Assembly (NCBI RefSeq): GCF_034377145.1
Contig: NZ_CP139707.1
Span: 1,125,001 to 1,189,000, forward strand
Source: Sulfitobacter sp. OXR-159
GTDB taxonomy: Bacteria; Pseudomonadota; Alphaproteobacteria; Rhodobacterales; Rhodobacteraceae
Length of the DNA stretch: 64,000 bases
Reading direction: 5' to 3'
Positions within the stretch are counted from its first letter, which is position 1. Each line of letters begins with the position of its first letter. A program made the translations under genes and the position numbers. Positions 1-64,000 of this stretch are shown in pieces. The notes under the pieces are model-generated. The model did not search any database. It saw only the letters and a list, made by a program, of their open reading frames with translations, and was not told the origin of the DNA.

Positions 1-232
1 TCAAGAACAGCCAAACGCGCCCCGCGCCCTGTTTGCCAATCGCGGCCTTTTGCTGGTCGTCATCGGCTCGGGCCAGAATGAACCCCGTCTGCGCGCCGGG
101 CGGGGTGACGCGCACCCAGCGTTTGCGGCCCTGATCAACGTCTTCGGTGAGGTCGAACCCCATGACGCCACAGTAGAAATCGATTCCCGCGTCATAGTCA
201 GGAACGATCAAGGTTATCGCAGAGAGATGCAT
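1..232 (-). CDS. VOC (glyoxalase/bleomycin-resistance) family protein, C-terminal part missing
   Basis: The minus strand reads from an ATG at 232 through the left edge without a stop (77 codons visible). The start MHLSAITLIVPDYD followed by AIDFYCGVMGFDL-type spacing is the usual first beta-alpha-beta unit of the vicinal oxygen chelate fold, in which a metal-binding His sits near the N terminus. Substrate cannot be told from this fragment; such small proteins include glyoxalases, dioxygenases and antibiotic-binding proteins. It lies downstream of pyc on the same strand, beyond a GC hairpin at 249-275, so it may form its own unit. The gene is cut by the window edge, not broken. Confidence 0.8.
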   Translation of the reverse strand, partial: MHLSAITLIVPDYDAGIDFYCGVMGFDLTEDVDQGRKRWVRVTPPGAQTGFILARADDDQQKAAIGKQGAGRVWLFL

Positions 233-248
233 CGTCTCGCTCCAAGCG

Positions 249-275
249 GCGGGCGCGGGAGAAGGCCGCGCCCGC
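249..275 (-). terminator. GC-rich hairpin after pyc
   Basis: A perfect 10-bp stem (249-258 with 266-275) with a 7-base loop starts eight bases beyond the pyc stop codon on the minus strand. No U-run follows, so it may stop transcription weakly or protect the 3' end. The same kind of GC hairpin without a U-run follows the PAS gene (5067-5091) and the redoxin gene (25300-25325). Confidence 0.45.
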
Positions 276-282
276 AGGTGGT

Positions 283-3200
283 TTACTCTAGTTCAACAAG
301 CAGGTCCTTGGCGTCGATCTGACCACCGGCCTGAACATGCACGGCCTTTACCACTGCATCACGCTCTGCATGCAGGCCCGTTTCCATCTTCATCGCTTCA
401 ATGGTCAAAATCAGGTCGCCCGCCTTGATCTTTTGTCCTTCCTTAACCCCGACAGAGGCCACGACTCCCGGCATTGGCGCACCGATGTGGTTGGCGTTGC
501 CGGGCTCAGCCTTGGGCCGCTGCACGGTGGCGTCCTTGACCAGACGGTTCGCCACACGGATCACCCGCGGCTGGCCGTTCAACTCAAAGAAGACCTTCAC
601 TTCGCCATCTTCACCGGCCTCGGATTCGGCCTGCAGGCGGATCTCCAACGTCTTGCCGGGGTCGATCTCGGCCGAGATTTCAGCGCCCGGCTCCATGCCA
701 TAGAAGAACGTATGCGTGGGCAGGGTGCGGACCGGACCATAGACGCGGTGGCGGCCCATGTAGTCGAGGAAAACCTTAGGATACATGAGGTAGCCGCAGA
801 GATCCTCATCATCGATCTGCATGCCGTCCAATTGCTCGGACAGTTCCTTGCGCAGGGCCTCAAGATCGACGGGCTCCAGATGTTTGCCGGGGCGTTCGGT
901 GTTTGGTGTCTCACCTTTCAGCACTTTCTTGACGATGCCTGCCGGAAAACCGTTGGGCGGCTGGCCCAGATTGCCGCGCATCATGTCGATCACGCTGTCG
1001 GGGAAGGACACATCGACGTTCGGGTCTTCGACCTGCGCCCGGGTCAGCCCTTGGGAAACCATCATCAAGGCCATGTCGCCCACAACCTTGGACGAGGGCG
1101 TGACTTTGACGATATCGCCGAACATCTGGTTCACATCCGCGTAGGTCCGCGCCACCTCGGGCCAGCGGTCCTCCAACCCCATGGAGGCGGCCTGCGCCTT
1201 GAGGTTCGTGAACTGACCGCCGGGCATTTCGTGCAAATAGACCTCGGAGGAGGGCGCCTGCATGCCGGTTTCGAATGCCGCGTAGTGACCGCGGACTTCT
1301 TCCCAGTAATCAGAGATTTCGCGCACGGCCTTCATGTCGATTCCGGTGTCGCGGTCTGTGTGTTGCAGAGCCGAAACCACGGTGCCGAGCGTCGCCTGCG
1401 AGGTGTTGCCAGAAAGCGCATCCATCGCGCAATCGACAGCGTCTACCCCCGCCTCAGAGGCCGCGAGGATCGTGGCGGTGGCGCTGCCTGCGGTGTCATG
1501 GGTGTGGAAGTGGATCGGCAGACCAACCTCGGATTTCAGCGCTTTGACCAATGCGCGGGCTTGGGCGGGTTTCAGCAGACCGGCCATGTCTTTCAGCCCC
1601 AGCACATGCGCGCCGGCGGCTTTCAAATCCTTGCCCATGTTGACGTAATACTGAAGGTCGTATTTCGCGCGATCCGGATCGAAAATGTCGCCAGTGTAGC
1701 AGATCGTGCCTTCGCAGACCTTGCCGGAGGAGATCACCGCATCCATCGCCACGCGCATGTTCTCAACCCAGTTCAGGCTGTCGAAAACGCGGAAGACATC
1801 GACGCCGGTATTCGCCGCTGTCGCGACGAATTTCTGCACAACGTTGTCGGGATAGTTGGTATAGCCCACGCCGTTGGAGGCGCGCAGCAGCATCTGGGTC
1901 ATCACATTGGGCAGGGCCGCGCGCAGATCGCGCAGGCGTTGCCACGGGCATTCCTGCAAAAAGCGGTAGGCCACATCAAAGGTAGCGCCGCCCCAGCATT
2001 CGACAGAGAAAAGCTGCGGCAGATTGGCGGCATAGGCGGGGGCCACCTTGATCATATCCAAGCTGCGCATCCGGGTCGCCAGAAGCGACTGATGCGCGTC
2101 GCGCATGGTGGTGTCGGTGATCAGCAACTGACGTTGTTGCCCCATCCAATCGGCCACGGCCTGCGGGCCTTTTTGCTCCAGCAGGTTGCGTGTGCCCATC
2201 TGCGGCTCGCCACGCAGCACGGGCGGTTTGGGATCGCGAACATGGGCAGCAGGCAGGGCGTGGCCCTTGGTCTCGGGATGACCGTTGACGGTGATGTCGG
2301 CGATATAGGTCAGCACCTTGGTGGCACGGTCGCGGCGCTGCTTGAAGTTGAAAAGCTCCGGCGTCTCGTCGATGAACTTGGTGGTGTATTCATTGTTCAA
2401 AAACGTCGGGTGCTTCAGCAAGTTTTCGACAAAGGCGATGTTGGTTGACACGCCGCGCACGCGGAATTCGCGCAAGGCGCGGTCCATCCGCGCAATCGCC
2501 ATCTCGGGCGTGGGTGCCTTGGCCGTGACCTTGGTCAGCAGACTGTCGTAGTAGCGCGTGATCACCCCGCCCGCGTATGCCGTGCCACCATCAAGGCGGA
2601 TGCCCATGCCGGTGGCCGAGCGGTAGGCGGTGATGCGGCCATAGTCGGGGATAAAGTTATTCTGCGGGTCTTCGGTGGTCACGCGGGTTTGAAGGGCGTG
2701 ACCGGTGAGGGTGATGTCCTCCTGCCGTGTCTTGCCCGTGGCTTCGGCGAGCGATTTGCCCTCGGCGATGAGGATTTGGGCGCGGACGATGTCGATGCCG
2801 GTGACCTCTTCAGTGACGGTATGTTCGACCTGCACGCGCGGGTTTACTTCGATGAAGTAGAATTTGCCGTCGTCCATATCCATCAGGAATTCGACGGTGC
2901 CGGCGCATTCATAGTTCACATGGGCACAGATTTTTCGGCCAAGCTCGCAAATCTCGGCGCGTTGGTCTTCGGAAAGGTATGGCGCGGGGGCGCGCTCGAC
3001 CACCTTCTGGTTGCGGCGCTGGACAGAGCAGTCGCGCTCATAGAGGTGGTAGATATCCCCCTGTTTGTCGCCGAGAATTTGCACTTCGACGTGGCGCGCG
3101 CGCAGGATCATCTTCTCCAAATAACCCTCGCCATTGCCAAAGGCGGCTTCGGCCTCGCGACGGCCTTCGCGGACTTTTTCTTCGAGTTCCTTTTCCGACA

Positions 3201-3723
3201 TGATCGGGCGCATGCCACGACCGCCCCCGCCCCATGAGGCTTTGAGCATCAGGGGATAGCCGACTTCCTTCGCCTCAGCGCGGATTGCGTCCATGTCGTC
3301 ACCCAGCACTTCGGTCGCAGGAATGACCGGCACGCCCGCTTCCATGGCAACGCGGCGGGCGGAGGCTTTGTCGCCCAAAGCGCGCATGGTTTCGGCGCGG
3401 GGGCCGATGAAGGTGATGCCGTTCTGCTCGCAGGCATCGACGAACTCGGGGTTCTCTGAAAGCAGACCGTAGCCGGGGTGGATCGCGTCAGCGCCTGCGG
3501 CCTTGGCCACGCGGATCATCTCGTCGATGCTGAGATAGGCGGCGACGGGGCCGAGGCCCTCGCCGATGCGGTAGGCCTCATCCGCCTTGAACCGATGCAG
3601 GCCTAGCTTGTCTTCTTCGGCGTAGACCGCGACCGTTTTCTTGCCCATCTCATTGGCGGCGCGCATGATGCGGATCGCAATCTCTCCGCGGTTGGCGATC
3701 AGGATCTTTTTGAAATCGGTCAC
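283..3723 (-). CDS. pyc: Pyruvate carboxylase
   Basis: This 1146-residue biotin enzyme carboxylates pyruvate to oxaloacetate with ATP and bicarbonate, refilling the TCA cycle. All expected parts are present in order: an N-terminal biotin carboxylase domain (start KKILIANRGEIA; ATP-grasp loop KASWGGGGRG at 161-170), a carboxyltransferase domain beginning with TDTTMRDAHQS near residue 540-550, and a C-terminal biotinyl domain with EAMKMET, where K1112 is the lysine that carries biotin. Length matches single-chain bacterial and mitochondrial pyruvate carboxylases. The start codon is GTG (3721-3723) with GGGGAG just upstream. It lies 101 bases downstream of the lldD-like gene on the same strand, so co-transcription of two pyruvate/lactate-linked genes is possible. 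Confidence 0.97.
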   Translation of the reverse strand: MTDFKKILIANRGEIAIRIMRAANEMGKKTVAVYAEEDKLGLHRFKADEAYRIGEGLGPVAAYLSIDEMIRVAKAAGADAIHPGYGLLSENPEFVDACEQNGITFIGPRAETMRALGDKASARRVAMEAGVPVIPATEVLGDDMDAIRAEAKEVGYPLMLKASWGGGGRGMRPIMSEKELEEKVREGRREAEAAFGNGEGYLEKMILRARHVEVQILGDKQGDIYHLYERDCSVQRRNQKVVERAPAPYLSEDQRAEICELGRKICAHVNYECAGTVEFLMDMDDGKFYFIEVNPRVQVEHTVTEEVTGIDIVRAQILIAEGKSLAEATGKTRQEDITLTGHALQTRVTTEDPQNNFIPDYGRITAYRSATGMGIRLDGGTAYAGGVITRYYDSLLTKVTAKAPTPEMAIARMDRALREFRVRGVSTNIAFVENLLKHPTFLNNEYTTKFIDETPELFNFKQRRDRATKVLTYIADITVNGHPETKGHALPAAHVRDPKPPVLRGEPQMGTRNLLEQKGPQAVADWMGQQRQLLITDTTMRDAHQSLLATRMRSLDMIKVAPAYAANLPQLFSVECWGGATFDVAYRFLQECPWQRLRDLRAALPNVMTQMLLRASNGVGYTNYPDNVVQKFVATAANTGVDVFRVFDSLNWVENMRVAMDAVISSGKVCEGTICYTGDIFDPDRAKYDLQYYVNMGKDLKAAGAHVLGLKDMAGLLKPAQARALVKALKSEVGLPIHFHTHDTAGSATATILAASEAGVDAVDCAMDALSGNTSQATLGTVVSALQHTDRDTGIDMKAVREISDYWEEVRGHYAAFETGMQAPSSEVYLHEMPGGQFTNLKAQAASMGLEDRWPEVARTYADVNQMFGDIVKVTPSSKVVGDMALMMVSQGLTRAQVEDPNVDVSFPDSVIDMMRGNLGQPPNGFPAGIVKKVLKGETPNTERPGKHLEPVDLEALRKELSEQLDGMQIDDEDLCGYLMYPKVFLDYMGRHRVYGPVRTLPTHTFFYGMEPGAEISAEIDPGKTLEIRLQAESEAGEDGEVKVFFELNGQPRVIRVANRLVKDATVQRPKAEPGNANHIGAPMPGVVASVGVKEGQKIKAGDLILTIEAMKMETGLHAERDAVVKAVHVQAGGQIDAKDLLVELE

Positions 3724-3824
3724 TCGTTGGTCTCCCCTGCTGGATTTAACGGCAGCTTAGGGATGCTGCGGTGCAGCGCAAGGGGGCTGTGGCCGTCTTT
3801 GTCACATTTCTGCAAGCTTTCCGA

Positions 3825-4973
3825 TCAGAGCGGCGAGAGATCGAAGGGGGCGGGCAGGTCGCGCAGGTTGCCTGCGCCCAACTGCCCCATATTGGCAGTA
3901 AGATCGCGCGCGAGCAGATCGATCAGGTGATCAACCCCGCGGGGCCCGAGTGCGGCGAGGGCAAAGTGGAAAGCCCGGCCCAGCATGACGAAATCCGCGC
4001 CGAGCGCGAAGGCGCGCAGAATGTCGAGACCCGATTCCACGCCGCTGTCAAAGATCACCGGCAGTTTCGTGGCCGCACGAATGGCGGGCAGCGCCTCGGC
4101 GCTGGCCGGGGCTGCGTCGAACTGACGGCCCGCGTGGTTCGAGACCCAGATCGCATCCGCGCCGGCTTTCTCTAGGGCGGTCGCATCTTCTGGGCGCAAG
4201 ACACCTTTGATCACCAGCGGGCCATCCCAATGGGCGCGCAGCCAGTGCAGATAGTCCCAATCGGGCGCGGTGCGCAGCAGATAGCCGACATGGGCGGTTG
4301 GCGGTAGGTTCGCGCTGGCCGTGCCTTCCGTATATTTATCGAGCATCTTCATATGGGGCAGGCCACGCCGCGCCATGCCCATGGCCCACGCGGGCCGCAT
4401 CGCCACCTGTGCCATCAGGCGGGGGGTAAGCTTGGGCGGGCTGGTCAGGCCAGAGCGGGTCTGCCGCTCACGGCGCGAGGCCACTGGAACATCGACGGTG
4501 AGGACCAGTGTGGTAAAACCCGCGGCCTTGGCGCGGGCCAGCATGTCGGTGCGAATCTCGGGGTCGCGCGGGGGGTAGAGTTGGAACCAACCATGCGCGC
4601 CCAGATGGGGTGCAACATCTTCGGGGCTTGTGGCGGCCACAGTGGAAAGGCCAAAGGGAATGCCCGCCCGATCCGCCGCGCGGGCAAGGTGTGCTTCGGC
4701 ATCGGGCCAGATCAGGCCGGACATGCCCAAAGGGGACATTCCGAAGGGCAGGGGCAGCTTTTGCCCCATCAACTCAACGCTGAGATCGGGGGAGAATTCA
4801 CCGTGCAACACCGATGGCATGAGCCCGACACGGTCCAAGGCCGCGCGGTTGCGGTGTTTGGTGGCCTCGGTCCCGGTCGCGGAATCAAGGTATTCCCAAA
4901 CGAATTTAGGCAGGCGCGATTGCGCGCGGCTGCGCAGGTCCGATAGGGCGGGATAGGTTGCATGTAGGTCCAT
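3825..4973 (-). CDS. lldD: FMN-dependent alpha-hydroxy-acid dehydrogenase (L-lactate dehydrogenase-like)
   Basis: The 382-residue protein belongs to the family that oxidises L-2-hydroxy acids (lactate, glycolate, mandelate) to 2-oxo acids using FMN. The signature SNHAGRQ lies at 278-284, with H280 as the expected catalytic base and R283 as a substrate carboxylate ligand. The C-terminal FMN phosphate-binding stretch FDSGVESGLDILRAFALGAD is also present. No signal peptide is visible, so a cytoplasmic or membrane-face location is likely. It sits directly upstream of pyc on the same strand, which would fit lactate to pyruvate to oxaloacetate, but the true substrate cannot be fixed from sequence and glycolate oxidase-like activity is an alternative. 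Confidence 0.88.
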   Translation of the reverse strand: MDLHATYPALSDLRSRAQSRLPKFVWEYLDSATGTEATKHRNRAALDRVGLMPSVLHGEFSPDLSVELMGQKLPLPFGMSPLGMSGLIWPDAEAHLARAADRAGIPFGLSTVAATSPEDVAPHLGAHGWFQLYPPRDPEIRTDMLARAKAAGFTTLVLTVDVPVASRRERQTRSGLTSPPKLTPRLMAQVAMRPAWAMGMARRGLPHMKMLDKYTEGTASANLPPTAHVGYLLRTAPDWDYLHWLRAHWDGPLVIKGVLRPEDATALEKAGADAIWVSNHAGRQFDAAPASAEALPAIRAATKLPVIFDSGVESGLDILRAFALGADFVMLGRAFHFALAALGPRGVDHLIDLLARDLTANMGQLGAGNLRDLPAPFDLSPL

Positions 4974-5066
4974 GGCGGCATTTGCGCCAAAGGGTTACGG
5001 ATTGTCCAGATAGAGAAGAAGCGCGGAGATCGAGCCGGCGCCCCGCCGTCGGCGTAAGGGCGCCGC

Positions 5067-5091
5067 GCGGGCGGCGTGGTTTGCCGCCCGC
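5067..5091 (-). terminator. GC-rich hairpin after the PAS gene
   Basis: A perfect 9-bp stem (5067-5075 with 5083-5091) and a 7-base loop begin five bases past the PAS-protein stop codon on the minus strand. There is no U-run, so termination strength is uncertain. Confidence 0.45.
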
Positions 5092-5095
5092 CGGC

Positions 5096-5869
5096 TTACT
5101 GGCGGAAAACTGACCGGGCGAGCGGTGCTGCTTCGCTGATCTTACGGTTCGGTGCGGTGGGTAGATTGCCGGCCATATCCACAAGTGCTGCGATGGCCGC
5201 TTCGATTTCATCGCTGTCGCCGTTGGTCCCCCCATCCATATCGATCAAATGCAGGGTCGGGGACGCCTCGGCATCCAGACGTTCCTGCGCGATCGACCGG
5301 AGCTCTTGCATGGTGCTGTCGATGGCGCGGCAAAGCCCGGCCAGCATTCCCGCCGATCCGGTGAGTTTCGCCGGGTCGATCAACCCTTTCTCAGCGGCAT
5401 CCAGCACCGTCGAAATTTGTTCGAGTTTGAACGAAGAGGTCGCCGCGAAATAGCGCACATCCTCAAAAGCGAGGGTATCGCGGTTATCCCGTTGCACCCG
5501 TTCAACGACAATGGCGCTGCCCACAACCCGATCAATGCCGCGGTAAGACTGGATATAATGCAGCGTGGTGTCCCAGATCAGCGGCCCACGCGGCATATGC
5601 AGCATCTCACGGTAGCGGATTTGACCTGCGTTTGAGACGCAGCGCGCATAGCGTTCATTGACCGCCTCAGCCTCTTCATAGGGCATTAAACTGTGCAGGG
5701 GGCGGTTTATCACCTCATCCATCACCATGCCGCTGTGCGCTTCATGGGCGGTGTTTAGGGCAAGAAGTTCGAAGTGCCCGCTGTCGGCGTTCAATTCCGC
5801 AATGAACATCGGCAGCTTGAACCGGTCAATCTCTCGGCGCAGTACCGAAGTATCATCATTTCTGAACAT
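5096..5869 (-). CDS. PAS-domain sensory protein without recognisable output domain
   Basis: The 257-residue protein has an N-terminal PAS-like region (about residues 14-125: FIAELNADSGHFELLALN, then HSGMVMDEVINRPLHSLMP, ending in the strand WDTTLHYIQSYRGIDRVVGSAIVVERV). The C-terminal half is helical and acidic, with FAATSSFKLEQISTVLDAAEKGLI, and I cannot match it to a kinase, GGDEF, HTH or methyl-accepting domain. It may work as a small-molecule or redox sensor that binds a partner. The upstream gene is divergent (uvrD helicase), with 188 bases shared. The start is supported by GAGAGGAAC just before the ATG at 5869. The function is not known. Confidence 0.75.
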   Translation of the reverse strand: MFRNDDTSVLRREIDRFKLPMFIAELNADSGHFELLALNTAHEAHSGMVMDEVINRPLHSLMPYEEAEAVNERYARCVSNAGQIRYREMLHMPRGPLIWDTTLHYIQSYRGIDRVVGSAIVVERVQRDNRDTLAFEDVRYFAATSSFKLEQISTVLDAAEKGLIDPAKLTGSAGMLAGLCRAIDSTMQELRSIAQERLDAEASPTLHLIDMDGGTNGDSDEIEAAIAALVDMAGNLPTAPNRKISEAAPLARSVFRQ

Positions 5870-6057
5870 GAGCGGTTCCTCTCGTTTGTCGTTGTGTCAT
5901 CACATTGGCCCCAAAGCATTATCAACGGGTAAAGATTTGCCCTGCATTTGAAATTCCCGGTCATTGCGCTCCCGCCCCATGACGCCTAATAGTCTTTCGA
6001 AGGAACATTTGCGGAACGTCTCTTTATCTCGTATCGCGGACGCGCTAGATTGTGGGC

Positions 6058-8475
6058 ATGAGTGATTTTGACGAAATGGACGCCTTTGAGGGCGCTTCCC
6101 TGTCCGCCCGCGCCATGGCTGCGCGCCCGCAGCCTTATCTGGAGGGGTTGAATCCCGCCCAGCGTGCGGCGGTCGAGACATTGGACGGCCCTGTGTTGAT
6201 GCTTGCCGGGGCGGGCACTGGTAAAACGCGGGCGCTGACGGCGCGAATCGTGCATCTGCTCAACACCGGGCGCGCACGGCCGCATGAGGTGTTGGCGGTC
6301 ACCTTCACCAACAAAGCCGCGCGGGAGATGAAGAACCGCGTGGGTCAGATGCTAGGCCAGCAGGTGGAGGGGATGCCGTGGCTGGGCACGTTCCACGCGA
6401 TCTGCGTCAAGCTGCTGCGGCGCCATGCGGAATTGGTGGGGCTGAAAAGCAATTTCACGATCCTCGATACGGATGACCAGCTGCGTTTGCTTAAGCAGTT
6501 GGTCGCCGCAGAGGGGATCGACGACAAACGCTGGCCCGCGCGGATGCTGGCGGGGATCATCGACGGCTGGAAGAACCGCGCCCTGACCCCCGATAAGGTT
6601 CCAAGTGCGGATGCCGGGGCCTATAACCACCGTGGGCCGGAGATTTACGCGCAATATCAACGCCGTCTGGTTGAACTGAACGCCACCGACTTCGGTGATC
6701 TGCTGCTGCATATGGTGACGATTTTTCAGGCGCACCCGGATGTGCTGGCCCAGTATCAGCGCTGGTTCAAATATATCCTCGTCGACGAATATCAGGATAC
6801 CAACGTGGCCCAATACCTGTGGCTGCGGCTGCTAGCGCAGGGGCACAAGAATATTTGTTGCGTCGGTGACGACGACCAGTCGATCTATGGTTGGCGCGGG
6901 GCCGAGGTGGGCAACATCCTGCGGTTTGAGACGGATTTCCCCGGCGCCCATGTGGTGAAGCTCGAGCAGAATTACCGCTCGACCCCGCATATTTTGGCCG
7001 CCGCGTCAGGCGTGATCGCGGGCAATGAGGGGCGGTTGGGCAAGACCCTGTGGACCGAAGAGACCGAGGGCGAAAAGGTGCGCCTGATCGGCCATTGGGA
7101 TGGTGAGGAAGAGGCGCGCTGGATCGGGGATGAGATCGAATCCGCACAGCGCGGCACAAGGGGGCTCAGCCCGTTCTCGCTGGACGATATGGCGATTCTG
7201 GTCCGGGCAAGCCATCAGATGCGCGCCTTTGAGGACCGGTTTTTGACCATCGGCTTGCCCTACAAGGTGATCGGTGGCCCCCGATTCTATGAGCGTTTGG
7301 AAATCCGCGATGCCATGGCCTATTTCCGCGTAGTCACCAGCCCCGACGATGATCTGGCCTTTGAGCGGATCGTGAACACGCCAAAGCGCGGTTTGGGTGA
7401 AAAGGCGCAGCAGAAAATCCAGCGCACCGCGCGCGAACATGGGGTGAACCTTGTCGAAGGGGCGCGAATTCTCTTGGCACACGGGGGGATCAGCGGCAAA
7501 GGGGCAGCACAACTGCGGCTGTTGATTGACGGGATCGACCGTTGGGCAGCAATGCTGCAAGGCCCGCGGATCGAGATCAGCGAAGACGACTCGGTACTTG
7601 ATGATGGCGCGGCGCCGCTGCGGGTCGACTACGGCCCGCCCGAGGTCTCTCATGTTGAACTGGCCGAAATGATTCTCGACGAAAGCGGCTATACCGGCAT
7701 GTGGCAGAATGACAAAACGCCCGAAGCGCCGGGACGGCTGGAAAACCTCAAGGAACTCGTCAAAGCCTTGGAGGGGTTCGAGAACCTGCAAGGCTTCCTC
7801 GAACATGTCAGCCTGATCATGGACAATGAACAGGAGGGCGATGGCGAGAAGGTCTCGATCATGACGCTTCATGCGGCCAAGGGATTGGAATTCCCTATGG
7901 TTTTCCTGCCGGGTTGGGAAGATGGATTGTTCCCCTCGCAGCGCTCGATGGATGAAAGCGGGTTAAAAGGGCTCGAAGAGGAGCGGCGGCTGGCCTATGT
8001 CGGCATCACCCGCGCCGAGCAGATTTGTACGATCTCTTTCGCTGCCAATCGCCGGGTCTTCGGCCAGTGGCAAAACGCGATGCCGTCGCGTTTCATTGAT
8101 GAGCTGCCCGAAGAACATGTGGATGTGCTGACCCCGCCGGGGCTTTACGGTGGTGGGTTCGGCGCCGCGATGCCGCAATCCGACCTGCATGACCGCGCGG
8201 CAAGCGCGAATGTCTATAACTCTCCGGGCTGGAAACGCCTGCAATCGCGCAGCGGGGCGCGGGGCACCAGCCAGCCGCGCGAAAGCCGAAATGTCACGAT
8301 CGACATGCAGGCGATCGCTGCCTTTGAAATGGGTGAGCGCGTTTTCCACGATAAATTCGGCTATGGCGAGGTGATTGGTATGGAGGGCGACAAGATGGAA
8401 GTCGCATTTGAAAAGGCCGGGACCAAGAAGGTCGTGTCGCGTTTTCTGACCGGTGGTAACGACGTGCCGTTCTAA
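6058..8475 (+). CDS. uvrD: ATP-dependent DNA helicase, UvrD/PcrA family
   Basis: An 805-residue superfamily 1A 3'-5' DNA helicase that unwinds DNA in nucleotide excision and mismatch repair and removes RecA or stalled complexes. Visible motifs are the Q-motif LNPAQRAAV, Walker A GAGTGKTR (51-58), motif II DEYQDTN near 243, motif III GDDDQSIYGWRGA, motif IV QNYRST, and motif VI YVGITRAE. The C-terminal tail ends in a small Tudor-like domain (GERVFHDKFGYGEVIGMEGDKMEVAFEKAGTKKVV), typical of PcrA/UvrD, which binds RNA polymerase in relatives. The ATG at 6058 is preferred over a GTG two codons earlier. It converges on the DUF1127/RNA unit whose terminator lies 56 bases beyond the stop. Confidence 0.95.
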   Translation: MSDFDEMDAFEGASLSARAMAARPQPYLEGLNPAQRAAVETLDGPVLMLAGAGTGKTRALTARIVHLLNTGRARPHEVLAVTFTNKAAREMKNRVGQMLGQQVEGMPWLGTFHAICVKLLRRHAELVGLKSNFTILDTDDQLRLLKQLVAAEGIDDKRWPARMLAGIIDGWKNRALTPDKVPSADAGAYNHRGPEIYAQYQRRLVELNATDFGDLLLHMVTIFQAHPDVLAQYQRWFKYILVDEYQDTNVAQYLWLRLLAQGHKNICCVGDDDQSIYGWRGAEVGNILRFETDFPGAHVVKLEQNYRSTPHILAAASGVIAGNEGRLGKTLWTEETEGEKVRLIGHWDGEEEARWIGDEIESAQRGTRGLSPFSLDDMAILVRASHQMRAFEDRFLTIGLPYKVIGGPRFYERLEIRDAMAYFRVVTSPDDDLAFERIVNTPKRGLGEKAQQKIQRTAREHGVNLVEGARILLAHGGISGKGAAQLRLLIDGIDRWAAMLQGPRIEISEDDSVLDDGAAPLRVDYGPPEVSHVELAEMILDESGYTGMWQNDKTPEAPGRLENLKELVKALEGFENLQGFLEHVSLIMDNEQEGDGEKVSIMTLHAAKGLEFPMVFLPGWEDGLFPSQRSMDESGLKGLEEERRLAYVGITRAEQICTISFAANRRVFGQWQNAMPSRFIDELPEEHVDVLTPPGLYGGGFGAAMPQSDLHDRAASANVYNSPGWKRLQSRSGARGTSQPRESRNVTIDMQAIAAFEMGERVFHDKFGYGEVIGMEGDKMEVAFEKAGTKKVVSRFLTGGNDVPF

Positions 8476-8530
8476 AGCGCCGTTGTACCGCTATGGCGAG
8501 GCTGTCAAAAGCCCGTCTAAACAAGGCCTT

Positions 8531-8572
8531 AAAAACAAAAACGACGACACCTTGGGAGGAAGGTGCCGCCGT
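8531..8572 (-). terminator. Rho-independent terminator ending the DUF1127/hairpin RNA unit
   Basis: On the minus strand a 13-bp stem (8560-8572 with 8541-8553, including G-U pairs) encloses the loop CCTCCC and is followed by a T-rich run of ten T and one G. It is the fourth and last hairpin of the array downstream of the DUF1127 gene, so it serves both as a CCUCC-loop RNA and as a terminator. Confidence 0.85.
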
Positions 8573-8699
8573 TTCTATGTCGGCCCGAAGCGTCGAGGGA
8601 GGGTCGGCTTCGGGTCTCCTTGCGGGGTCCGCCTCATTCAGGGAGGAGGAAGGTGACGCGCACCCCGACTTTCAGACGGCAGAACAGGGAGGGGTTCTG
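8541..8699 (-). ncRNA. Array 1: four CCUCC-loop hairpin RNAs (CcsR/cuckoo family) downstream of DUF1127 gene
   Basis: Read on the minus strand, four stem-loops follow the DUF1127 stop codon: 8680-8699 (6-bp stem, loop CCCTCCCT), 8624-8666 (longer, looser stem GGGGT/ACCCC, loop containing CCTCCTCCC), 8584-8614 (8-bp stem CCCGAAGC/GCTTCGGG, CCCTCCC in the loop) and 8541-8572 (13-bp stem, terminator). This copies the known Rhodobacter sphaeroides arrangement, where the DUF1127 gene RSP_6037 (ccaF1) is co-transcribed with the stress-induced sRNAs CcsR1-4, members of the cuckoo RNA family, whose loops resemble an anti-Shine-Dalgarno sequence. By analogy the transcript is probably processed into separate sRNAs that affect C1/glutathione metabolism and oxidative stress. 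The homology is inferred from layout and motif. Confidence 0.82.
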
Positions 8700-8720
8700 A
8701 CGTCCGATCTCTATCTCTGC

Positions 8721-8933
8721 TTAGCCGCGGGAAGATTCCCATGCGACGCGGCGCAGTTCGGAACGGCTCAGGCCAAGGTCGGCCAGTTCCCGGTTGCTCA
8801 ACGCGCTCAGACCGTCGAAAGTTTCACGGTACAGACGGTGCTGTTTGTAGCGGGTTGCCAGTGCTTCGAATGCGCCGCCGATACGGGCGAAGACGGAAGT
8901 TGTGTTTGCGGTTGTTGTGTTCATGTAAGCCAT
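8721..8933 (-). CDS. DUF1127 small RNA-associated protein (CcaF1-like)
   Basis: A 70-residue protein ending in the DUF1127 pattern TYRETFDGLSALSNRELADLGLSRSEL-like helix pair (here YRETFDGLSALSNRELADLG, then RSELRRVAWESSRG). DUF1127 proteins are tiny, arginine-rich and cytoplasmic; one from R. sphaeroides, CcaF1, binds RNA and takes part in maturation of the CcsR sRNAs. The gene is directly followed by four hairpins of that RNA family (8541-8699), supporting the same role here. The ATG at 8933 has AGAGG about 10 bases upstream; an internal ATG three codons later lacks good spacing. Confidence 0.88.
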   Translation of the reverse strand: MAYMNTTTANTTSVFARIGGAFEALATRYKQHRLYRETFDGLSALSNRELADLGLSRSELRRVAWESSRG

Positions 8934-8976
8934 TTCGGCGCCTCTTTTTTCATCGGTTAATCATCTCGTTGCGTGC

Positions 8977-9004
8977 TATTTACGCTCTTTCTGCATTTGC
9001 ACAA
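8977..9004 (-). promoter_or_regulatory. Candidate promoter for DUF1127/array 1
   Basis: On the minus strand TTGTGC (8999-9004) and TAAATA (8977-8982) are 16 bases apart and lie about 45 bases upstream of the DUF1127 start. In R. sphaeroides the equivalent unit is driven by RpoHI/RpoHII; I cannot decide from sequence whether this is a housekeeping or a heat-shock-type sigma promoter. Confidence 0.3.
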
Positions 9005-9144
9005 CGGGCATAAAGTCAATGCCGCTATGCAGAAATCGCATAGGTTTGGATTGGCGCAACTTATTGATTAGAAACGGTTTTGATCCTGCGGCGAAACGGC
9101 GCAACGTCATAAAACTGTCATATGGGGGTGGAGTGGGAAAAGGG

Positions 9145-9311
9145 GGCGACGACATCTGGGAGGAGGTAGATGTCGCCGCCAATTACAGACACATCCGGGA
9201 GGAGGATGGAAGCGTCTGGTCTTTCCAAACTCAGCTGCATCCGGGAGGAGGAGGGATGCATCCAAGTCTTGGTCAAATCAGACACATTCGGGAGGAGGAT
9301 GAATGTGTCTG
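9145..9311 (-). ncRNA. Array 2: four further CCUCCUCCC-loop hairpin RNAs (cuckoo family), no DUF1127 gene attached
   Basis: On the minus strand four regular hairpins follow one another: 9279-9311 (perfect 11-bp stem CAGACACATTC/GAATGTGTCTG), 9236-9260 (7-bp stem TGCATCC/GGATGCA), 9186-9218 (11 positions, one mismatch and one G-U, CAGACGCTTCC/GGATGTGTCTG) and 9145-9180 (13-bp stem with one G-U). Every loop holds CCTCCTCCC, usually preceded by AT. The first and third share the outer arm CAGAC/GTCTG and the flanking GAAAGACC, suggesting tandem duplication. The last hairpin is followed by CCCTTTTCCC, a weak terminator. The 224 bases between the array and the mrp start must hold its promoter, but I see no convincing one. 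No protein gene is linked to it on this strand. Confidence 0.8.
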
Positions 9312-9535
9312 GTCTTTCCGAAAGCGGGGCGCTTGGCCCTGCCTATGAACCTAAGTTAGCGCTAATTGCTGCGAGTGCACAATATTTCTTTTTGCAATGC
9401 TGCTATGCGGCGAAAACATGGTACCCCTGCGTAATCCTTGGGCATTCCGCCTCATCCCTATGCAAAAATGGCCGTCCCCTTGCGCTTGGCGCAGAACCTG
9501 CCATTTCAGAAGCAGTAATAGAGGAGAATTTGCGC
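9312..9535. other. Intergenic region between hairpin array 2 and mrp
   Basis: This stretch separates the divergent array 2 (minus) and mrp (plus). The plus reading frame stays open through it and through array 2, but the peptide would consist of hairpin-derived repeats, so it is not counted as coding. An AT-rich patch at about 9381-9398 may belong to one of the two promoters. GAGGAG at 9521-9526 is the ribosome binding site of mrp. Confidence 0.5.
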
Positions 9536-10600
9536 ATGTCTGTGACCAAAGCAGAAGTCGAAGCGGCGCTGGCGCGGGTGCAACTGCCCGACGGGAAAAG
9601 CCTGCTGTCCCATGATCTGGTCCGCGCGCTGGTCGTCGAAGGCGATAAAGTGCGATTCGTCATCGAAGCGCCCAACGCCGATGTCGCGCGCCAGATGGCC
9701 CCCCTGCGTGACGCCGCAGAGCAGGTGGTGCGCGATTTGCCCGGGGTAGGTGATGTATCGGTTGCCCTGACCGCCCATGGCCCCGCCCCGAAAGCGCCCA
9801 GTCTCAAGATTGGTGGGCACCCCAAACCGCAAGAGGGGCCGATGAAGCCCAGTGGCGTGAAGCGCATCCTTGCCATCGGCTCGGGCAAGGGTGGGGTCGG
9901 GAAATCAACCGTCAGTTCCAACCTCGCGGTGGCGCTGGCGCGGGCGGGGCGCAAGGTGGGTCTGCTTGACGCAGATATATACGGTCCCAGCCAGCCGCGC
10001 ATGATGGGGGTGAATAAACGCCCTGCCAGCCCCGACGGCAAAACGATCATTCCGCTGCAGGCCCATGGCGTGACCATGATGTCGATTGGTTTTATGTTGG
10101 AAGAGGGCAAGGCCGTGGTCTGGCGCGGGCCGATGCTGATGGGCGCGCTGCAGCAGATGCTGGGGCAAGTGGAGTGGGGCGAGCTGGACGTGCTGCTTGT
10201 CGATCTGCCGCCCGGTACGGGTGACGTGCAGTTGACGCTCTGCACCAAGTCCGAGCTGTCGGGCGCGATCGTGGTCAGCACACCGCAGGATGTGGCCCTG
10301 ATCGACGCGCGCAAGGCGCTGGACATGTTCGCGACGCTGAAGACCCCCGTGCTGGGCCTGATCGAGAATATGTCGACATTCGTCTGCCCCGATTGCGGTT
10401 CTCAGCATGAGATCTTTGGCCATGGCGGTGTGGCGGCAGAGGCCGACAAGATGGGGGTGCCGCTGCTGGGCAGCCTGCCGATTGATCTGGACACCCGTCT
10501 GGCGGGGGACCACGGCACGCCGATCGCCGCGGGCGAAGGGCCGATGGCCGACGCCTATGCGCGTCTTGCGCGGGGTCTGATCGACGGCGGAATGGCCTGA
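9536..10600 (+). CDS. apbC: Mrp/NBP35 family iron-sulfur cluster carrier ATPase
   Basis: The 354-residue P-loop protein is thought to hold and transfer [4Fe-4S] clusters to apo-enzymes in the cytoplasm. It has an N-terminal MIP18/DUF59-like domain (residues 1-85, LPDGKSLLSHDLVRALVV), a deviant Walker A GSGKGGVGKS (115-124), a Walker B-like LVDLPPGTGD (221-230), and the cluster-binding pair CPDC with C284 and C287. Length fits the family. The ATG at 9536 is preceded by GAGGAG; longer upstream readings run through the hairpin array and are rejected. Confidence 0.95.
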   Translation: MSVTKAEVEAALARVQLPDGKSLLSHDLVRALVVEGDKVRFVIEAPNADVARQMAPLRDAAEQVVRDLPGVGDVSVALTAHGPAPKAPSLKIGGHPKPQEGPMKPSGVKRILAIGSGKGGVGKSTVSSNLAVALARAGRKVGLLDADIYGPSQPRMMGVNKRPASPDGKTIIPLQAHGVTMMSIGFMLEEGKAVVWRGPMLMGALQQMLGQVEWGELDVLLVDLPPGTGDVQLTLCTKSELSGAIVVSTPQDVALIDARKALDMFATLKTPVLGLIENMSTFVCPDCGSQHEIFGHGGVAAEADKMGVPLLGSLPIDLDTRLAGDHGTPIAAGEGPMADAYARLARGLIDGGMA

Positions 10601-10619
10601 AACGGGGTGGCGCGGGCGG

Positions 10620-11387
10620 CTACCCCAGCTCGCGCCCTTCGACCAGATGACCATAGAGTGTCGTCAGCATCGAGACGAAAACCAGCCCCTCTATAAGGTA
10701 GATCGCTGAATCCAGCATCAGGCGCAGGCCGGGTTCGGCGGGCGGCAGTATGCTTGCGATCACGCCCAACAACGTATTCACCACTGCCAGTAATACGGCC
10801 AGTGCCCAGAGCGTGCTTGCCAGCGGTTCCGTCGCGCGCCAGCTTTCGCGCACTGACATAACGTGCCCCAAGGCGGCGGCGGGCAATACCAGGCTGAGCC
10901 GCAGCGCCAGCCATAGGAAGGCCACGCCCGCCACCAGGCCGATCAAGAGCAGCGCCGCCGGGCTCGACCCGGTCAGCCCGCCCAAAAGCAGCATGGCGAG
11001 GCCTATGGGAAGGGCCGCAAGAAACTGGACGAAGCCCAGAACGATGGCCCGCCAGACATAGGCCCCGAACAGACGCGCGCCGGGGCGCAGGTCGGTCCCG
11101 CCATGGCCAAGCAATACATAGCGGTGCCAGAGAATGGCCATCAGCGCATAGCCAAGTATGCCGGCCAGCCCGCAGGCAATCAGGATCAAGAGTTGATCCG
11201 TGGGGGGCGGCGCGGCGTTGTCGATCACCTGATCCATCGCTCCAAGCGCATCTCCGGCCAGCACACCCGCCACGGCGGCAGCACCCATCACCCAAAGCAC
11301 CGCGGGCAGGATCACCCGCAGCGTGGTGGAGGGCGCGTGAAACAGCATGTTCAGCGCGTGGGTGAATAGAGCCGTAGCTTGGATCAT
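10620..11387 (-). CDS. Multi-pass integral membrane protein of unknown function
   Basis: A 255-residue very hydrophobic protein with about six membrane segments (for example LLILIACGLAGILGYALMAI, IVLGFVQFLAALPIGLAMLL and ALLLIGLVAGVAFLWLALRL). It has no catalytic motif I recognise; the spacing of helices and polar loops is like small uncharacterised Rhodobacterales membrane proteins. The start at 11387 (MIQATALF) is chosen because AGGGAG lies seven bases ahead of it; that sequence would be inside the gene if the ATG at 11402 were used. The gene points away from mraZ, and its upstream region carries an array of TGGGA repeats (11471-11543). Confidence 0.72.
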   Translation of the reverse strand: MIQATALFTHALNMLFHAPSTTLRVILPAVLWVMGAAAVAGVLAGDALGAMDQVIDNAAPPPTDQLLILIACGLAGILGYALMAILWHRYVLLGHGGTDLRPGARLFGAYVWRAIVLGFVQFLAALPIGLAMLLLGGLTGSSPAALLLIGLVAGVAFLWLALRLSLVLPAAALGHVMSVRESWRATEPLASTLWALAVLLAVVNTLLGVIASILPPAEPGLRLMLDSAIYLIEGLVFVSMLTTLYGHLVEGRELG

Positions 11388-11470
11388 GATGCACTCCCTC
11401 ATTTTGCGGCACTACATGGGGTGGGTAGGACGAAAGGGCAAGATGCAGTCGGTCGAGGGGAGCTTCGGGC

Positions 11471-11543
11471 TGGGAAAGCGTGGGCGGTTGGGACGTCATG
11501 GGAAAAGTCGCGGGAATGCATGGGAAGTCTGGGAAATTATGGG
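11471..11543 (+). promoter_or_regulatory. Eight-unit array of phased TGGGA repeats (candidate MraZ operator)
   Basis: TGGG or CGGG starts at 11471, 11481, 11489, 11499, 11511, 11521, 11530 and 11540, most followed by A; steps are 10, 8, 10, 12, 10, 9 and 10 bases. In E. coli MraZ binds direct TGGGN repeats separated by five bases, that is, one per helical turn. The array is much larger than the usual three repeats and is nearer to the divergent membrane protein gene than to mraZ. Confidence 0.5.
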
Positions 11544-11648
11544 CACCCCTTGTGCTATTGGCGGGTTCTGCCGATTCGCGGGCATGGGACTTGGCGTGCA
11601 TTCTTGGGGTTCGGTTGGCGTTCTGCGGAACAGGCAACGAACACGCTC

Positions 11649-11657
11649 TGTGGATAA
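11649..11657 (+). promoter_or_regulatory. Single DnaA-box sequence
   Basis: TGTGGATAA is the perfect complement of TTATCCACA, the consensus DnaA box. It stands alone, about 20 bases from the second TGGGA group. It could link dcw expression to replication, or be chance. Confidence 0.3.
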
Positions 11658-11675
11658 CTATGTGCGCAAATTTTA

Positions 11676-11696
11676 GTGGGAAACTGTGGGATATTG
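11676..11696 (+). promoter_or_regulatory. MraZ box candidate, two to three phased repeats
   Basis: GTGGGA at 11676 and GTGGGA at 11686 are exactly 10 bases apart, with a degenerate third unit GTGCAG at 11696. This is the TGGGN-N5 architecture bound by MraZ in E. coli and fits autoregulation of the mraZ operon. Confidence 0.6.
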
Positions 11697-11847
11697 TGCA
11701 GCCCGCAATTCATTAACAAGATATTGTGTTTGAGGTCCAAAGGATCTCAAATTAAGCCATTTTCCGCTCAAAAAGTTATACCAGATGTTGTTCCCACAGC
11801 CTGTGCAAAACAAAATATTGGGCATATTTCCAAAAAATATGTAGACG

Positions 11848-11871
11848 CCCATCAATTCCCATGGCATCCCT
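11848..11871 (-). promoter_or_regulatory. MraZ box candidate on the minus strand
   Basis: On the minus strand GGGAT, TGGGAA and TGGGC follow with 10-base steps (plus-strand CCCA at 11848 and 11858, CCC at 11868). It has the same phasing as the other two groups but opposite orientation, and lies close to where a UpsM-length leader would begin. Confidence 0.45.
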
Positions 11872-11889
11872 AGTGCATCGGATGAGAGC

Positions 11890-12094
11890 GGGACACGGGG
11901 CAGCAAACGACCCCAAAAACAATCAAAACCTAGCAGGTTTCATACAGGCACCTCGCTTTCATCAGACCAAAGAGATCCGGCGCGCGAGCGAGCAGACATC
12001 CCCCCAGGTGGCGCGCGCAGTCGGACTTCCCCCGCCAAGCTGCGGGACGTGGGCGGCGGGTTGATCAGTGGCAGCGGATCAACCCGCCGTTTCC
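11890..12094 (+). ncRNA. upsM: Probable mraZ leader RNA (UpsM-like), 5' end estimated
   Basis: In R. sphaeroides the dcw mRNA has an unusually long leader, part of which accumulates as the roughly 200-nt sRNA UpsM after partial termination ahead of mraZ. Here a strong hairpin with a 12-bp perfect stem (12055-12066 with 12077-12088) and a modest T-rich tail ends 76 bases before the mraZ start, matching that arrangement. The 3' end is set by this hairpin; the 5' end is only estimated from the known RNA length. Primary sequence homology was not checked. Confidence 0.5.
12055..12094 (+). terminator. Strong hairpin / partial terminator in the mraZ leader
   Basis: GGCGGGTTGATC pairs perfectly with GATCAACCCGCC around a 10-base loop, followed by GTTTCC. 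The weak U-run suggests incomplete termination, which would be needed because essential genes lie downstream. Confidence 0.65.
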
Positions 12095-12163
12095 ATTTCC
12101 GGGGCAGGGCAGAAAGACGAAAAAACGAATTAAGCGCAAAGGCGCAAGAGGCAGGGACAGAAC

Positions 12164-12655
12164 GTGAGCCGCAGGTTCAGAGGCGAAAGCCACCACAAGG
12201 TCGATACGAAGGGGCGGGTGTCTATCCCAGCCTCTTTTCGGCGTGTGTTGGAGGCTGGCGACCCGAACTGGAAAAACGGCGACAATCCCGAATTGGTCAT
12301 TGTTTATGGCGACCAGCGCCGCAACTACCTTGAATGCTATACCATGGAAGCCATCGAAGAGGTCGACGCCAAGATCGACCGCATGCCCCGTGGCTCCATG
12401 CAGCGTAAGGCGCTGCAGCGTCTGTTCCACGGCCAGTCTTTCCCGACCACGGTAGATGAGACAGGCCGTTTGGTGCTGCCTGCCAAGCTGCGCAACAAAA
12501 TTGAACTCAACGGCGAGGCGTTCTTTATCGCTGCCGGTGACACCTTCCAGATTTGGAAGCCCGAAACCTACGAGACCGAGGAAGAATCCTGGCAGCAAGA
12601 GCTGCCCGACGATGTCGACCCGCTCTCGTTCCTTGATGGTGATATGGAGGTCTGA
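12164..12655 (+). CDS. mraZ: Transcriptional regulator MraZ
   Basis: The 163-residue protein is the DNA-binding autorepressor at the head of dcw clusters. Two AbrB/SpoVT-like MraZ halves can be seen: residues 4-60 ([22 protein letters not shown]) and about 75-140 ([20 protein letters not shown]). It forms octameric rings that bind TGGGN repeats; candidate operators are at 11676 and around it. The start is GTG at 12164, consistent with the conserved MSRRFRG N terminus. It is followed after four bases by rsmH. Confidence 0.96.
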
Positions 12656-12659
12656 CGGA

Positions 12660-13643
12660 ATGGTTGCTGCCTCTAACCCTTCCGCCCCTCACACCCCCGT
12701 TCTGCTGCGTCCTATCCTGAGCGCCGTGGCGCCCGTGGAAGGGGTCTGGCTTGATGGTACCTTTGGCGCGGGCGGCTACACCCGTGGTTTTCTAGAAGCC
12801 GGCGCCGCGCGTGTGATCGCGGTGGACCGTGACCCTCTGGCGTTCGAGATGGCAGCGGAATGGGCGGGCGACTATGGCGACCGCATCACCATGCAGCAGG
12901 GCGTCTTCTCGCGCATGGATGAATATGCCCAAGATCTTGATGGGGTGGTGCTGGACCTCGGCGTTTCTTCGATGCAGCTTGATCAGGCCGAGCGTGGGTT
13001 CTCCTTTATGAAGGATGGCCCGCTCGACATGCGGATGAGCCAAGATGGCCCCTCGGCAGCCGATCTGGTCAATGAGGCCGAAGAAGAGATCATCGCCAAT
13101 ATCCTGTTCCAATACGGCGAAGAACGCGCCTCCCGCCGGATCGCCAAGGCGATTGTCCGCGCCCGAGAAGACGCGCCGATCACCACCACATTGGAATTGG
13201 CCAAACTGGTCGAAGGCTGCCTGCCACGCTCCAAGCCGGGTCAAAGCCATCCCGCCACGCGCAGCTTCCAAGCGCTGCGCATCGCGGTGAACAATGAATA
13301 TGGCGAGCTGTTCCAAGGGCTTATGGCTGCAGAGCGCGCGCTAAAGCCGGGCGGGAAACTGGCCGTGGTGACCTTTCATTCGGTCGAGGACCGCATGGTC
13401 AAACGCTTCCTCACCGCGCGGGCAGGGGCCGGGGGCAATGCTAACCGTTTTGCCCCGGCGCTTGAACAGGCGCCGCCGCAGTTTACACTCAAATCCCGCA
13501 AGGCAATCGGGCCTGATGCGCAGGAATTGGACGAAAACCCGCGCAGCCGTTCGGCCAAACTACGGGTCGCCACGCGCACCGATGCGCCCAGTGGCGAGAT
13601 TGACGCGAAATCCATCGGCATGCCGATGGTCAGGGGGATCTGA
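12660..13643 (+). CDS. rsmH: 16S rRNA (cytosine-1402-N4)-methyltransferase RsmH
   Basis: The 327-residue SAM-dependent methyltransferase modifies C1402 in the ribosomal P site. The SAM motif [13 protein letters not shown] lies at 33-45, the family motif [21 protein letters not shown] is near 100, and the C terminus has the conserved [15 protein letters not shown] at 12660 has GGAGG (12646-12650) upstream and follows the mraZ stop by four bases, so the two are likely coupled. Longer upstream readings in this frame overlap mraZ and are rejected. Confidence 0.96.
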
Positions 13644-13646
13644 GAG

Positions 13647-14033
13647 ATGCGCACGGTGATGTATATCCTCACCACTATTGCCGTGGTTGGACTGGCCTTC
13701 TGGGCCTACCGCGAGAATTACGCGACCCAGCAGGCGCTGAGCGATGCCGACAGGCTGCATGCCAATATCCGCGCCACCCATGCCCGTCTGGCCGTCCTGC
13801 GCGCCGAATGGGCGTTCCAAAACCGCCCCGACCGGTTGCGCGATCTGGCCGACCTGAACTTTGACCGCCTCGGCCTGTTGCCACTGCATCCCGGCCAGTT
13901 CGGTCAGGTCGATCAGGTCGCCTATCCGCAGCCGCCGTCTGAACTGCTGCCGATCACCGATCCTGTGGATGTCTCGACCATGAATTACGACGCGCTTACC
14001 GGCGCGGATGAGTCCGAGGAGGACTTTGAATGA
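13647..14033 (+). CDS. ftsL: Cell division protein FtsL
   Basis: A 128-residue bitopic membrane protein of the divisome: a short N terminus, one membrane span (about residues 3-21) and a periplasmic helix with heptad spacing (QQALSDADRLHANIRATHARLAVLRAEWAFQNRPDRLRDLAD). It pairs with FtsB and FtsQ and activates FtsWI. The position between rsmH and ftsI and the DRLRDLADLNFDRLGLLPL pattern support the call. It overlaps the ftsI start by four bases. Confidence 0.9.
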   Translation: MRTVMYILTTIAVVGLAFWAYRENYATQQALSDADRLHANIRATHARLAVLRAEWAFQNRPDRLRDLADLNFDRLGLLPLHPGQFGQVDQVAYPQPPSELLPITDPVDVSTMNYDALTGADESEEDFE

Positions 14034-15817
14034 TCCGCACCCCGCTGCGCCCACTGGCCCGTATCCTCGACGCCCGCGAAAAGGGCGAAAACCCCGACGC
14101 GATTGAGCGTGAGAACAAACGCATCCGCCATGAGCAGATGCGCGACAAGGCCCGGATGCGTGCCGAGGGACGGCTTTTGGTGCTGGGCGTCTGTTTCCTT
14201 TGTGCTTTCACCGTCATCGGCGGGCGCATGGGTCTTTTGGCGATGTCTGAGCCGTCCGAGCCGCGCGGCCACGCGCCGGGGGCCGTGATCTCGGCCTCGC
14301 GCGCCGACATCACAGACCGCAACGGCAACCTGCTGGCGACGAACTTTGAGACCCACGCGCTCTACGCGCAGCCGCGCCATCTGATCGACCCCGAAGTGGC
14401 GGCCAAAAAGTTGGTCAAAATCTTTCCAGACCTCAATGAAGAGCGTCTGATCAAGGATTTCACGGGCAAGCGTAAGTTCCTGTGGATCAAAAAGAAAATT
14501 AGCCCTGAGCAAATGCAGGCCGTGCATGACATCGGCGATCCGGGGCTGCTGTTCGCACCGCGCGACATGCGCCTTTATCCAAACGGTTCGCTGGCCGCAC
14601 ATGTGCTCGGCGGGGCGAGCTATGGCAAGGAAGGCGTCCACGCCGCCGAGGTGATCGGCGTCGCGGGGGCCGAGAAATATTTCGACGACTACCTGCGCGA
14701 CCCGGCCAATGGCGCGAAACCGTTGGAGCTGTCGCTCGACCTGACCGTGCAAGCGGCATCTGAGCGGGTGCTCTATGGCGGCATGAAGCTGATGAACGCC
14801 AAGGGTGCCACGAGCATTCTAATGGATGTCCACACCGGCGAAGTGATCTCTGTCGCGTCGCTGCCTGATTTCGATCCCAACAACCGCCCCCGTCCGCTGA
14901 CCCAAGGCGATGCGTCTGACAGCCCGCTGTTTAACCGGTCGGTGCAGGGGGTTTACGAGCTCGGCTCGACCTTCAAAATCTTTGCGGCAGCTCAGGCGGT
15001 GGAGTTGGGCCTGTTCAACGCCGACACGATCATCGACACCTCTGGCCCGATGAAGGTTGGCGGTTTCCGCATCGGTGAATTCCGCAACAAGAACTACGGC
15101 AAGCTGAGCGTCGCCGATATCATCGTGCATTCCTCGAACCGGGGCACAGGCCGGATGGCGCTGGAAATCGGCATCGAGCGGCAGCAAGAGTTCCTCAAAA
15201 GCCTTGGTTTCTTTGAACCAACCCCCTTTGAGATCGTCGAAGCCTCGGGCGGGAAGCCGTTGTTGCCAAGCCGCTGGACCGAATTGTCGAGCGTGACAAT
15301 CTCCTATGGACACGGCCTGTCGAGCACGCCGATGCACCTTGCCGCAGGCTATGCAGCCATCGCCAACGGCGGGCGCGTGGTGAAGCCCACGCTGCTGAAA
15401 CAATCCGCCCCCCAGCTCGGCCCCCGCGTCATGTCGGAAGAGACTGCAGCACAGGCCCGCAATATACTGCGCAAGGTCGTCACCGATGGCACGGCGAGCT
15501 TTGCCGAGGTGCCCGGCTATCAGATCGCGGGCAAGACTGGCACGGCGGACAAACCAAAGCCCACCGGGGGCTATTACGATGACAAGGTGATCAACACATT
15601 CGCCAGCATCTTCCCGATTGATAATCCCAAATATGTGCTGATCGTCACCTTGGACGAACCGGTGGAAACCTCTGGGCCGAAACCACGCCGCACGGCGGGT
15701 TGGACAGCCGTGCCCGTGGCCGCCGAGATGGTCCGCCGCATCGCGCCTTTGCTGGGCCTGCGCCCCGCTGTTGAACCGGTGAACGACGCTGTGCTAACGC
15801 TGACCAGCAGCAACTGA
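14030..15817 (+). CDS. ftsI: Septal peptidoglycan transpeptidase FtsI (PBP3)
   Basis: A 595-residue class B penicillin-binding protein that cross-links septal peptidoglycan together with FtsW. It has an N-terminal cytoplasmic tail, one membrane span (about 48-70), a PBP dimerisation domain (RADITDRNGNLLA near 91) and a transpeptidase domain with the three active-site motifs STFK (S313 is the nucleophile), SSN (368-370) and KTGT (502-505). The start overlaps ftsL (ATGA). It is followed by murE after 12 bases. Confidence 0.97.
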   Translation: MIRTPLRPLARILDAREKGENPDAIERENKRIRHEQMRDKARMRAEGRLLVLGVCFLCAFTVIGGRMGLLAMSEPSEPRGHAPGAVISASRADITDRNGNLLATNFETHALYAQPRHLIDPEVAAKKLVKIFPDLNEERLIKDFTGKRKFLWIKKKISPEQMQAVHDIGDPGLLFAPRDMRLYPNGSLAAHVLGGASYGKEGVHAAEVIGVAGAEKYFDDYLRDPANGAKPLELSLDLTVQAASERVLYGGMKLMNAKGATSILMDVHTGEVISVASLPDFDPNNRPRPLTQGDASDSPLFNRSVQGVYELGSTFKIFAAAQAVELGLFNADTIIDTSGPMKVGGFRIGEFRNKNYGKLSVADIIVHSSNRGTGRMALEIGIERQQEFLKSLGFFEPTPFEIVEASGGKPLLPSRWTELSSVTISYGHGLSSTPMHLAAGYAAIANGGRVVKPTLLKQSAPQLGPRVMSEETAAQARNILRKVVTDGTASFAEVPGYQIAGKTGTADKPKPTGGYYDDKVINTFASIFPIDNPKYVLIVTLDEPVETSGPKPRRTAGWTAVPVAAEMVRRIAPLLGLRPAVEPVNDAVLTLTSSN

Positions 15818-15829
15818 AAAGACATCTCT

Positions 15830-17311
15830 ATGACCGACCGGGCCGTACCCCTTTCCTCCCTCGGGCTGACAGCGCGGGCGGGGGCCAACCCCATGATCAC
15901 CGGGATCGCCGTGGACAGCCGTGAGGTCCGCGAAGGCACGCTCTTCGCCGCCATGCCGGGCAGCCGTGTGCATGGGGCAGAGTTCATTCAATACGCCCTG
16001 CGGATGGGCGCGGCGGCGGTGCTGACCGACGCAGCAGGGGCCAAACTCGCCGCCGAGGAATTGGCGGGCTCTGACGCGGCGCTGGTGGTCTCCGACTCCC
16101 CGCGCGAAGCGCTGGCGCGGACGGCGGCTCTGTGGTTCGGCGGCCAGCCCGCCACGATGATTGCCGTGACTGGCACCAACGGAAAAACCTCGGTCTCGAC
16201 CTTTGTGCGCCAGATTTGGGTTGAGATGGGATTGCCTGCCGTGAACCTTGGCACCACCGGGGTCGAGGGCGCATGGGCCGCACCGCTGGCGCATACCACG
16301 CCCGAGCCGATCACCCTGCACCGCACGCTGGCCGAGGCCGCACAGAACGGCATCACCCATGCGGCGATGGAGGCATCAAGCCACGGGCTTGACCAGCGCC
16401 GTTTGGACGGGGTGACGCTCAAGGCGGCGGGGTTCACCAACTTCACCCAAGACCACCTTGATTATCACGAAACATTCGAGGCCTATTTCGCCGCAAAGGC
16501 CGCGCTTTTCGCCCGCGTTTTGTCCGAAGACGGCACCGCAGTGGTCAATATTGACGACGAAAAAGGCGTCGACATCGCCGCAATCGCCCGCGCGCGCGGC
16601 TGTGAGGTAATCACCGTGGGCCGGGACGGGGGCGATCTGCATTTGCAGGGCCAGCGTTTCGACGCAACCGGGCAAGACCTGCGCTTCACATGGCGCGGCA
16701 AGACCTATCAAAAGCGGCTTAATCTGATCGGTGGTTTTCAGGGCGATAACGTGTTGCTGGCCGCCGGGTTGGTGATCGCCTGCGGTGCTGATGCGCAAGA
16801 GGTTTTCGACACGCTGCCGCATCTCACCACTGTCCGAGGCCGGATGCAGCTTGCCGCCACGCGCGACAATGGCGCGGCGGTTTTTGTCGATTACGCCCAT
16901 ACGCCCGATGCCGTGGCCACTGCCCTCTCGGCCATGCGCCCGCATGTGATGGGACGGCTCGTTGCCATCGTCGGCGCGGGTGGGGACCGGGACCGGGCCA
17001 AGCGCCCCTTGATGGGGCAGGCAGCGGCAGAAAATGCGGATATGGTCATCGTGACTGACGACAACCCGCGCAGCGAAGACCCGGCCAGCATCCGCGCCGC
17101 TGTACTGGACGGCGCGCCCGATGCGATGGAGGTCGGCGACCGCGCCGAGGCAATCCTGCGCGGCGTCGATGCTTTGGAGCCAGGCGACGCGCTGTTGATC
17201 GCGGGCAAGGGCCATGAAACCGGGCAGACCGTTGGTGACGACGTGCTGCCCTTTGACGATGTAGAACAGGCCAGCGTGGCCGTGGCGGCACTGGACGGGA
17301 GATTGGCATGA
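15830..17311 (+). CDS. murE: UDP-MurNAc-L-Ala-D-Glu:meso-diaminopimelate ligase MurE
   Basis: The 493-residue Mur ligase adds the third residue of the stem peptide. The ATP loop TGTNGKTS is at 114-121; the C-terminal motif DNPR (VTDDNPRSEDP, about residue 410) is diagnostic of enzymes that add meso-diaminopimelate, rather than lysine. The usual three domains are present. Its stop codon overlaps the murF start by four bases, so the two are probably translationally coupled. Confidence 0.97.
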   Translation: MTDRAVPLSSLGLTARAGANPMITGIAVDSREVREGTLFAAMPGSRVHGAEFIQYALRMGAAAVLTDAAGAKLAAEELAGSDAALVVSDSPREALARTAALWFGGQPATMIAVTGTNGKTSVSTFVRQIWVEMGLPAVNLGTTGVEGAWAAPLAHTTPEPITLHRTLAEAAQNGITHAAMEASSHGLDQRRLDGVTLKAAGFTNFTQDHLDYHETFEAYFAAKAALFARVLSEDGTAVVNIDDEKGVDIAAIARARGCEVITVGRDGGDLHLQGQRFDATGQDLRFTWRGKTYQKRLNLIGGFQGDNVLLAAGLVIACGADAQEVFDTLPHLTTVRGRMQLAATRDNGAAVFVDYAHTPDAVATALSAMRPHVMGRLVAIVGAGGDRDRAKRPLMGQAAAENADMVIVTDDNPRSEDPASIRAAVLDGAPDAMEVGDRAEAILRGVDALEPGDALLIAGKGHETGQTVGDDVLPFDDVEQASVAVAALDGRLA

Positions 17312-18741
17312 GCCTTTGGACAGCGACAGAAGCGGCGGAAGCCACGGGGGGCCGCGCGCAGGGCGATTGGGCCTGCAACGGTGTGTCGATCGACACGCGG
17401 ACCTTGCAGCCCGGCGATCTCTTCGTGGCCCTCAAGGCCGCGCGGGACGGGCATGAGTTCGTGGCCCAAGCGCTCGACAAAGGGGCGGCTGCCGCGCTTG
17501 TGACCCATCTGCCCGAAGGCGTCGCCGAGGATGCGCCGCTGCTGATCGTCGAAGACGTACAGACCGCGCTTGAGGCGTTGGGCCGGGCAGGGCGTGGGCG
17601 TCTGGGTCCGCAGGCCAAGGTCGCGGCGGTGACGGGCAGCGTCGGCAAAACCTCGACCAAGGAAATGCTGCTGGCGATCTTCGGCGATCAGGGCCGGGCG
17701 CATGCCAGCGTCGACAGCTACAATAACCACTGGGGCGTGCCGCTGACGCTGGCACGGATGCCGCGCGATACCGATTACGCGGTGATCGAAATTGGCATGA
17801 ACCACCCCGGAGAGATTGCACCCCTCGCCAAACAGGCGCGGCCCGATGCGGCGATGGTCACGAATGTCGCTGCCGTCCACCTCGAAGCCTTCAAGGATGT
17901 CGCCGCCATCGCGGTGGAAAAGGCCAGCATTTTTGATGGCATGGAACCAGGCGGCGTGGCGGTGATTAACGCCGACCATGAACATAGCGATATCGTGCTC
18001 GACAAGGCACTGGAACGGGGCCTGCGCGAAACCACCTTTGGCCAAGCGGGCCACCACTACAAGCTGGGCGAGGTCAAAGTGCAGGGCGATGCCACCGTGG
18101 CCCAAGCCGAGGTCGAAGGCGCGCCGCTGATCTTCAAGATTGACACACCGGGGCGGCATTTTGCGATGAACGGGCTTGGCGCGCTGGCGGTGGCCGAAGC
18201 GCTTGGCGCGGATCGGGCGCTGGCGGTGCAATCGCTGGGCCGCTGGTCGCCCTATGCGGGACGCGGGGTGCGCGAGCGCATCCAACTGGACCCCGTGGAT
18301 ACCCATTTGGCGCTGGAGCTGATCGACGACAGCTATAACGCTAACCCGACCTCCATGGCCGCGGCACTTGAAGTGCTGGCGGCCTCGGAAGTGACCCATG
18401 ACATCGGGCGCGTCAGCAAGGGGCGGCGGATCGCTTTTGTCGGCGATATGAAAGAACTCGGCCCCGAGGCGTTGGCGCTGCATGCGGGGCTGGCCGATCT
18501 GGAGGCTACCCGCGCGCTTGACGTGGTGCATTGCGTCGGCCCGTTGATGAAAGCCTTCTACGACAACCTGCCCGAACACCAGCGTGGCGATTGGACGGAA
18601 ACCGCCGAAGAGATGTTGCAAGGACTCCGCGCACGTCTCGATTCCGGCGACGTCGTGCTGATCAAAGGGTCGCTTTCGATGAAGCTGGGCGGTATTGTTG
18701 ACGCCATCCGCAAAATGGGCCATCCGGTCCCGACCGCCTGA
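17308..18741 (+). CDS. murF: UDP-MurNAc-tripeptide:D-Ala-D-Ala ligase MurF
   Basis: The 477-residue cytoplasmic ligase completes the pentapeptide by adding D-Ala-D-Ala made by Ddl (31022-31945 here). The P-loop TGSVGKTS is at 109-116, followed by SYNNHWGVPLTLARMP and EIGMNHPGEI, both typical of MurF, and by DSYNANPTSM in the C-terminal domain. ATG overlaps the murE stop. mraY starts 40 bases further on. Confidence 0.97.
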   Translation: MSLWTATEAAEATGGRAQGDWACNGVSIDTRTLQPGDLFVALKAARDGHEFVAQALDKGAAAALVTHLPEGVAEDAPLLIVEDVQTALEALGRAGRGRLGPQAKVAAVTGSVGKTSTKEMLLAIFGDQGRAHASVDSYNNHWGVPLTLARMPRDTDYAVIEIGMNHPGEIAPLAKQARPDAAMVTNVAAVHLEAFKDVAAIAVEKASIFDGMEPGGVAVINADHEHSDIVLDKALERGLRETTFGQAGHHYKLGEVKVQGDATVAQAEVEGAPLIFKIDTPGRHFAMNGLGALAVAEALGADRALAVQSLGRWSPYAGRGVRERIQLDPVDTHLALELIDDSYNANPTSMAAALEVLAASEVTHDIGRVSKGRRIAFVGDMKELGPEALALHAGLADLEATRALDVVHCVGPLMKAFYDNLPEHQRGDWTETAEEMLQGLRARLDSGDVVLIKGSLSMKLGGIVDAIRKMGHPVPTA

Positions 18742-18781
18742 TCGGCGAATAACCCCAACATGATGAGTTAGGACGCGATAT

Positions 18782-19864
18782 ATGCTCTATTGGTTGACGC
18801 TGCTGTCGGATGGCGGCGATTTTTTTAACCTGTTTCGCTATATCACTTTCCGCGCGGGCGGGGCGTTTTTGACGGCATTGGTATTTGGTTTCCTCTTCGG
18901 CAAACCGTTGATCGAAGTGCTGCGCAAACGGCAGGGCAAGGGCCAGCCGATCCGCAATGACGGCCCCGAGGGGCATTTTGCCAAGGCCGGTACGCCCACC
19001 ATGGGCGGGCTGCTGATCGTGGGGGCCTTGTTGACCTCGACCCTGCTTTGGGCGCGGCTCGACAATCCTTTCGTCTGGCTGGTGCTGTTCGTCACGATGA
19101 GCTTTGCCGCCATCGGCTATGCCGACGATCACGCCAAGGTCAGCAAGCAAAACACCGATGGGGTGCCGGGTAAGGTGCGGCTTTTGCTGGGCTTTCTTAT
19201 TGCGGGCATCGCCGGATACTGGGCCGCGCAATACCATCCGGCAGAGTTGCAATACCAACTTGCGCTGCCGGTCTTAAAAGACACGCTGATCAACCTCGGC
19301 GTGCTGTTTGTGCCCTTCGCGATCATCGTCATCGTCGGCTCGGCCAATGCGGTGAACCTTACCGACGGGCTGGATGGCTTGGCCATCATGCCGGTGATGA
19401 TTGCCGCAGGCGCGCTTGGCGTCATTGCCTATGCCGTGGGCCGGGTCGATTTTACCGATTACCTTGATGTGCATTACGTGCCGGGCACCGGGGAAATCCT
19501 GATCTTCACCGCCGGTCTCTTCGGCGGCGGCCTCGGGTTCCTGTGGTACAACGCGCCGCCTGCCGCCGTCTTCATGGGCGACACCGGCTCGCTGGCACTC
19601 GGCGGCGCTTTGGGTGCGATTGCCGTGGCCACGAAACACGAGTTGGTGCTGGCGATCGTCGGCGGGCTTTTCGTGGTCGAGGCGCTCTCGGTCATCGTGC
19701 AGGTGCTTTACTTCAAACGCACCGGCAAACGGGTTTTCCTGATGGCACCGATCCACCACCACTATGAGAAAAAGGGCTGGGCCGAGCCGCAGATCGTGAT
19801 CCGCTTCTGGATCATCTCGCTGATCCTCGCCCTCTTGGGGCTGGCGACGCTCAAGGTGCGCTAA
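18782..19864 (+). CDS. mraY: Phospho-MurNAc-pentapeptide transferase MraY
   Basis: The 360-residue polytopic membrane enzyme moves phospho-MurNAc-pentapeptide to undecaprenyl phosphate, giving lipid I. Key sequences are GTPTMGG, the catalytic aspartate stretch [22 protein letters not shown] and the C-terminal cytoplasmic HHHYEKKGW. About ten membrane spans are visible and the length is usual. Its TAA stop lies in a 12-base palindrome shared with the convergent glsA stop codon. Confidence 0.97.
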
Positions 19865-19872
19865 GCGCTTAG
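19861..19872. repeat. 12-base palindrome carrying both convergent stop codons
   Basis: CTAAGCGCTTAG is a perfect palindrome that supplies TAA to mraY on the plus strand and TAA to glsA on the minus strand. There are only four bases between the two coding ends, so the transcripts must overlap unless termination occurs inside a gene. Confidence 0.7.
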
Positions 19873-20795
19873 AAGATCGACCAATCCATGTGACGCGCCA
19901 AAAGGGCCAGTGCTTCGGTGCCCTTTTGGCTGTTGCCATAACGGTTCAACCCCGGTGACCAGACCGCGATGCTGGCCCGCCCCGGGACGATGGCCAGAAT
20001 GCCGCCGCCCACGCCGGATTTGCCCGGCAGACCCACGCGGTAGGCAAAATCGCCCGACCCATCGTAATGCCCGCAGGTCAGCATCAGCGCGTTGAGCCGC
20101 CGGATGCGGCTTGGCGCGACCAAGCGCGGCACGTCCGGCGCTTCGATCAGAAAGCGGCCCGCCATGGCAAGTTGCTGTACCGTCATCTCCATTGCGCAGT
20201 GGTGGAAGTAGGTGCCAAGCGTCCGCTCCGGCGCGTTGATGAGGTTGCCGTAGGATTTTAGAAAATGCGCCAGCGCGAAATTGCGGTGGCCGAAATCGGT
20301 CTCTGATGCGGCGACGGTGTCGTTGATGTGAATGTCGTCCGTGCCCGCAGCCTCGCGCACGAAGCGCATGATCTCGGCCAGTGCTTCGCGCGGTTCGCGG
20401 TTGCCCAAGACTTCATCCGTGGTGACGATCGCGCCAGCGTTGATGAAGGGATTACGCGGGCGGCCCTGTTCTTGCTCCAACTGCACGATGGAATTGAACG
20501 CCCGCCCCGAAGGCTCGCGCCCCACGCGGTGCCAAAGTTGATCGCCCGACCGGCCAAGGGCGATGGCAAGTGTGAACACCTTGGTGATCGACTGTACTGA
20601 AAAGGGCACCTGTGTATCGCCCGCCACATGGCACTGGCCATCCGCCGTCACCACCGCGATGCCGAACTGTGCCGGGTCCACCTTCGCGAGTTGCGGAATA
20701 TAAGCCGCCACATCTCCCCAATGATCGTCTTCGCGCATCATGTCATTGAGACGCGGCAACACATCGGAAAGGTCTGGTTTGGCGGGGCTGGACAT
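19869..20795 (-). CDS. glsA: Glutaminase (serine-dependent beta-lactamase fold)
   Basis: The 308-residue enzyme hydrolyses L-glutamine to glutamate and ammonia. The active-site motif S-x-x-K is S69-I-T-K72 (PFSVQSITKVF), and NPFINAGAIVT plus GVGGGILAIVPG are family hallmarks. It is a normal-length bacterial glutaminase. It lies on the opposite strand inside the dcw cluster, between mraY and murD, and shares a 74-base divergent upstream region with murD. It has no evident part in wall synthesis, although glutamate feeds D-glutamate supply. Confidence 0.95.
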   Translation of the reverse strand: MSSPAKPDLSDVLPRLNDMMREDDHWGDVAAYIPQLAKVDPAQFGIAVVTADGQCHVAGDTQVPFSVQSITKVFTLAIALGRSGDQLWHRVGREPSGRAFNSIVQLEQEQGRPRNPFINAGAIVTTDEVLGNREPREALAEIMRFVREAAGTDDIHINDTVAASETDFGHRNFALAHFLKSYGNLINAPERTLGTYFHHCAMEMTVQQLAMAGRFLIEAPDVPRLVAPSRIRRLNALMLTCGHYDGSGDFAYRVGLPGKSGVGGGILAIVPGRASIAVWSPGLNRYGNSQKGTEALALLARHMDWSIF

Positions 20796-20869
20796 CTAGG
20801 GCGGCCTCTGGCTTGTGATAGGCGCATCATGCCCCCATTCTGGGGTCAACGGGTAGCAGGGGATTGCAG

Positions 20870-22270
20870 ATGATTCCAGTACAGGGCTTGGAAGGCGCGC
20901 GGGTTGCAGTGCTGGGATTGGGCCGCTCTGGCCTGAGCGCGGCACGCGCATTGCAGGCAGGCGGGGCGAAGGTCAGTTGCTGGGACGATGATCCGGCAGC
21001 ACGCGCACGGGCTGAGCGGGAGGGGTTTGCTTGTGTTGACCTCAACAGCCCCGGCGCGCTCGACAAGATCACCCGGCTGATCGTCAGCCCCGGCATTCCG
21101 CACCTCTACCCCGCGCCGAACCCGGTGGTCGCCGCTGCCCTCGACGCAGGCGTGCCGGTGGACAATGACATCGGCCTGTTTTTCCAAAGTTTTGCGACAC
21201 TGGCATGGGATCACTACGATGTCGCACCGCGCGTCGTGGCGGTGACCGGCTCGAACGGCAAATCCACCACTTCGGCGTTGATCCATCATATTCTGGAGCA
21301 TGTTGGGCGCCCCTGCCAACTGGCGGGCAACATCGGGCGCGGGGTCTTGGACCTCGACCCTGCGGTTGATGGCGAGGTCGTGGTGCTGGAACTCAGCAGC
21401 TACCAGACCGAACTTGCCCGCGCGCTAACGCCGGATGTGGCGGTCTTTACCAATCTCAGCCCCGATCATCTGGACCGCCACGCGGGCATGGGCGGCTACT
21501 ACGCGGCGAAACGTCGGCTGTTCTCAGAAGGCGGGCCAGACCGCGCGGTGATCGGAGTGGACGAGGCCGAGGGCCGTTTCCTCGCCGGGCAAATGAGCGA
21601 GGGACCAAGCGATGACCGGGTGATCCGCATCAGTGCGGAGACCAAACTCTCTGGCCCCGGCTGGCAGGTCTTTGCCAAAAAGGGGTTCTTGAGCGAATAC
21701 CGCCGTGGCAAACAGGTCGGCTCGATCGATCTGCGCAGCATTCAGGGGCTGCCGGGTTCGCATAACCATCAAAACGCCTGTGCGGCCTATGCCGCCTGCC
21801 GTGCGCTTGGCCTTGCCCCGCGGGTGATCGAGGCGGCGTTTCACAGTTTCGGCGGCTTGCCCCATCGCAGCCAGACCGTGGCCGAGGCGCATGGCGTGCG
21901 CTATGTCAACGACAGCAAAGCCACCAACGTCGACAGCGCAGCCAAGGCGCTGGCCGCTTTCCGCAACATTCGCTGGATCTGCGGCGGGTTGGAGAAAGAG
22001 GGCGGGCTGAAAGGGTTGGCAGAGGCCCAAGGCGCGGTACGCAAGGCCTATGTCATTGGCCGCGAGGCCGCGCATTTCGCCATGCAATTGACGACCGAAG
22101 CCGAAGTTTGCGGCACGATGGAAAAAGCCGTGGCGCGGGCGGCGGCAGAGGCGGAGGAGGGCGATGTCGTCCTGCTCGCCCCGGCTGCGGCGAGTTTCGA
22201 TCAATATGACAATTTCGAACGGCGTGGTGAGGATTTCGTGGCGCAGGTGCAAAAGGCACTCTCGGAGTAA
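20870..22270 (+). CDS. murD: UDP-MurNAc-L-alanine:D-glutamate ligase MurD
   Basis: The 466-residue Mur ligase adds D-glutamate to UDP-MurNAc-L-Ala. The N-terminal domain has [10 protein letters not shown]; the ATP loop TGSNGKST is at 126-133; NDSKATN and the C-terminal [22 protein letters not shown] are MurD signatures. ATG at 20870 is chosen over a TTG six bases earlier. The stop lies 10 bases before the IS630 target site, so transcription that once might have continued now enters the IS. Confidence 0.97.
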
Positions 22271-22280
22271 TCCGCGCGCC

Positions 22281-22282
22281 TA
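22281..22282. repeat. Left TA target duplication of the IS630 element
   Basis: TA here and at 23453-23454 flank the element. IS630/Tc1-mariner elements insert at TA, often within CTAG, and duplicate it. Confidence 0.75.
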
Positions 22283-22299
22283 GTGTTCTCCACCTGACA
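22283..22299 (+). repeat. IS630 left inverted repeat
   Basis: GTGTTCTCCACCTGACA, matching the right end at 12 of 17 positions when read inward. Confidence 0.75.
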
Positions 22300-22339
22300 G
22301 GAGATTCCCATCGGCAACGTGATGTGCCATATTTGAGGC

Positions 22340-23431
22340 ATGAGACGCCATGACATCTGCCTTTACCTTGGCCCCGCCGACCGTACTGAGCTTCAAGCCC
22401 TGATCAGCAACCGCAACACTGCGCGCAAGCTTGTCTGGCGGGCCGAGATCGTCCTGGCCACAGCGGACGGTCATGGCACGTTCGAGATTATGCGACGCGC
22501 GGGCACGTCGAAACCCACGGTCTGGCGCTGGCAGCAGCGGTATCTCGATGAGGGCGTGGCCGGTCTCAAGCGTGACAAGACGCGACCCTCGCGGGTGCCG
22601 CCTTTGCCCGTGGAAACAAGGCTGAAGGTGATCGCCAAGACGGTGCAGGAAACCCCGCCCAATGCAACGCACTGGAGCCGCGCGCTAATGGCCGAAGCCA
22701 TGGGCATCTCGCCGTCGAGCGTCGGCCGCATCTGGGCAGAAGCTGGCTTGAAGCCGCATCTCACGAAGGGGTTCAAGGTCTCGAACGACCCAAAGTTCGA
22801 GGAGAAGGTCACCGATATCGTCGGGCTCTACCTCGACCCGCCAGACCGTGCCGTGGTGCTCTGCGTCGATGAGAAATCCCAGATCCAGGCGCTGGATCGC
22901 ACCCAGCCCGGACTGCCGCTCAAGAAGGGCCGTGCCGCGACCGTAACGCACGATTACAAACGCCATGGCACGACCACGCTGTTTGCTGCGCTGGATGTGA
23001 AATCAGGCACCGTCATTGGCGATTGCATGCCACGCCATCGTGCGCAGGAGTTCCTGAAATTCCTCCGACAGATCGACAAGGCTGTGCCCACGCGGCGCGA
23101 TGTGCATCTGGTGCTCGACAACTACGCCACCCACAAGACGCCTGAGGTAAAGGCCTGGCTCGAAAAGCATCCGCGCTTCAAGCTGCACTTCACGCCCACC
23201 AGCGCGTCATGGCTGAACCTGGTGGAGCGCTTCTTTGCCGAGATCACATCAAGGCGCATCCGGCGCGGCAGCTATTCCAGCGTCGATGATCTTGAGGCCG
23301 CGATCTACGACTATCTGGCCCACCACAACGAGAAGCCAAGGCCCTTCAAATGGACCAAAACCGCAGAGGATATCCTCACCCGGGAACGTCGCGCGCTGGA
23401 CAAGCTCGATGAAACTCGCGGAAACAGGTAG
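22340..23431 (+). CDS. IS630-family transposase (DDE)
   Basis: A 363-residue transposase with an N-terminal helix-turn-helix part (about 15-140: TFEIMRRAGTSKPTVWRWQQRYLDEG and HWSRALMAEAMGISPSSVGRIW) and a DDE catalytic core. The acidic triad is D177 (VVLCVDEKSQ), D260 (VHLVLDNYATHK) and E296 (WLNLVERFF), with about 35 residues between the last two, as in IS630/Tc1. The frame is intact, so it is potentially active. GAGG precedes the ATG. There is no programmed frameshift. Confidence 0.95.
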   Translation: MRRHDICLYLGPADRTELQALISNRNTARKLVWRAEIVLATADGHGTFEIMRRAGTSKPTVWRWQQRYLDEGVAGLKRDKTRPSRVPPLPVETRLKVIAKTVQETPPNATHWSRALMAEAMGISPSSVGRIWAEAGLKPHLTKGFKVSNDPKFEEKVTDIVGLYLDPPDRAVVLCVDEKSQIQALDRTQPGLPLKKGRAATVTHDYKRHGTTTLFAALDVKSGTVIGDCMPRHRAQEFLKFLRQIDKAVPTRRDVHLVLDNYATHKTPEVKAWLEKHPRFKLHFTPTSASWLNLVERFFAEITSRRIRRGSYSSVDDLEAAIYDYLAHHNEKPRPFKWTKTAEDILTRERRALDKLDETRGNR

Positions 23432-23435
23432 GAAG

Positions 23436-23452
23436 TGTCAGACTCAGAGCAC
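23436..23452 (-). repeat. IS630 right inverted repeat
   Basis: Read inward on the minus strand it is GTGCTCTGAGTCTGACA. It ends at the C directly before the TA duplication at 23453-23454, and that C is the third base of the flavoprotein stop codon. Confidence 0.75.
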
Positions 23453-24627
23453 TAGCTGCCAATCGCCCGCGCCGCCGCCATGCCCGACGACCACGCCCAC
23501 TGGAAATTATACCCGCCGAGCCAGCCGGTCACGTCCACCGCTTCGCCGATGAAATAGAGGCCGGGCACGTCCTTCGCCGCCATGGTCTTGGACGAGAGCG
23601 CATCGGTATCCACACCGCCTAGGGTCACTTCCGCCGTGCGGTAGCCTTCGGTGCCGCCGGGGTGCAATTGCCAGTTCTGCAACGCCTCCACAAAGGCGAT
23701 GAGCCGCGCGTCGGACCAATCCGCCAAGTTGCCCGAGAGGTCAAACTCTTGGCCTAAAAAGTCCACCAACCGCGAGGGCAGGTGCTGCGCGAGGATGGTG
23801 GTAAAGTTCCGCCGCCCCGCAAGTTGCCTCTGCTCGCGCAGGGCGTCCAACAGAGTGCCCTCGGGGGCAAGGTTCACCGTGATCGCTTCGCCCTCTTGCC
23901 AATAGGACGACGCCTGCAAAACCGCGGGGCCAGAGAGGCCACGGTGGGTGAAGAGCAGCGCCTCGCCAAAGCCAGTGGCCCCGGCAGTGATGCGCGCAGG
24001 GGTCGCCACACCGGCCAGCGGCGCAAAGCGTCCTTCGGCAAAGGTAAAAGGCACCAGACCGGCGCGTGTATCGGTCACCTTCAGGCCGAACTGACGCGCG
24101 ATGTCATAGGCGATGCCCGTCGCGCCCATCTTGGGGATCGACTTGCCACCGGTGGCGATCACAAGGTTGCACGCGGTGACTTTTACAGTCCGATCAGGCG
24201 TTTGCAGGTCGAAGGTGAAGTGGCCATCGGCCTTTGCAAAATTGCTGGCGCTGCTCTGCAATTGCAGATCGACTCCGGCCTTTTGCATTAGCCCGCGCAG
24301 CATGGCGATGATCTCCTTCGCGCTGGTATCGCAGAAGAGTTGGCCCAGCGTTTTCTCATGCCACGCGATGCCGTGGCGATCGACAAGTTCGATGAAATCC
24401 CACTGGGTATAACGCGCCAGCGCGGATTTGGCGAAATGCGGGTTCTGGCTGAGAAACGCCTGCGGCTCGCAATACATATTGGTGAAATTGCACCGCCCAC
24501 CGCCCGAGATGCGAATTTTTTCGCCCGGCGCTTTGGCATGGTCCACCACCAACACGCGCCCGCCCGCGTGGGCGGCGCACATCATGCCTGCGGCACCGGC
24601 TCCGATGATGGCTGTATCGACTTGCAT
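23452..24627 (-). CDS. NAD(P)/FAD-dependent oxidoreductase, HI0933/BaiN-like flavoprotein
   Basis: A 391-residue flavoprotein. The N terminus has the dinucleotide-binding loop IIGAGAAGMM (7-16), followed by KIRISGGGRCNFTN, which is the hallmark of the HI0933 group, and a C-terminal GGYNFQWAWSSGMAAA FAD-binding segment. The reaction is not known for most members; the gut relative BaiN has been linked to bile acid reduction, which need not apply here. The start at 24627 (MQVDTAIIGAG) is chosen because the frame extends upstream only as unsupported sequence. The TAG stop (23452-23454) contains the TA at which the IS630 element inserted. Confidence 0.88.
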   Translation of the reverse strand: MQVDTAIIGAGAAGMMCAAHAGGRVLVVDHAKAPGEKIRISGGGRCNFTNMYCEPQAFLSQNPHFAKSALARYTQWDFIELVDRHGIAWHEKTLGQLFCDTSAKEIIAMLRGLMQKAGVDLQLQSSASNFAKADGHFTFDLQTPDRTVKVTACNLVIATGGKSIPKMGATGIAYDIARQFGLKVTDTRAGLVPFTFAEGRFAPLAGVATPARITAGATGFGEALLFTHRGLSGPAVLQASSYWQEGEAITVNLAPEGTLLDALREQRQLAGRRNFTTILAQHLPSRLVDFLGQEFDLSGNLADWSDARLIAFVEALQNWQLHPGGTEGYRTAEVTLGGVDTDALSSKTMAAKDVPGLYFIGEAVDVTGWLGGYNFQWAWSSGMAAARAIGS

Positions 24628-24738
24628 GGGCGCGCTCTGCCCGAATGCGCAGGCCCGGTCAAGAAGACGTGACAGCGGTTGCCCGATCACTGATGCGTCA
24701 TAGTTGGGGAGCAGACGCAAATGTAACAGGAGCAGAGG

Positions 24739-25266
24739 ATGACCAAATTGACCGCAGAACAAGATTTCCCGAAGATGGATGTGGCCAAACTCGGCGGGGG
24801 CACGCTGACCTTGGGCCAACCGCAAGAGGGGCGCGACTGGCAATTGGTGGTGGTCTACCGCGGGCTGCACTGCCCGATCTGCAAAAAGTACCTTGCGCAG
24901 CTTGAGAAGCTGCAAAGCCAGTTCCATGAGATCGGTGTGGATGTGATCGCCGTTTCGGGCGACCCCGAGGAAAAGGCCAAATCCATGGCCGAAGAAGACA
25001 ACCTGACCCTGCCCATCGGCTATGATCTGAGCCTCGAACAAATGGCCGAGCTTGGCCTCTATATCTCCGACCCGCGCAGCCCGCAGGAGACCGACCGGCC
25101 CTTCGCCGAACCAGCCACCTTTGTCATCAACGACGAAGGCAAGCTGCAGATCGTCGACATCTCTAACGCGCCCTTCGCGCGGCCCGAGTTGGAGGGGCTG
25201 TTGAACGGCCTCAAGTTCGTTCGCGACAAAGGCTACCCGGTGCGCGGCACCCACAAGGCGGCCTGA
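24739..25266 (+). CDS. Peroxiredoxin-like (AhpC/TSA, redoxin) protein
   Basis: A 175-residue cytoplasmic thioredoxin-fold protein. VVVYRGLHCPICKKYL carries CPIC at 45-48, the place of the peroxidatic Cys in AhpC/TSA proteins, and GVDVIAVSGDPEEKAKSM is typical of this fold. It probably reduces peroxides or disulfides with its CxxC pair. It is divergent from the flavoprotein (111-base shared upstream region), so the two could be linked in redox defence; this is inference. AGGAGCAGAGG precedes the ATG. Confidence 0.85.
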   Translation: MTKLTAEQDFPKMDVAKLGGGTLTLGQPQEGRDWQLVVVYRGLHCPICKKYLAQLEKLQSQFHEIGVDVIAVSGDPEEKAKSMAEEDNLTLPIGYDLSLEQMAELGLYISDPRSPQETDRPFAEPATFVINDEGKLQIVDISNAPFARPELEGLLNGLKFVRDKGYPVRGTHKAA

Positions 25267-25299
25267 TGAGCAGCCTGATACGGTGATCTGATCGCCTAG

Positions 25300-25325
25300 C
25301 GGCGGGGCCCCGCACGGCCCCGCCG
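25300..25325 (+). terminator. GC-rich hairpin after the redoxin gene
   Basis: A 10-bp perfect stem (25300-25309 with 25316-25325) with a 6-base loop lies 33 bases past the redoxin stop and about 110 bases before ftsW. No U-run follows. It probably insulates ftsW from the redoxin transcript, so the second dcw block needs a promoter between here and 25438. Confidence 0.5.
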
Positions 25326-25437
25326 ACCCCAGCCACTGCCCTGGGGTGAAATGCACTAGCTTCATGTCGAAATTCGGGCTATTCTTCCCGGATGAGACCC
25401 CGCAAAGGGGCCGTTGAGGCAGTTAAGGCAGATACCC

Positions 25438-26604
25438 ATGACAGAGATGGTCTATGGCGCGGTCCCGGTACGGGATGGTGAACCGATCCTTCCAAAATGG
25501 TGGCGTACGGTCGACCGCTGGGCTTTGTCCTGCGTGTTGATTTTGTTTGCTGTCGGCATGCTTTTGGGGCTCGCCGCCTCACCGCCCTTGGCGGCGAAAA
25601 ACGGCTTTGATGCCTTTCACTATGTGCAGCGGCAGGCGTTCTTTGGCGGATTGGCGCTGGTGGCGATGCTGCTGACCTCGATGATGTCGCCGACGCTGGT
25701 GCGGCGTTTGGCGGTGCTGGGGTTTGTTCTTTCATTCGTGGCGTTGGCGCTGCTGCCCTTTTTCGGCACCGACTTTGGCAAGGGGGCGACTCGCTGGTAT
25801 TCGCTGGGGTTCGCCTCGTTCCAGCCATCGGAATTTCTGAAACCCGGTTTCATGGTGGCCGCCGCATGGATGATGGCCGCCGCAACCGAGATCAACGGCC
25901 CTCCGGGTAAGTCTTGGTCTTTTGCGCTGTGTATCTCCATCGTGCTCATGCTGGCGATGCAGCCCGACTTCGGGCAGGCCTGTCTTGTGCTCTTTGGCTG
26001 GGGCGTGATGTATTTCGTCGCCGGCGCGCCGATGGTGCTGCTGGTCGGCATGGCGGGGCTTGTCGTTCTGGCGGGGACCTTTGCCTACTCCAACTCCGAA
26101 CACTTCGCGCGGCGTATCGACGGCTTTCTCAGCGTTGATGTCGATCCGACAACCCAGCTTGGCTATGCCACCAATGCCATCCGCGAAGGCGGGCTGTTTG
26201 GTGTGGGCGTGGGCGAGGGCGAGGTGAAATGGTCGCTGCCCGACGCGCATACCGATTTTATCATCGCCGTCGCTGCCGAGGAATACGGCCTTATCATGGT
26301 CGTCTGCATCATCGCCCTATATACTGTTGTGGTCGTCCGTTCGCTGTTGCGGTTGGTGCGCGAGCGTGACCCCTTCATCCGGCTGGCCGGAACCGGGCTG
26401 GCCTGCACATTCGGAGTACAGGCGATGATTAACATGGGTGTGGCAGTGCGGCTTTTGCCCGCCAAGGGCATGACCCTGCCCTTCGTGAGCTATGGTGGCT
26501 CTTCGGTGATCGCCAGCGGCATTGCCGTGGGCATGCTCCTTGCCTTTACCCGCTCGCGCCCGCAGGGTGAGATCAGCGACATTCTGGGCCGGGGCCGCCG
26601 CTGA
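25438..26604 (+). CDS. ftsW: Septal peptidoglycan glycosyltransferase FtsW (SEDS family)
   Basis: A 388-residue membrane protein with about ten spans. SEDS motifs are visible: [13 protein letters not shown], the gap-rich [26 protein letters not shown] near the end. It polymerises lipid II at the septum with FtsI. ATG at 25438 fits the usual N terminus; the TTG 24 bases earlier has no support. The stop and the murG start overlap in TGATG. It begins the second dcw block, after the IS/flavoprotein/redoxin interruption. Confidence 0.95.
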
Positions 26605-27728
26605 TGGCCGCCCCACTGCTGATCATCGCCGCCGGGGGGACCGGTGGGCATATGTTTCCCGCGCAGGCTTTGGCCGAGGTAATGCTGAAACGCGGCTGGC
26701 GGGTGAAGCTTAGCACCGATGCTCGCGGCGCGCGCTATACCGGTGGCTTTCCCGAAGCGGTTGAGATCAGCCAGATCAGCAGCGCCACTTTCGCCCGGGG
26801 CGGCGTGGTGGCCAAGGCGCTGGTGCCGTTCCGCATTGCGGCTGGTGTGGTCCGCTCGGGGCTGAATATGCTGCGCGACCGGCCTTCGGTCGTGGTGGGT
26901 TTTGGCGGATATCCGTCGATCCCCGCGCTTGGCGCTGCATGGGCGCTGCGGATGCCGCGCATGATCCACGAGCAAAACGGCGTTCTGGGCCGGGTGAACG
27001 AAATCTTTGCCAAGCGGGTGCACGCCGTGGCCTGCGGCATCTGGCCCACGAAACTGCCCGAGGGCGTGCAGGGCTGGCATGTGGGCAATCCCGTGCGTGC
27101 GGCTGTGCTTGACCGCGCAGGGGCCGCCTATATCCCTCCCGGTGACTACCCGATGGAAGTTTTGGTGATGGGCGGCAGCCAAGGCGCGCGCATCCTGTCC
27201 GACGTGGTGCCGCCCGCGCTGGCCGCGCTGCCGATGAACATGATCCGCAACATCCGCGTCAGCCATCAGGCCCGCGACGAAGACGGCCAGCGGGTGGCGG
27301 ATTACTATGCCGAGTCTGGCATCAGCGCCGATGTGCGCCCCTTCTTTGACGATGTGCCGCGCCGCATGTCCGAAGCGCAACTGGTGATCAGCCGCTCTGG
27401 CGCTTCCAGCGTGGCGGATTTGTCAGTGATAGGGCGGCCTTCGATCCTGATCCCCTTTGCCGCTGCGGCAGGTGACCATCAAAGCGCCAATGCCCGCGGT
27501 CTGGTCAATGCCGGGGCCGCGATCATGGTGCCCGAACGCAAGGCAAACCCCGAAATCATGACCGAGCAAATCCTCGCGGTGCTTGAGATGCCCGATGGGG
27601 CGTTACAGATGGCGCGGGCCGCGTTGTCGGTCGGCAAACCCGACGCGGCCGAGACATTGGCAGATATGGTCGAACAGCTTGCCGCCCAAGGCACGCTGGC
27701 CCCCGCAGAAGAGGAAAACCCCCAATGA
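26604..27728 (+). CDS. murG: UDP-GlcNAc:lipid I N-acetylglucosaminyltransferase MurG
   Basis: The 374-residue peripheral membrane glycosyltransferase turns lipid I into lipid II. The N-terminal [10 protein letters not shown] loop (about 11-20), [11 protein letters not shown] near 125 and the C-terminal nucleotide-sugar site with [11 protein letters not shown] and [14 protein letters not shown] are diagnostic. It is coupled to ftsW by a one-base overlap and to murC by a four-base overlap (ATGA). Confidence 0.97.
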
Positions 27729-29143
27729 ACGCCGCCGCCACCAAACTGCCGACCGATGTCGGCCCGATCCATTTCGTCGGCATCGGCGGCATCGGCATGT
27801 CTGGCATCGCAGAAGTTCTGCTGAACCACGGCTACAAGGTGCAGGGATCGGACCTGAAGACCACCAAGATCACCGTGCGGCTGGCCGAGCTAGGCGGGCG
27901 CATCTTCGAAGGCCAAGCGGCTGAAAATGTCGAAGGGGCGGCCGTGGTCGTGATCTCTTCGGCGATCAAACCAGGCAATGCAGAATTGGACGAGGCCCGC
28001 CGCCGGGGTCTGCCCGTCGTGCGCCGGGCCGAGATGCTGGCCGAGCTTATGCGGCTTAAGTCCAACATTGCCGTGGCGGGAACACATGGCAAAACCACCA
28101 CCACCACCTTGGTGGCCGAACTGCTGGTCGCGGGCGGCATCGACCCGACCGTCGTGAACGGCGGCATCATCCACGCCTATGGCTCCAACGCGCGGATGGG
28201 GCAGGGCGAATGGATGGTGGTCGAAGCCGATGAGAGCGACGGCACCTTCAACCGGCTGCCCGCAACCATCGCCATCGTCACCAACATCGACCCCGAGCAT
28301 ATGGAGCATTGGGGCGACTTCGATACGCTGCGGCAGGGCTTTTTGAATTTCGTCTCCAATATCCCGTTCTACGGGCTGGCGGTCTGCTGCACCGATCACC
28401 CTGAGGTGCAGTCGCTGGTGGGCAAGCTGACGGACCGTCGCGTTATGACCTACGGGTTCAACGCGCAGGCCGATGTGCGCGCCGTGGGGCTGCATTACAA
28501 GGACGGCGTGGCGCATTTCGACGTGCATCTACAAACCGAAGATATGGTCATCGAAAACTGCGCCCTGCCAATGCCGGGCGATCACAACGTCTCGAACGCG
28601 CTGGCGGCGGTGACCGTGGCGCGGCACCTAGGGATGAAGCTGGAAGAGATCCGCGCGGCCTTGGGCAGCTTTGGCGGGGTGAACCGCCGCTTTACCCGCG
28701 TGGGCGAAGTGGACGGGGTCACCATCATCGACGACTATGGCCACCACCCGGTTGAGATTACCGCTGTTCTCAAAGCCGCGCGGCAGGCCAGCAAGGGGCG
28801 GGTGATCGCCGTGCACCAGCCGCACCGCTACTCGCGCCTGAGCCATCACTTCGACGAATTCTGCGCCTGTTTCAACGATGCCGATGTGGTGGGCATCGCC
28901 GATGTCTATGCCGCGGGCGAAGAGCCGATTCCCGGTGCCGACCGCGACGGGCTGGTCGCCGGGCTGATCCAGCACGGGCATCGCCACGCCTATGCGGTCG
29001 AGGATGCCGAGGCGCTGACGCAATTGGTCCGGCGCGAGGCGCGACCGGGCGATATGGTGGTCTGCCTGGGGGCGGGTACGATCAGCGGCTGGGCCAATGA
29101 CCTGCCCGAGGCGCTGCGCGCGGCCAAGGAGGCCGCTGCGTGA
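27725..29143 (+). CDS. murC: UDP-MurNAc:L-alanine ligase MurC
   Basis: A 472-residue Mur ligase that adds the first peptide residue. It has [18 protein letters not shown] at 15-32 (UDP-binding loop), the ATP loop GTHGKTTT at 119-126, and [11 protein letters not shown] and HQPHRYSR in the C-terminal domain. The stop codon overlaps the GTG start of the following DUF2484 gene. Confidence 0.97.
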
Positions 29144-29391
29144 CCCTCGTGTGGCTGTCGATCCTTTGGGTCTTCGCCGCCGTGACAGTGGCCATGCTGC
29201 CGCTGCGCTCTCAATATCTGCCGGGGGTGGTTTTGCTGATCGCCGCACCGGTGCTGATCATCGCCATCGGCGTGACGCATTCATGGGCCTTTGCGCTATT
29301 GGCCTTGATGGCTTTCCTGTCGATGTTCCGCAATCCACTGCGTTACCTCTGGGCGCGGCTGCGGGGCAAAAAACCGGAGCTGCCGAAATGA
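29140..29391 (+). CDS. DUF2484 family small membrane protein (first copy)
   Basis: An 83-residue protein with three membrane helices and a basic tail ([20 protein letters not shown]). The pattern, with [10 protein letters not shown] near the end, is that of DUF2484, a family found between murC and murB in Rhodobacterales. Start is GTG at 29140, overlapping the murC stop by four bases. Function is unknown; the conserved site suggests a link to lipid II or divisome assembly. It overlaps the second copy by four bases. Confidence 0.8.
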
Positions 29392-29654
29392 GCCTGTCTC
29401 TCGTTCTCGCCTGTTTTTGGTTTGTGATCGCCAATATTCTGGCCATGACCCCCAGCAAGGATTTCCACTGGCGCAGCGCCTATCTGCTGATCGCCGTGGG
29501 CATCCCCATCGTCGGTTTCGTCACCGCGCAGCACGGCCCATGGCTGGGCATGCTGGTGCTGGCGGGGGGCTGTTCGGTGCTGCGCTGGCCGGTGGTCTAT
29601 TTCATTCGCTGGCTGCGCCGAGGGGCAGGGCGGATCAAAGGCCCGGCGGAATGA
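29388..29654 (+). CDS. DUF2484 family small membrane protein (second copy)
   Basis: An 88-residue membrane protein of the same design as its neighbour: an aromatic first helix (LVLACFWFVIANILAM), two more hydrophobic helices, and a positively charged end with SVLRWPVVYFIRWLRR. The two copies share the order of helices and the LRxP/FRNP-x-x-Y turn, suggesting an old tandem duplication. It is coupled on both sides by four-base overlaps. Function is unknown. Confidence 0.8.
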   Translation: MSLSLVLACFWFVIANILAMTPSKDFHWRSAYLLIAVGIPIVGFVTAQHGPWLGMLVLAGGCSVLRWPVVYFIRWLRRGAGRIKGPAE

Positions 29655-29950
29655 CCCTGACGCCGACCCTTGCCGCGCTGCTGACCGTCTTCGCAATCTG
29701 GATGATCGCCTGTCTCTGGACCGGTTATCGCGGCCGTGTGCTGTGGTTCTTTATCGTGCTGGCGGTCGGCCTTGGGCTTAACGCATCGTGGATGGTCTTC
29801 GGGCTGGATGCGCGGGTGTTTGAGCCGCATGCGCTATTGGCACAGCTTTCGGTGCTGTTCTACGCGGTGGGTGGTTTCGGCCTGGGCTGGCTCGCCGGGC
29901 GGGTGGCGAAACGCTGGCGTGAGAGCCGCGTCGACCCGCCGTCGTCTTGA
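29651..29950 (+). CDS. Small membrane protein of unknown function
   Basis: A 99-residue protein with three likely membrane segments (LAALLTVFAIWMIACLW, VLWFFIVLAVGLGLNASWMVF and LAQLSVLFYAVGGFGLGWLAG) and a basic, hydrophilic end. The ATG at 29651 overlaps the preceding stop by four bases, so it is the third small membrane gene in a coupled row between murC and murB. I do not recognise the family. Confidence 0.7.
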   Translation: MTLTPTLAALLTVFAIWMIACLWTGYRGRVLWFFIVLAVGLGLNASWMVFGLDARVFEPHALLAQLSVLFYAVGGFGLGWLAGRVAKRWRESRVDPPSS

Positions 29951-29989
29951 TGGTTTGCCCCGCCTGTTAAATGCGCTAAGTCCGGCGCC

Positions 29990-30937
29990 ATGATGACGCT
30001 GAATATCCCCGACCTGCGCGGCAGGCTGACCCCAAATCGCGCCCTGAGCGACCTGACATGGCTCCGCGTTGGCGGCCCTGCGGATTATCTGTTCCAACCC
30101 GCGGATGTGGAGGACCTGTGCCTTTTCATGCGCCGCTTGCCGCAGGGCATCACGGTTTTCCCCATGGGCGTGGGCAGCAACCTGATCGTGCGCGACGGAG
30201 GCTTGCGGGCGGTGGTGATCCGGCTGGGTCGTGGTTTCAACGGGATTGAGATCGACGGGGATCAGGTGACTGCGGGCGCGGCGGCGCTGGATGCCCATGT
30301 GGCGCGCAAGGCGGCGGATGCGGGGCTTGATCTGACCTTTCTGCGCACCATTCCCGGCAGCATCGGCGGGGCTTTGCGCATGAACGCGGGCTGTTATGGC
30401 AGCTACACGGCGGATCATTTCGTCTCGGCCAAGGCTGTGACCCGCGCGGGCGAGGTGGTGACACTGACCGCAGATGACCTCAACTTCCGCTACCGTCAAA
30501 GCGATCTGTCGCCCGGTGCGGTGCTGATCGGGGCAACCTTTGCGCCGCCCAAAGGGGAGCCTGAGGAGTTGCACGCCCGGATGGAACAGCAGCTTGCCAA
30601 ACGCGACGAAAGCCAGCCGACCAAGGACCGCAGCGCCGGGTCGACCTTTCGCAATCCGGCGGGGTTTTCCTCAACCGGGAAGGCGGACGATGTGCACGAC
30701 CTGAAGGCGTGGAAGGTGATCGACGACGCCGGGATGCGTGGGGCCACCGTGGGGGGCGCACAGATGAGCCCGAAACACTCCAATTTCCTCATCAACACCG
30801 GCAGTGCCACGGCCCATGATCTAGAGTCATTGGGCGAAGAGGTGCGAAAAAAGGTTTACGCTTCAAGCGGTATAAGGCTAGAATGGGAAATTAAGCGCGT
30901 CGGTGAAAAATTGGGTGATCCGGTGTCGCAAAGCTAA
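29990..30937 (+). CDS. murB: UDP-N-acetylenolpyruvoylglucosamine reductase MurB
   Basis: The 315-residue FAD enzyme makes UDP-MurNAc with NADPH. FAD-binding sequences are [21 protein letters not shown] and the [17 protein letters not shown] loop (about 121-137). The catalytic serine region is SAGSTFRNP (about 215), and the C-terminal [10 protein letters not shown] is typical. Lack of the type II insertion and the Y/S arrangement suggest type I or a type II-like Rhodobacterales form; I did not resolve this. Two adjacent ATG codons are possible starts. Confidence 0.96.
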
Positions 30938-31021
30938 GCCGTCGGGCATCAGCTAAGTCACGGCAAAGCAAAGAAAACAATGATAGGGGCCGCAAACGGT
31001 CCGAGGCGAAGAGGCACTTTG

Positions 31022-31945
31022 GTGGGTAAGTCGAGCGGACAAACCCCGACAGTGGCGGTATTGATGGGTGGCCCCTCGGCCGAGCGTGAGGTGTCCCTGT
31101 CCAGTGGGCGTGCATGCGCCGCTGCCTTGCGGGAACATGGCGGATATAGCGTGATCGAGGTCGAAGCTGACCGCGATCTTCCAGCCGTTCTGGCCGATCT
31201 CAGCCCCTATGCTGTATTGAATTGCCTTCATGGCCGTTGGGGCGAAGATGGCTGTGTGCAGGGTCTGCTTGAGTGGCTCAAACTGCCTTACACGCATTCC
31301 GGCGTGCTCGCCTCGGCCCTCGCGATGGACAAGCAGCGGTCCAAAGATGTGTTCCGCCATGCGGGGCTGCCGGTGCTGGAAAGCGTCATCGCGCCCAAGG
31401 CCGATGTGATGGCCTCTCATGTCATGGCGCCTCCCTATGTGGTCAAACCCAACAACGAAGGCTCCTCGGTCGGGGTCTACCTTGTGGCCGAGGAAAACAA
31501 CGGCCCCCCGCAACTGTCTGAAGACATGCCCGCAGAGGTGATGGTCGAGACCTTCGCGCCGGGGCGTGAGTTGACGACCACCGTGATGGGCGACCGGGCG
31601 TTGGCCGTGACGGATATCATCACCACCGGCTGGTATGATTACGACGCGAAATACAAGCCCGGCGGCTCGCGCCATGTGGTGCCCGCCGATCTGCCGCAAG
31701 AGATCACCGATCTGTGTTTCGACTATGCCTGCCGCGCCCATGTGGCGCTTGGCTGCAAGGGCATCAGCCGCACCGATTTCCGCTGGGACGAGGCGCGTGG
31801 ACCTGCGGGGCTGATCCTGCTTGAGACCAACACCCAGCCCGGGATGACCGCCACCTCGCTCTCGCCCGAGCAGGCTGCGGCCTGCGGCATCTCGTTCCCT
31901 GAGCTCTGCGCTTGGATGGTGGAGGATGCTTCATGCGATCGCTGA
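31022..31945 (+). CDS. ddl: D-alanine:D-alanine ligase
   Basis: The 307-residue ATP-grasp ligase makes the D-Ala-D-Ala used by MurF. TVAVLMGGPSAEREVSLSSG near the start, KPNNEGSSVGV in the middle and LLETNTQPGMTATSL near the C terminus are conserved Ddl segments. The GTG at 31022 is chosen since AGAGG lies about eight bases upstream and the length equals that of other DdlB proteins; an ATG at 30980 would add 14 residues without similarity. It overlaps ftsQ by 13 bases. Confidence 0.94.
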   Translation: MGKSSGQTPTVAVLMGGPSAEREVSLSSGRACAAALREHGGYSVIEVEADRDLPAVLADLSPYAVLNCLHGRWGEDGCVQGLLEWLKLPYTHSGVLASALAMDKQRSKDVFRHAGLPVLESVIAPKADVMASHVMAPPYVVKPNNEGSSVGVYLVAEENNGPPQLSEDMPAEVMVETFAPGRELTTTVMGDRALAVTDIITTGWYDYDAKYKPGGSRHVVPADLPQEITDLCFDYACRAHVALGCKGISRTDFRWDEARGPAGLILLETNTQPGMTATSLSPEQAAACGISFPELCAWMVEDASCDR

Positions 31946-32814
31946 TCCGCCGCCGCCCGGAGGCTGGCAAGGCCGATCCCGCCCCCTCGCGGTGGTCATG
32001 GCGTATGCAGCGGTTGATGCTGACACCGGGCTTTCGCTTTGCCCTGCGCGTCGGGCTGCCCTTCACGCTGAGCCTGCTGGCAGGCACGATCTATATGGCC
32101 GACGAAGAGCGCCGCGGCACCGTGGTGCAGGCCATCGCCGATGTCCGCGCCAGCATTGAAGAGCGGCCGGAGTTCATGGTCAAGCTCATGGCCATCGACG
32201 GCGCAAGCGACCTGCTGTCGTCTGAAATTCGCACCGCGCTGCCGCTGGAATTCCCGCTGTCCTCCTTCGACCTCGACCTGCCGCAGATCCGCGAAAAGAT
32301 CACCGATATCGATGGGGTCAGACAGGCCAATGTCCGCATCCGCCCCGGTGGCGTGCTGCAAATCGACGTGACCCCGCGCGTGCCTGTGGCCGTCTGGCGC
32401 AGTGAGACCGGGCTGGCGCTGGTGGACAACACCGGCGCGAATGTGGCACGGATCGAAGCGCGGCGCGACCATGCCGATCTGCCCCTGATCGCCGGGGCAG
32501 GGGCCGCCAAGGCGGTGCCGGAGGCGCTCAAGCTAATCGCAGCGGCGAACGTACTGGGTGACCGTCTGCGCGGCTTGGTCCGCGTCGGTGGGCGCCGCTG
32601 GGACGTGGTGCTGGACCGCGAACAGACGATCATGTTGCCCGAAGAAAATGCGCTGCAAGCGCTGGAACGGGTGATCGCGCTGGAAGGCGCACAAGAAGTC
32701 CTCACGCGAGACGTGGCGCGTGTGGACATGCGGTTGGCGGCAAGACCAACCCTCAGAATGAACGAAGATGCCACCCGCGAATGGTGGCACATCAGGCAGC
32801 TTTCCGGCCAGTAA
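31933..32814 (+). CDS. ftsQ: Cell division protein FtsQ
   Basis: A 293-residue bitopic membrane protein linking cytoplasmic and periplasmic divisome parts. It has a basic cytoplasmic tail, one membrane segment (about 42-57, LRVGLPFTLSLLAGTIYM), a POTRA domain (FPLSSFDLDLPQIREKITDIDGVRQANVRIRPGG) and an FtsQ/DivIB domain (RVPVAVWRSETGLALVDNTG). ATG at 31933 is inside the end of ddl, so translation is coupled. Confidence 0.94.
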   Translation: MRSLIRRRPEAGKADPAPSRWSWRMQRLMLTPGFRFALRVGLPFTLSLLAGTIYMADEERRGTVVQAIADVRASIEERPEFMVKLMAIDGASDLLSSEIRTALPLEFPLSSFDLDLPQIREKITDIDGVRQANVRIRPGGVLQIDVTPRVPVAVWRSETGLALVDNTGANVARIEARRDHADLPLIAGAGAAKAVPEALKLIAAANVLGDRLRGLVRVGGRRWDVVLDREQTIMLPEENALQALERVIALEGAQEVLTRDVARVDMRLAARPTLRMNEDATREWWHIRQLSGQ

Positions 32815-32844
32815 GATGGCCATTGGAATCGGGACAGTAACGAA

Positions 32845-34179
32845 ATGATGGACCTATACGACAGTCAGCGTTCGATGCGGCACATGCGCAAATTGGCGAT
32901 CCAGCGCGGGGTGGTGGCCATTTTGGACGTGGGCAGTTCCAAGATCGCCTGTCTGGTGCTGCGGTTTGACGGCATTACCCATGACGGAGAGAATGGCGAC
33001 ATCGGCTCGCTGGCCGGGCAATCGGGGTTCCGGGTCATCGGGGCGGCGACCACCCGCTCGCGCGGGGTCCGCTTTGGTGAGATCTGCGCCATGGGCGAGA
33101 CCGAGCGCGCGATCCGCACCGCACTTCAGGCCGCGCAGAAGATGGCTGGCATCCGGGTTGATCACGTTATCGCCTGTTTCTCGGGCGGGGAGCCGCGCAG
33201 CTATGGCCTCGACGCTTCGGTGGAGCTGGAGGGGCAGTCGGTCTCGGAGCAAGACGTGGCGCGCGTGCTGGCGGGCTGTGACGTGCCGGAGTACGGCGAG
33301 GGCCGCGAAGTGCTGCACGCCCAGCCGGTGAACTTTGCGCTCGACCACCGTTCCGGTCTGGCCGATCCGCGTGGGCAGTTGGGCAACAGCCTGTCGGTGG
33401 ACATGCACATGCTCACCGTCGATGCCGATACGGTCCAACACCTCGCGCATTGCATCAAACGCTGTGATCTGGAACTGGCCGGGATCGCCTCATCCTCCTA
33501 TGCCTCGGGTATTTCGGCGCTGGTTGAGGACGAGCAGGAACTCGGCGCAGCCTGTATCGACTTTGGCGGCGGCACAACCGGCGTGTCGATCTTTATCAAG
33601 AAACACATGATCTATGCCGACACCGTGCGAATGGGCGGGGATCACGTCACCTCTGACATCTCCATGGGCCTGCAGGTGCCGATGGCCAATGCCGAACGGA
33701 TCAAGACCTTCTACGGCGGCGTGCATGCGACCGGCATGGACGACCGTGACATGATCGAGATCGGCGGCGAAACGGGCGACTATGAGCACGATCGCCGCAC
33801 CGCCAGCCGGGCCGAACTGATCGGCATCATGCGTCCGCGCGTCGAAGAGATCCTCGAAGAAGTTCGCGTTCGGCTGGATGCTGCCGGTTTTGACCACCTG
33901 CCAAGCCAACAGATTGTACTTACCGGCGCAGGCAGCCAGATACCGGGGCTTGATGGGCTGGCCAGCAAGATACTCGGCCAGCAGGTCCGTCTGGGCCGTC
34001 CGCTGCGCGTGCATGGGCTGCCGCAGGCCGCAACAGGGCCGGGCTTTGCCAGCTCGGTGGGCCTCGCGCTCTTTGCGGCGCATCCGCAAGACGAATGGTG
34101 GGATTTCGACATCCCCGCCGACCGCTATCCGTCCCGCTCTCTCAAACGCGCCGTCAAATGGTTTAGAGACAACTGGTGA
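32845..34179 (+). CDS. ftsA: Cell division protein FtsA
   Basis: A 444-residue actin-like ATPase that anchors FtsZ to the membrane. Phosphate loop 1 VAILDVGSSKIACLVL (about 24-39), the SHS2 1C subdomain and phosphate 2 region CIDFGGGTTGVSIF near 237 are present. It ends with SLKRAVKWFRDNW, which reads as the C-terminal amphipathic membrane-targeting helix. It lies 173 bases before ftsZ. Confidence 0.96.
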   Translation: MMDLYDSQRSMRHMRKLAIQRGVVAILDVGSSKIACLVLRFDGITHDGENGDIGSLAGQSGFRVIGAATTRSRGVRFGEICAMGETERAIRTALQAAQKMAGIRVDHVIACFSGGEPRSYGLDASVELEGQSVSEQDVARVLAGCDVPEYGEGREVLHAQPVNFALDHRSGLADPRGQLGNSLSVDMHMLTVDADTVQHLAHCIKRCDLELAGIASSSYASGISALVEDEQELGAACIDFGGGTTGVSIFIKKHMIYADTVRMGGDHVTSDISMGLQVPMANAERIKTFYGGVHATGMDDRDMIEIGGETGDYEHDRRTASRAELIGIMRPRVEEILEEVRVRLDAAGFDHLPSQQIVLTGAGSQIPGLDGLASKILGQQVRLGRPLRVHGLPQAATGPGFASSVGLALFAAHPQDEWWDFDIPADRYPSRSLKRAVKWFRDNW

Positions 34180-34188
34180 CCGCAATAT

Positions 34189-34295
34189 CGGGTGAGACAC
34201 CCGAGATAAGGCGGAAACTGGCAAGTTTCTGCCCATATTTAGCGTCAAAACGATGTTTTTTAGGTGACGATCCGGCCCTAGCCCGGTAGGGTCGG
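34189..34295 (+). promoter_or_regulatory. Structured ftsA-ftsZ intergenic leader with three hairpins
   Basis: Three stem-loops follow one another: 34189-34203 (CGGGTG/CACCCG, 3-base loop), 34214-34229 (GAAACT/AGTTTC, 4-base loop) and 34272-34295 (nine pairs with one G-U, 6-base loop). A run of six T lies at about 34256-34261. They could be a processing site, an attenuator or part of the ftsZ promoter region; I cannot choose. Confidence 0.35.
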
Positions 34296-34352
34296 GTAAA
34301 TTTGGTCGAAAAACTCCCGCAGAACGCGGATAACTGGACAGGCGGACAGCAC

Positions 34353-35954
34353 ATGACACTCAACCTTTCAATGCCAGGACAAGATGATCTGAAACCCCGT
34401 ATCACCGTCTTTGGTGTTGGTGGGGCAGGCGGCAACGCGGTCAACAACATGATCGAGAAGCAGCTTGATGGTGTTGATTTCGTCGTTGCGAACACCGACG
34501 CTCAGGCGCTGCAGCAGGCACAGGCCGAAAACCGCGTCCAACTGGGCATCAAGGTTACCGAAGGTTTGGGGGCGGGCGCCCGTGCCAGCGTTGGCGCCGC
34601 CGCTGCCGAAGAAAGCATTGAGCAGATCGTCGACCACCTTGCCGGCGCGCATATGTGCTTTATCACCGCAGGCATGGGCGGCGGCACCGGTACGGGTGCG
34701 GCACCGATCATCGCGCAGGCCGCGCGTGAACTGGGCGTTCTGACTGTTGGCGTGGTGACCAAGCCCTTCCAGTTTGAGGGTGCCAAGCGGATGCGTCAGG
34801 CCGAAGACGGTGTTGAGACGCTGCAAAAGGTCGTCGACACGCTGATCATCATTCCCAACCAGAACCTGTTCCGTCTGGCCAACGAAAAGACCACCTTCAC
34901 CGAAGCCTTCTCGCTTGCCGATGACGTGCTGTACCAAGGTGTGAAGGGCGTGACCGACCTGATGGTTCGTCCGGGCCTGATCAACCTCGACTTTGCCGAC
35001 GTGCGCGCCGTGATGGACGAGATGGGCAAAGCGATGATGGGCACAGGCGAGGCCGAGGGCGAAGATCGCGCCATCCAAGCCGCCGAGAAAGCCATCGCCA
35101 ACCCGCTGCTGGACGAAATCAGCCTGCGCGGTGCCAAGGGCGTTCTCATCAACATCACCGGCGGTCACGACCTCACGCTGTTCGAACTCGACGAAGCGGC
35201 GAACCGCATCCGCGAAGAAGTGGACCCCGAGGCGAACATCATCGTCGGCTCCACACTGGACGAAAGCCTTGGTGGCCTGATGCGCGTCAGCGTTGTCGCT
35301 ACAGGGATCGACGCCACCGATGTGAACACCGAAATGCCGGTTCCGCGCCGCTCCATGAGCCAGCCGCTGCGCCAGAACGTGTCGGTTGACGATGTGGCGC
35401 CGGTCTCTGCCGCGCAAGCGCCTGCCGCCGCGCCGGTTGCTGCCGAAATGAAGCAAGAAGTTGAGCAAGCCGCCCTGTTCCAAGACCTTCAGCCGGTCCA
35501 GGACCAGTATGAAGAAGAGAACGTTGTCGAAGATGACGACGGCCTGCCCGCTCCGGCCTATCAGCCCGAGGTGGCCGCATTCGAGCCGCGTCAGGAAGAA
35601 GCCATTGAGGCCGAGCCCGAAGCCTTCGTTGCACCGCGCGCCCCGACACCCGGCACGCCGTCCCCCGAAGCACTGGCCCGCCTGCGCGCCGCCGCCCAAA
35701 AAGCAGCGCCCGAACAGCACCGTCAGGCCCAGCAGCAGCAGGGTGAGCAGGGCGACAAAGGTCGCTTTGGCATCAACTCTCTAATCAACCGGATGACCGG
35801 CCACGCCGAAGGCGAAGCACAGGCCCGCCCTGCGCGCCAGCAACCGCCGGTTCAGACTCGCGCTTCTGCAGCCGCTCCGCAGCCGCAAGAAAGCAACGAT
35901 CCCGATCAAGAGCGCATTGAAATCCCCGCGTTCCTGCGCCGTCAGGCCAACTGA
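34353..35954 (+). CDS. ftsZ: Cell division GTPase FtsZ
   Basis: The 533-residue tubulin homologue forms the Z ring. The tubulin signature GGGTGTG is at 109-115, and the GTPase T7 loop region [11 protein letters not shown] is near 210. The C-terminal part after about residue 320 is an acidic, Ala/Glu/Gln-rich linker of nearly 200 residues, ending with the conserved peptide IPAFLRRQ that binds FtsA and other partners. Such a long linker is seen in alphaproteobacterial FtsZ. ATG at 34353 is preferred to upstream alternatives, which lack similarity. Confidence 0.97.
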
Positions 35955-35974
35955 TCCGATCACGATAGATGACG

Positions 35975-36008
35975 AAAGGGTCGCCTTGGGGCGGCCCTTT
36001 TTCGTTTT
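35975..36008 (+). terminator. Rho-independent terminator after ftsZ
   Basis: An 11-bp stem (35975-35985 with 35990-36000, one G-U pair), a TTGG loop and a T-rich tail lie 20 bases beyond the ftsZ stop. It separates the dcw transcript from lpxC. Confidence 0.85.
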
Positions 36009-36109
36009 ATAACAAGGTTTTGTAATAAGGTCGGCACGCTAGCGCCCAAATGTTACGGGCATGTTTCAGACCGTTGCAAAGATTGAGTTGAGCAAAACGA
36101 ACCAGCGCC

Positions 36110-36124
36110 TTAATCCAGAGTTCA
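36110..36124 (+). promoter_or_regulatory. Near-consensus CtrA site upstream of lpxC
   Basis: TTAA, seven bases, then TTCA matches the CtrA box TTAA-N7-TTAA at seven of eight positions, about 38 bases before the lpxC start. Given how short the motif is, chance is a real alternative. Confidence 0.2.
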
Positions 36125-36161
36125 ACACACAAGAAGATGTTCGAAGCTTGAGGATGACCCG

Positions 36162-37085
36162 GTGCAGACAACGATCAAATCAGCAGTAAGTTTTTCTGGC
36201 ACAGGCCTGCACTCCGGTCAGCCTGCGACGGTGACTCTGCGCCCGGCCTCCGCCCACCATGGCATCTGGTTCTCGCGCAGCGATGTGGCCGTGGGCGACC
36301 GACTGGTCCCCGCCCGCTGGGACGCGGTGAACCGCTCGCCGCTCTGCACCAAGTTGGAAAACCCCACTGGCCTGTCGATCTCTACCGTTGAGCATCTGAT
36401 GGCGGCCATTGCTGGCTGTGGCATCCATAACCTTTTGATTGAGATCGACGGCCCCGAAGTGCCGATCCTTGATGGCTCCTCCCTGCCTTTCGTGCGCGGC
36501 ATCATGCAGCGCGGTTTGCGTCAGCTTGCGGCCCCTGTGATGGCGTTTGAAGTGCTCAAAACCGTGAGCGTGCAAGACGGTGATGCAACGGCCACGATCT
36601 CTCCGGCGGACACGCTGCAGATCGACTTTGAGATTGATTTCGCCGATGCGGCCATCGGTCAACAGCACAAGTCGCTGATCATGAACAACGGCTCTTTTGC
36701 CCGCGAACTTTGCGACAGCCGCACCTTCTGCCGTCAGGCCGATGTCGAAGCGATGCAGGCCAATGGTCTGGCGCTTGGCGGTGAGGCGGGTGAGAACGCA
36801 GTGGTTTTCGACGGCGATGCGGTGGTCAGCCCCGGCGGCCTGCGCCACGCGGATGAGCCTGTGCGCCACAAAATGCTCGACGCGCTTGGTGATCTGGCGC
36901 TGGCGGGCGCGCCGCTTTTGGGCCACTACGAAGGCAAACGTGCGGGCCATTCGCTGACCAACACGCTGCTGCGCGCGCTCTTTGCCACACCGGATGCCGT
37001 GCGTCTGGTGGCCTGTGACGCGGCGCAAACGGCACGGTTGCCGGGCTCCGGGCTGATCTGGGGCGAAATCCCGCAGGTTGCTTGA
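36162..37085 (+). CDS. lpxC: UDP-3-O-acyl-N-acetylglucosamine deacetylase LpxC
   Basis: A 307-residue zinc enzyme that makes the first committed step of lipid A synthesis. The zinc ligands can be placed: H78 in STVEHLMAA, and the HKMLDALGDL motif around residues 236-240; AGHSLTN near the C terminus holds the catalytic His. Start is GTG at 36162. The terminator after ftsZ means that it needs its own promoter in 36009-36161. Confidence 0.96.
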   Translation: MQTTIKSAVSFSGTGLHSGQPATVTLRPASAHHGIWFSRSDVAVGDRLVPARWDAVNRSPLCTKLENPTGLSISTVEHLMAAIAGCGIHNLLIEIDGPEVPILDGSSLPFVRGIMQRGLRQLAAPVMAFEVLKTVSVQDGDATATISPADTLQIDFEIDFADAAIGQQHKSLIMNNGSFARELCDSRTFCRQADVEAMQANGLALGGEAGENAVVFDGDAVVSPGGLRHADEPVRHKMLDALGDLALAGAPLLGHYEGKRAGHSLTNTLLRALFATPDAVRLVACDAAQTARLPGSGLIWGEIPQVA

Positions 37086-37326
37086 TCTGGCAGCAGGTCG
37101 AAAACACCGCGAACCGCAGGGCGCTTAGGCGGCGAAGTGCCATTGAACGCCCTGCCAATGCCTTGTATTCACTAAGCCGAAGTGACATGCCTGACCCAGC
37201 GATGCGCCACCGCGTACCCGGCTGCGGGCGGGGGTGGAATGGGCGTTTTGCAACGCAGATTATTGTGCTAGTCACATGCGCAAGAGGGTCAAAGACCATG
37301 GGTTGGACGATGCAAGGGGTGCGGGC

Positions 37327-38193
37327 ATGACGGTAGCAGGATCGCGCAAGCGGACGATCAGTGCGGTGCTTCTGGTCGCGACATTGGCAGCCTGCGGCGG
37401 TGGTGACGGACGATCGGACGGCAGCTTTTTCAACCCGCAGGAAATCCCGCTTGAGACCTATTCAGCCGAGCAGATCTTTGAGCGCGGCGAATATGAGTTG
37501 ACCAACAACAACCCCGGTGAGGCGGCGTTTTATTTCGCCGAGATCGAGCGCCTTTATCCCTATTCCGAGTGGGCCAAACGCGCGCTGATCATGCAGGCTT
37601 TCGCCTATCACAAGGATCAGGACTACCCCAACAGCCGCTCCGCCGCGCAGCGGTTTATTGATTTCTATCCCGCCGAAGATGATGCCGCCTATGCGCAGTA
37701 TCTCTTGGCGCTGAGCTATTATGACCAGATCGACGAAGTGGGCCGCGATCAAGGACTGACCTTCCAAGCGCTGCAATCCCTGCGCGCCGTGATCGAAGGC
37801 TATCCCGACAGCGAATATGCCCGCTCTGCGATCCTGAAATTCGACCTCGCGTTTGACCATCTGGCGGGCAAGGAAATGGAGATTGGCCGCTACTATCTGC
37901 GCCGCGATCACCATACTGCCGCGATCAATCGCTTCCGCGTGGTGGTCGAGGATTTCCAGACCACGACCCATACCGCCGAAGCCCTGCACCGTTTGGTCGA
38001 AGCCTACCTGTCGCTGGGCTTGAACCACGAGGCGCAGACGGCGGGGGCCATCCTTGGCCACAACTACCGTGGCTCTGAGTGGTATGAGGACAGCTACAAA
38101 CTGCTGACCGGGCGCGGCCTTGCGCCGGCCTTCTACAAGGACAACTGGCTGGGTGCAGCCTATCGCCAGACCATCAAGGGCGAGTGGCTTTAA
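37327..38193 (+). CDS. bamD: Outer membrane assembly lipoprotein BamD
   Basis: The 288-residue lipoprotein is the essential TPR partner of BamA in outer membrane protein insertion. It has a lipoprotein signal (residues 1-22, lipobox LAAC with the modified Cys at 22) followed by TPR-like repeats such as EQIFERGEYELTNNNPGEAAFYFAEIERLYPYSEWA and NRFRVVVEDFQTTTHTAEALHRLVEAY. ATG at 37327 is picked because the signal peptide starts there; the open frame continues further upstream without meaning. recN follows after 32 bases. Confidence 0.94.
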   Translation: MTVAGSRKRTISAVLLVATLAACGGGDGRSDGSFFNPQEIPLETYSAEQIFERGEYELTNNNPGEAAFYFAEIERLYPYSEWAKRALIMQAFAYHKDQDYPNSRSAAQRFIDFYPAEDDAAYAQYLLALSYYDQIDEVGRDQGLTFQALQSLRAVIEGYPDSEYARSAILKFDLAFDHLAGKEMEIGRYYLRRDHHTAAINRFRVVVEDFQTTTHTAEALHRLVEAYLSLGLNHEAQTAGAILGHNYRGSEWYEDSYKLLTGRGLAPAFYKDNWLGAAYRQTIKGEWL

Positions 38194-38225
38194 GGGGGGT
38201 GGGGTTGCCCATCCGACGGTTCTAG

Positions 38226-39896
38226 ATGCTGCGCGGACTTGATATTTCGGACATGCTGATCATCGACCGGCTGGAGCTTGGCTTCCAGCCGGGTCTGAAT
38301 GTCCTCACCGGTGAGACCGGCGCGGGCAAGTCTATCTTGTTGGATTCACTTGGGTTTGTTCTGGGCTGGCGCGGTCGCGCCGATCTGGTACGCCAGGGGG
38401 CAGCACAGGGGGAAGTGACCGCTTGGTTCGACCTGCCGCCCGGCCACCCGGCCCATGCGGTGCTCGAAGACGCGGGTCTGCCTGCCGGGGACGAATTGAT
38501 CCTGCGCCGCATCAACACCTCCGAAGGGCGCAAGACCGCTTGGGTCAATGACCGCCGCTGCTCGGGCGAGGTGCTGCGGCGCCTGTCTGAAACATTGGTG
38601 GAACTGCACGGCCAACATGACGATCGCGGTTTGCTGAACCCGCGCGGCCACCGCGCCATCCTTGACGATTACGCCGGGAATGACCGCGCGATTGCAGCGG
38701 TGCGGGAGGCTTGGACGGCCCTTGGTGCGGCGCGCAAAGCGGCCGCCGCTGCTGCCGCCGAGCGCGAGGCCATCGCCGCCGAAGAAGAGTTCCTGCGCCA
38801 TGCGGTGGCGGAACTGGACAAGCTCGCCCCCGAAGCGGGCGAGGAAGCCACCCTCGACACCCGCCGCCGCCAGATGCAGGGCGCCGAAAAAATCCGCCGC
38901 GATGTGGTCAACGCTTATGAGTTGTTGGGCCAAGGCGGGGCAGAGACGGCCATGGGCGACGCGCTGCGCTGGCTTGATGGCGTCGCCGACAAGGCCGAAG
39001 GCGCGTTGGAAGGTCCGCTTGCCGCGCTGAACCGCGCTATGGTGGAACTGGACGAAGCAATGTCCGGCGTGGCCGATGCGATCGACGGCATGTCGTTCGA
39101 CCCCTATGAGCTGGAAGCCTGCGAAGAGCGGCTCTTTGCGATCCGCGGCTTGGCGCGCAAGCATGATGTGCAGCCCGATGAATTGGCCGGTTTCGCCGAC
39201 ACGCTGCGCGCCAAGCTCGATGCGCTCGATGCGGGTGAGGCCGCGCAGGTGGGATTAGAGAAAACCGTGCGCGACGCACAGGCGCTTTACGACGAGCGCG
39301 CCGAAGCACTGACGACGAAACGCCGCAAGGCCGCGGTCAAACTCGACAAGGCGGTGGCGGCGGAGCTTGCCCCGCTCAAGATGGAGCGCGCGGTGTTCCA
39401 GACCCAATTGACCGACGAGCCCGCAGGCCCTGAGGGGCGCGATGCGGTGTCCTTCACCGTGGCGACCAACCCCGGCGCGCCTGCCGGGCCTTTGGGCAAG
39501 ATCGCCTCGGGCGGGGAACTCAGCCGGTTCCTCTTGGCGCTGAAAGTCTGCCTGACACAAAGCCAATCGGGCCTGACCCTGATCTTTGATGAGATCGACC
39601 GCGGGGTAGGGGGCGCCACCGCAGACGCCGTCGGCCGCCGCCTGAAAGCGCTGGCGGCTGAAGGGCAAGTGCTGGTCGTCACCCACTCGCCGCAGGTCGC
39701 GGCATTGGGCGCGCATCACTGGCGCGTGGCCAAATCGGTTGCCAAGGGCATGACCACCTCAACGGTCACGGCACTCGCCCCCGAAGAACGGGTGGACGAA
39801 GTCGCGCGGATGCTCGCGGGCGATACCATCACCGATGCCGCCCGCGCGGCAGCCGAGGCATTGCTTAACGGGCAACAGGGCGCGACGACTTCTTAA
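38226..39896 (+). CDS. recN: DNA repair protein RecN
   Basis: A 556-residue SMC-like ATPase that acts early in double-strand break repair. Walker A GETGAGKS is at 29-36, coiled-coil arms run through about 150-370 (rich in Ala, Glu and Lys/Arg heptads), and the C-terminal half has the ABC signature ASGGELSRF and Walker B LIFDEIDRGVGG. The neighbour order bamD-recN is common in this group. No LexA box was recognised upstream. Confidence 0.95.
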   Translation: MLRGLDISDMLIIDRLELGFQPGLNVLTGETGAGKSILLDSLGFVLGWRGRADLVRQGAAQGEVTAWFDLPPGHPAHAVLEDAGLPAGDELILRRINTSEGRKTAWVNDRRCSGEVLRRLSETLVELHGQHDDRGLLNPRGHRAILDDYAGNDRAIAAVREAWTALGAARKAAAAAAAEREAIAAEEEFLRHAVAELDKLAPEAGEEATLDTRRRQMQGAEKIRRDVVNAYELLGQGGAETAMGDALRWLDGVADKAEGALEGPLAALNRAMVELDEAMSGVADAIDGMSFDPYELEACEERLFAIRGLARKHDVQPDELAGFADTLRAKLDALDAGEAAQVGLEKTVRDAQALYDERAEALTTKRRKAAVKLDKAVAAELAPLKMERAVFQTQLTDEPAGPEGRDAVSFTVATNPGAPAGPLGKIASGGELSRFLLALKVCLTQSQSGLTLIFDEIDRGVGGATADAVGRRLKALAAEGQVLVVTHSPQVAALGAHHWRVAKSVAKGMTTSTVTALAPEERVDEVARMLAGDTITDAARAAAEALLNGQQGATTS

Positions 39897-39958
39897 ATGG
39901 CGGTTTTACCCAAGGTCAGCTTGCCCTAGACAGAAAGGGTCCAACTGGTCCAAGTCCC

Positions 39959-41644
39959 ATGCCTCCGCAAGATAACGCATTCTTTTCCCAACAATTGCAT
40001 CAGGCGCTCTGCGGCTGCAAGCAGGGCTGGACGGTGCTGCGCACCCGGGGGCCGGGCAAGATCACCTTTTGGTTCATCGCGTTGTTGGTGGGCATTGCGG
40101 CGGGCTTCGCGGCCTTGTTCTTTCGCAAAGGGATCAACTGGTTACAGGCCACGCTTTACGGCACGGACGACGTGCAATTTCTGCACAGCTTTCTCGCCGG
40201 GTTGCCATGGTATTGGGTGGTGCTGATCCCCACGTTGGGCGGGCTACTTGTTGGGCTGATCCTGCACCGCTTTACCCGCGACGGGCGTGCCCGCAGCGTG
40301 GGCGATGTGATCCTCGGGGCCGCCCTGCACGACGGTCGGGTCGAAACTCGCGCCGGGGTGGCCTCGGGATTGGCCTCGCTTATCACTCTCTCGACGGGCG
40401 GCTCATCAGGCCGCGAAGGGCCGGTGGTGCATCTGGCCGCCGTGATCTCGACCAAGGTCAACCGCTTTATCAAGGCCGATGGGATCACCGGGCGTGACCT
40501 TCTGGGCTGCGCGGTGGCGGCGGCGGTTTCCGCGAGCTTCAACGCCCCCATCGCGGGCGCGCTTTTCGCGCTCGAAGTCGTGCTGCGGCATTTCGCGGTC
40601 CATGCTTTCGCCCCTATCGTCATCGCTTCGGCTGCGGGCACGGTGATCAACCGGCTGGAGTTCGGCGGCTTGACCGAGTTCGTCTTGCCCAGCCTTGGGG
40701 ATGTGCAATTTTACGTCGAACTGCCCGCCTTCCTGTTGCTGGGGCTGACCTGCGGTCTGGTCTCTGTCGTGCTGATGCGGTCAATCTTTTGGGCCGAGGA
40801 TTTTGGCAACTACCTGCAAGCCCGGACCGGGCTGGCGCGTTGGCTGCGCCCGGCGGTGGCGGGGGCGATCCTTGGCATCATCGCTCTCTGGTTCCCGCAT
40901 ATCATCGGTGTCGGCTATGAGACGACCTCCCGCGCGCTGGTGGGCGAGCTGGTACTGCATGAGGTGATCATCTTCGCGGTTCTCAAAGTCGCCGCCGTCG
41001 CGATCACTCTGGGGGGGCGGATGGGCGGCGGTGTCTTTTCGCCCTCGCTGATGGTGGGCGCGCTCACAGGGCTGGCCTTTGGTTTGATCGCCACCGGCGT
41101 TTTCCCTGAGATCTCCGGCTCTTCCTCGCTCTATGCGCTGGCGGGGATGGGCGCGGTGGCCGCCGCCGTGCTGGGCGCGCCGATCTCCACCACGCTGATC
41201 GTTTTCGAGATGACGGGCGACTGGCAAACCGGTCTGGCGGTGATGGTTGCCGTCAGCATGTCGACGGCGCTGGCCTCCCGTTTGGTCGACCGGTCGTTCT
41301 TCCTCACCCAGATGGAGCGGCGCGGCATTCATCTGGCCGCAGGCCCGCAGGCCTATCTGCTATCGATGTTCATGGTGGGCCGGATCATGCGCCGCCCCGA
41401 TGACGAAGACGCGGCTTCGGAGGAGGCCTGTTGGGATTTGATCGACAAGGGCACCTATATTGACGGCAGCGCCACGCTAGAGGCCGCCTTGCCGTTGTTC
41501 GACCAGACCCATTCCAATTTTATCCCGGTGGTCACCCTCAGCGCCGATGCGCCGCCCGAACTGCTGGGCGCGCTGTTCCACGTCGATGCGCTGAAGGCCT
41601 ATAATCGCGCCCTCGCCGCCACCGCGGCAGAGGAGCATTCCTGA
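39959..41644 (+). CDS. ClC-family chloride channel/transporter
   Basis: A 561-residue integral membrane protein with the ClC signatures GSSGREGP (148-155, with E153 as the candidate gating glutamate, which favours H+/Cl- exchange) and GGGVFSPSLMVGA (the GxFxP motif). About 18 membrane helices are expected. The cytoplasmic C terminus (about 475-550) has one CBS-like stretch (GTYIDGSATLEAALPLFDQTHSNFIPVV) rather than an evident pair. It is likely to take part in pH or chloride balance. Confidence 0.93.
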   Translation: MPPQDNAFFSQQLHQALCGCKQGWTVLRTRGPGKITFWFIALLVGIAAGFAALFFRKGINWLQATLYGTDDVQFLHSFLAGLPWYWVVLIPTLGGLLVGLILHRFTRDGRARSVGDVILGAALHDGRVETRAGVASGLASLITLSTGGSSGREGPVVHLAAVISTKVNRFIKADGITGRDLLGCAVAAAVSASFNAPIAGALFALEVVLRHFAVHAFAPIVIASAAGTVINRLEFGGLTEFVLPSLGDVQFYVELPAFLLLGLTCGLVSVVLMRSIFWAEDFGNYLQARTGLARWLRPAVAGAILGIIALWFPHIIGVGYETTSRALVGELVLHEVIIFAVLKVAAVAITLGGRMGGGVFSPSLMVGALTGLAFGLIATGVFPEISGSSSLYALAGMGAVAAAVLGAPISTTLIVFEMTGDWQTGLAVMVAVSMSTALASRLVDRSFFLTQMERRGIHLAAGPQAYLLSMFMVGRIMRRPDDEDAASEEACWDLIDKGTYIDGSATLEAALPLFDQTHSNFIPVVTLSADAPPELLGALFHVDALKAYNRALAATAAEEHS

Positions 41645-41651
41645 GCCGCGC

Positions 41652-41996
41652 TCAGATACGTTCGATGGCGATTTCGTCCATCGGCGTGAAAGCCAGATAC
41701 CCTTTGATCTCGGCTACATCCGCTTTCGGGTCTTCATAAGACCAGACGGCATCTTGCAAGGTACGGCTCTTGGTCACGACCGAAAAATAGCTGGCGTCGC
41801 CCTTGTAGGGGCAATGGCTGGTCTTGTCTGAGCCATCAAGGAAGGCCATCGCGATGTCGCCGCGCGGGAAATAGATGACCGGCGCGTGGTCCCCTTCGCG
41901 CAGCTCCAGCGCGCCTGTGGTCTCGCCCAGCACGGCCCCGCCAGCGCGAACAACCCATGTGCCTTGGGCCGGAGTAATCGTAATATGGTCGGACAT
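41652..41996 (-). CDS. DUF427 domain protein
   Basis: A 114-residue small cytoplasmic protein. The pattern YFPRGDIAMAFLDGSDKTSHCPYKGDASYFSV is the DUF427 core, with a conserved TxCPYKG segment. Members have a small beta-fold with unknown reaction. It converges on the ClC gene, whose stop is seven bases away. The start is MSDHITITPAQGTW. Confidence 0.88.
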   Translation of the reverse strand: MSDHITITPAQGTWVVRAGGAVLGETTGALELREGDHAPVIYFPRGDIAMAFLDGSDKTSHCPYKGDASYFSVVTKSRTLQDAVWSYEDPKADVAEIKGYLAFTPMDEIAIERI

Positions 41997-42029
41997 GCCG
42001 TACCCCCCTAGCTTACTGAAATCGGACGC

Positions 42030-43820
42030 TCATAGGGGCGCCGTTGCCGCATCCAACCACAGTTTTGTAACAGGTGATACCCGCGGCCCGATCTTTTCCG
42101 CAACGTCGCGGTGATAAACGTTCAGCCATTCGCGCGCCTCGGGGCTAAGCGCCTCCACATCGATCAATCGCCGGTCAATCGGCACGAGCGTCAGGGTGCG
42201 CCAATCGAGCATCTTGCGATGCGCGTCACCGCCGGGCAAGGCGGGGGCCTCCTGCACCACCAGAAGGTTCTCAATGCGAATGCCGAACGCCCCCTCGCGG
42301 TAATAGCCCGGCTCGTTGCTCAGGATCATACCCGGTTGCAACGGCACATGGCTCATCCGGCTCAGCCGCTGCGGCCCCTCATGCACCGACAGGTAAGCGC
42401 CAACGCCATGCCCCAGGCCATGATCGAAATCCTGCCCCGCCATCCAAAGCGGCAGACGCCCGAGCATTTCAATATCCCGCCCAGCCAGCCCGCGCGGCCA
42501 CCGTAGACGGCTCATGGCGATCATGCCCGACAACACCCGCGTAAAGGCGCTGCGGGCATCCTGATCGGTGCAGCCGATGGCAATGGTGCGGGTGATATCT
42601 GTGGTCCCGTCAAGGTACTGACCGCCACTGTCGAGCACCAAAAGATGTCCGTCCTGCAGCAGGCTGTCGGTTTCCTCATTCACCCGGTAATGGATGATCG
42701 CCCCATGCGGCCCGCTGCCCGAGATCGTCTCAAAGCTGATGTCACGTAAGGACGGATCCCGGCGCCGCAGACCTTCCAACTGCCGCACCACCTGTGTTTC
42801 TGTGATCGTGCCGGAAGGCTGCGCATCCAGCCAGGCGAGCAGCTCCGCCATTGCCGCGCCATCGCGCAGGTGCGCCTCCGCCGCGCCGGCAATCTCGGCG
42901 TCATTCTTGCAGGCTTTGGGCAGGGCACAGGGGTCATCCCCCGCCTGCGCGCGGTCCCCCAGCAGGTCCGCGAACAACACCGGCGCCGACTGCCGATCAA
43001 GCCGCACCGGCCCTTCCAACGCGCGCAGGGTATCAGGCAGGCCAGCGGGGTCATGCTGCACCACCTCCGGCCCCAAATGGTCCGCCACATCCGCCAGTTT
43101 CTCGGCCGCCATAAACAGATCAACCCGCGCGTCGTCATGCAGCACGGCAAAGCCATGGGCCACGGGATTGCGCGGAATGTCCTGCCCGCGAATGTTTAAC
43201 AACCAGTTGTGGCTGTCGGGAAGGGTGATCACCGCCGCCTTCTGCCCCGCCGCGCGCAGGTCTGCCGCCAAACGTTGCCGCTTGGCGGCATGGCTTTCCC
43301 CGGCAAAGCGCTCAGGGTGGGCCGCCACTTTGCCCATCGGTGCCGCAGGTTGGTTCTCCCAAACCCGGTCCACCATATTCTCGCTGCGTCGCAGCTCAAT
43401 GCGAGAGCCCGCCAGCGCTTCCACCAAAAGGTCCATCTGCCCCGGCGTATGCAATATCGGGTCAAAGCCAACCACACCGCCCTCAGGCAATTGGTCCTTC
43501 AGCCAATCGGCCAAAGACACCTCGGGCCAAGGCACAGGCGTAAAGACCTCCGCCACCTGCGCCTTGACCTGCGTGCGGTAGCGCCCGTCGATAAAGACCC
43601 CCGCCACATCCCGCAGTGCCGCACAAAAGCCAGCCGATCCGGTAAACCCCGTCAGCCACGCCAAACGATCATCGCGTAGCGCGACATATTCCCCCTGATG
43701 CGCATCGGCGCGCGGCACCAAAAATCCATCCAACTCTGCCCGCGCCAACTCCCCGCGCAGCGCTTCCAGCCGTGGCGGCCCCTGCTCAGGACGCGCGGTG
43801 ACCTCGAAACTCTGGAACAC
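42030..43820 (-). CDS. pepP: Xaa-Pro aminopeptidase (peptidase M24, aminopeptidase P family)
   Basis: The 596-residue metallo-aminopeptidase cleaves the N-terminal residue before proline. Two creatinase-like N-terminal domains (LDGFLVPRADAHQGEY and DSHNWLLNIRGQDIPRNPVAHGF) precede the pita-bread domain with metal ligands in VLDSGGQYLDGTTDITRT, GHGVGAYLSVHEGP and the later E-rich strands (NEPGYYREGAFGIRIENL). GTG at 43820 is chosen as the start since AAGGAGGGG lies directly upstream; using the ATG at 43835 would translate the ribosome binding site. Confidence 0.93.
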   Translation of the reverse strand: MFQSFEVTARPEQGPPRLEALRGELARAELDGFLVPRADAHQGEYVALRDDRLAWLTGFTGSAGFCAALRDVAGVFIDGRYRTQVKAQVAEVFTPVPWPEVSLADWLKDQLPEGGVVGFDPILHTPGQMDLLVEALAGSRIELRRSENMVDRVWENQPAAPMGKVAAHPERFAGESHAAKRQRLAADLRAAGQKAAVITLPDSHNWLLNIRGQDIPRNPVAHGFAVLHDDARVDLFMAAEKLADVADHLGPEVVQHDPAGLPDTLRALEGPVRLDRQSAPVLFADLLGDRAQAGDDPCALPKACKNDAEIAGAAEAHLRDGAAMAELLAWLDAQPSGTITETQVVRQLEGLRRRDPSLRDISFETISGSGPHGAIIHYRVNEETDSLLQDGHLLVLDSGGQYLDGTTDITRTIAIGCTDQDARSAFTRVLSGMIAMSRLRWPRGLAGRDIEMLGRLPLWMAGQDFDHGLGHGVGAYLSVHEGPQRLSRMSHVPLQPGMILSNEPGYYREGAFGIRIENLLVVQEAPALPGGDAHRKMLDWRTLTLVPIDRRLIDVEALSPEAREWLNVYHRDVAEKIGPRVSPVTKLWLDAATAPL

Positions 43821-43862
43821 ACGCCCCTCCTTCATCCTTTTTCAAATACCGATCCTGCAGCT

Positions 43863-45737
43863 TCAGCCCACGCGACGCATGCCCATGACACGCGCCCGTT
43901 TCCGCGGGTCGCTGTCAAAGAGCGCGGCAAGCTGTTCGGTCATCGCCCCGGCCAACTGATCCACATCCGTGATCGTCACGGCGCGGTCGTAATAGCGCGT
44001 CACATCATGGCCAATGCCGATCGCCAAAAGCTCCACCGCGCGGCGCTTTTCGACCATCGCGATCACGTCCCGCAGGTGCTTTTCCAGATAGTTGGCCGGG
44101 TTCACCGAAAGCGTGCTGTCATCCACCGGTGCCCCATCGGAAATCACCATGAGGATCTTGCGCGCCTCATGGCGGGCCAGCATCCGCCGGTGCGCCCATT
44201 CCAGCGCTTCGCCGTCGATGTTCTCTTTCAGCAGACCCTCTTTCATCATCAAACCCAAGTGGTCGCGGGTCCGCCGCCAAGGGGCGTCAGCGGATTTATA
44301 GATGATGTGGCGCAGGTCGTTTAGGCGTCCCGGCTGGGCAGGACGTCCGTCATTCAGCCACGCCTCGCGCGCCTGACCGCCCTTCCACGCGCGGGTGGTA
44401 AAGCCGAGGATCTCGACCTTGACGTTGCACCGCTCCAAGGTCCGTGCCAACACATCCGCACAGATCGCGGCGATGGAGATGGGCCGCCCGCGCATAGAGC
44501 CGGAGTTGTCCAGCAGCAGCGTCACCACCGTGTCGCGGAATTCGGTGTCCTTCTCAACTTTGAAGCTGAGCGGCGTGGTGGGGTTGGCCACGACCCGCGC
44601 CAGACGGCCCGCGTCCAGCGTGCCTTCTTCTAGGTCGAACTCCCACGAACGGTTCTGCTGCGCTTGCAGTCGGCGTTGTAACTTGTTGGCCAAACGGCCC
44701 ACAGCGCCTTTCAGCGGCTCAAGTTGCTGATCCAGATAGGCGCGCAGACGTTCCAATTCGATCGGTTCGGCCAATTCCTCGGCCCCGATCACCTCGTCAT
44801 GCTCGCCGAGATAGACGCGGTACTCAGGATCGGCATCAGAGACAGGGGGCGGGGGCGGCGGGTCCATGGGTGCGTCGCCCTCGGGCATATCCGCCTCATC
44901 GCCCAATTCTTGATCCGCCTCGTCATCCATCGAGACCTGCGCCTGACTTTCGTCCTGCTGCTGCTCTTGAGAGTTTTCGGGCGTGCCTTCGGCCTCTTCC
45001 TCGTCCTGATCGTCTTGGCCAGTGCTGTCGGGGTCTTGCTCCTCTTCGGAGCCCTCTTCGGCCTGATCCTCCTGCTCGTCGTCTTGGCTGTCGGGGTCGT
45101 CACCCAATTGATCGCCATAGCCAAGGTCCGAGATCATCTTGCGCGCCAGCCGCGCGAAATCGGCCTGATCGGCAAGGCTGCCGTCGATCCCCTCAAGGGT
45201 GCCGCCCGCCTGATCTTCGATAAAGCCGCGCCAGAGTTCCATGGCGTTCTCGGCCCCTGCGGGCAGGGGGCGCCCCGTCGCCATATGACGCACCATATAG
45301 CCCGCCGCGACCGAAAGCGGCACGTCGCTGGCCTGTTTCGCCTGATCGTAGCCGCGGCGCAGGGCCTCGTGCTTGATCTTGACGTCGATATTGCCCGCGG
45401 TGCCGGGCATGTCGCGCGCGCCCATGGCCTCGCAACGGGCGGTCTCCATCGCCTCATAGAGTTCGCGCGCCATGTCGCCTTGCGGGGCATAGCGGGCGTG
45501 GGTAGCGGCATCATGGTAGCGGCGGTTCAACGCCAGGGCGTCGGCGGTGCCACGGGCCAGCAGAACCTCATCTCGGGTCATCCGGCGGCTGACCTGCGGC
45601 AGGCGCATCGCGTCACCAGAAAGCCCTGACGGATCAACGGAGTAGCTGACGTTCAGCTCGGCATCATCGGCCATCACTTTGGTGGCCTCTGCGAGGGCCT
45701 TTTTGAATGCGTCAGCGGGGTTGTCGGATTTCTTCAT
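43863..45737 (-). CDS. cobT: Aerobic cobaltochelatase subunit CobT
   Basis: The 624-residue subunit of the ATP-dependent CobNST chelatase puts cobalt into hydrogenobyrinic a,c-diamide during aerobic vitamin B12 synthesis. It has an N-terminal CobT domain, a strongly acidic low-complexity middle (about 215-300, full of D, E and Q), and a C-terminal von Willebrand A domain with the metal-ion site [10 protein letters not shown] near 407. Its partner cobS lies upstream, but a gene on the other strand (45952-46797) stands between them. The large subunit CobN is not in the window. Confidence 0.95.
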
Positions 45738-45951
45738 GAGCCCATGCCTCTGTCAGCTTCGACATGAGGTTTGGCAGGTTTTCACGGAAGGGTCAAAGGG
45801 GCAGGCCCGTGCAATCAATACGCCAGTTTCCGCCCATAGCACCCGCTGAGCGGGAACCCCCACCCGCAGATCGGCATTTCCCCAGCAGTCGACGCACCGG
45901 TGCCTCTCTGAACCCTGGCAGCAACGCGTCTCAGCAAGTAGGAGTAAGGAA

Positions 45952-46797
45952 ATGACCAATTTCATGCAACATGCGAGCCGTCTGGCCATGATCGCTGTCT
46001 TGGGGGCCGCGCCTTTGGCCGCCACCGCACAGGACGCGACAAAACCCGCCTCAGACGAGGCCACTGCCGAAGCGCCTCAGACCGATGAGGCGACACAGAG
46101 CAGCGAGGCCACGGCCAGGGATGATGCGGTAGAGGCCGACACCGAAGCCGACACTGCCGAAGCGCCCGAAGGCGATGCGGAATTGGAAGCCGACACGGCG
46201 GAAGCACCTGAAGCTGACGCCGAGATGGAGGCTGATACCGCAGAGGCACCCGACACGGACGCCGCCACCGACACTGCCGAAGCACCGGCCACGACCGAGC
46301 CGATGACCGAAGACACGGCAGAGGCCCCGGCAACGGAGCCGTTGGGCGACACCGTCGCCCCCGCTGACACAACCGCCGAGGCGCCGGCAGAAGAGCCTGC
46401 AAAGCCGGTTGAAGGTCAGATCACCATGCAAAGCGAGAACACGATCCTCGCCGACGATTTGATTGGCAGCAACGTCTATTCCGACGCAGGTGAAAAGATC
46501 GGCGATGTAGATGACCTGATCGTCAATCTTGATGGCACCGTCGAAGGTGTCGTGATCGGTGTTGGTGGTTTCCTCGGCATGGGTGAAAAATGGGTTGCCG
46601 TGAAAATGGACAGCCTGTCGACCATGACTGACGAAAGCGGCACGCTGCGTCTGGTATCCTCGGCCACCAAGACCGACCTTGAAGCCGCAGAGGCCTTTAA
46701 AACCGCGCAGGATATGGAAGCCGAGCAGCAGGCGCTTGAAAATGCTGCCCCGCAAGACCCCAACGCGGTCACCACTGAGCCCGCACCTGTCAACTAA
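45952..46797 (+). CDS. PRC-barrel domain envelope protein with TAEAP repeats
   Basis: A 281-residue secreted protein. A signal peptide is seen at 1-25 (LAMIAVLGAAPLAATAQ). Residues 26-155 form an acidic, disordered repeat region in which TAEAPE, TAEAPD, TAEAPA and related units, alternating with EADA, recur at least seven times. A PRC-barrel domain (about 160-235: NTILADDLIGSNVYSDAGEKIGDVDDLIVN) follows. PRC-barrel proteins of this form occur in the envelope of Rhodobacterales; function is unknown. It is on the opposite strand between cobS and cobT and ends at a strong palindromic terminator. Confidence 0.88.
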   Translation: MTNFMQHASRLAMIAVLGAAPLAATAQDATKPASDEATAEAPQTDEATQSSEATARDDAVEADTEADTAEAPEGDAELEADTAEAPEADAEMEADTAEAPDTDAATDTAEAPATTEPMTEDTAEAPATEPLGDTVAPADTTAEAPAEEPAKPVEGQITMQSENTILADDLIGSNVYSDAGEKIGDVDDLIVNLDGTVEGVVIGVGGFLGMGEKWVAVKMDSLSTMTDESGTLRLVSSATKTDLEAAEAFKTAQDMEAEQQALENAAPQDPNAVTTEPAPVN

Positions 46798-46820
46798 GTA
46801 CGGGGCCACAGCCTGAACGA

Positions 46821-46850
46821 TAAAGGGGCGCTGATATCAGCGCCCCTTTA
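46821..46850. terminator. Perfect palindromic bidirectional terminator
   Basis: The 30 bases are a perfect palindrome with 15-base arms; the ends are AAAGGGGCGC and its complement, so each strand ends in CCCCTTTA after the stem. It lies between the convergent ends of the PRC-barrel gene and cobS and can serve both. Confidence 0.85.
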
Positions 46851-46874
46851 TTCTTGGTTGGTGGTGTAAACGGC

Positions 46875-47861
46875 TTAGCCCAAGCTGAGGCTGGCCGCGC
46901 TTTCGGGCAGTTCCTCGTCAAACAGACGCTGGTAGAACTCGGCCACGGTCTGGCGCTCCAACTCATCGCATTTGTTGAGGAATGACAGCCGGAAAGCATA
47001 GCCGACATTGCGGAAAATTTCAGCGTTCTGGGCCCATGCGATCACGGTACGGGGCGACATCACGGTGGACAGTTCGCCGTTCATGAAGGCGGTCCGCGTG
47101 AGGTCCGCCACGGTGACCATCTGCTTGAGGGTCTTGCGGCCCTTTTCGGTGTTGTAATGCGGGTTTTTGGCCAGCACGATCGCGGTCTCGGCGTCGATGC
47201 TGAGGTAGTTCAGCGTGGCGACGAGCGACCAACGGTCCATCTGCGCTTGGTTGATCTGCTGAGTGCCGTGATAAAGCCCGGTGGTATCGCCCAATCCCAC
47301 GGTGTTGGCCGTGGCAAAGAGGCGGAAATAGGGGTGCGGGGTGATGATCTCGTTCTGATCCATCAGGGTCAGCTTGCCGTCATGCTCCAGCACGCGCTGG
47401 ATCACGAACATCACATCGGCGCGGCCTGCGTCATATTCATCAAAGACGATGGCGGTCGGGTTGCGCAGCGCCCAAGGCAGGATGCCTTCGTGGAATTCGG
47501 TGACCTGCTTGCCGTCGCGCAGTTTGATCGCGTCCTTGCCAATCAGGTCGATCCGGCTGATGTGGCTGTCGAGGTTGACGCGCACAGTGGGCCAGTTCAG
47601 CAGCGCGGCGACCTGTTCGATATGGGTCGATTTGCCGGTGCCGTGGTAGCCTTGGATCATGACGCGGCGGTTGTGGGTGAACCCTGCGAGGATCGCCAAC
47701 GTGGTGTCAGGATCAAACTTATAGGTGCTGTCGATGTCCGGCACGCGGCTGGTGCGCTGCGGGAATCCTTTGACGACCATATCGGTGTCGATGCCAAAGA
47801 CATCGCGCACCGAGAGTTCTTCGGTGGGTTTCATGTCATGTTCCAGTGCACCGTCGGCCAT
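46875..47861 (-). CDS. cobS: Aerobic cobaltochelatase subunit CobS (AAA+)
   Basis: A 328-residue AAA+ ATPase that forms a ring complex with CobT and drives CobN in cobalt insertion. Walker [10 protein letters not shown] is at 71-79, Walker B is in [16 protein letters not shown] and sensor sequences are in [16 protein letters not shown]-terminal [17 protein letters not shown] is typical. AAGGA precedes the start codon. It is followed downstream by the opposite-strand PRC gene instead of directly by cobT. Confidence 0.96.
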
Positions 47862-47991
47862 CGCTCGTCATCCTTTTCGTTAGGCGCGCGGTCGGGGCCG
47901 CGCGCGTATCTGGTGCAACATATCGTGCATATCCGCAAGGGGAAGGGGCAACTGGCATTATCCGCACCCGGCCGCTGGTCCGGTTGTGGGA

Positions 47992-48618
47992 TCAGTCCTT
48001 GAAGTTGCGGCTGCCCTTGATCTGGTCCCATGCCCAGACGACAAGCTGCAACTGCTCTTCCTGACTGCGGTCACCGCCGTTCATATCGGGGTGCAGCACT
48101 TTGATCAGCGCTTTGTAGGCCTTGCGGACCTCGGGTTTGGTCCATGTGTCCTTGGCTTCGAGAATCTCGATTGCGCGGCGCTCGGTCGGGGGCAGGCGGC
48201 GGCCCGCTTGCTGGCCCTTGCCAGGGTTCTGGGTCGCGTTCTTGCCCAAAACCTGATGCGGGTCTTCGATGCCAAGGCGTGCCCATGCACGCTGCTCGGG
48301 GTCGCCGAGCGGCTTGGTGGCGCGTTCCCAGACCTTGTCCTTGGACATCTGAGCGTTCAACTCCGCCTCGGTGGTGCCGTCAAAGAAGCTCCACTTCGCG
48401 TTGTATTCGCGAACGTGTTGCTGGCAGAACCAGAAGTAATCATCCAGCACATCGGGGGCCTTGGGCGCGCGGAACTTGCCCGGCTCGTCGCAGCCCTCAT
48501 GGTCGCAAATCCGGGTCGAGGTTTCCGACGCACCGGACATGCCGCGGCGGCCGCGGGGGTTTTTCTTTTTGGAGGACGACACGGACATGTCGAATCCGAA
48601 GGGATCAGCTTTTGGCAT
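47992..48618 (-). CDS. J-domain (DnaJ-like) protein with N-terminal zinc-finger-like motif
   Basis: A 208-residue cytoplasmic protein with the J domain at its C terminus (about 150-208), including HPD at 176-178, which stimulates DnaK ATPase. The N-terminal half has C38-x4-C43 and C65-x2-H68, a possible zinc site. Placing the J domain last is usual for this Rhodobacterales type. Start at 48618 (MPKADPFGFD) is chosen; the frame continues 30 codons upstream into the region shared with bolA. The substrate is unknown. Confidence 0.87.
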   Translation of the reverse strand: MPKADPFGFDMSVSSSKKKNPRGRRGMSGASETSTRICDHEGCDEPGKFRAPKAPDVLDDYFWFCQQHVREYNAKWSFFDGTTEAELNAQMSKDKVWERATKPLGDPEQRAWARLGIEDPHQVLGKNATQNPGKGQQAGRRLPPTERRAIEILEAKDTWTKPEVRKAYKALIKVLHPDMNGGDRSQEEQLQLVVWAWDQIKGSRNFKD

Positions 48619-48695
48619 GTGGATAGACCTTTCCGACTCAGGCCGGTCACCATATACCCTGCGTCGCAGGATTGAAGGGGGCCGAGGTAAAAAAC

Positions 48696-48953
48696 ATGTC
48701 GACAACACAAGAGATTTCAGACCGACTGGAGGCCGAATTTGCGCCGCGAGAGTTGGATGTGGTGGATGACAGCGAAAGCCATCGCGGTCATGCCGGGTTT
48801 CAAGAGGGGGGCGAAAGCCACTTCAACGTGCGCATCCGCTCAGAGCGTTTCAAGGGTCAGAACCGGCTGGCGCGGCACCGGGCGGTGCACAGTGCCTTGG
48901 GGCCGGATCTGATGGGGCGCATTCATGCGCTGGCGCTGGATCTGGACGAATAA
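48696..48953 (+). CDS. bolA: BolA family protein
   Basis: An 85-residue protein with the BolA fold: DDSESHRGHAGFQEGGESHFNVRIRSERFKGQNRLARHRAVHSAL includes the conserved HxG..ESHF and the RHRxV helix. BolA proteins partner with monothiol glutaredoxins in [2Fe-2S] trafficking and iron regulation. Start is ATG at 48696. Divergent from the J-domain gene with a 77-base shared region. Confidence 0.93.
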   Translation: MSTTQEISDRLEAEFAPRELDVVDDSESHRGHAGFQEGGESHFNVRIRSERFKGQNRLARHRAVHSALGPDLMGRIHALALDLDE

Positions 48954-48962
48954 GGCCCCCGT

Positions 48963-49472
48963 TTAGGGCTTTGACTTGTCGTCGTCTTCGTCGGATTTAT
49001 CCGGCGAAGAAACGTCCGGCGCTTGCTCTGTCGCGGTGCCGGAGAGGAACGCAGGTGGCGTTGCCAGCTTGGCGGGTTCCTCTTTGGCGGGCTCCACCTT
49101 GGTAGGGGCGTCATCGTCGGGCGTGATGGAGGCGGGCGCATCGGCCTGAAGCGCCGTCTCGTCGCCCTCAATCGTGGCGGACAATGCAGGCGTTGCAGCG
49201 GCGGGGGGCAACAGATCGCCGTCCTCAGGTTGGCTGTTCGCGCTGGCCAAGCGGCGGAACACCAGCACATTGCGCCACTCGGTGGTGGTCGAGGTCAGGC
49301 CAGAGCGTTCTTGCGAGGGCAATGTCTCGGCCCGCTGGTACTCCCAGCCCTCGGCGGCCTGTTCGTTCAGGCACTCTTCCAACGTATTGGCAAAGCGCGC
49401 TTCGGGGGCTTTCAGACCTTTGGCTTTCTGCCCTTTGGTGGGGGCGGGAAGGATCTTGTATTCGTAGCGCAT
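48963..49472 (-). CDS. DUF4177-like protein with disordered C-terminal tail
   Basis: A 169-residue protein. Residues 1-75 (MRYEYKILPAP, LEECLNEQAAEGWEYQRAETLP, WRNVLVFRR) resemble the small alpha/beta DUF4177 domain. The rest is acidic, Pro/Ala/Glu-rich and ends with DKSDEDDDKSKP, probably unstructured. It converges with bolA, nine bases apart. The function is unknown. Confidence 0.75.
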   Translation of the reverse strand: MRYEYKILPAPTKGQKAKGLKAPEARFANTLEECLNEQAAEGWEYQRAETLPSQERSGLTSTTTEWRNVLVFRRLASANSQPEDGDLLPPAAATPALSATIEGDETALQADAPASITPDDDAPTKVEPAKEEPAKLATPPAFLSGTATEQAPDVSSPDKSDEDDDKSKP

Positions 49473-49517
49473 AGGGGCCTCGGCTGGGTTGGCGACATGA
49501 GCCGCGTCAGGTGAGTT

Positions 49518-50003
49518 TCAGGCGGATTTGCGGCGGATGCCGATGCTGCGACCGGCCTGCGCCGGTGTGGGCAATTTGGCATGGCTGCGGCGCATCGCGT
49601 CAAGACGTGTCAGGATATGCTGCGGCATCGGGGCGACACGCGGGCCGGATTGGTCCACATGCAGCGTTAACCCTTCGGCGGTGGCGGCGAGCCAACCGTC
49701 GACGTGCCACAGCTCTTGAAAGCTGTGAAACCGTTTCTCGTCATGGTCGAGCAATTGGAAGGTGGTGTAGACGCGGTCACCCTCATGCAATTCGCGCAGG
49801 TAGCAGACGTGGAATTCGGCCACATAGGTGGTGCAGCCCGTGCGTTGATACTCCGGCCCCAGCCCAATGTCGCCATAGGCTTGGTCAACGCCCTGATCGA
49901 ACAGGACGTTGTAATAGGCCATGTTCAAATGACCATTGAAATCAATCCATTCGGGGAGAACCTTCATCTCGCTCGAACGGAAGGGGGCCGGGGTCTCGCT
50001 CAT
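49518..50003 (-). CDS. Acyl-CoA thioesterase, hotdog fold (4HBT family)
   Basis: A 161-residue hotdog protein. The core pattern [21 protein letters not shown] has the conserved D-x-x-GH-N-x-x-Y of 4-hydroxybenzoyl-CoA thioesterase-like proteins. It probably hydrolyses acyl-CoA or carnitine-related thioesters in the cytoplasm; substrate is open. It overlaps the end of gatB by four bases (start codon 50001-50003), so it is likely co-translated with it. The start is [13 protein letters not shown]. Confidence 0.86.
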
Positions 50004-51514
50004 TGCTGGGCGAGCTTGCGCGACACGATTTCGTTGACGGCCTTGGGGTTGGCCTTGCCGCCCGTGGCTTTCATCACCTGACCGACGAACCAACCCGCAA
50101 GTTTCGGGTTCTGCTGCGCCTTGGCGACCTGATCGGGGTTGGCGGCGATGATTTCATCCACTGCCGTTTCAATCGCCCCGGTGTCTGTGACCTGCTTGAG
50201 GCCCTCAGTCTCCACGATCTCTGCCGGGTCGCGGCCAGTTGTGTAGGTAATTTCAAAGACTTCCTTGGCGATCTTGCCGGAAATCGCATCTGACGCGATT
50301 AGATCGACGATGCTGCCAAGCTGCGCCGGGGTGACCGGGCTTTCGGTGATGCCCTTGTCGTCTTTCTTGAGACGCCCGAAGAGTTCGTTGATCACCCAGT
50401 TCGCCGCCATCTTGCCATCGCGCCCCTGCGCCACGGCCTCAAAGTAGCCCGCGCTGTCGAGATCGGCGGTCAGCACGGAAGCGTCATAGTCGCTCAGGCC
50501 AAAGTCACCGATGAAACGCGCTTTCTTTTGGTCCGGCAGTTCCGGCAGGTTTGCGGCAATCTCGTCCACCCATGCCTGCTCAATCTCAAGCGGCAGCAGA
50601 TCGGGGTCGGGGAAATAGCGGTAGTCATGCGCCTCTTCTTTGGAGCGCATGGAGCGGGTTTCTTGCTTGTCTGGGTCGAAAAGGCGCGTTTCCTGCACCA
50701 CTTCGCCACCGGCTTCGACAATCGCGATCTGGCGTTTGGCTTCGACTTCGATGGCCTGCTGGATAAAGCGCATGGAGTTCATGTTCTTGATCTCGCAGCG
50801 GGTGCCCAGATGGCTGAAATCCTGTGTCTCTTGGTACTTCTCGTACTGGCCCACGCGGCAGATCGACACGTTCACGTCAGCACGCATCGCGCCGGACTGC
50901 ATGTCGCCGTTGCAGGTGCCGAGATAGCGCAGGATTTGGCGCAGTTTGCCAAGGTAGGCGGCGGCCTCTTCAGGCCCGCGAATGTCGGGGCGCGAGACGA
51001 TTTCCATCAGACAGACGCCGGTACGGTTCAGGTCGACGAAAGACATATTCGGGTCCATGTCGTGGATCGATTTGCCCGCGTCCTGTTCCATATGGATGCG
51101 CTCGATCCGCACCAGACGGGCGGTGCCGTCGCCAATCTCGACCAGCACTTCACCTTCGCCCACGATGGGTTCATAAAGCTGGCTGATCTGATAGCCCTGC
51201 GGCAAGTCGGGGTAGAAGTAGTTCTTGCGGTCGAAGGCGGACTTCAGGTTGATCTCTGCCTTGAGACCCAGCCCGGTGCGCACCGCCTGTTCGACGCAGT
51301 ATTCGTTGATCACCGGCAGCATGCCGGGCATCGCGGCATCGACGAAGGCCACGTTGCTGTTGGGCTCCGCGCCGAATTTGGTCGAGGCGCCTGAAAACAG
51401 CTTGGCGTTCGACGCGACCTGCGCGTGCACCTCCATCCCGATGACCAGTTCCCAGTCATGTTTGGCACCGGCAATCACGCGCGGTTTCGGGGTGTCGTAA
51501 CTCAGATCAAGCAT
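50000..51514 (-). CDS. gatB: Asp-tRNA(Asn)/Glu-tRNA(Gln) amidotransferase subunit B
   Basis: The 504-residue subunit of GatCAB binds and phosphorylates misacylated Glu-tRNA(Gln) or Asp-tRNA(Asn). GMEVHAQV near 26, the kinase-like [10 protein letters not shown] and [16 protein letters not shown], and the C-terminal YqeY-like tail ([26 protein letters not shown]) are all conserved. gatA and gatC are not in this window. Confidence 0.97.
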
Positions 51515-51584
51515 CGCGGCCGCCTTCGGTCAATTGGAACTTGGCCGGTCATACTGGAGCGCACCACGCGCTTCAAGAGGCAGG

Positions 51585-52859
51585 CTAGCCCGGCATGGCA
51601 ATCTGGCGGCGGCCTTCGGTGAAAATGACCCGTTTGCCCGCTTCGATCTCGCCTTGGAACAGGCCGGTGATGATGCGCATCGCCTCATCCCGGCCCGAGG
51701 CGGCAAAGCGCCGGGCGGAGCGGACGCGCAGGTTGTTGTCGAAGCCGCGTGCAGCATGAGCCCAGAGCAGCGGGTGCAGTTCCGTCATATGGTCCCGTAC
51801 AATCCAGCGGGCGCAATCGGCGATCTCGGCGCGCACGGCCCCTGTGGCATTCTCGGACGGGGTGGCCTGACCGATGGCGCTGGCACAATAGGCGGCCAAC
51901 AGGTTGGCGGTATGCGGATCGGGGCGACGCGCGAGGATATCGCGCAGCCCTTCGATGAAAAACGGCACATCAAGATTGGCACAGGCCCGCGCATCGCAGC
52001 TGATCGCGTCGAATTGCACCCATGTATAGCCGCCCGCGCCCCATGTCTCTTCGGTCCGCGCGGCAGTGCGACGGGCCTCGAGTTCCAATTGGTCATATGA
52101 GCCATGCCACCGCGGCAGAAGGTGGTTGCCCATGGCCCGCATGGGGCGCGGGTTTTCGGGGTTCAGGTCGATGAGCCGGGCGTAGCGGTCGGCCACGGCG
52201 CGGGCGTCACCGCCGGTTCCCCCCAGTAGGGCACAGTGCGTCGCCGCGAGCAGGGGCGAGGCGGCTGTGTCCTTGTCGAATGGCGCGAGGATTTGCTCCG
52301 CGCGTTCAAAATGCGCCACAAAGGCCGCGTGGTTGCGGGCGGGCACGTCGCTGTCCCAGCCCGTGCCGCGCCAGGCCCAGCCGATGTCCGTATGCGCTTG
52401 GGCCACGATGGCCGCGATCACCGGGCTTTCGGCATGGTCGGCCAGCACATGTTCCAAGGCTTCGATCCCGGCCATCAGCGGCGCGTCGCTGGCCGGTTTG
52501 CCGTCGTAAAGCGCGTGTTCCGCGGCGAGAATCACATCCGCCCGCGCGCCAAAGGCCATCAGTTCGGCCACCGGCATGGCACCCGGTGTCATTTCGCGGC
52601 GCATATCGGCGTCATGCAGCAAGGTTGCCATCTCATCCCAGCGTTCTTGGCGCACCAGCCATTGCGCGCGGTATTGGTGGCGGTCGCGCTGCATCTCTTC
52701 GGCGGTTGGGTCGGGGCAGGAAATGCGCAGCAGGGCATCGCGCGGCGCACGGCGGCGCAGCAGCGGCATTTCCAGCGGTTCAAGCTCGGGCGCTTGGGGC
52801 GCGGGTTTGCCAAAAAATCCCTGCAAGGCCGACGGGATCATATGCGAGAGTTTCTTCAT
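51585..52859 (-). CDS. Conserved helical protein of unknown function
   Basis: A 424-residue soluble protein, nearly all alpha-helical. Several stretches look like loosely TPR/SEL-type helical pairs (for example QAHTDIGWAWRGTGWDSDVPARNHAAFVAHFERAEQIL and RYARLIDLNPENPRPMRAMGNHLL). I see no catalytic motif or signal peptide. The start is set at 52859 (MKKLSHMIPSALQGFFGK); the frame stays open further upstream without support. It lies 70 bases downstream of the gatB start, in the same direction. Confidence 0.7.
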   Translation of the reverse strand: MKKLSHMIPSALQGFFGKPAPQAPELEPLEMPLLRRRAPRDALLRISCPDPTAEEMQRDRHQYRAQWLVRQERWDEMATLLHDADMRREMTPGAMPVAELMAFGARADVILAAEHALYDGKPASDAPLMAGIEALEHVLADHAESPVIAAIVAQAHTDIGWAWRGTGWDSDVPARNHAAFVAHFERAEQILAPFDKDTAASPLLAATHCALLGGTGGDARAVADRYARLIDLNPENPRPMRAMGNHLLPRWHGSYDQLELEARRTAARTEETWGAGGYTWVQFDAISCDARACANLDVPFFIEGLRDILARRPDPHTANLLAAYCASAIGQATPSENATGAVRAEIADCARWIVRDHMTELHPLLWAHAARGFDNNLRVRSARRFAASGRDEAMRIITGLFQGEIEAGKRVIFTEGRRQIAMPG

Positions 52860-53091
52860 CTGGGGCCGGTCCTGCCTGCTATTTATCGATGATTTAGGTT
52901 TGACCGGGCAATGGGGCGGAACCGTGTCCGGGGTGCGGAGCTTTCGGGAAAATTCTGCAGCGGGGGCGGGCATGAAAGCGTAACCATAGGCCACAATCTG
53001 GCATCTGGGCGGGGCGCTGTTTCCCGATCAGAGGAAATCTGCCGATCTTGCAAGGCCGTCATGCTTGCCAACTGGGTTTTGGGGCGGTCTT

Positions 53092-53853
53092 ATGCGCGTC
53101 ATGAGACCTGCCATGATTGCCCTGCTGCTCTGCACAAGCCCCACATTGCTTTGGGCCGAGCTTCCCAAACAGCCCGCCCCTGTGGTGGAGGTGGATAACG
53201 TGGTGCAGACCGCCGCGACCTCTTTGTCTTTCCCCGATGCGGTAGAGGCTGACGAGGAACCGCCCGCGCTTGAAACCGCGCCGTTCACCACAACGCTGCG
53301 CCCGCCTGCGCGCCCGGGCAATCTGCCGCGCACGCGCTGGCAACATATGCGGGGGCATTCGCTTTGGACGCGGGCCGCTATTTCGGCGCTCAAGTCGCAT
53401 GGCAAGCCCTTGGTGGATATGGTGCCTGCGGATGTGCAGGAATGGTGCCCCGCCTATCCGAACGCATCCGAGAGCCAGCGGCGCGCCTTTTGGGTCGGCT
53501 TTATGTCGACGCTGGCGAAACATGAAAGCACCTATCGGTCTTGGGCCGTGGGTGGGGGCGGTCGGTGGTATGGGCTGTTGCAGATCCTGCCGGGCACGGC
53601 GCGCGGCTATAAGTGTAACGTTGGCAGCGGTGATGCGCTTAAAAACGGGGCGGCGAATCTCAGCTGTGCCGTGCGGATCATGGCGACGACGGTGCCGCGG
53701 GACGGGGTGATTGCCGGAAATGGCAAGCGCGGTGTCGGGGCCGATTGGGGGCCGATGCGCAGTGCGTCCAAACGGGCGGATATGTCTCGCTGGCTTCGGC
53801 AGCAGTCCTATTGCAAACCGTTGAACGCGACACGGCCCCGCAGCCGTCCGTAA
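53092..53853 (+). CDS. Secreted lytic transglycosylase-like (SLT domain) protein
   Basis: A 253-residue exported protein. The signal peptide is at 1-22 (PAMIALLLCTSPTLLWA). An SLT-like domain follows from about 135: FMSTLAKHESTYRSWAVGG with the likely catalytic Glu in KHEST, then GRWYGLLQILPGTARGY, and a Cys pair (GYKC, LSCA) that may form a disulfide. It probably cleaves peptidoglycan glycan strands. Starts at 53092 or 53101 are both possible; a TTG at 53065 is less likely. Confidence 0.83.
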   Translation: MRVMRPAMIALLLCTSPTLLWAELPKQPAPVVEVDNVVQTAATSLSFPDAVEADEEPPALETAPFTTTLRPPARPGNLPRTRWQHMRGHSLWTRAAISALKSHGKPLVDMVPADVQEWCPAYPNASESQRRAFWVGFMSTLAKHESTYRSWAVGGGGRWYGLLQILPGTARGYKCNVGSGDALKNGAANLSCAVRIMATTVPRDGVIAGNGKRGVGADWGPMRSASKRADMSRWLRQQSYCKPLNATRPRSRP

Positions 53854-53854
53854 A

Positions 53855-54286
53855 TCATTGGATCAGCGTGAAGTGGTGCCGCTCTGTGGTGATGCCGCGC
53901 GCATGTAGCGCGGTTTCCAGTGCGCGGTGCGGTGGGGTGGCCTCGAAGGGCAGTTTGATCTTGCGGCCCGTCTTTAGAATGACTGTGGCGCGGACCGACA
54001 TATCAAGCCGAGTATCAAGCCGCACGCGGTCGATCTGCGCCAGTGCAATTTTCGCGTCACGCTTGCCGGTGACCCATGACAGATTGTCGGTGTCTAGCGT
54101 CAAGCCGCTGCTCGGATTGGTGAAAAGTTCCCAAAGCGCTGGCAGGGTGAAGAGCCCCAGCAGCCCCACAAGCCAGCCCGAAGCATCAAGCCAGAGCCAC
54201 CCCGCGCCGAGGGCCGCCCAGATCGCGGGCAACACCAGCAGGGCCGTCCGGCTGCGGGCATGGCGGCGGTAGGTATAGGCCGCCAT
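53855..54286 (-). CDS. Small membrane protein with PH-like cytoplasmic domain
   Basis: A 143-residue protein with two close membrane helices (about 13-50, ALLVLPAIWAALGAGWLWL and GWLVGLLGLFTLPALWELF) and a beta-rich C-terminal half (LTLDTDNLSWVTGKRDAKIALAQIDRVRLDTRLDMSVRATVILKTGRKIKLPFEA) like bacterial PH/YdbS-type domains. Start at 54286 leaves 22 bases to the pepN stop; upstream readings would overlap pepN. The function is unknown. Its stop and that of the convergent SLT gene are adjacent. Confidence 0.7.
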   Translation of the reverse strand: MAAYTYRRHARSRTALLVLPAIWAALGAGWLWLDASGWLVGLLGLFTLPALWELFTNPSSGLTLDTDNLSWVTGKRDAKIALAQIDRVRLDTRLDMSVRATVILKTGRKIKLPFEATPPHRALETALHARGITTERHHFTLIQ

Positions 54287-54308
54287 GCTTTCTGTCTGGG
54301 GTGCCGCG

Positions 54309-56867
54309 TCAGGCACCGCGAATGCGGCTAAGCATCTCTGACGTGTCCCGGCTGAGGTCGGGGCTGGCGAGGATGCGGTCCAGTTGCGTCTCAATCATCC
54401 CTTGCCGCGTCGCGTCGTAGCGCCGCCATGTTTGAAAGGCCGAACACATCCGCGCCGTGGTCTGCGGGTTCACCGGGTCGAGTTTGATCAGCCAATCGGC
54501 CAGCAGCGCGTAGCCCTTGCCGCTCCCGTGGTGGAAGCCCGCATGATGCATCGCAAGGCTGCCAAAGACCGCGCGGAAGCGGTTGGGGTTCTTCCAGTTG
54601 AAATCCGCGTGCTGGGTGAGTTTGCGCGCCACCTCGGCGGCCTCTTCCGGCGCGGCTTGGCTGACTTGCAGCCCGAACCATTTGTCCATCACCAAACGGT
54701 CATCGCGCCACTGCTCTTCAAACTCAGCCAGCGCCTTGTCGCCATGGCCCGCGCGCAGCAGGGCCGCCAGCGCGCTGAGTTGCTGGGTCATGTTGTCGGC
54801 CTGATCGTACTGCGCCTGTGCGCGCCCTGGCCCCTGCACGCGGGTCAGCAAGGCAAGGGCGGCATTGGTCAGTGCGCGTTTGCCCGATTGCGCGGCATTG
54901 GGTTGATAGGGAGCGTCGACCTTATGCCGATCGTAAAGCTCGCTCAGCAGCGGGGCAAAACGCTCGGCCATGGCATCGCGCGTGGCTTCCACCGCTTGAT
55001 GGATCGCCGCCGGATCCGGGGTCTTGCCCGCGTCATGAAGGGTGCTGGCCAAATCGGCATGGCTGGGCAGGCCCAGCATCAGCGCGCGGTAGGCAGGCTC
55101 CAGCGCCTCATCCTCCAGCACCGCCCGCAATGCTGCGAGCCATTCGTCATCCGGCGCGCTGTCTTCGGTGATCGTGGCCAGCAAGGATTGCCGCGCCAAG
55201 GTGCGCCCGGCCTCCCACCGGTTGAACGGATCGTTGTCATGGGCAAGCAGCAGCAGGCGCTCTTCTTTAGAGAGGTCTTGATCCAGCACCACCGGAGCGG
55301 AGAAGCCCCGCAGCACCGAGGCCACCGGGCGCGCATCCAACCCGTCGAAGGCAAAGCTTTGCTCCGCTTCGGTCATTTCCAGCACGCGAGAGGGGGCCAC
55401 TTCGGCCCCGTCCGCGCCGATCAAACCCACGGTGATGGGCAGAACCTGCGGCTTGGGCTCAGGCGTGGCAGCGCTGGGCGGGGTGTGTTGGGTGAAGGTC
55501 AGCGTGAAAATGCCTTTGCCCGCGTCCCATGCCTCTGTCACCGACAGACGCGGCGTGCCCGCCTGCGCATACCAGCGTTTGAACTGGGTCAGATCGCGGC
55601 CTGTGGTGTCTTCGAACACCTTTAGCCAATCTTCGATCGTTGCCGCATCGCCGTCGTGACGTTCGAAATAGAGGTCCTGCGCCTTGGCATAGGCATCATC
55701 GCCCACCAAGGTCTTGAGCATGCCGATCACCTCGGCGCCTTTCTCATAGACGGTGGCGGTGTAGAAGTTGTTGATTTCCTGAAAGCTTTCGGGCCGTACC
55801 GGATGGGCTAGCGGGCCTTGATCTTCGGCGAACTGGCGCCCGCGCAAGTCGATCACATCGCTGATGCGTTTCACCGCTGGGGACCGCATGTCGGAGGTGA
55901 ACTGGCTGTCACGGTAGACGGTCAGCCCTTCCTTGAGGCAAAGCTGGAACCAATCGCGGCAGGTGATGCGGTTGCCGGTCCAATTGTGGAAATACTCATG
56001 GGCGATGATCGCCTCGATCCGCTCGAAATTGTCATCCGTAGAGGTCTCGGGCGAGGCGAGCACGGCGGCGGAGTTGAAAATGTTCAGCCCCTTGTTCTCC
56101 ATCGCGCCCATGTTGAAATCATCCACCGCGACGATGTTGAAGATATCGAGGTCATATTCGCGGCCATAGACCTCCTCGTCCCATTTCATCGACGCCTTCA
56201 GCGCCTCCATCCCAAAGGCGCATTTGCCCTCATCGCCGGGACGGACATAGAGGTTCAGATCGACTTCGCGGCCCGACATGGTGGTGAAACGATCGGAATG
56301 GGCGACCAAATCGCCCGCCACCAGCGCGAAAAGATACGCAGGTTTGGGCCATGGGTCGTGCCATTCGGCGTGGTTCTGCCCTTGTGCCACCGGGTTGCCG
56401 TTGGACAGCAAGACAGGATGTGGCCCGTTGATGGTGACGGTAAAGACACTCATCACATCGGGACGGTCGGGATAATAGGTGATCTTGCGAAAGCCTTCGG
56501 CCTCGCATTGGGTGCAATACATGCCGCCCGACATATAAAGCCCTTCAAGGGCGGTGTTGCCCTTGGGATCAATCTCAACCTCGGCTTCCCAGATAAAGGG
56601 GCCGTCTGGCACATCGCAGGTCAAACCCCGCTCCGCAACCTTCGGGGAGACGGGGTTGCCGTCAATCTGCGCGGAAATCAGCGAGAGTTCTTCTCCGTGA
56701 AGGAAGAATTCCGCCGTCTGCGCCGCAGGATTTGGGCGAAAGGCGATGCGGCTTTTGACCCGCGTCTTGTGGGGATCAAGCTCAAAGGTCAGTGCCACCT
56801 CATCCACAAGGAAGCCGAACGGCTGATAGTCGCTGAGATAGATTGTTTGGGGGGGGGCGTCGCGCAT
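54309..56867 (-). CDS. pepN: Aminopeptidase N (M1 family)
   Basis: The 852-residue zinc metallo-aminopeptidase removes N-terminal residues from peptides in the cytoplasm. GAMENKGLN (substrate N-terminus recognition) and the zinc site HEYFHNWTGNRI near 290-301, with the third ligand about 19 residues later (LKEGLTVYRD), are present. The length and C-terminal helical domain match E. coli PepN. The start MRDAPPQTIYL fits. Confidence 0.96.
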   Translation of the reverse strand: MRDAPPQTIYLSDYQPFGFLVDEVALTFELDPHKTRVKSRIAFRPNPAAQTAEFFLHGEELSLISAQIDGNPVSPKVAERGLTCDVPDGPFIWEAEVEIDPKGNTALEGLYMSGGMYCTQCEAEGFRKITYYPDRPDVMSVFTVTINGPHPVLLSNGNPVAQGQNHAEWHDPWPKPAYLFALVAGDLVAHSDRFTTMSGREVDLNLYVRPGDEGKCAFGMEALKASMKWDEEVYGREYDLDIFNIVAVDDFNMGAMENKGLNIFNSAAVLASPETSTDDNFERIEAIIAHEYFHNWTGNRITCRDWFQLCLKEGLTVYRDSQFTSDMRSPAVKRISDVIDLRGRQFAEDQGPLAHPVRPESFQEINNFYTATVYEKGAEVIGMLKTLVGDDAYAKAQDLYFERHDGDAATIEDWLKVFEDTTGRDLTQFKRWYAQAGTPRLSVTEAWDAGKGIFTLTFTQHTPPSAATPEPKPQVLPITVGLIGADGAEVAPSRVLEMTEAEQSFAFDGLDARPVASVLRGFSAPVVLDQDLSKEERLLLLAHDNDPFNRWEAGRTLARQSLLATITEDSAPDDEWLAALRAVLEDEALEPAYRALMLGLPSHADLASTLHDAGKTPDPAAIHQAVEATRDAMAERFAPLLSELYDRHKVDAPYQPNAAQSGKRALTNAALALLTRVQGPGRAQAQYDQADNMTQQLSALAALLRAGHGDKALAEFEEQWRDDRLVMDKWFGLQVSQAAPEEAAEVARKLTQHADFNWKNPNRFRAVFGSLAMHHAGFHHGSGKGYALLADWLIKLDPVNPQTTARMCSAFQTWRRYDATRQGMIETQLDRILASPDLSRDTSEMLSRIRGA

Positions 56868-56970
56868 TGGGCCTCCAGTCGGGGGAACGTAATTGGTCTG
56901 GGAAAGGTTATGTCTCTAGAAGGCGGCCTGCAAGCCGAGCCGCCCCAACTTCGAGCAATGAGGTGTATCC

Positions 56971-57195
56971 ATGTCCGCCCCCGACACCGATACCGAAACG
57001 CAGAAGAAACGTCATCGCCCCGCTTTGATCGGTATCAAAACCGCTATCATCGCAGGCGCGCTATTGATGATTGCTGGCATCGTTTACGCGGTGTTGCAGG
57101 CCACGGACCCTTCGCCAGAAGGAGAGGTGCAGCCCGTGGACGGCCCGGCGGACGCCGAGCCTGTGATCGCCACCCCAGAACCGACGGTAAAATAA
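56971..57195 (+). CDS. Small single-span membrane protein
   Basis: A 74-residue protein with a charged N terminus (about 1-22), one membrane helix (about 23-45, IKTAIIAGALLMIAGIVYAVL) and an acidic, proline-rich outer tail. I do not recognise it. It lies between the divergent pepN and glcB and uses an ATG with GAGGTG ahead. Confidence 0.65.
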   Translation: MSAPDTDTETQKKRHRPALIGIKTAIIAGALLMIAGIVYAVLQATDPSPEGEVQPVDGPADAEPVIATPEPTVK

Positions 57196-57286
57196 CGCCG
57201 CGCCTCGCCGTCCTTCACGCGCTTGCGCCGCTTTGCCTTTCTGCTAGACATTTCGCAAAGGTATTCAGCGCGGGAGAGGGCAGAGA

Positions 57287-59452
57287 ATGACGGGTAGAAT
57301 TGACAAAAACGGTTTGCAGGTAGACCCCGAACTGGTTGAGTTCATTGAGGGATCGGCTCTGCCGGGCACCGATGTAGAAGCGGATGTTTTTTGGGCGGGC
57401 CTGTCGGACCTCGTGCATGATCTTGGGCCTAAGAACCGCGCGCTGCTGGAGAGGCGTGCCGAGATTCAGGCCAAGATCGACGACCGGCACCGCACCCGCG
57501 CGGGTCAGCCGCATGACGCGGAAAGCTATACCGCCTTCCTACGCGAGATTGGTTACCTCTTGCCCGAAGGGCCGGATTTTCAAATTGAGACGCAGAACGT
57601 AGACCCCGAGATCGCGCAGGTGCCCGGGCCGCAGCTTGTGGTGCCGATCACCAATGCTCGTTTCGCGCTCAACGCCGCCAATGCGCGCTGGGGGAGCCTT
57701 TATGATGCGTTCTACGGCACCGATGCGCTGGGTGATTTGCCGACGGGGAAGGGCTATGACGCCGAACGTGGTGCGCGGGTGGTGGCGCGGGCAAAGGCCT
57801 TCTTGGATGACGCGGTGCCGCTCTCTGCGGGCAACCACGCAGATTTGGCGGGTTACCGCGTGGTGGATGGGCGTCTCGAAGGCGTGATGTCGCAAGATGC
57901 AGCGCCTTGCGGCTTGGCCGAGCCGGCACAATTTGCAGGCTACCGGGGCGCGGCCGAGGCGCCTGACGTGGTGCTGCTGCGCAACAACGGGCTGCATATT
58001 GAGATCAAAATTGATCCGGACCATGCGATTGGCAAAGACGATCCCGCCAGCGTCGCCGATGTGGTCATCGAATCCGCGCTGTCGACCATCATGGACTGCG
58101 AAGACAGCGTCGCAGCGGTGGACGCCGAGGACAAGGTGCTGGCCTATGGCAATTGGCTGGGGCTGATGAAGGGCGATCTTGCAGAAACCTTTGAAAAGGG
58201 TGGCCAGACCGTCACCCGCCGCATGGCCGATGATCGCAGCTATACCGCGCCGGATGGCGGTGAAGTGACGCTGAAGGGCCGCTCTTTGATGCTGGTTCGC
58301 AATGTCGGTCATCTGATGACCAACCCCGCCGTGCTCGACCGCGCGGGGCATGAGATCGGCGAAGGGCTGATGGATGCCATGATCACCACATTGATCGCGA
58401 TCCACGACCTTAAGCGCGAAGGCGGCAATTCGGTCACCGGCAGCGTCTATGTGGTGAAACCCAAGATGCATGGACCCGAGGAAGTGGCCTTTGCCGATGA
58501 GATTTTCACCCATGTGGAAAAGACGCTCGGCCTGCCGCAATATACCGTGAAGCTGGGCATCATGGACGAAGAGCGCCGCACCAGCGCGAACCTCGCCGAA
58601 TGTATCCGGGCCGCGAAACATCGTGTGGCCTTTATCAACACCGGTTTTCTTGACCGGACTGGGGATGAGATCCACACCAGCATGGAAGCCGGGCCGATGG
58701 TGCCCAAGGGCGAGATGAAGAACAGCGCTTGGATCGCCGCCTATGAAGACCGCAACGTCGACATAGGCCTTGCCTGCGGATTGCAGGGGCGGGCGCAGAT
58801 CGGCAAGGGCATGTGGGCCATGCCCGACCGCATGGCCGAGATGCTGGAGGCCAAGATTGGGCACCCCCAATCCGGGGCCAACTGCGCATGGGTGCCATCG
58901 CCCACGGCGGCCACGCTACATGCCACACATTACCACAAGGTTGACGTGTTGGCGCGGCAAGAAGAAATCAAAGAGGGCGGCGCGCGCGGCACGCTCGACG
59001 CGCTGTTGACCATCCCGGTGATGGAAGGCCGCAACCTCAGCACCGAAGAAATCACCCGCGAGATCGAGAACAACGCGCAGGGTATTTTGGGGTATGTCGT
59101 CCGCTGGATCGATCAGGGGGTCGGCTGCTCCAAAGTGCCCGACATCAACGACGTGGGCCTGATGGAAGATCGCGCCACCTGCCGCATCTCGGCCCAAGCG
59201 CTGGCGAATTGGCTGCATCACGGCGTCATCAGCCGCGAAGAAGCCGGGGCTGCGCTTAAAAAAATGGCAGCCGTGGTGGACCGTCAAAACGAGGGCGATC
59301 CCAGCTATCGTCCCATGGCGCCCGGCTTTGACGGGGTGGCCTTTCAGGCCGCTTGCGATCTGGTGCTGAAGGGGCGCGAACAGCCCTCGGGCTATACCGA
59401 ACCGGTGCTGCACGCGCGGCGCTTGGAGTTGAAGGCGCAGAGCCGAGGTTGA
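57287..59452 (+). CDS. glcB: Malate synthase G
   Basis: The 721-residue enzyme condenses glyoxylate and acetyl-CoA to malate. The N-terminal domain of this single-chain G form, the catalytic barrel with [18 protein letters not shown] and [17 protein letters not shown], and [21 protein letters not shown] (acetyl-CoA/metal region) are conserved. With isocitrate lyase elsewhere it would run the glyoxylate shunt. Length is normal for GlcB. Confidence 0.97.
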
Positions 59453-59504
59453 GGCCGCGGTGCGAAGCGCCTATGTTCGGGCCATGGTGAAAAAGAGGTA
59501 ACTC

Positions 59505-60287
59505 ATGGCCCGACCCGTCGTTGGTATCATTGGCAATTCCTACCTGCTGAACGATCAATACCCCGTCCACGCGGGCGGGCAGATGAACACCGAAGCGATT
59601 GCCGAGGTGTCGGGCTGCCTGCCGCTGATCGTGCCGAGCGATCCGCGCTTTGTCTCGGTCGAGGAGTTGCTGGAGGTCTGCGACGGCTTTCTGTTGACCG
59701 GCGGGCGCCCCAATGTGCATCCCGAAGAATATGGTGAGCCCGAAACAGAGGCCCATGGTGCTTTTGACCGCGCCCGCGATGCCGTGGCGCTGGCGCTGGT
59801 GCGCGCCTGTGTGGCGCGCGGCCAACCGTTCCTCGGGCTGTGCCGCGGCTTTCAGGAAGTGAACGTGGCCATGGGGGGCTCGCTCTACCCTGAGATTCGC
59901 GAGCTGCCCGGGCGGATGAACCACCGGATGCCCCCCGATGGCACCATGGAAGAGAAATTCGAGCTGCGCCATGACGTGAGCTTTACCGAAGGCGGCGTGT
60001 TCCACCGTGTGATGGGGGCATCGAAGGTGCTGACCAACACGCTGCACGGGCAGGGGATCAAGGAACCCGGCCCGCGCGTGGTGATCGACGGCCACGCGGA
60101 TGACGGCACGCCCGAGGCGATCTACATCAAAGACGCGCCGGGCTTTACCCTCGCGGTGCAATGGCATCCTGAGTGGAACGCGGCCAGTGACCCGGTCTCG
60201 CGCCCGTTGTTCGAACATTTCGGTGCCGCGGTGCGGGCTTGGGCCGCGGATGGCTCGGCCCTGCCGGTGATGACTGCCGCGCAATAG
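59505..60287 (+). CDS. Class I glutamine amidotransferase-like hydrolase (peptidase C26, PuuD-like)
   Basis: A 260-residue hydrolase. The nucleophile elbow FLGLCRGFQEVNVAMGG gives C113, and the His-Glu part is in AVQWHPEWN near 221-223. This is the gamma-glutamyl-gamma-aminobutyrate hydrolase type, which cleaves gamma-glutamyl amides in putrescine breakdown, but close relatives act on other gamma-glutamyl compounds. GAGG precedes ATG 59505. Confidence 0.87.
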   Translation: MARPVVGIIGNSYLLNDQYPVHAGGQMNTEAIAEVSGCLPLIVPSDPRFVSVEELLEVCDGFLLTGGRPNVHPEEYGEPETEAHGAFDRARDAVALALVRACVARGQPFLGLCRGFQEVNVAMGGSLYPEIRELPGRMNHRMPPDGTMEEKFELRHDVSFTEGGVFHRVMGASKVLTNTLHGQGIKEPGPRVVIDGHADDGTPEAIYIKDAPGFTLAVQWHPEWNAASDPVSRPLFEHFGAAVRAWAADGSALPVMTAAQ

Positions 60288-60504
60288 AGCGGGGCGGCTG
60301 GCCGCGGGGTTTTCACGGCGCGCGCGGCCCTCACCCTGTGAGCGCGGGTCGCGCATATAGCGGGCGCTGCCGGGTTGAAGGCTCTCTTGTGGGGGTGCCG
60401 CTCGGAGCTTCGGGCAAGGATACGACCCCAATCCCCTGTTGAAAACGGGCCATTTTAAATGGGGCCACGCTACCGGCTGCCACTGTGATCTGCCGCCAAG
60501 CAAG

Positions 60505-61089
60505 TCAACTGTGCAGGCGGTTCGGGGGCGCGGGTGTCATCATGTGACTGAGCGGCGTTACATCATCGTCCAAGACCGCCTCCTCCGCCGGATGGTCCGC
60601 CCTCCGATCCTGCGGCGGGACCTCACGAGAAAAGGCGCGGGAATAGGAACTGTTGGGCCACCCCTCTGGTCGCTGACAATATCCTGCATGCACCGGGCTG
60701 AAGTGCACCAGATCGCAGTGCCGCTCGAAATCCGCATGATCGCGTATCCGATGCTCCCAAAAACGCCGCTGCCATATCCCTTTCTCCCCCCGTTTGATCT
60801 GCTGCAAACTGCGATGCGGGGCTGGGGGGAGGTGTCTGGAAAAGCGCCCCTTCCACATGCCGATGCGGTTGCCGTAGTCATTATCATTCGGGGGCAGGGT
60901 CCAAACCGTGTGGATCACATCCGGTAGGACCGCGATGGCATCAATCCGAAACGGCCTGCGCGCCAAAGTCTCACGCATCGCTTGGCGCAGGGCCGTGATA
61001 TGCCGCAACAGCGCGTCATCGTCCCGCTTCGCCAGGCGCAGGGTAAAGAAATAGCAATTCGGGCCATAGGGTGAAACGCGGTCTCTCAT
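60505..61089 (-). CDS. REP-associated tyrosine transposase (RAYT)-like protein, catalytic residues apparently changed
   Basis: A 194-residue single-copy Y1-type transposase relative. WQRRFWEHRIRD (about 106-117) and EGWPNSSY are close to the RAYT consensus. The HUH motif, usually PDHLH, here reads P56-D-V-I-H60, so the first His is Val, and the catalytic Tyr expected in DYIHFNP is Leu at 127 (DLVHFSP). It may therefore be inactive or repurposed. The gene has no inverted repeats that I can recognise and no REP elements were found in the short flanks. Confidence 0.8.
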   Translation of the reverse strand: MRDRVSPYGPNCYFFTLRLAKRDDDALLRHITALRQAMRETLARRPFRIDAIAVLPDVIHTVWTLPPNDNDYGNRIGMWKGRFSRHLPPAPHRSLQQIKRGEKGIWQRRFWEHRIRDHADFERHCDLVHFSPVHAGYCQRPEGWPNSSYSRAFSREVPPQDRRADHPAEEAVLDDDVTPLSHMMTPAPPNRLHS

Positions 61090-61113
61090 GGCCCCATGTT
61101 TGGCGCAGCTTGG

Positions 61114-61128
61114 TTAAACTCCCCTTAA
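61114..61128 (-). promoter_or_regulatory. Perfect CtrA-box sequence upstream of the RAYT gene
   Basis: TTAA-ACTCCCC-TTAA is an exact TTAA-N7-TTAA match, 25 bases upstream of the RAYT start codon and just past the SDR gene stop. The same sequence also forms a weak hairpin (GTTAA/TTAAC plus GCAG/CTGC). Confidence 0.35.
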
Positions 61129-61133
61129 CGCTG

Positions 61134-61886
61134 CTACATCTGCCCGCCCGCAATCTCGATCGACTGGCCGTTGACGCTTTCCGAGCCTTCGCCAACCAGC
61201 CAAGCCGCTGCCGCCGCCACTTCAGACGGGGCGATCAGGCGTTTGTGGCGGTTGGCGTTGACCATGACATCACGGGCCTTTTCCTCGGACAGCCCGGCGC
61301 GTTTGGAGATCGCTTGCGTGTTGCGCGCGATGATTTCGGTATCGACATAGCCGGGGCAGAGGGCGTTGAAGGTAAAGGGCTGGCCCATGTAATCCTCACT
61401 GAGCGAGCGGATCAGCCCGATCATCCCGTGTTTTGAGGCCGAGTAGCAGGCCGCCCCCGGCAGCCCGCGCAGGCCCGCCATGGAGGACACTGCGATCACC
61501 CGGCCCCAATCGGTCTGGCGCATGGATTTCAGGCTCTCGCGGATGGTGAGAAAAGCACCATCGAGATTGGTCGCCATCATGTCGCGCCAGAAATCGAGGT
61601 CGGTTTTATGCAGCGATCGCCCCTCGGCCACGCCTGCGTTTGCCACGCAGATTTGCACCGGCCCGTTGGCCTCTACCGCGCGGGCGATCGTGTCGATGAC
61701 CTGCGCCTCGTCGCGGACATCCATCGCCATGCCGGTGATGCCATTGCCCGACACTGCGTCAAGCACCTCCTGCCGCCGCCCGGTGATGGTGACCCGCGCC
61801 CCCTTGGCCGCCAGATCCTGCGCGATGGCGAGCCCGATGCCGGTGCCACCGCCGGTGATGAATGCGTGTTTGTCTTGCAATGTCAT
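61134..61886 (-). CDS. SDR-family dehydrogenase
   Basis: A 250-residue classical short-chain dehydrogenase. The NAD(P) loop TGGGTGIG is at 11-18, NAG near 83-85, and the catalytic pair is Y148 and K152 (CYSASK), with Ser in AVSSMAG. The overall look is that of 3-hydroxybutyrate or 3-oxoacyl-type dehydrogenases, though the substrate cannot be fixed. Start at 61886 is supported by GGGGAGG just upstream. Confidence 0.88.
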   Translation of the reverse strand: MTLQDKHAFITGGGTGIGLAIAQDLAAKGARVTITGRRQEVLDAVSGNGITGMAMDVRDEAQVIDTIARAVEANGPVQICVANAGVAEGRSLHKTDLDFWRDMMATNLDGAFLTIRESLKSMRQTDWGRVIAVSSMAGLRGLPGAACYSASKHGMIGLIRSLSEDYMGQPFTFNALCPGYVDTEIIARNTQAISKRAGLSEEKARDVMVNANRHKRLIAPSEVAAAAAWLVGEGSESVNGQSIEIAGGQM

Positions 61887-62119
61887 AATGCCTCCCCTTT
61901 GCGGGCATGGTGGCGCGCTGGCGGCGACAGGACAAGAGGCAGCTTCGGATGACGGGGCGTTATTTGAAGGGCAGCACAGGCGAGTGGCGCAGGGTAGTGG
62001 CGGCGCAGACACAATTATCTTGGGCGGGCACAGCCACCCTTGCAACCGCGCGAACATTCCCTCACAGGTTGCAGCAGGTAACCTGATCACAGGGCCTTGT
62101 TTTGTATTGGAGCAGTATC

Positions 62120-62836
62120 ATGAATTTTTCGCAAATTTCCTCTTTGGCGCTGGCCGCGTCCTTTGCATTGGGCGCGACAACGGCAGGCGCCGTCGAAGTC
62201 ACCGGCGGGTCGGTCGGGCTGTCTTATTCGGCCTTCGCCGAAGACACCGATTTTAACCACTGGGGTCTCGAAGGCGCGATGGAACTGGGGTTCAGCCGCG
62301 ATTTCAGCCTGCAAATCGATGCCGCCTATCATGATTTTGGCTTTACCGATATCGACAGCACGCTGCTGGGTCTGCACGGCATCTATCACCTGAACGACGC
62401 GACCTCTTTCGGCGCTTTCTACACCTTTGAAGACGTCGAAGGCGATGAGGCCGATATCTTTGGGATCGAGGCTGGCTATGAAGTCCGCGAATGGGAGTTC
62501 GAGGGCTATATCGCCAATGTCGACACCGATCTGGGCGATGCCACGCTTGGCGGGATCAAAGCCCGCTATGAGATGCAGGAAGGCTTTGGCCTGACAGGCT
62601 CTTATGACATGGCCGACGATGACACCGGCGATCTGTCCCGGTTCGCAATCCGTCTTGACCGCGACGTATCGGTTAACACCAATCTGTTCCTTGAGGTCGG
62701 CTCGGCCAAGGCCGAAGCGGGTGGCGTGAACGTCTCTGAACCCTTCGTCGGTTTGGGCGGCGAGATCGCCTTTGGTGCAGATCGTGGGACCACCTTTGAC
62801 CAGCGCGGGTTGGCCCGGCTGATCCCCGGTCTCTGA
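62120..62836 (+). CDS. Outer membrane beta-barrel, porin-like protein
   Basis: A 238-residue exported protein. Signal peptide 1-24 (SLALAASFALGATTAGA) is followed by short alternating amphipathic strands (GGSVGLSYSAF, WGLEGAMELGFS, FSLQIDAAYHDFGFT, FGAFYTFEDVEGD) typical of gram-negative barrels. It does not end with the usual aromatic residue (it ends PGL), so it may not be a classical porin. Function is unknown. A TTCG-loop hairpin follows. Confidence 0.75.
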   Translation: MNFSQISSLALAASFALGATTAGAVEVTGGSVGLSYSAFAEDTDFNHWGLEGAMELGFSRDFSLQIDAAYHDFGFTDIDSTLLGLHGIYHLNDATSFGAFYTFEDVEGDEADIFGIEAGYEVREWEFEGYIANVDTDLGDATLGGIKARYEMQEGFGLTGSYDMADDDTGDLSRFAIRLDRDVSVNTNLFLEVGSAKAEAGGVNVSEPFVGLGGEIAFGADRGTTFDQRGLARLIPGL

Positions 62837-62860
62837 TACCCACGCATTGGGTCGGCGATT

Positions 62861-62884
62861 TGGTATGGCCTTCGGGCCATGCCA
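62861..62884 (+). terminator. Hairpin after the barrel protein gene
   Basis: A 10-bp stem (62861-62870 with 62875-62884, one G-U) closed by a TTCG tetraloop, 25 bases past the stop. It lacks a long U-run but is a plausible terminator. Confidence 0.55.
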
Positions 62885-63077
62885 TTGGCGCGGTGTAGAA
62901 CGGCTGTTCTATCTCCGCACCGAAAACAGCAAACCGTTCTCTCGGTGTCGCAGTGCAGCAATTTTGCTTCGTTTCACGTAGCGGTTTGCTTGTACTATTG
63001 CTGCGCGCGCGCTATCGCTCTGACTAACAAAGTTGCGCCAAAGCGGCGTGACGGGCCAGCAAAGGGGGACTCTTGGT

Positions 63078-64000
63078 TTGAAGATCGGGACACCAAAAGA
63101 AATATTTGAGGGCGAGAACCGGGTCGCAATGACGCCGGACAGCGCGCTGCAACTGCAAAAGCTTGGGCATACATGCGTCATCGAAACCGGCGCCGGTGCG
63201 GCTGCGGGCTTTGACGATGCCGCATATGAGGGCGCAGGCGTCGAGGTGGTGAATACCGCCGCTGCTCTCTACAAGGCCGCCGATGTGGTTGCCAAGGTGC
63301 GCCCGCCGTCTGACGCCGAGGTCAAGCGCCTGCGCGCGGGCCAGACGCTCATTTCCATGTTCAACCCTGCGGGCAACAAAGAGCTGATGGAGGCCGCCGC
63401 CGCCAAAGGCGCGACCGTCATGGCGATGGACATGGTGCCGCGCATCAGCCGTGCCCAGAAGATGGACGCGCTGTCCTCCATGGCCAATATCGCGGGCTAC
63501 CGTGCGGTCATTGAGGCGGGCAACAACTTTGGCCGTTTCTTCACCGGGCAGATCACGGCGGCGGGCAAGGTGCCCCCTGCGAAGGTTCTGGTCGTCGGCG
63601 CGGGTGTTGCGGGTCTTGCCGCCATCGGCACATCGACCTCGCTGGGTGCCATCACGCTCGCGTTCGACGTGCGCCCCGAAGTGGCCGAACAGGTCGAATC
63701 GATGGGCGCTGAGTTTGTCTATCTCGACTTTGAAGAAGAACAGGCCGATGGGTCGGCTTCGGGCGGTTATGCCTCTGTTTCCTCGCCCGAATTCCGCGAA
63801 GCGCAATTGGCCAAGTTCCGCGAATTGGCGCCTGATGTGGACATCGTCATCACCACGGCGCTGATCCCCAACCGCGAAGCACCCGAGCTTTGGACCGAGG
63901 ACATGGTGCAGGCGATGAAGCCCGGCTCCGTGATCGTCGATCTCGCGGCAGAGAAGGGCGGCAACTGCAAGCTCACCAAGATGGACGAGAAGATCGTCAC
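63078..64000 (+). CDS. pntA: NAD(P) transhydrogenase subunit alpha, 3' part beyond the window
   Basis: 307 residues are visible before the right edge. The N terminus MKIGTPKEIFEGENRVAMTPDSALQLQKLGH and the NAD-binding domain (VLVVGAGVAGLAAIGTSTSLGA) are those of PntA, which with PntB couples proton entry to NADPH formation in the inner membrane. The start codon is TTG at 63078; no in-frame ATG is better placed. The gene is cut by the window edge. Confidence 0.95.
   Translation, partial: MKIGTPKEIFEGENRVAMTPDSALQLQKLGHTCVIETGAGAAAGFDDAAYEGAGVEVVNTAAALYKAADVVAKVRPPSDAEVKRLRAGQTLISMFNPAGNKELMEAAAAKGATVMAMDMVPRISRAQKMDALSSMANIAGYRAVIEAGNNFGRFFTGQITAAGKVPPAKVLVVGAGVAGLAAIGTSTSLGAITLAFDVRPEVAEQVESMGAEFVYLDFEEEQADGSASGGYASVSSPEFREAQLAKFRELAPDVDIVITTALIPNREAPELWTEDMVQAMKPGSVIVDLAAEKGGNCKLTKMDEKIV

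Follow-up and report, generated by a model that had tools for sequence, protein, structure and literature searches.

Two arrays of putative anti-Shine-Dalgarno hairpin RNAs share a LysR-type promoter element beside mrp in Sulfitobacter sp. OXR-159

The window analysed here is a stretch of 64,000 nucleotides of the Sulfitobacter sp. OXR-159 genome in which two arrays of minus-strand hairpins are flanked by genes that, on our own reading of the open reading frames, we take to be uvrD and mrp. In the order of the minus strand, the interval comprises promoter A (9424-9353), array 2 (9145-9315), promoter B (9046-8977), a DUF1127 gene (8933-8721) and array 1 (8535-8707). Promoter A serves array 2, whose four hairpins (9275-9315, 9227-9269, 9186-9218 and 9145-9180) carry CCTCCTCCC in every loop, and no DUF1127 gene lies between this promoter and the hairpins. 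The last of the four is a probable intrinsic terminator, followed in the window by only CCCTTTTCCC (T4). Promoter B serves a unit in which the DUF1127 gene, encoding a CcaF1-like protein of 70 aa (Pfam PF06568 at 43.8 bits, cut-off 23.3), directly precedes the hairpins of array 1. Three of these, with short CCUCCC loops, are found at 8672-8707, 8584-8614 and 8535-8578, the last being the presumed terminator, while the fold reveals an imperfect hairpin at ~8622-8669, in which the only full 9-mer CCTCCTCCC of array 1 is located. A strict consensus scan of 8480-9540 identified neither a sigma-70 promoter nor a minus-strand terminator. The divergent neighbour mrp (9536-10600, plus strand) was read from its open reading frame and provides the synteny anchor. 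Its open frame (476 codons; 9170-10600, plus strand) extends back through part of array 2, and automated annotation could set the mrp start within the array 2 hairpins. A second mrp-like gene, 58% identical, is encoded on another contig of this genome (G000:C2:231003-232043), with a similar second copy in many genomes of the genus.

Eight minus-strand hairpins in two groups had been described in the initial annotation, and eight were recovered, six by a hairpin scan and two by folding, with one poor member among them. The scan called all six on the minus strand with scores of 20.5-37, its only other matches in the 64 kb being at 11312-11340 (minus strand, score 15) and 42866-42890 (plus strand, score 17.5). 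Array 2 folds on the minus strand into four separate hairpins at -76.9 kcal/mol (z -7.19, 200 shuffles) and on the plus strand adopts different pairings (z -3.42), while the minus strand of array 1 has a fold z of -4.96, with the hairpin at 8584-8614 sound in the fold. The same annotation had noted cleaner stems and more uniform loops in array 2, as well as a repeated flank, and both observations hold, the flank GGAAAGACCAGAC preceding 9279-9311 and 9186-9218. Among 129 distinct hairpins, G-U exceeds A-C (124 versus 41 on the minus strand) at positions unused for their selection, which fits transcription of the minus strand. Together with the promoter element described below and the T tail, this wobble bias indicates that the arrays belong to the minus strand.

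Conservation within the genus was assessed in the mrp-proximal interval of 57 loci from the 58 genomes searched, G004 being dropped for want of a full mrp. Array 2 is represented at all 57 loci by one hairpin or more, and array 1 hairpins are seen at 54, the exceptions being L062 and L064, which run off their contigs, and L089, which carries promoter B and in which no array 1 hairpin was called in the stretch covered. The notion that array 2 is merely extra is at odds with its presence at 57 of 57 loci, its position at the mrp-proximal promoter and its possession of most of the canonical loops. Among 55 genus copies, from which L064 (contig end) and L083 are left out, 46 have a T-rich tail (at least five T in 8 nt) behind the last array 2 hairpin. 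A lack of compensatory changes in the stems had been named beforehand as grounds for abandoning the structures, and such changes were found in the last array 2 stem, where two-sided changes occur at five of 12 pairs, a number matched in one of 500 shuffles. Across 31 distinct sequences 99.4% of cells in this stem pair, and 18 cells carry two-sided changes where shuffles average 4.9. The covariation score of 0.252 was reached by none of 500 shuffles, a test which kinship among the sequences can inflate and for which three mis-registered rows of the alignment were re-cut by hand. Further pair types were not in excess of the shuffles (12 versus 12.3). In the last array 2 hairpin, the one to which this result applies, the stem is conserved as structure rather than as sequence.

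By their sequence and predicted fold, both arrays are cuckoo/CcsR/ar14-type anti-Shine-Dalgarno hairpin RNAs that lie below the curated Rfam cut-offs. At gathering scores no Rfam model matched anywhere in the window; the ar14 model (RF02344), with its gathering score of 58.8, reached 42.8 (array 2) and 31.6 bits, and the CcsR1 model (RF02791) reached 36.1, 19.8, 17.1 and 13.7 bits against 65.3, with best scores of 36.1 for array 2 and 17.1 for array 1. Both models nevertheless match array 2 on the minus strand (ar14 and CcsR1, E 2.6e-6 and 6.6e-7). The earlier comparison of array 1 with the CcaF1-CcsR unit of Rhodobacter sphaeroides stands as far as the layout is concerned, a DUF1127 gene being followed by four anti-Shine-Dalgarno hairpins as in CcsR1-4, and fails at the Rfam CcsR1 cut-off (17.1 versus 65.3); unlike those of CcsR1-4, the loops of array 1 are mostly short CCUCCC. 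Consecutive hairpins with the same loop and variable stems are also features of the cuckoo RNA family and the CIN1 locus (SmelA075, SmelA099, SmelC201), reportedly the subject of Reinkensmeier and Giegerich 2015. CIN1 is cited as the DUF1127-linked cuckoo form in excerpts of PMC10253847. The cuckoo family is described with two to four hairpins in excerpts of PMC3927594, whereas at least five hairpins were called in 59 of 103 arrays here, the largest having ~16 (16-17 by count, L215). By the loop-and-hairpin description in those excerpts array 2 fits, as the CCUCCUCCC loop occurs in all four hairpins with two or more adjacent, and array 1, with this loop in one of four hairpins, fits poorly.

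A further relative is NfeR1 of Sinorhizobium meliloti, an ar14 RNA with three CCUCCUCCC loops which silences ntrB, according to excerpts of PMC10746234. Its promoter contains an LsrB site, TGCA-N6-GCAT, shown by gel shift and mutation, with binding abolished by trimming or point changes and expression requiring LsrB (PMC10746234, same excerpts). Array 2 shares with NfeR1, as described there, the CCUCCUCCC hairpin loops, the variable stems and the lack of a DUF1127 gene, and its upstream box resembles TGCA-N6-GCAT with a drifted half-site. NfeR1 has three hairpins, a sigma-70 core and an NtrC site, whereas in array 2 there are four hairpins and the presumed -10 is RpoH-like. The arrays also recall AbcR1 (ar15) of the Rhizobiales, an LsrB/VtlR-activated small RNA with anti-Shine-Dalgarno motifs, as these arrays would be if the control proposed below applies. 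AbcR1 is a different RNA, and its promoter box, given as GCAT-N3-TG-N3-T in excerpts of PMC8844928 and PMC7486931, was rejected as a match to the present element, which is one letter off, the TG being replaced by AG or GG.

The two arrays have separate promoters, both of which contain the element TGC-N7-GCATRGCRGCATTG-N12/13-TTG. In promoter A the left part (9395-9424) comprises a T-N11-A box, TGT-N7-GCAT, at 9418-9405, followed by AGCAGCATTG; the second box TTGTGCANNYGCAGCA (9367-9382) overlaps the presumed -35, and a -10, CTAACTT, is presumed at 9353-9359 from spacing and the family consensus. The left part of promoter B (9017-9046) comprises an LsrB-type box, TGC-N7-GCAT, at 9040-9027, followed by AGCGGCATTG, and a decayed second box, TTGTGCAAATGCAGAA, can be read from the sequence at 8989-9004. 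The core GCATAGCNGCATTG has exactly two zero-mismatch matches in the genome of 4.4 Mb, and these lie ahead of the two units. With a matrix built from 77 named-genome sites, promoter B scores 44.5 and promoter A 29.1, while the next best place in the window scores -10.4 and the maximum in 60 shuffled 3-kb stretches is -12.1. Throughout the genus, all 56 array 2 promoters and all 55 array 1 promoters score above each of 168 controls, these being single-base shuffles (L064, at a contig end, is left out of the promoter and loop counts). This promoter element, common to both units, supports the earlier proposal of array 2 as a second regulatory output. The left part forms a T-N11-A box, with TGC-N7-GCAT in 72 and the strict TGCA-N6-GCAT in 57 of the 77 family sites; a reading as the NtrC site TGC-N11-GCA was rejected on spacing, which is N7 here. 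The family consensus following the second box, CYANNTT, resembles an RpoH -10, which would be in line with the RpoHI/RpoHII control of R. sphaeroides CcsR1-4 described in excerpts of PMC10253847 and PMC8307010.

Of 198 family genomes, 109 contain the pattern GCATNGCNGCATTG-N6-16-TTGTG, usually once, and none contains it read backwards. A named-genome scan gave at least 117 stretches, 80 of which were used as loci (judged by title, 76 from Rhodobacterales, two with broader names only and two, L164 and L223, from elsewhere), and together with 30 loci from the family-genome scan these supplied 111 sites. Three sites with no array near (L139, and L164 and L223 from other orders) were dropped before counting, leaving 108 sites in 103 distinct strings, with a few species occurring in both sets. 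Among the named-genome matches listed and the 30 family-genome loci, an array lies downstream of the element at 103 of the 108 sites, the other five having only 59-470 bases of sequence downstream. A DUF1127-like frame, as found by a search from the two DUF1127 proteins of this genome iterated once (100, then 102 matches), is present between element and array in 98 of the 103. It is present in all 98 arrays whose first hairpin is at least 250 bases from the element and in none of the five nearer arrays (L128, L135, L167, L194 and L203). For the converse, loci were selected by two CCTCCTCCC in a row, a consecutive pair of which occurs in 42 of 61 genomes. From the sample of 30 loci, one per genome, L344, L351 and L370 were dropped where the place covered holds no array. 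The element scores above the control maximum in 25 of the remaining 27 arrays, chosen by loop sequence alone, although the matrix training and converse test sets come from one family and are hence not independent. Weak scores among the 25 are those of L350 (1.5) and L362 (-2.9), and the two arrays without the element are L349 (-20.5), which retains a recognisable decayed copy, and L365 (-14.7).

Further arrays were observed in this genome and its relatives. A third locus in the same genome (L006:1432-2220; G000:C1:914.9-915.9 kb) consists of a DUF1127 gene, a small ORF with no Pfam match and CCTCCTCCC-loop hairpins with a fold z of -5.48. A GCATTGCAGCATT element occurs just before the start codon at this locus; its low score and its location within ~50 nt of the start codon led to its rejection as a member of the same promoter class. 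Of the 58 genus genomes, 14 have the DUF1127 gene of this locus, and in seven besides this one its identity is 91-100%. In G096, CCTCCTCCC pairs are found on four contigs (C16, C17, C62 and C63), the copy on C16 (L350) having a weak element only ~60 bases before the hairpins. The arrays of some genera are made up of tandem copies of a two-hairpin unit of ~107-115 bp, as at G108:C4:691717-692221 and G082:C27:4977-5454, and as several of them are letter-for-letter identical in the matched stretch, recent expansion of these arrays is likely.

An orthologue of LsrB is encoded in this genome (L276:1495-2406; G000:C1:1949958-1950866) among 27 LysR-type proteins. No LysR gene adjoins trxB here, its neighbours presumably being an Lrp-type gene and a sulfate adenylyltransferase, and orthology was therefore assigned from 30 trxB loci in other alphaproteobacterial families. 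The L276:1495-2406 protein matches 13 of the LysR-type frames beside trxB in those loci at 43-51% and a further one at 36%, while the other LysR-type proteins of this genome reach at most 37% among the best 120 matches. The trxB-vtlR arrangement is called well conserved in Alphaproteobacteria in excerpts of PMC7486931, where Agrobacterium VtlR is given as the LsrB orthologue that also activates atu1667, encoding a small hypothetical protein. The best PDB match of the L276:1495-2406 protein is 9HH1 (E 9.6e-71, the next being 1e-30), with closely similar helix-turn-helix regions. The atu1667 product is, we assume, a DUF1127 protein. The 9HH1 structure is that of LsrB, which was stated in 2025 to be unique to Rhizobiales (PMC11975290). 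The occurrence of the orthologue, at E 1e-80, in all but seven of the family genomes (191 of 198) speaks against such a restriction. Between genera this regulator is 73-83% identical among the matches listed, which seems high for a LysR-type protein. Its near-universal presence in the family does not discriminate, and the regulator is too widespread to count as proof. The motif is present without a match to the regulator in G085 and G252, whose assemblies are 86% and 64% complete; both are lacking in G146, G170 and G216 (96-100% complete), which are too few to count; and G079 and G090 have neither a match to the regulator nor an exact motif, a near-copy of the motif in G079 being accompanied by an array (L352).

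The two units of the genus differ in what they carry. The strict second box TTGTGCNNNYGCAGCA is present in 52 of 56 array 2 promoters versus 12 of 55 array 1 promoters, while TGC-N7-GCAT is present in all 55 array 1 promoters versus 16 of 56 array 2 promoters, the LsrB half-site having drifted from TGC to TGT (TGT-N7-GCAT) in 37 of the latter. A looser TGY-N7-GCA is found in 55 of 55 and 53 of 56 promoters of arrays 1 and 2, respectively. The strict TGCA-N6-GCAT occurs in 41 of 55 promoters of array 1 and in only six of 56 of array 2, which makes control by LsrB less certain for the latter. Among loops of called hairpins, CCTCCTCCC is found in 102 of 123 for array 2 versus 20 of 129 for array 1; irrespective of called hairpins, it stands at 118 of 146 versus 39 of 212 CCTCCC places in the respective regions, and at least once in 54 of 56 versus 34 of 55 loci. 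Arrays elsewhere carry CCTCCTCCC in 491 of 590 loops, a sample which includes genus-like loci such as L194 and L203. Outside the genus, the usual locus consists of one promoter, a DUF1127 gene and an array, often divergent from mrp, and the motif lies just upstream of mrp and points away from it in 23 of the 30 other motif-bearing genera sampled. Features that are combined at a single locus elsewhere in the order are divided between the two Sulfitobacter units, each of which has kept its own subset, and duplication followed by complementary loss would be the simplest account of the two.

Control by another regulator is the most probable of three alternatives. The arrays, or at least array 2, would then be CcsR-type stress RNAs under RpoH promoters, with the element read by OxyR, another LysR-type protein or a regulator outside these. 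The RpoHI/RpoHII dependence of CcsR1-4 agrees with this, as do the 27 LysR-type candidates, the generic nature of T-N11-A for the LysR type and the TGT half-site of array 2. Excerpts of PMC10253847 describe the R. sphaeroides promoter solely as RpoHI/RpoHII, and excerpts of the literature on CcsR1-4/CcaF1 make no mention of an LsrB box. Excerpts of the PMC4344238 main text contain no LysR or DUF1127 term, and no link between LsrB and DUF1127/CcsR loci in Rhodobacterales was found in the excerpts of the literature covered. Against another regulator, NfeR1, of the same RNA class, is activated by LsrB through the same form of box in Sinorhizobium, and the LsrB orthologue here is strongly conserved. 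We consider this explanation rather unlikely, at about one chance in a small handful.

It is quite improbable that array 2 is instead the leader of a longer transcript from promoter A into the DUF1127 gene, with its hairpins acting in cis on stability or attenuation. The shared strand, the distance of ~100 bp from array 2 to promoter B and the T tail of only four in the window would suit a leader; the T-rich tail right after the last hairpin in most genus copies and promoter B, above all controls in 55 of 55, argue against one. CsrB-type sponges carry GGA loops, and the least probable explanation, that the loops of either strand act as decoys, binding a protein or ribosomes, could draw on the many alike loops, up to 16 per array, and on their plus-strand reading, GGGAGGAGG, which resembles those of such sponges, but is opposed by the minus-strand wobble bias and promoter element and by the rhizobial anti-Shine-Dalgarno loops shown to silence mRNAs (excerpts of PMC10746234). 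The CsrB-like form, raised in the initial annotation as a sponge for proteins, was rejected, as CsrA was not found in this genome or in 23 genus genomes by a search whose control was positive in E. coli, B. subtilis and T. maritima.

The explanation we favour, and hold to be more probable than not, is that an LsrB-driven operon of a DUF1127 gene and a cuckoo array was duplicated and split, giving two precursors of anti-Shine-Dalgarno small RNAs under LsrB-type promoters. Both arrays would be minus-strand precursors, and in each promoter the LsrB/VtlR orthologue would bind a LysR-type box that lies upstream of a core resembling that of RpoH promoters, with oxidative or other stress as the probable trigger of induction. 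By analogy with NfeR1 and CcsR1-4 (excerpts of PMC10746234, PMC10253847 and PMC8307010), RNase E would cut the precursor into hairpins, the freed CCUCCUCCC loops of which may base-pair with ribosome sites that contain GGAGG, so that translation of many mRNAs would be reduced. After the split, array 2 beside mrp would have kept the second promoter box and most of the 9-mer loops without DUF1127, and the array 1 unit would have kept DUF1127 and the LsrB box while losing the second box and most 9-mers. For a broader proposal we see the chances as evenly balanced: that LsrB control of anti-Shine-Dalgarno RNAs predates the Rhizobiales-Rhodobacterales split, that the two-box promoter of Rhodobacterales serves cuckoo arrays almost exclusively, with arrays growing to ~16 hairpins, and that in this genus the operon was duplicated and divided.

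The findings connect the work on CcsR in Rhodobacter with that on NfeR1 in Sinorhizobium and call into question the published confinement of LsrB to Rhizobiales. With the element as a signature, such RNAs can be located in Rhodobacterales independently of a covariance model, which performs poorly on them, and the proposal names a regulator open to immediate testing. As a natural experiment, the split in this genus sets the DUF1127 protein, the loops and the two promoter boxes apart from one another.
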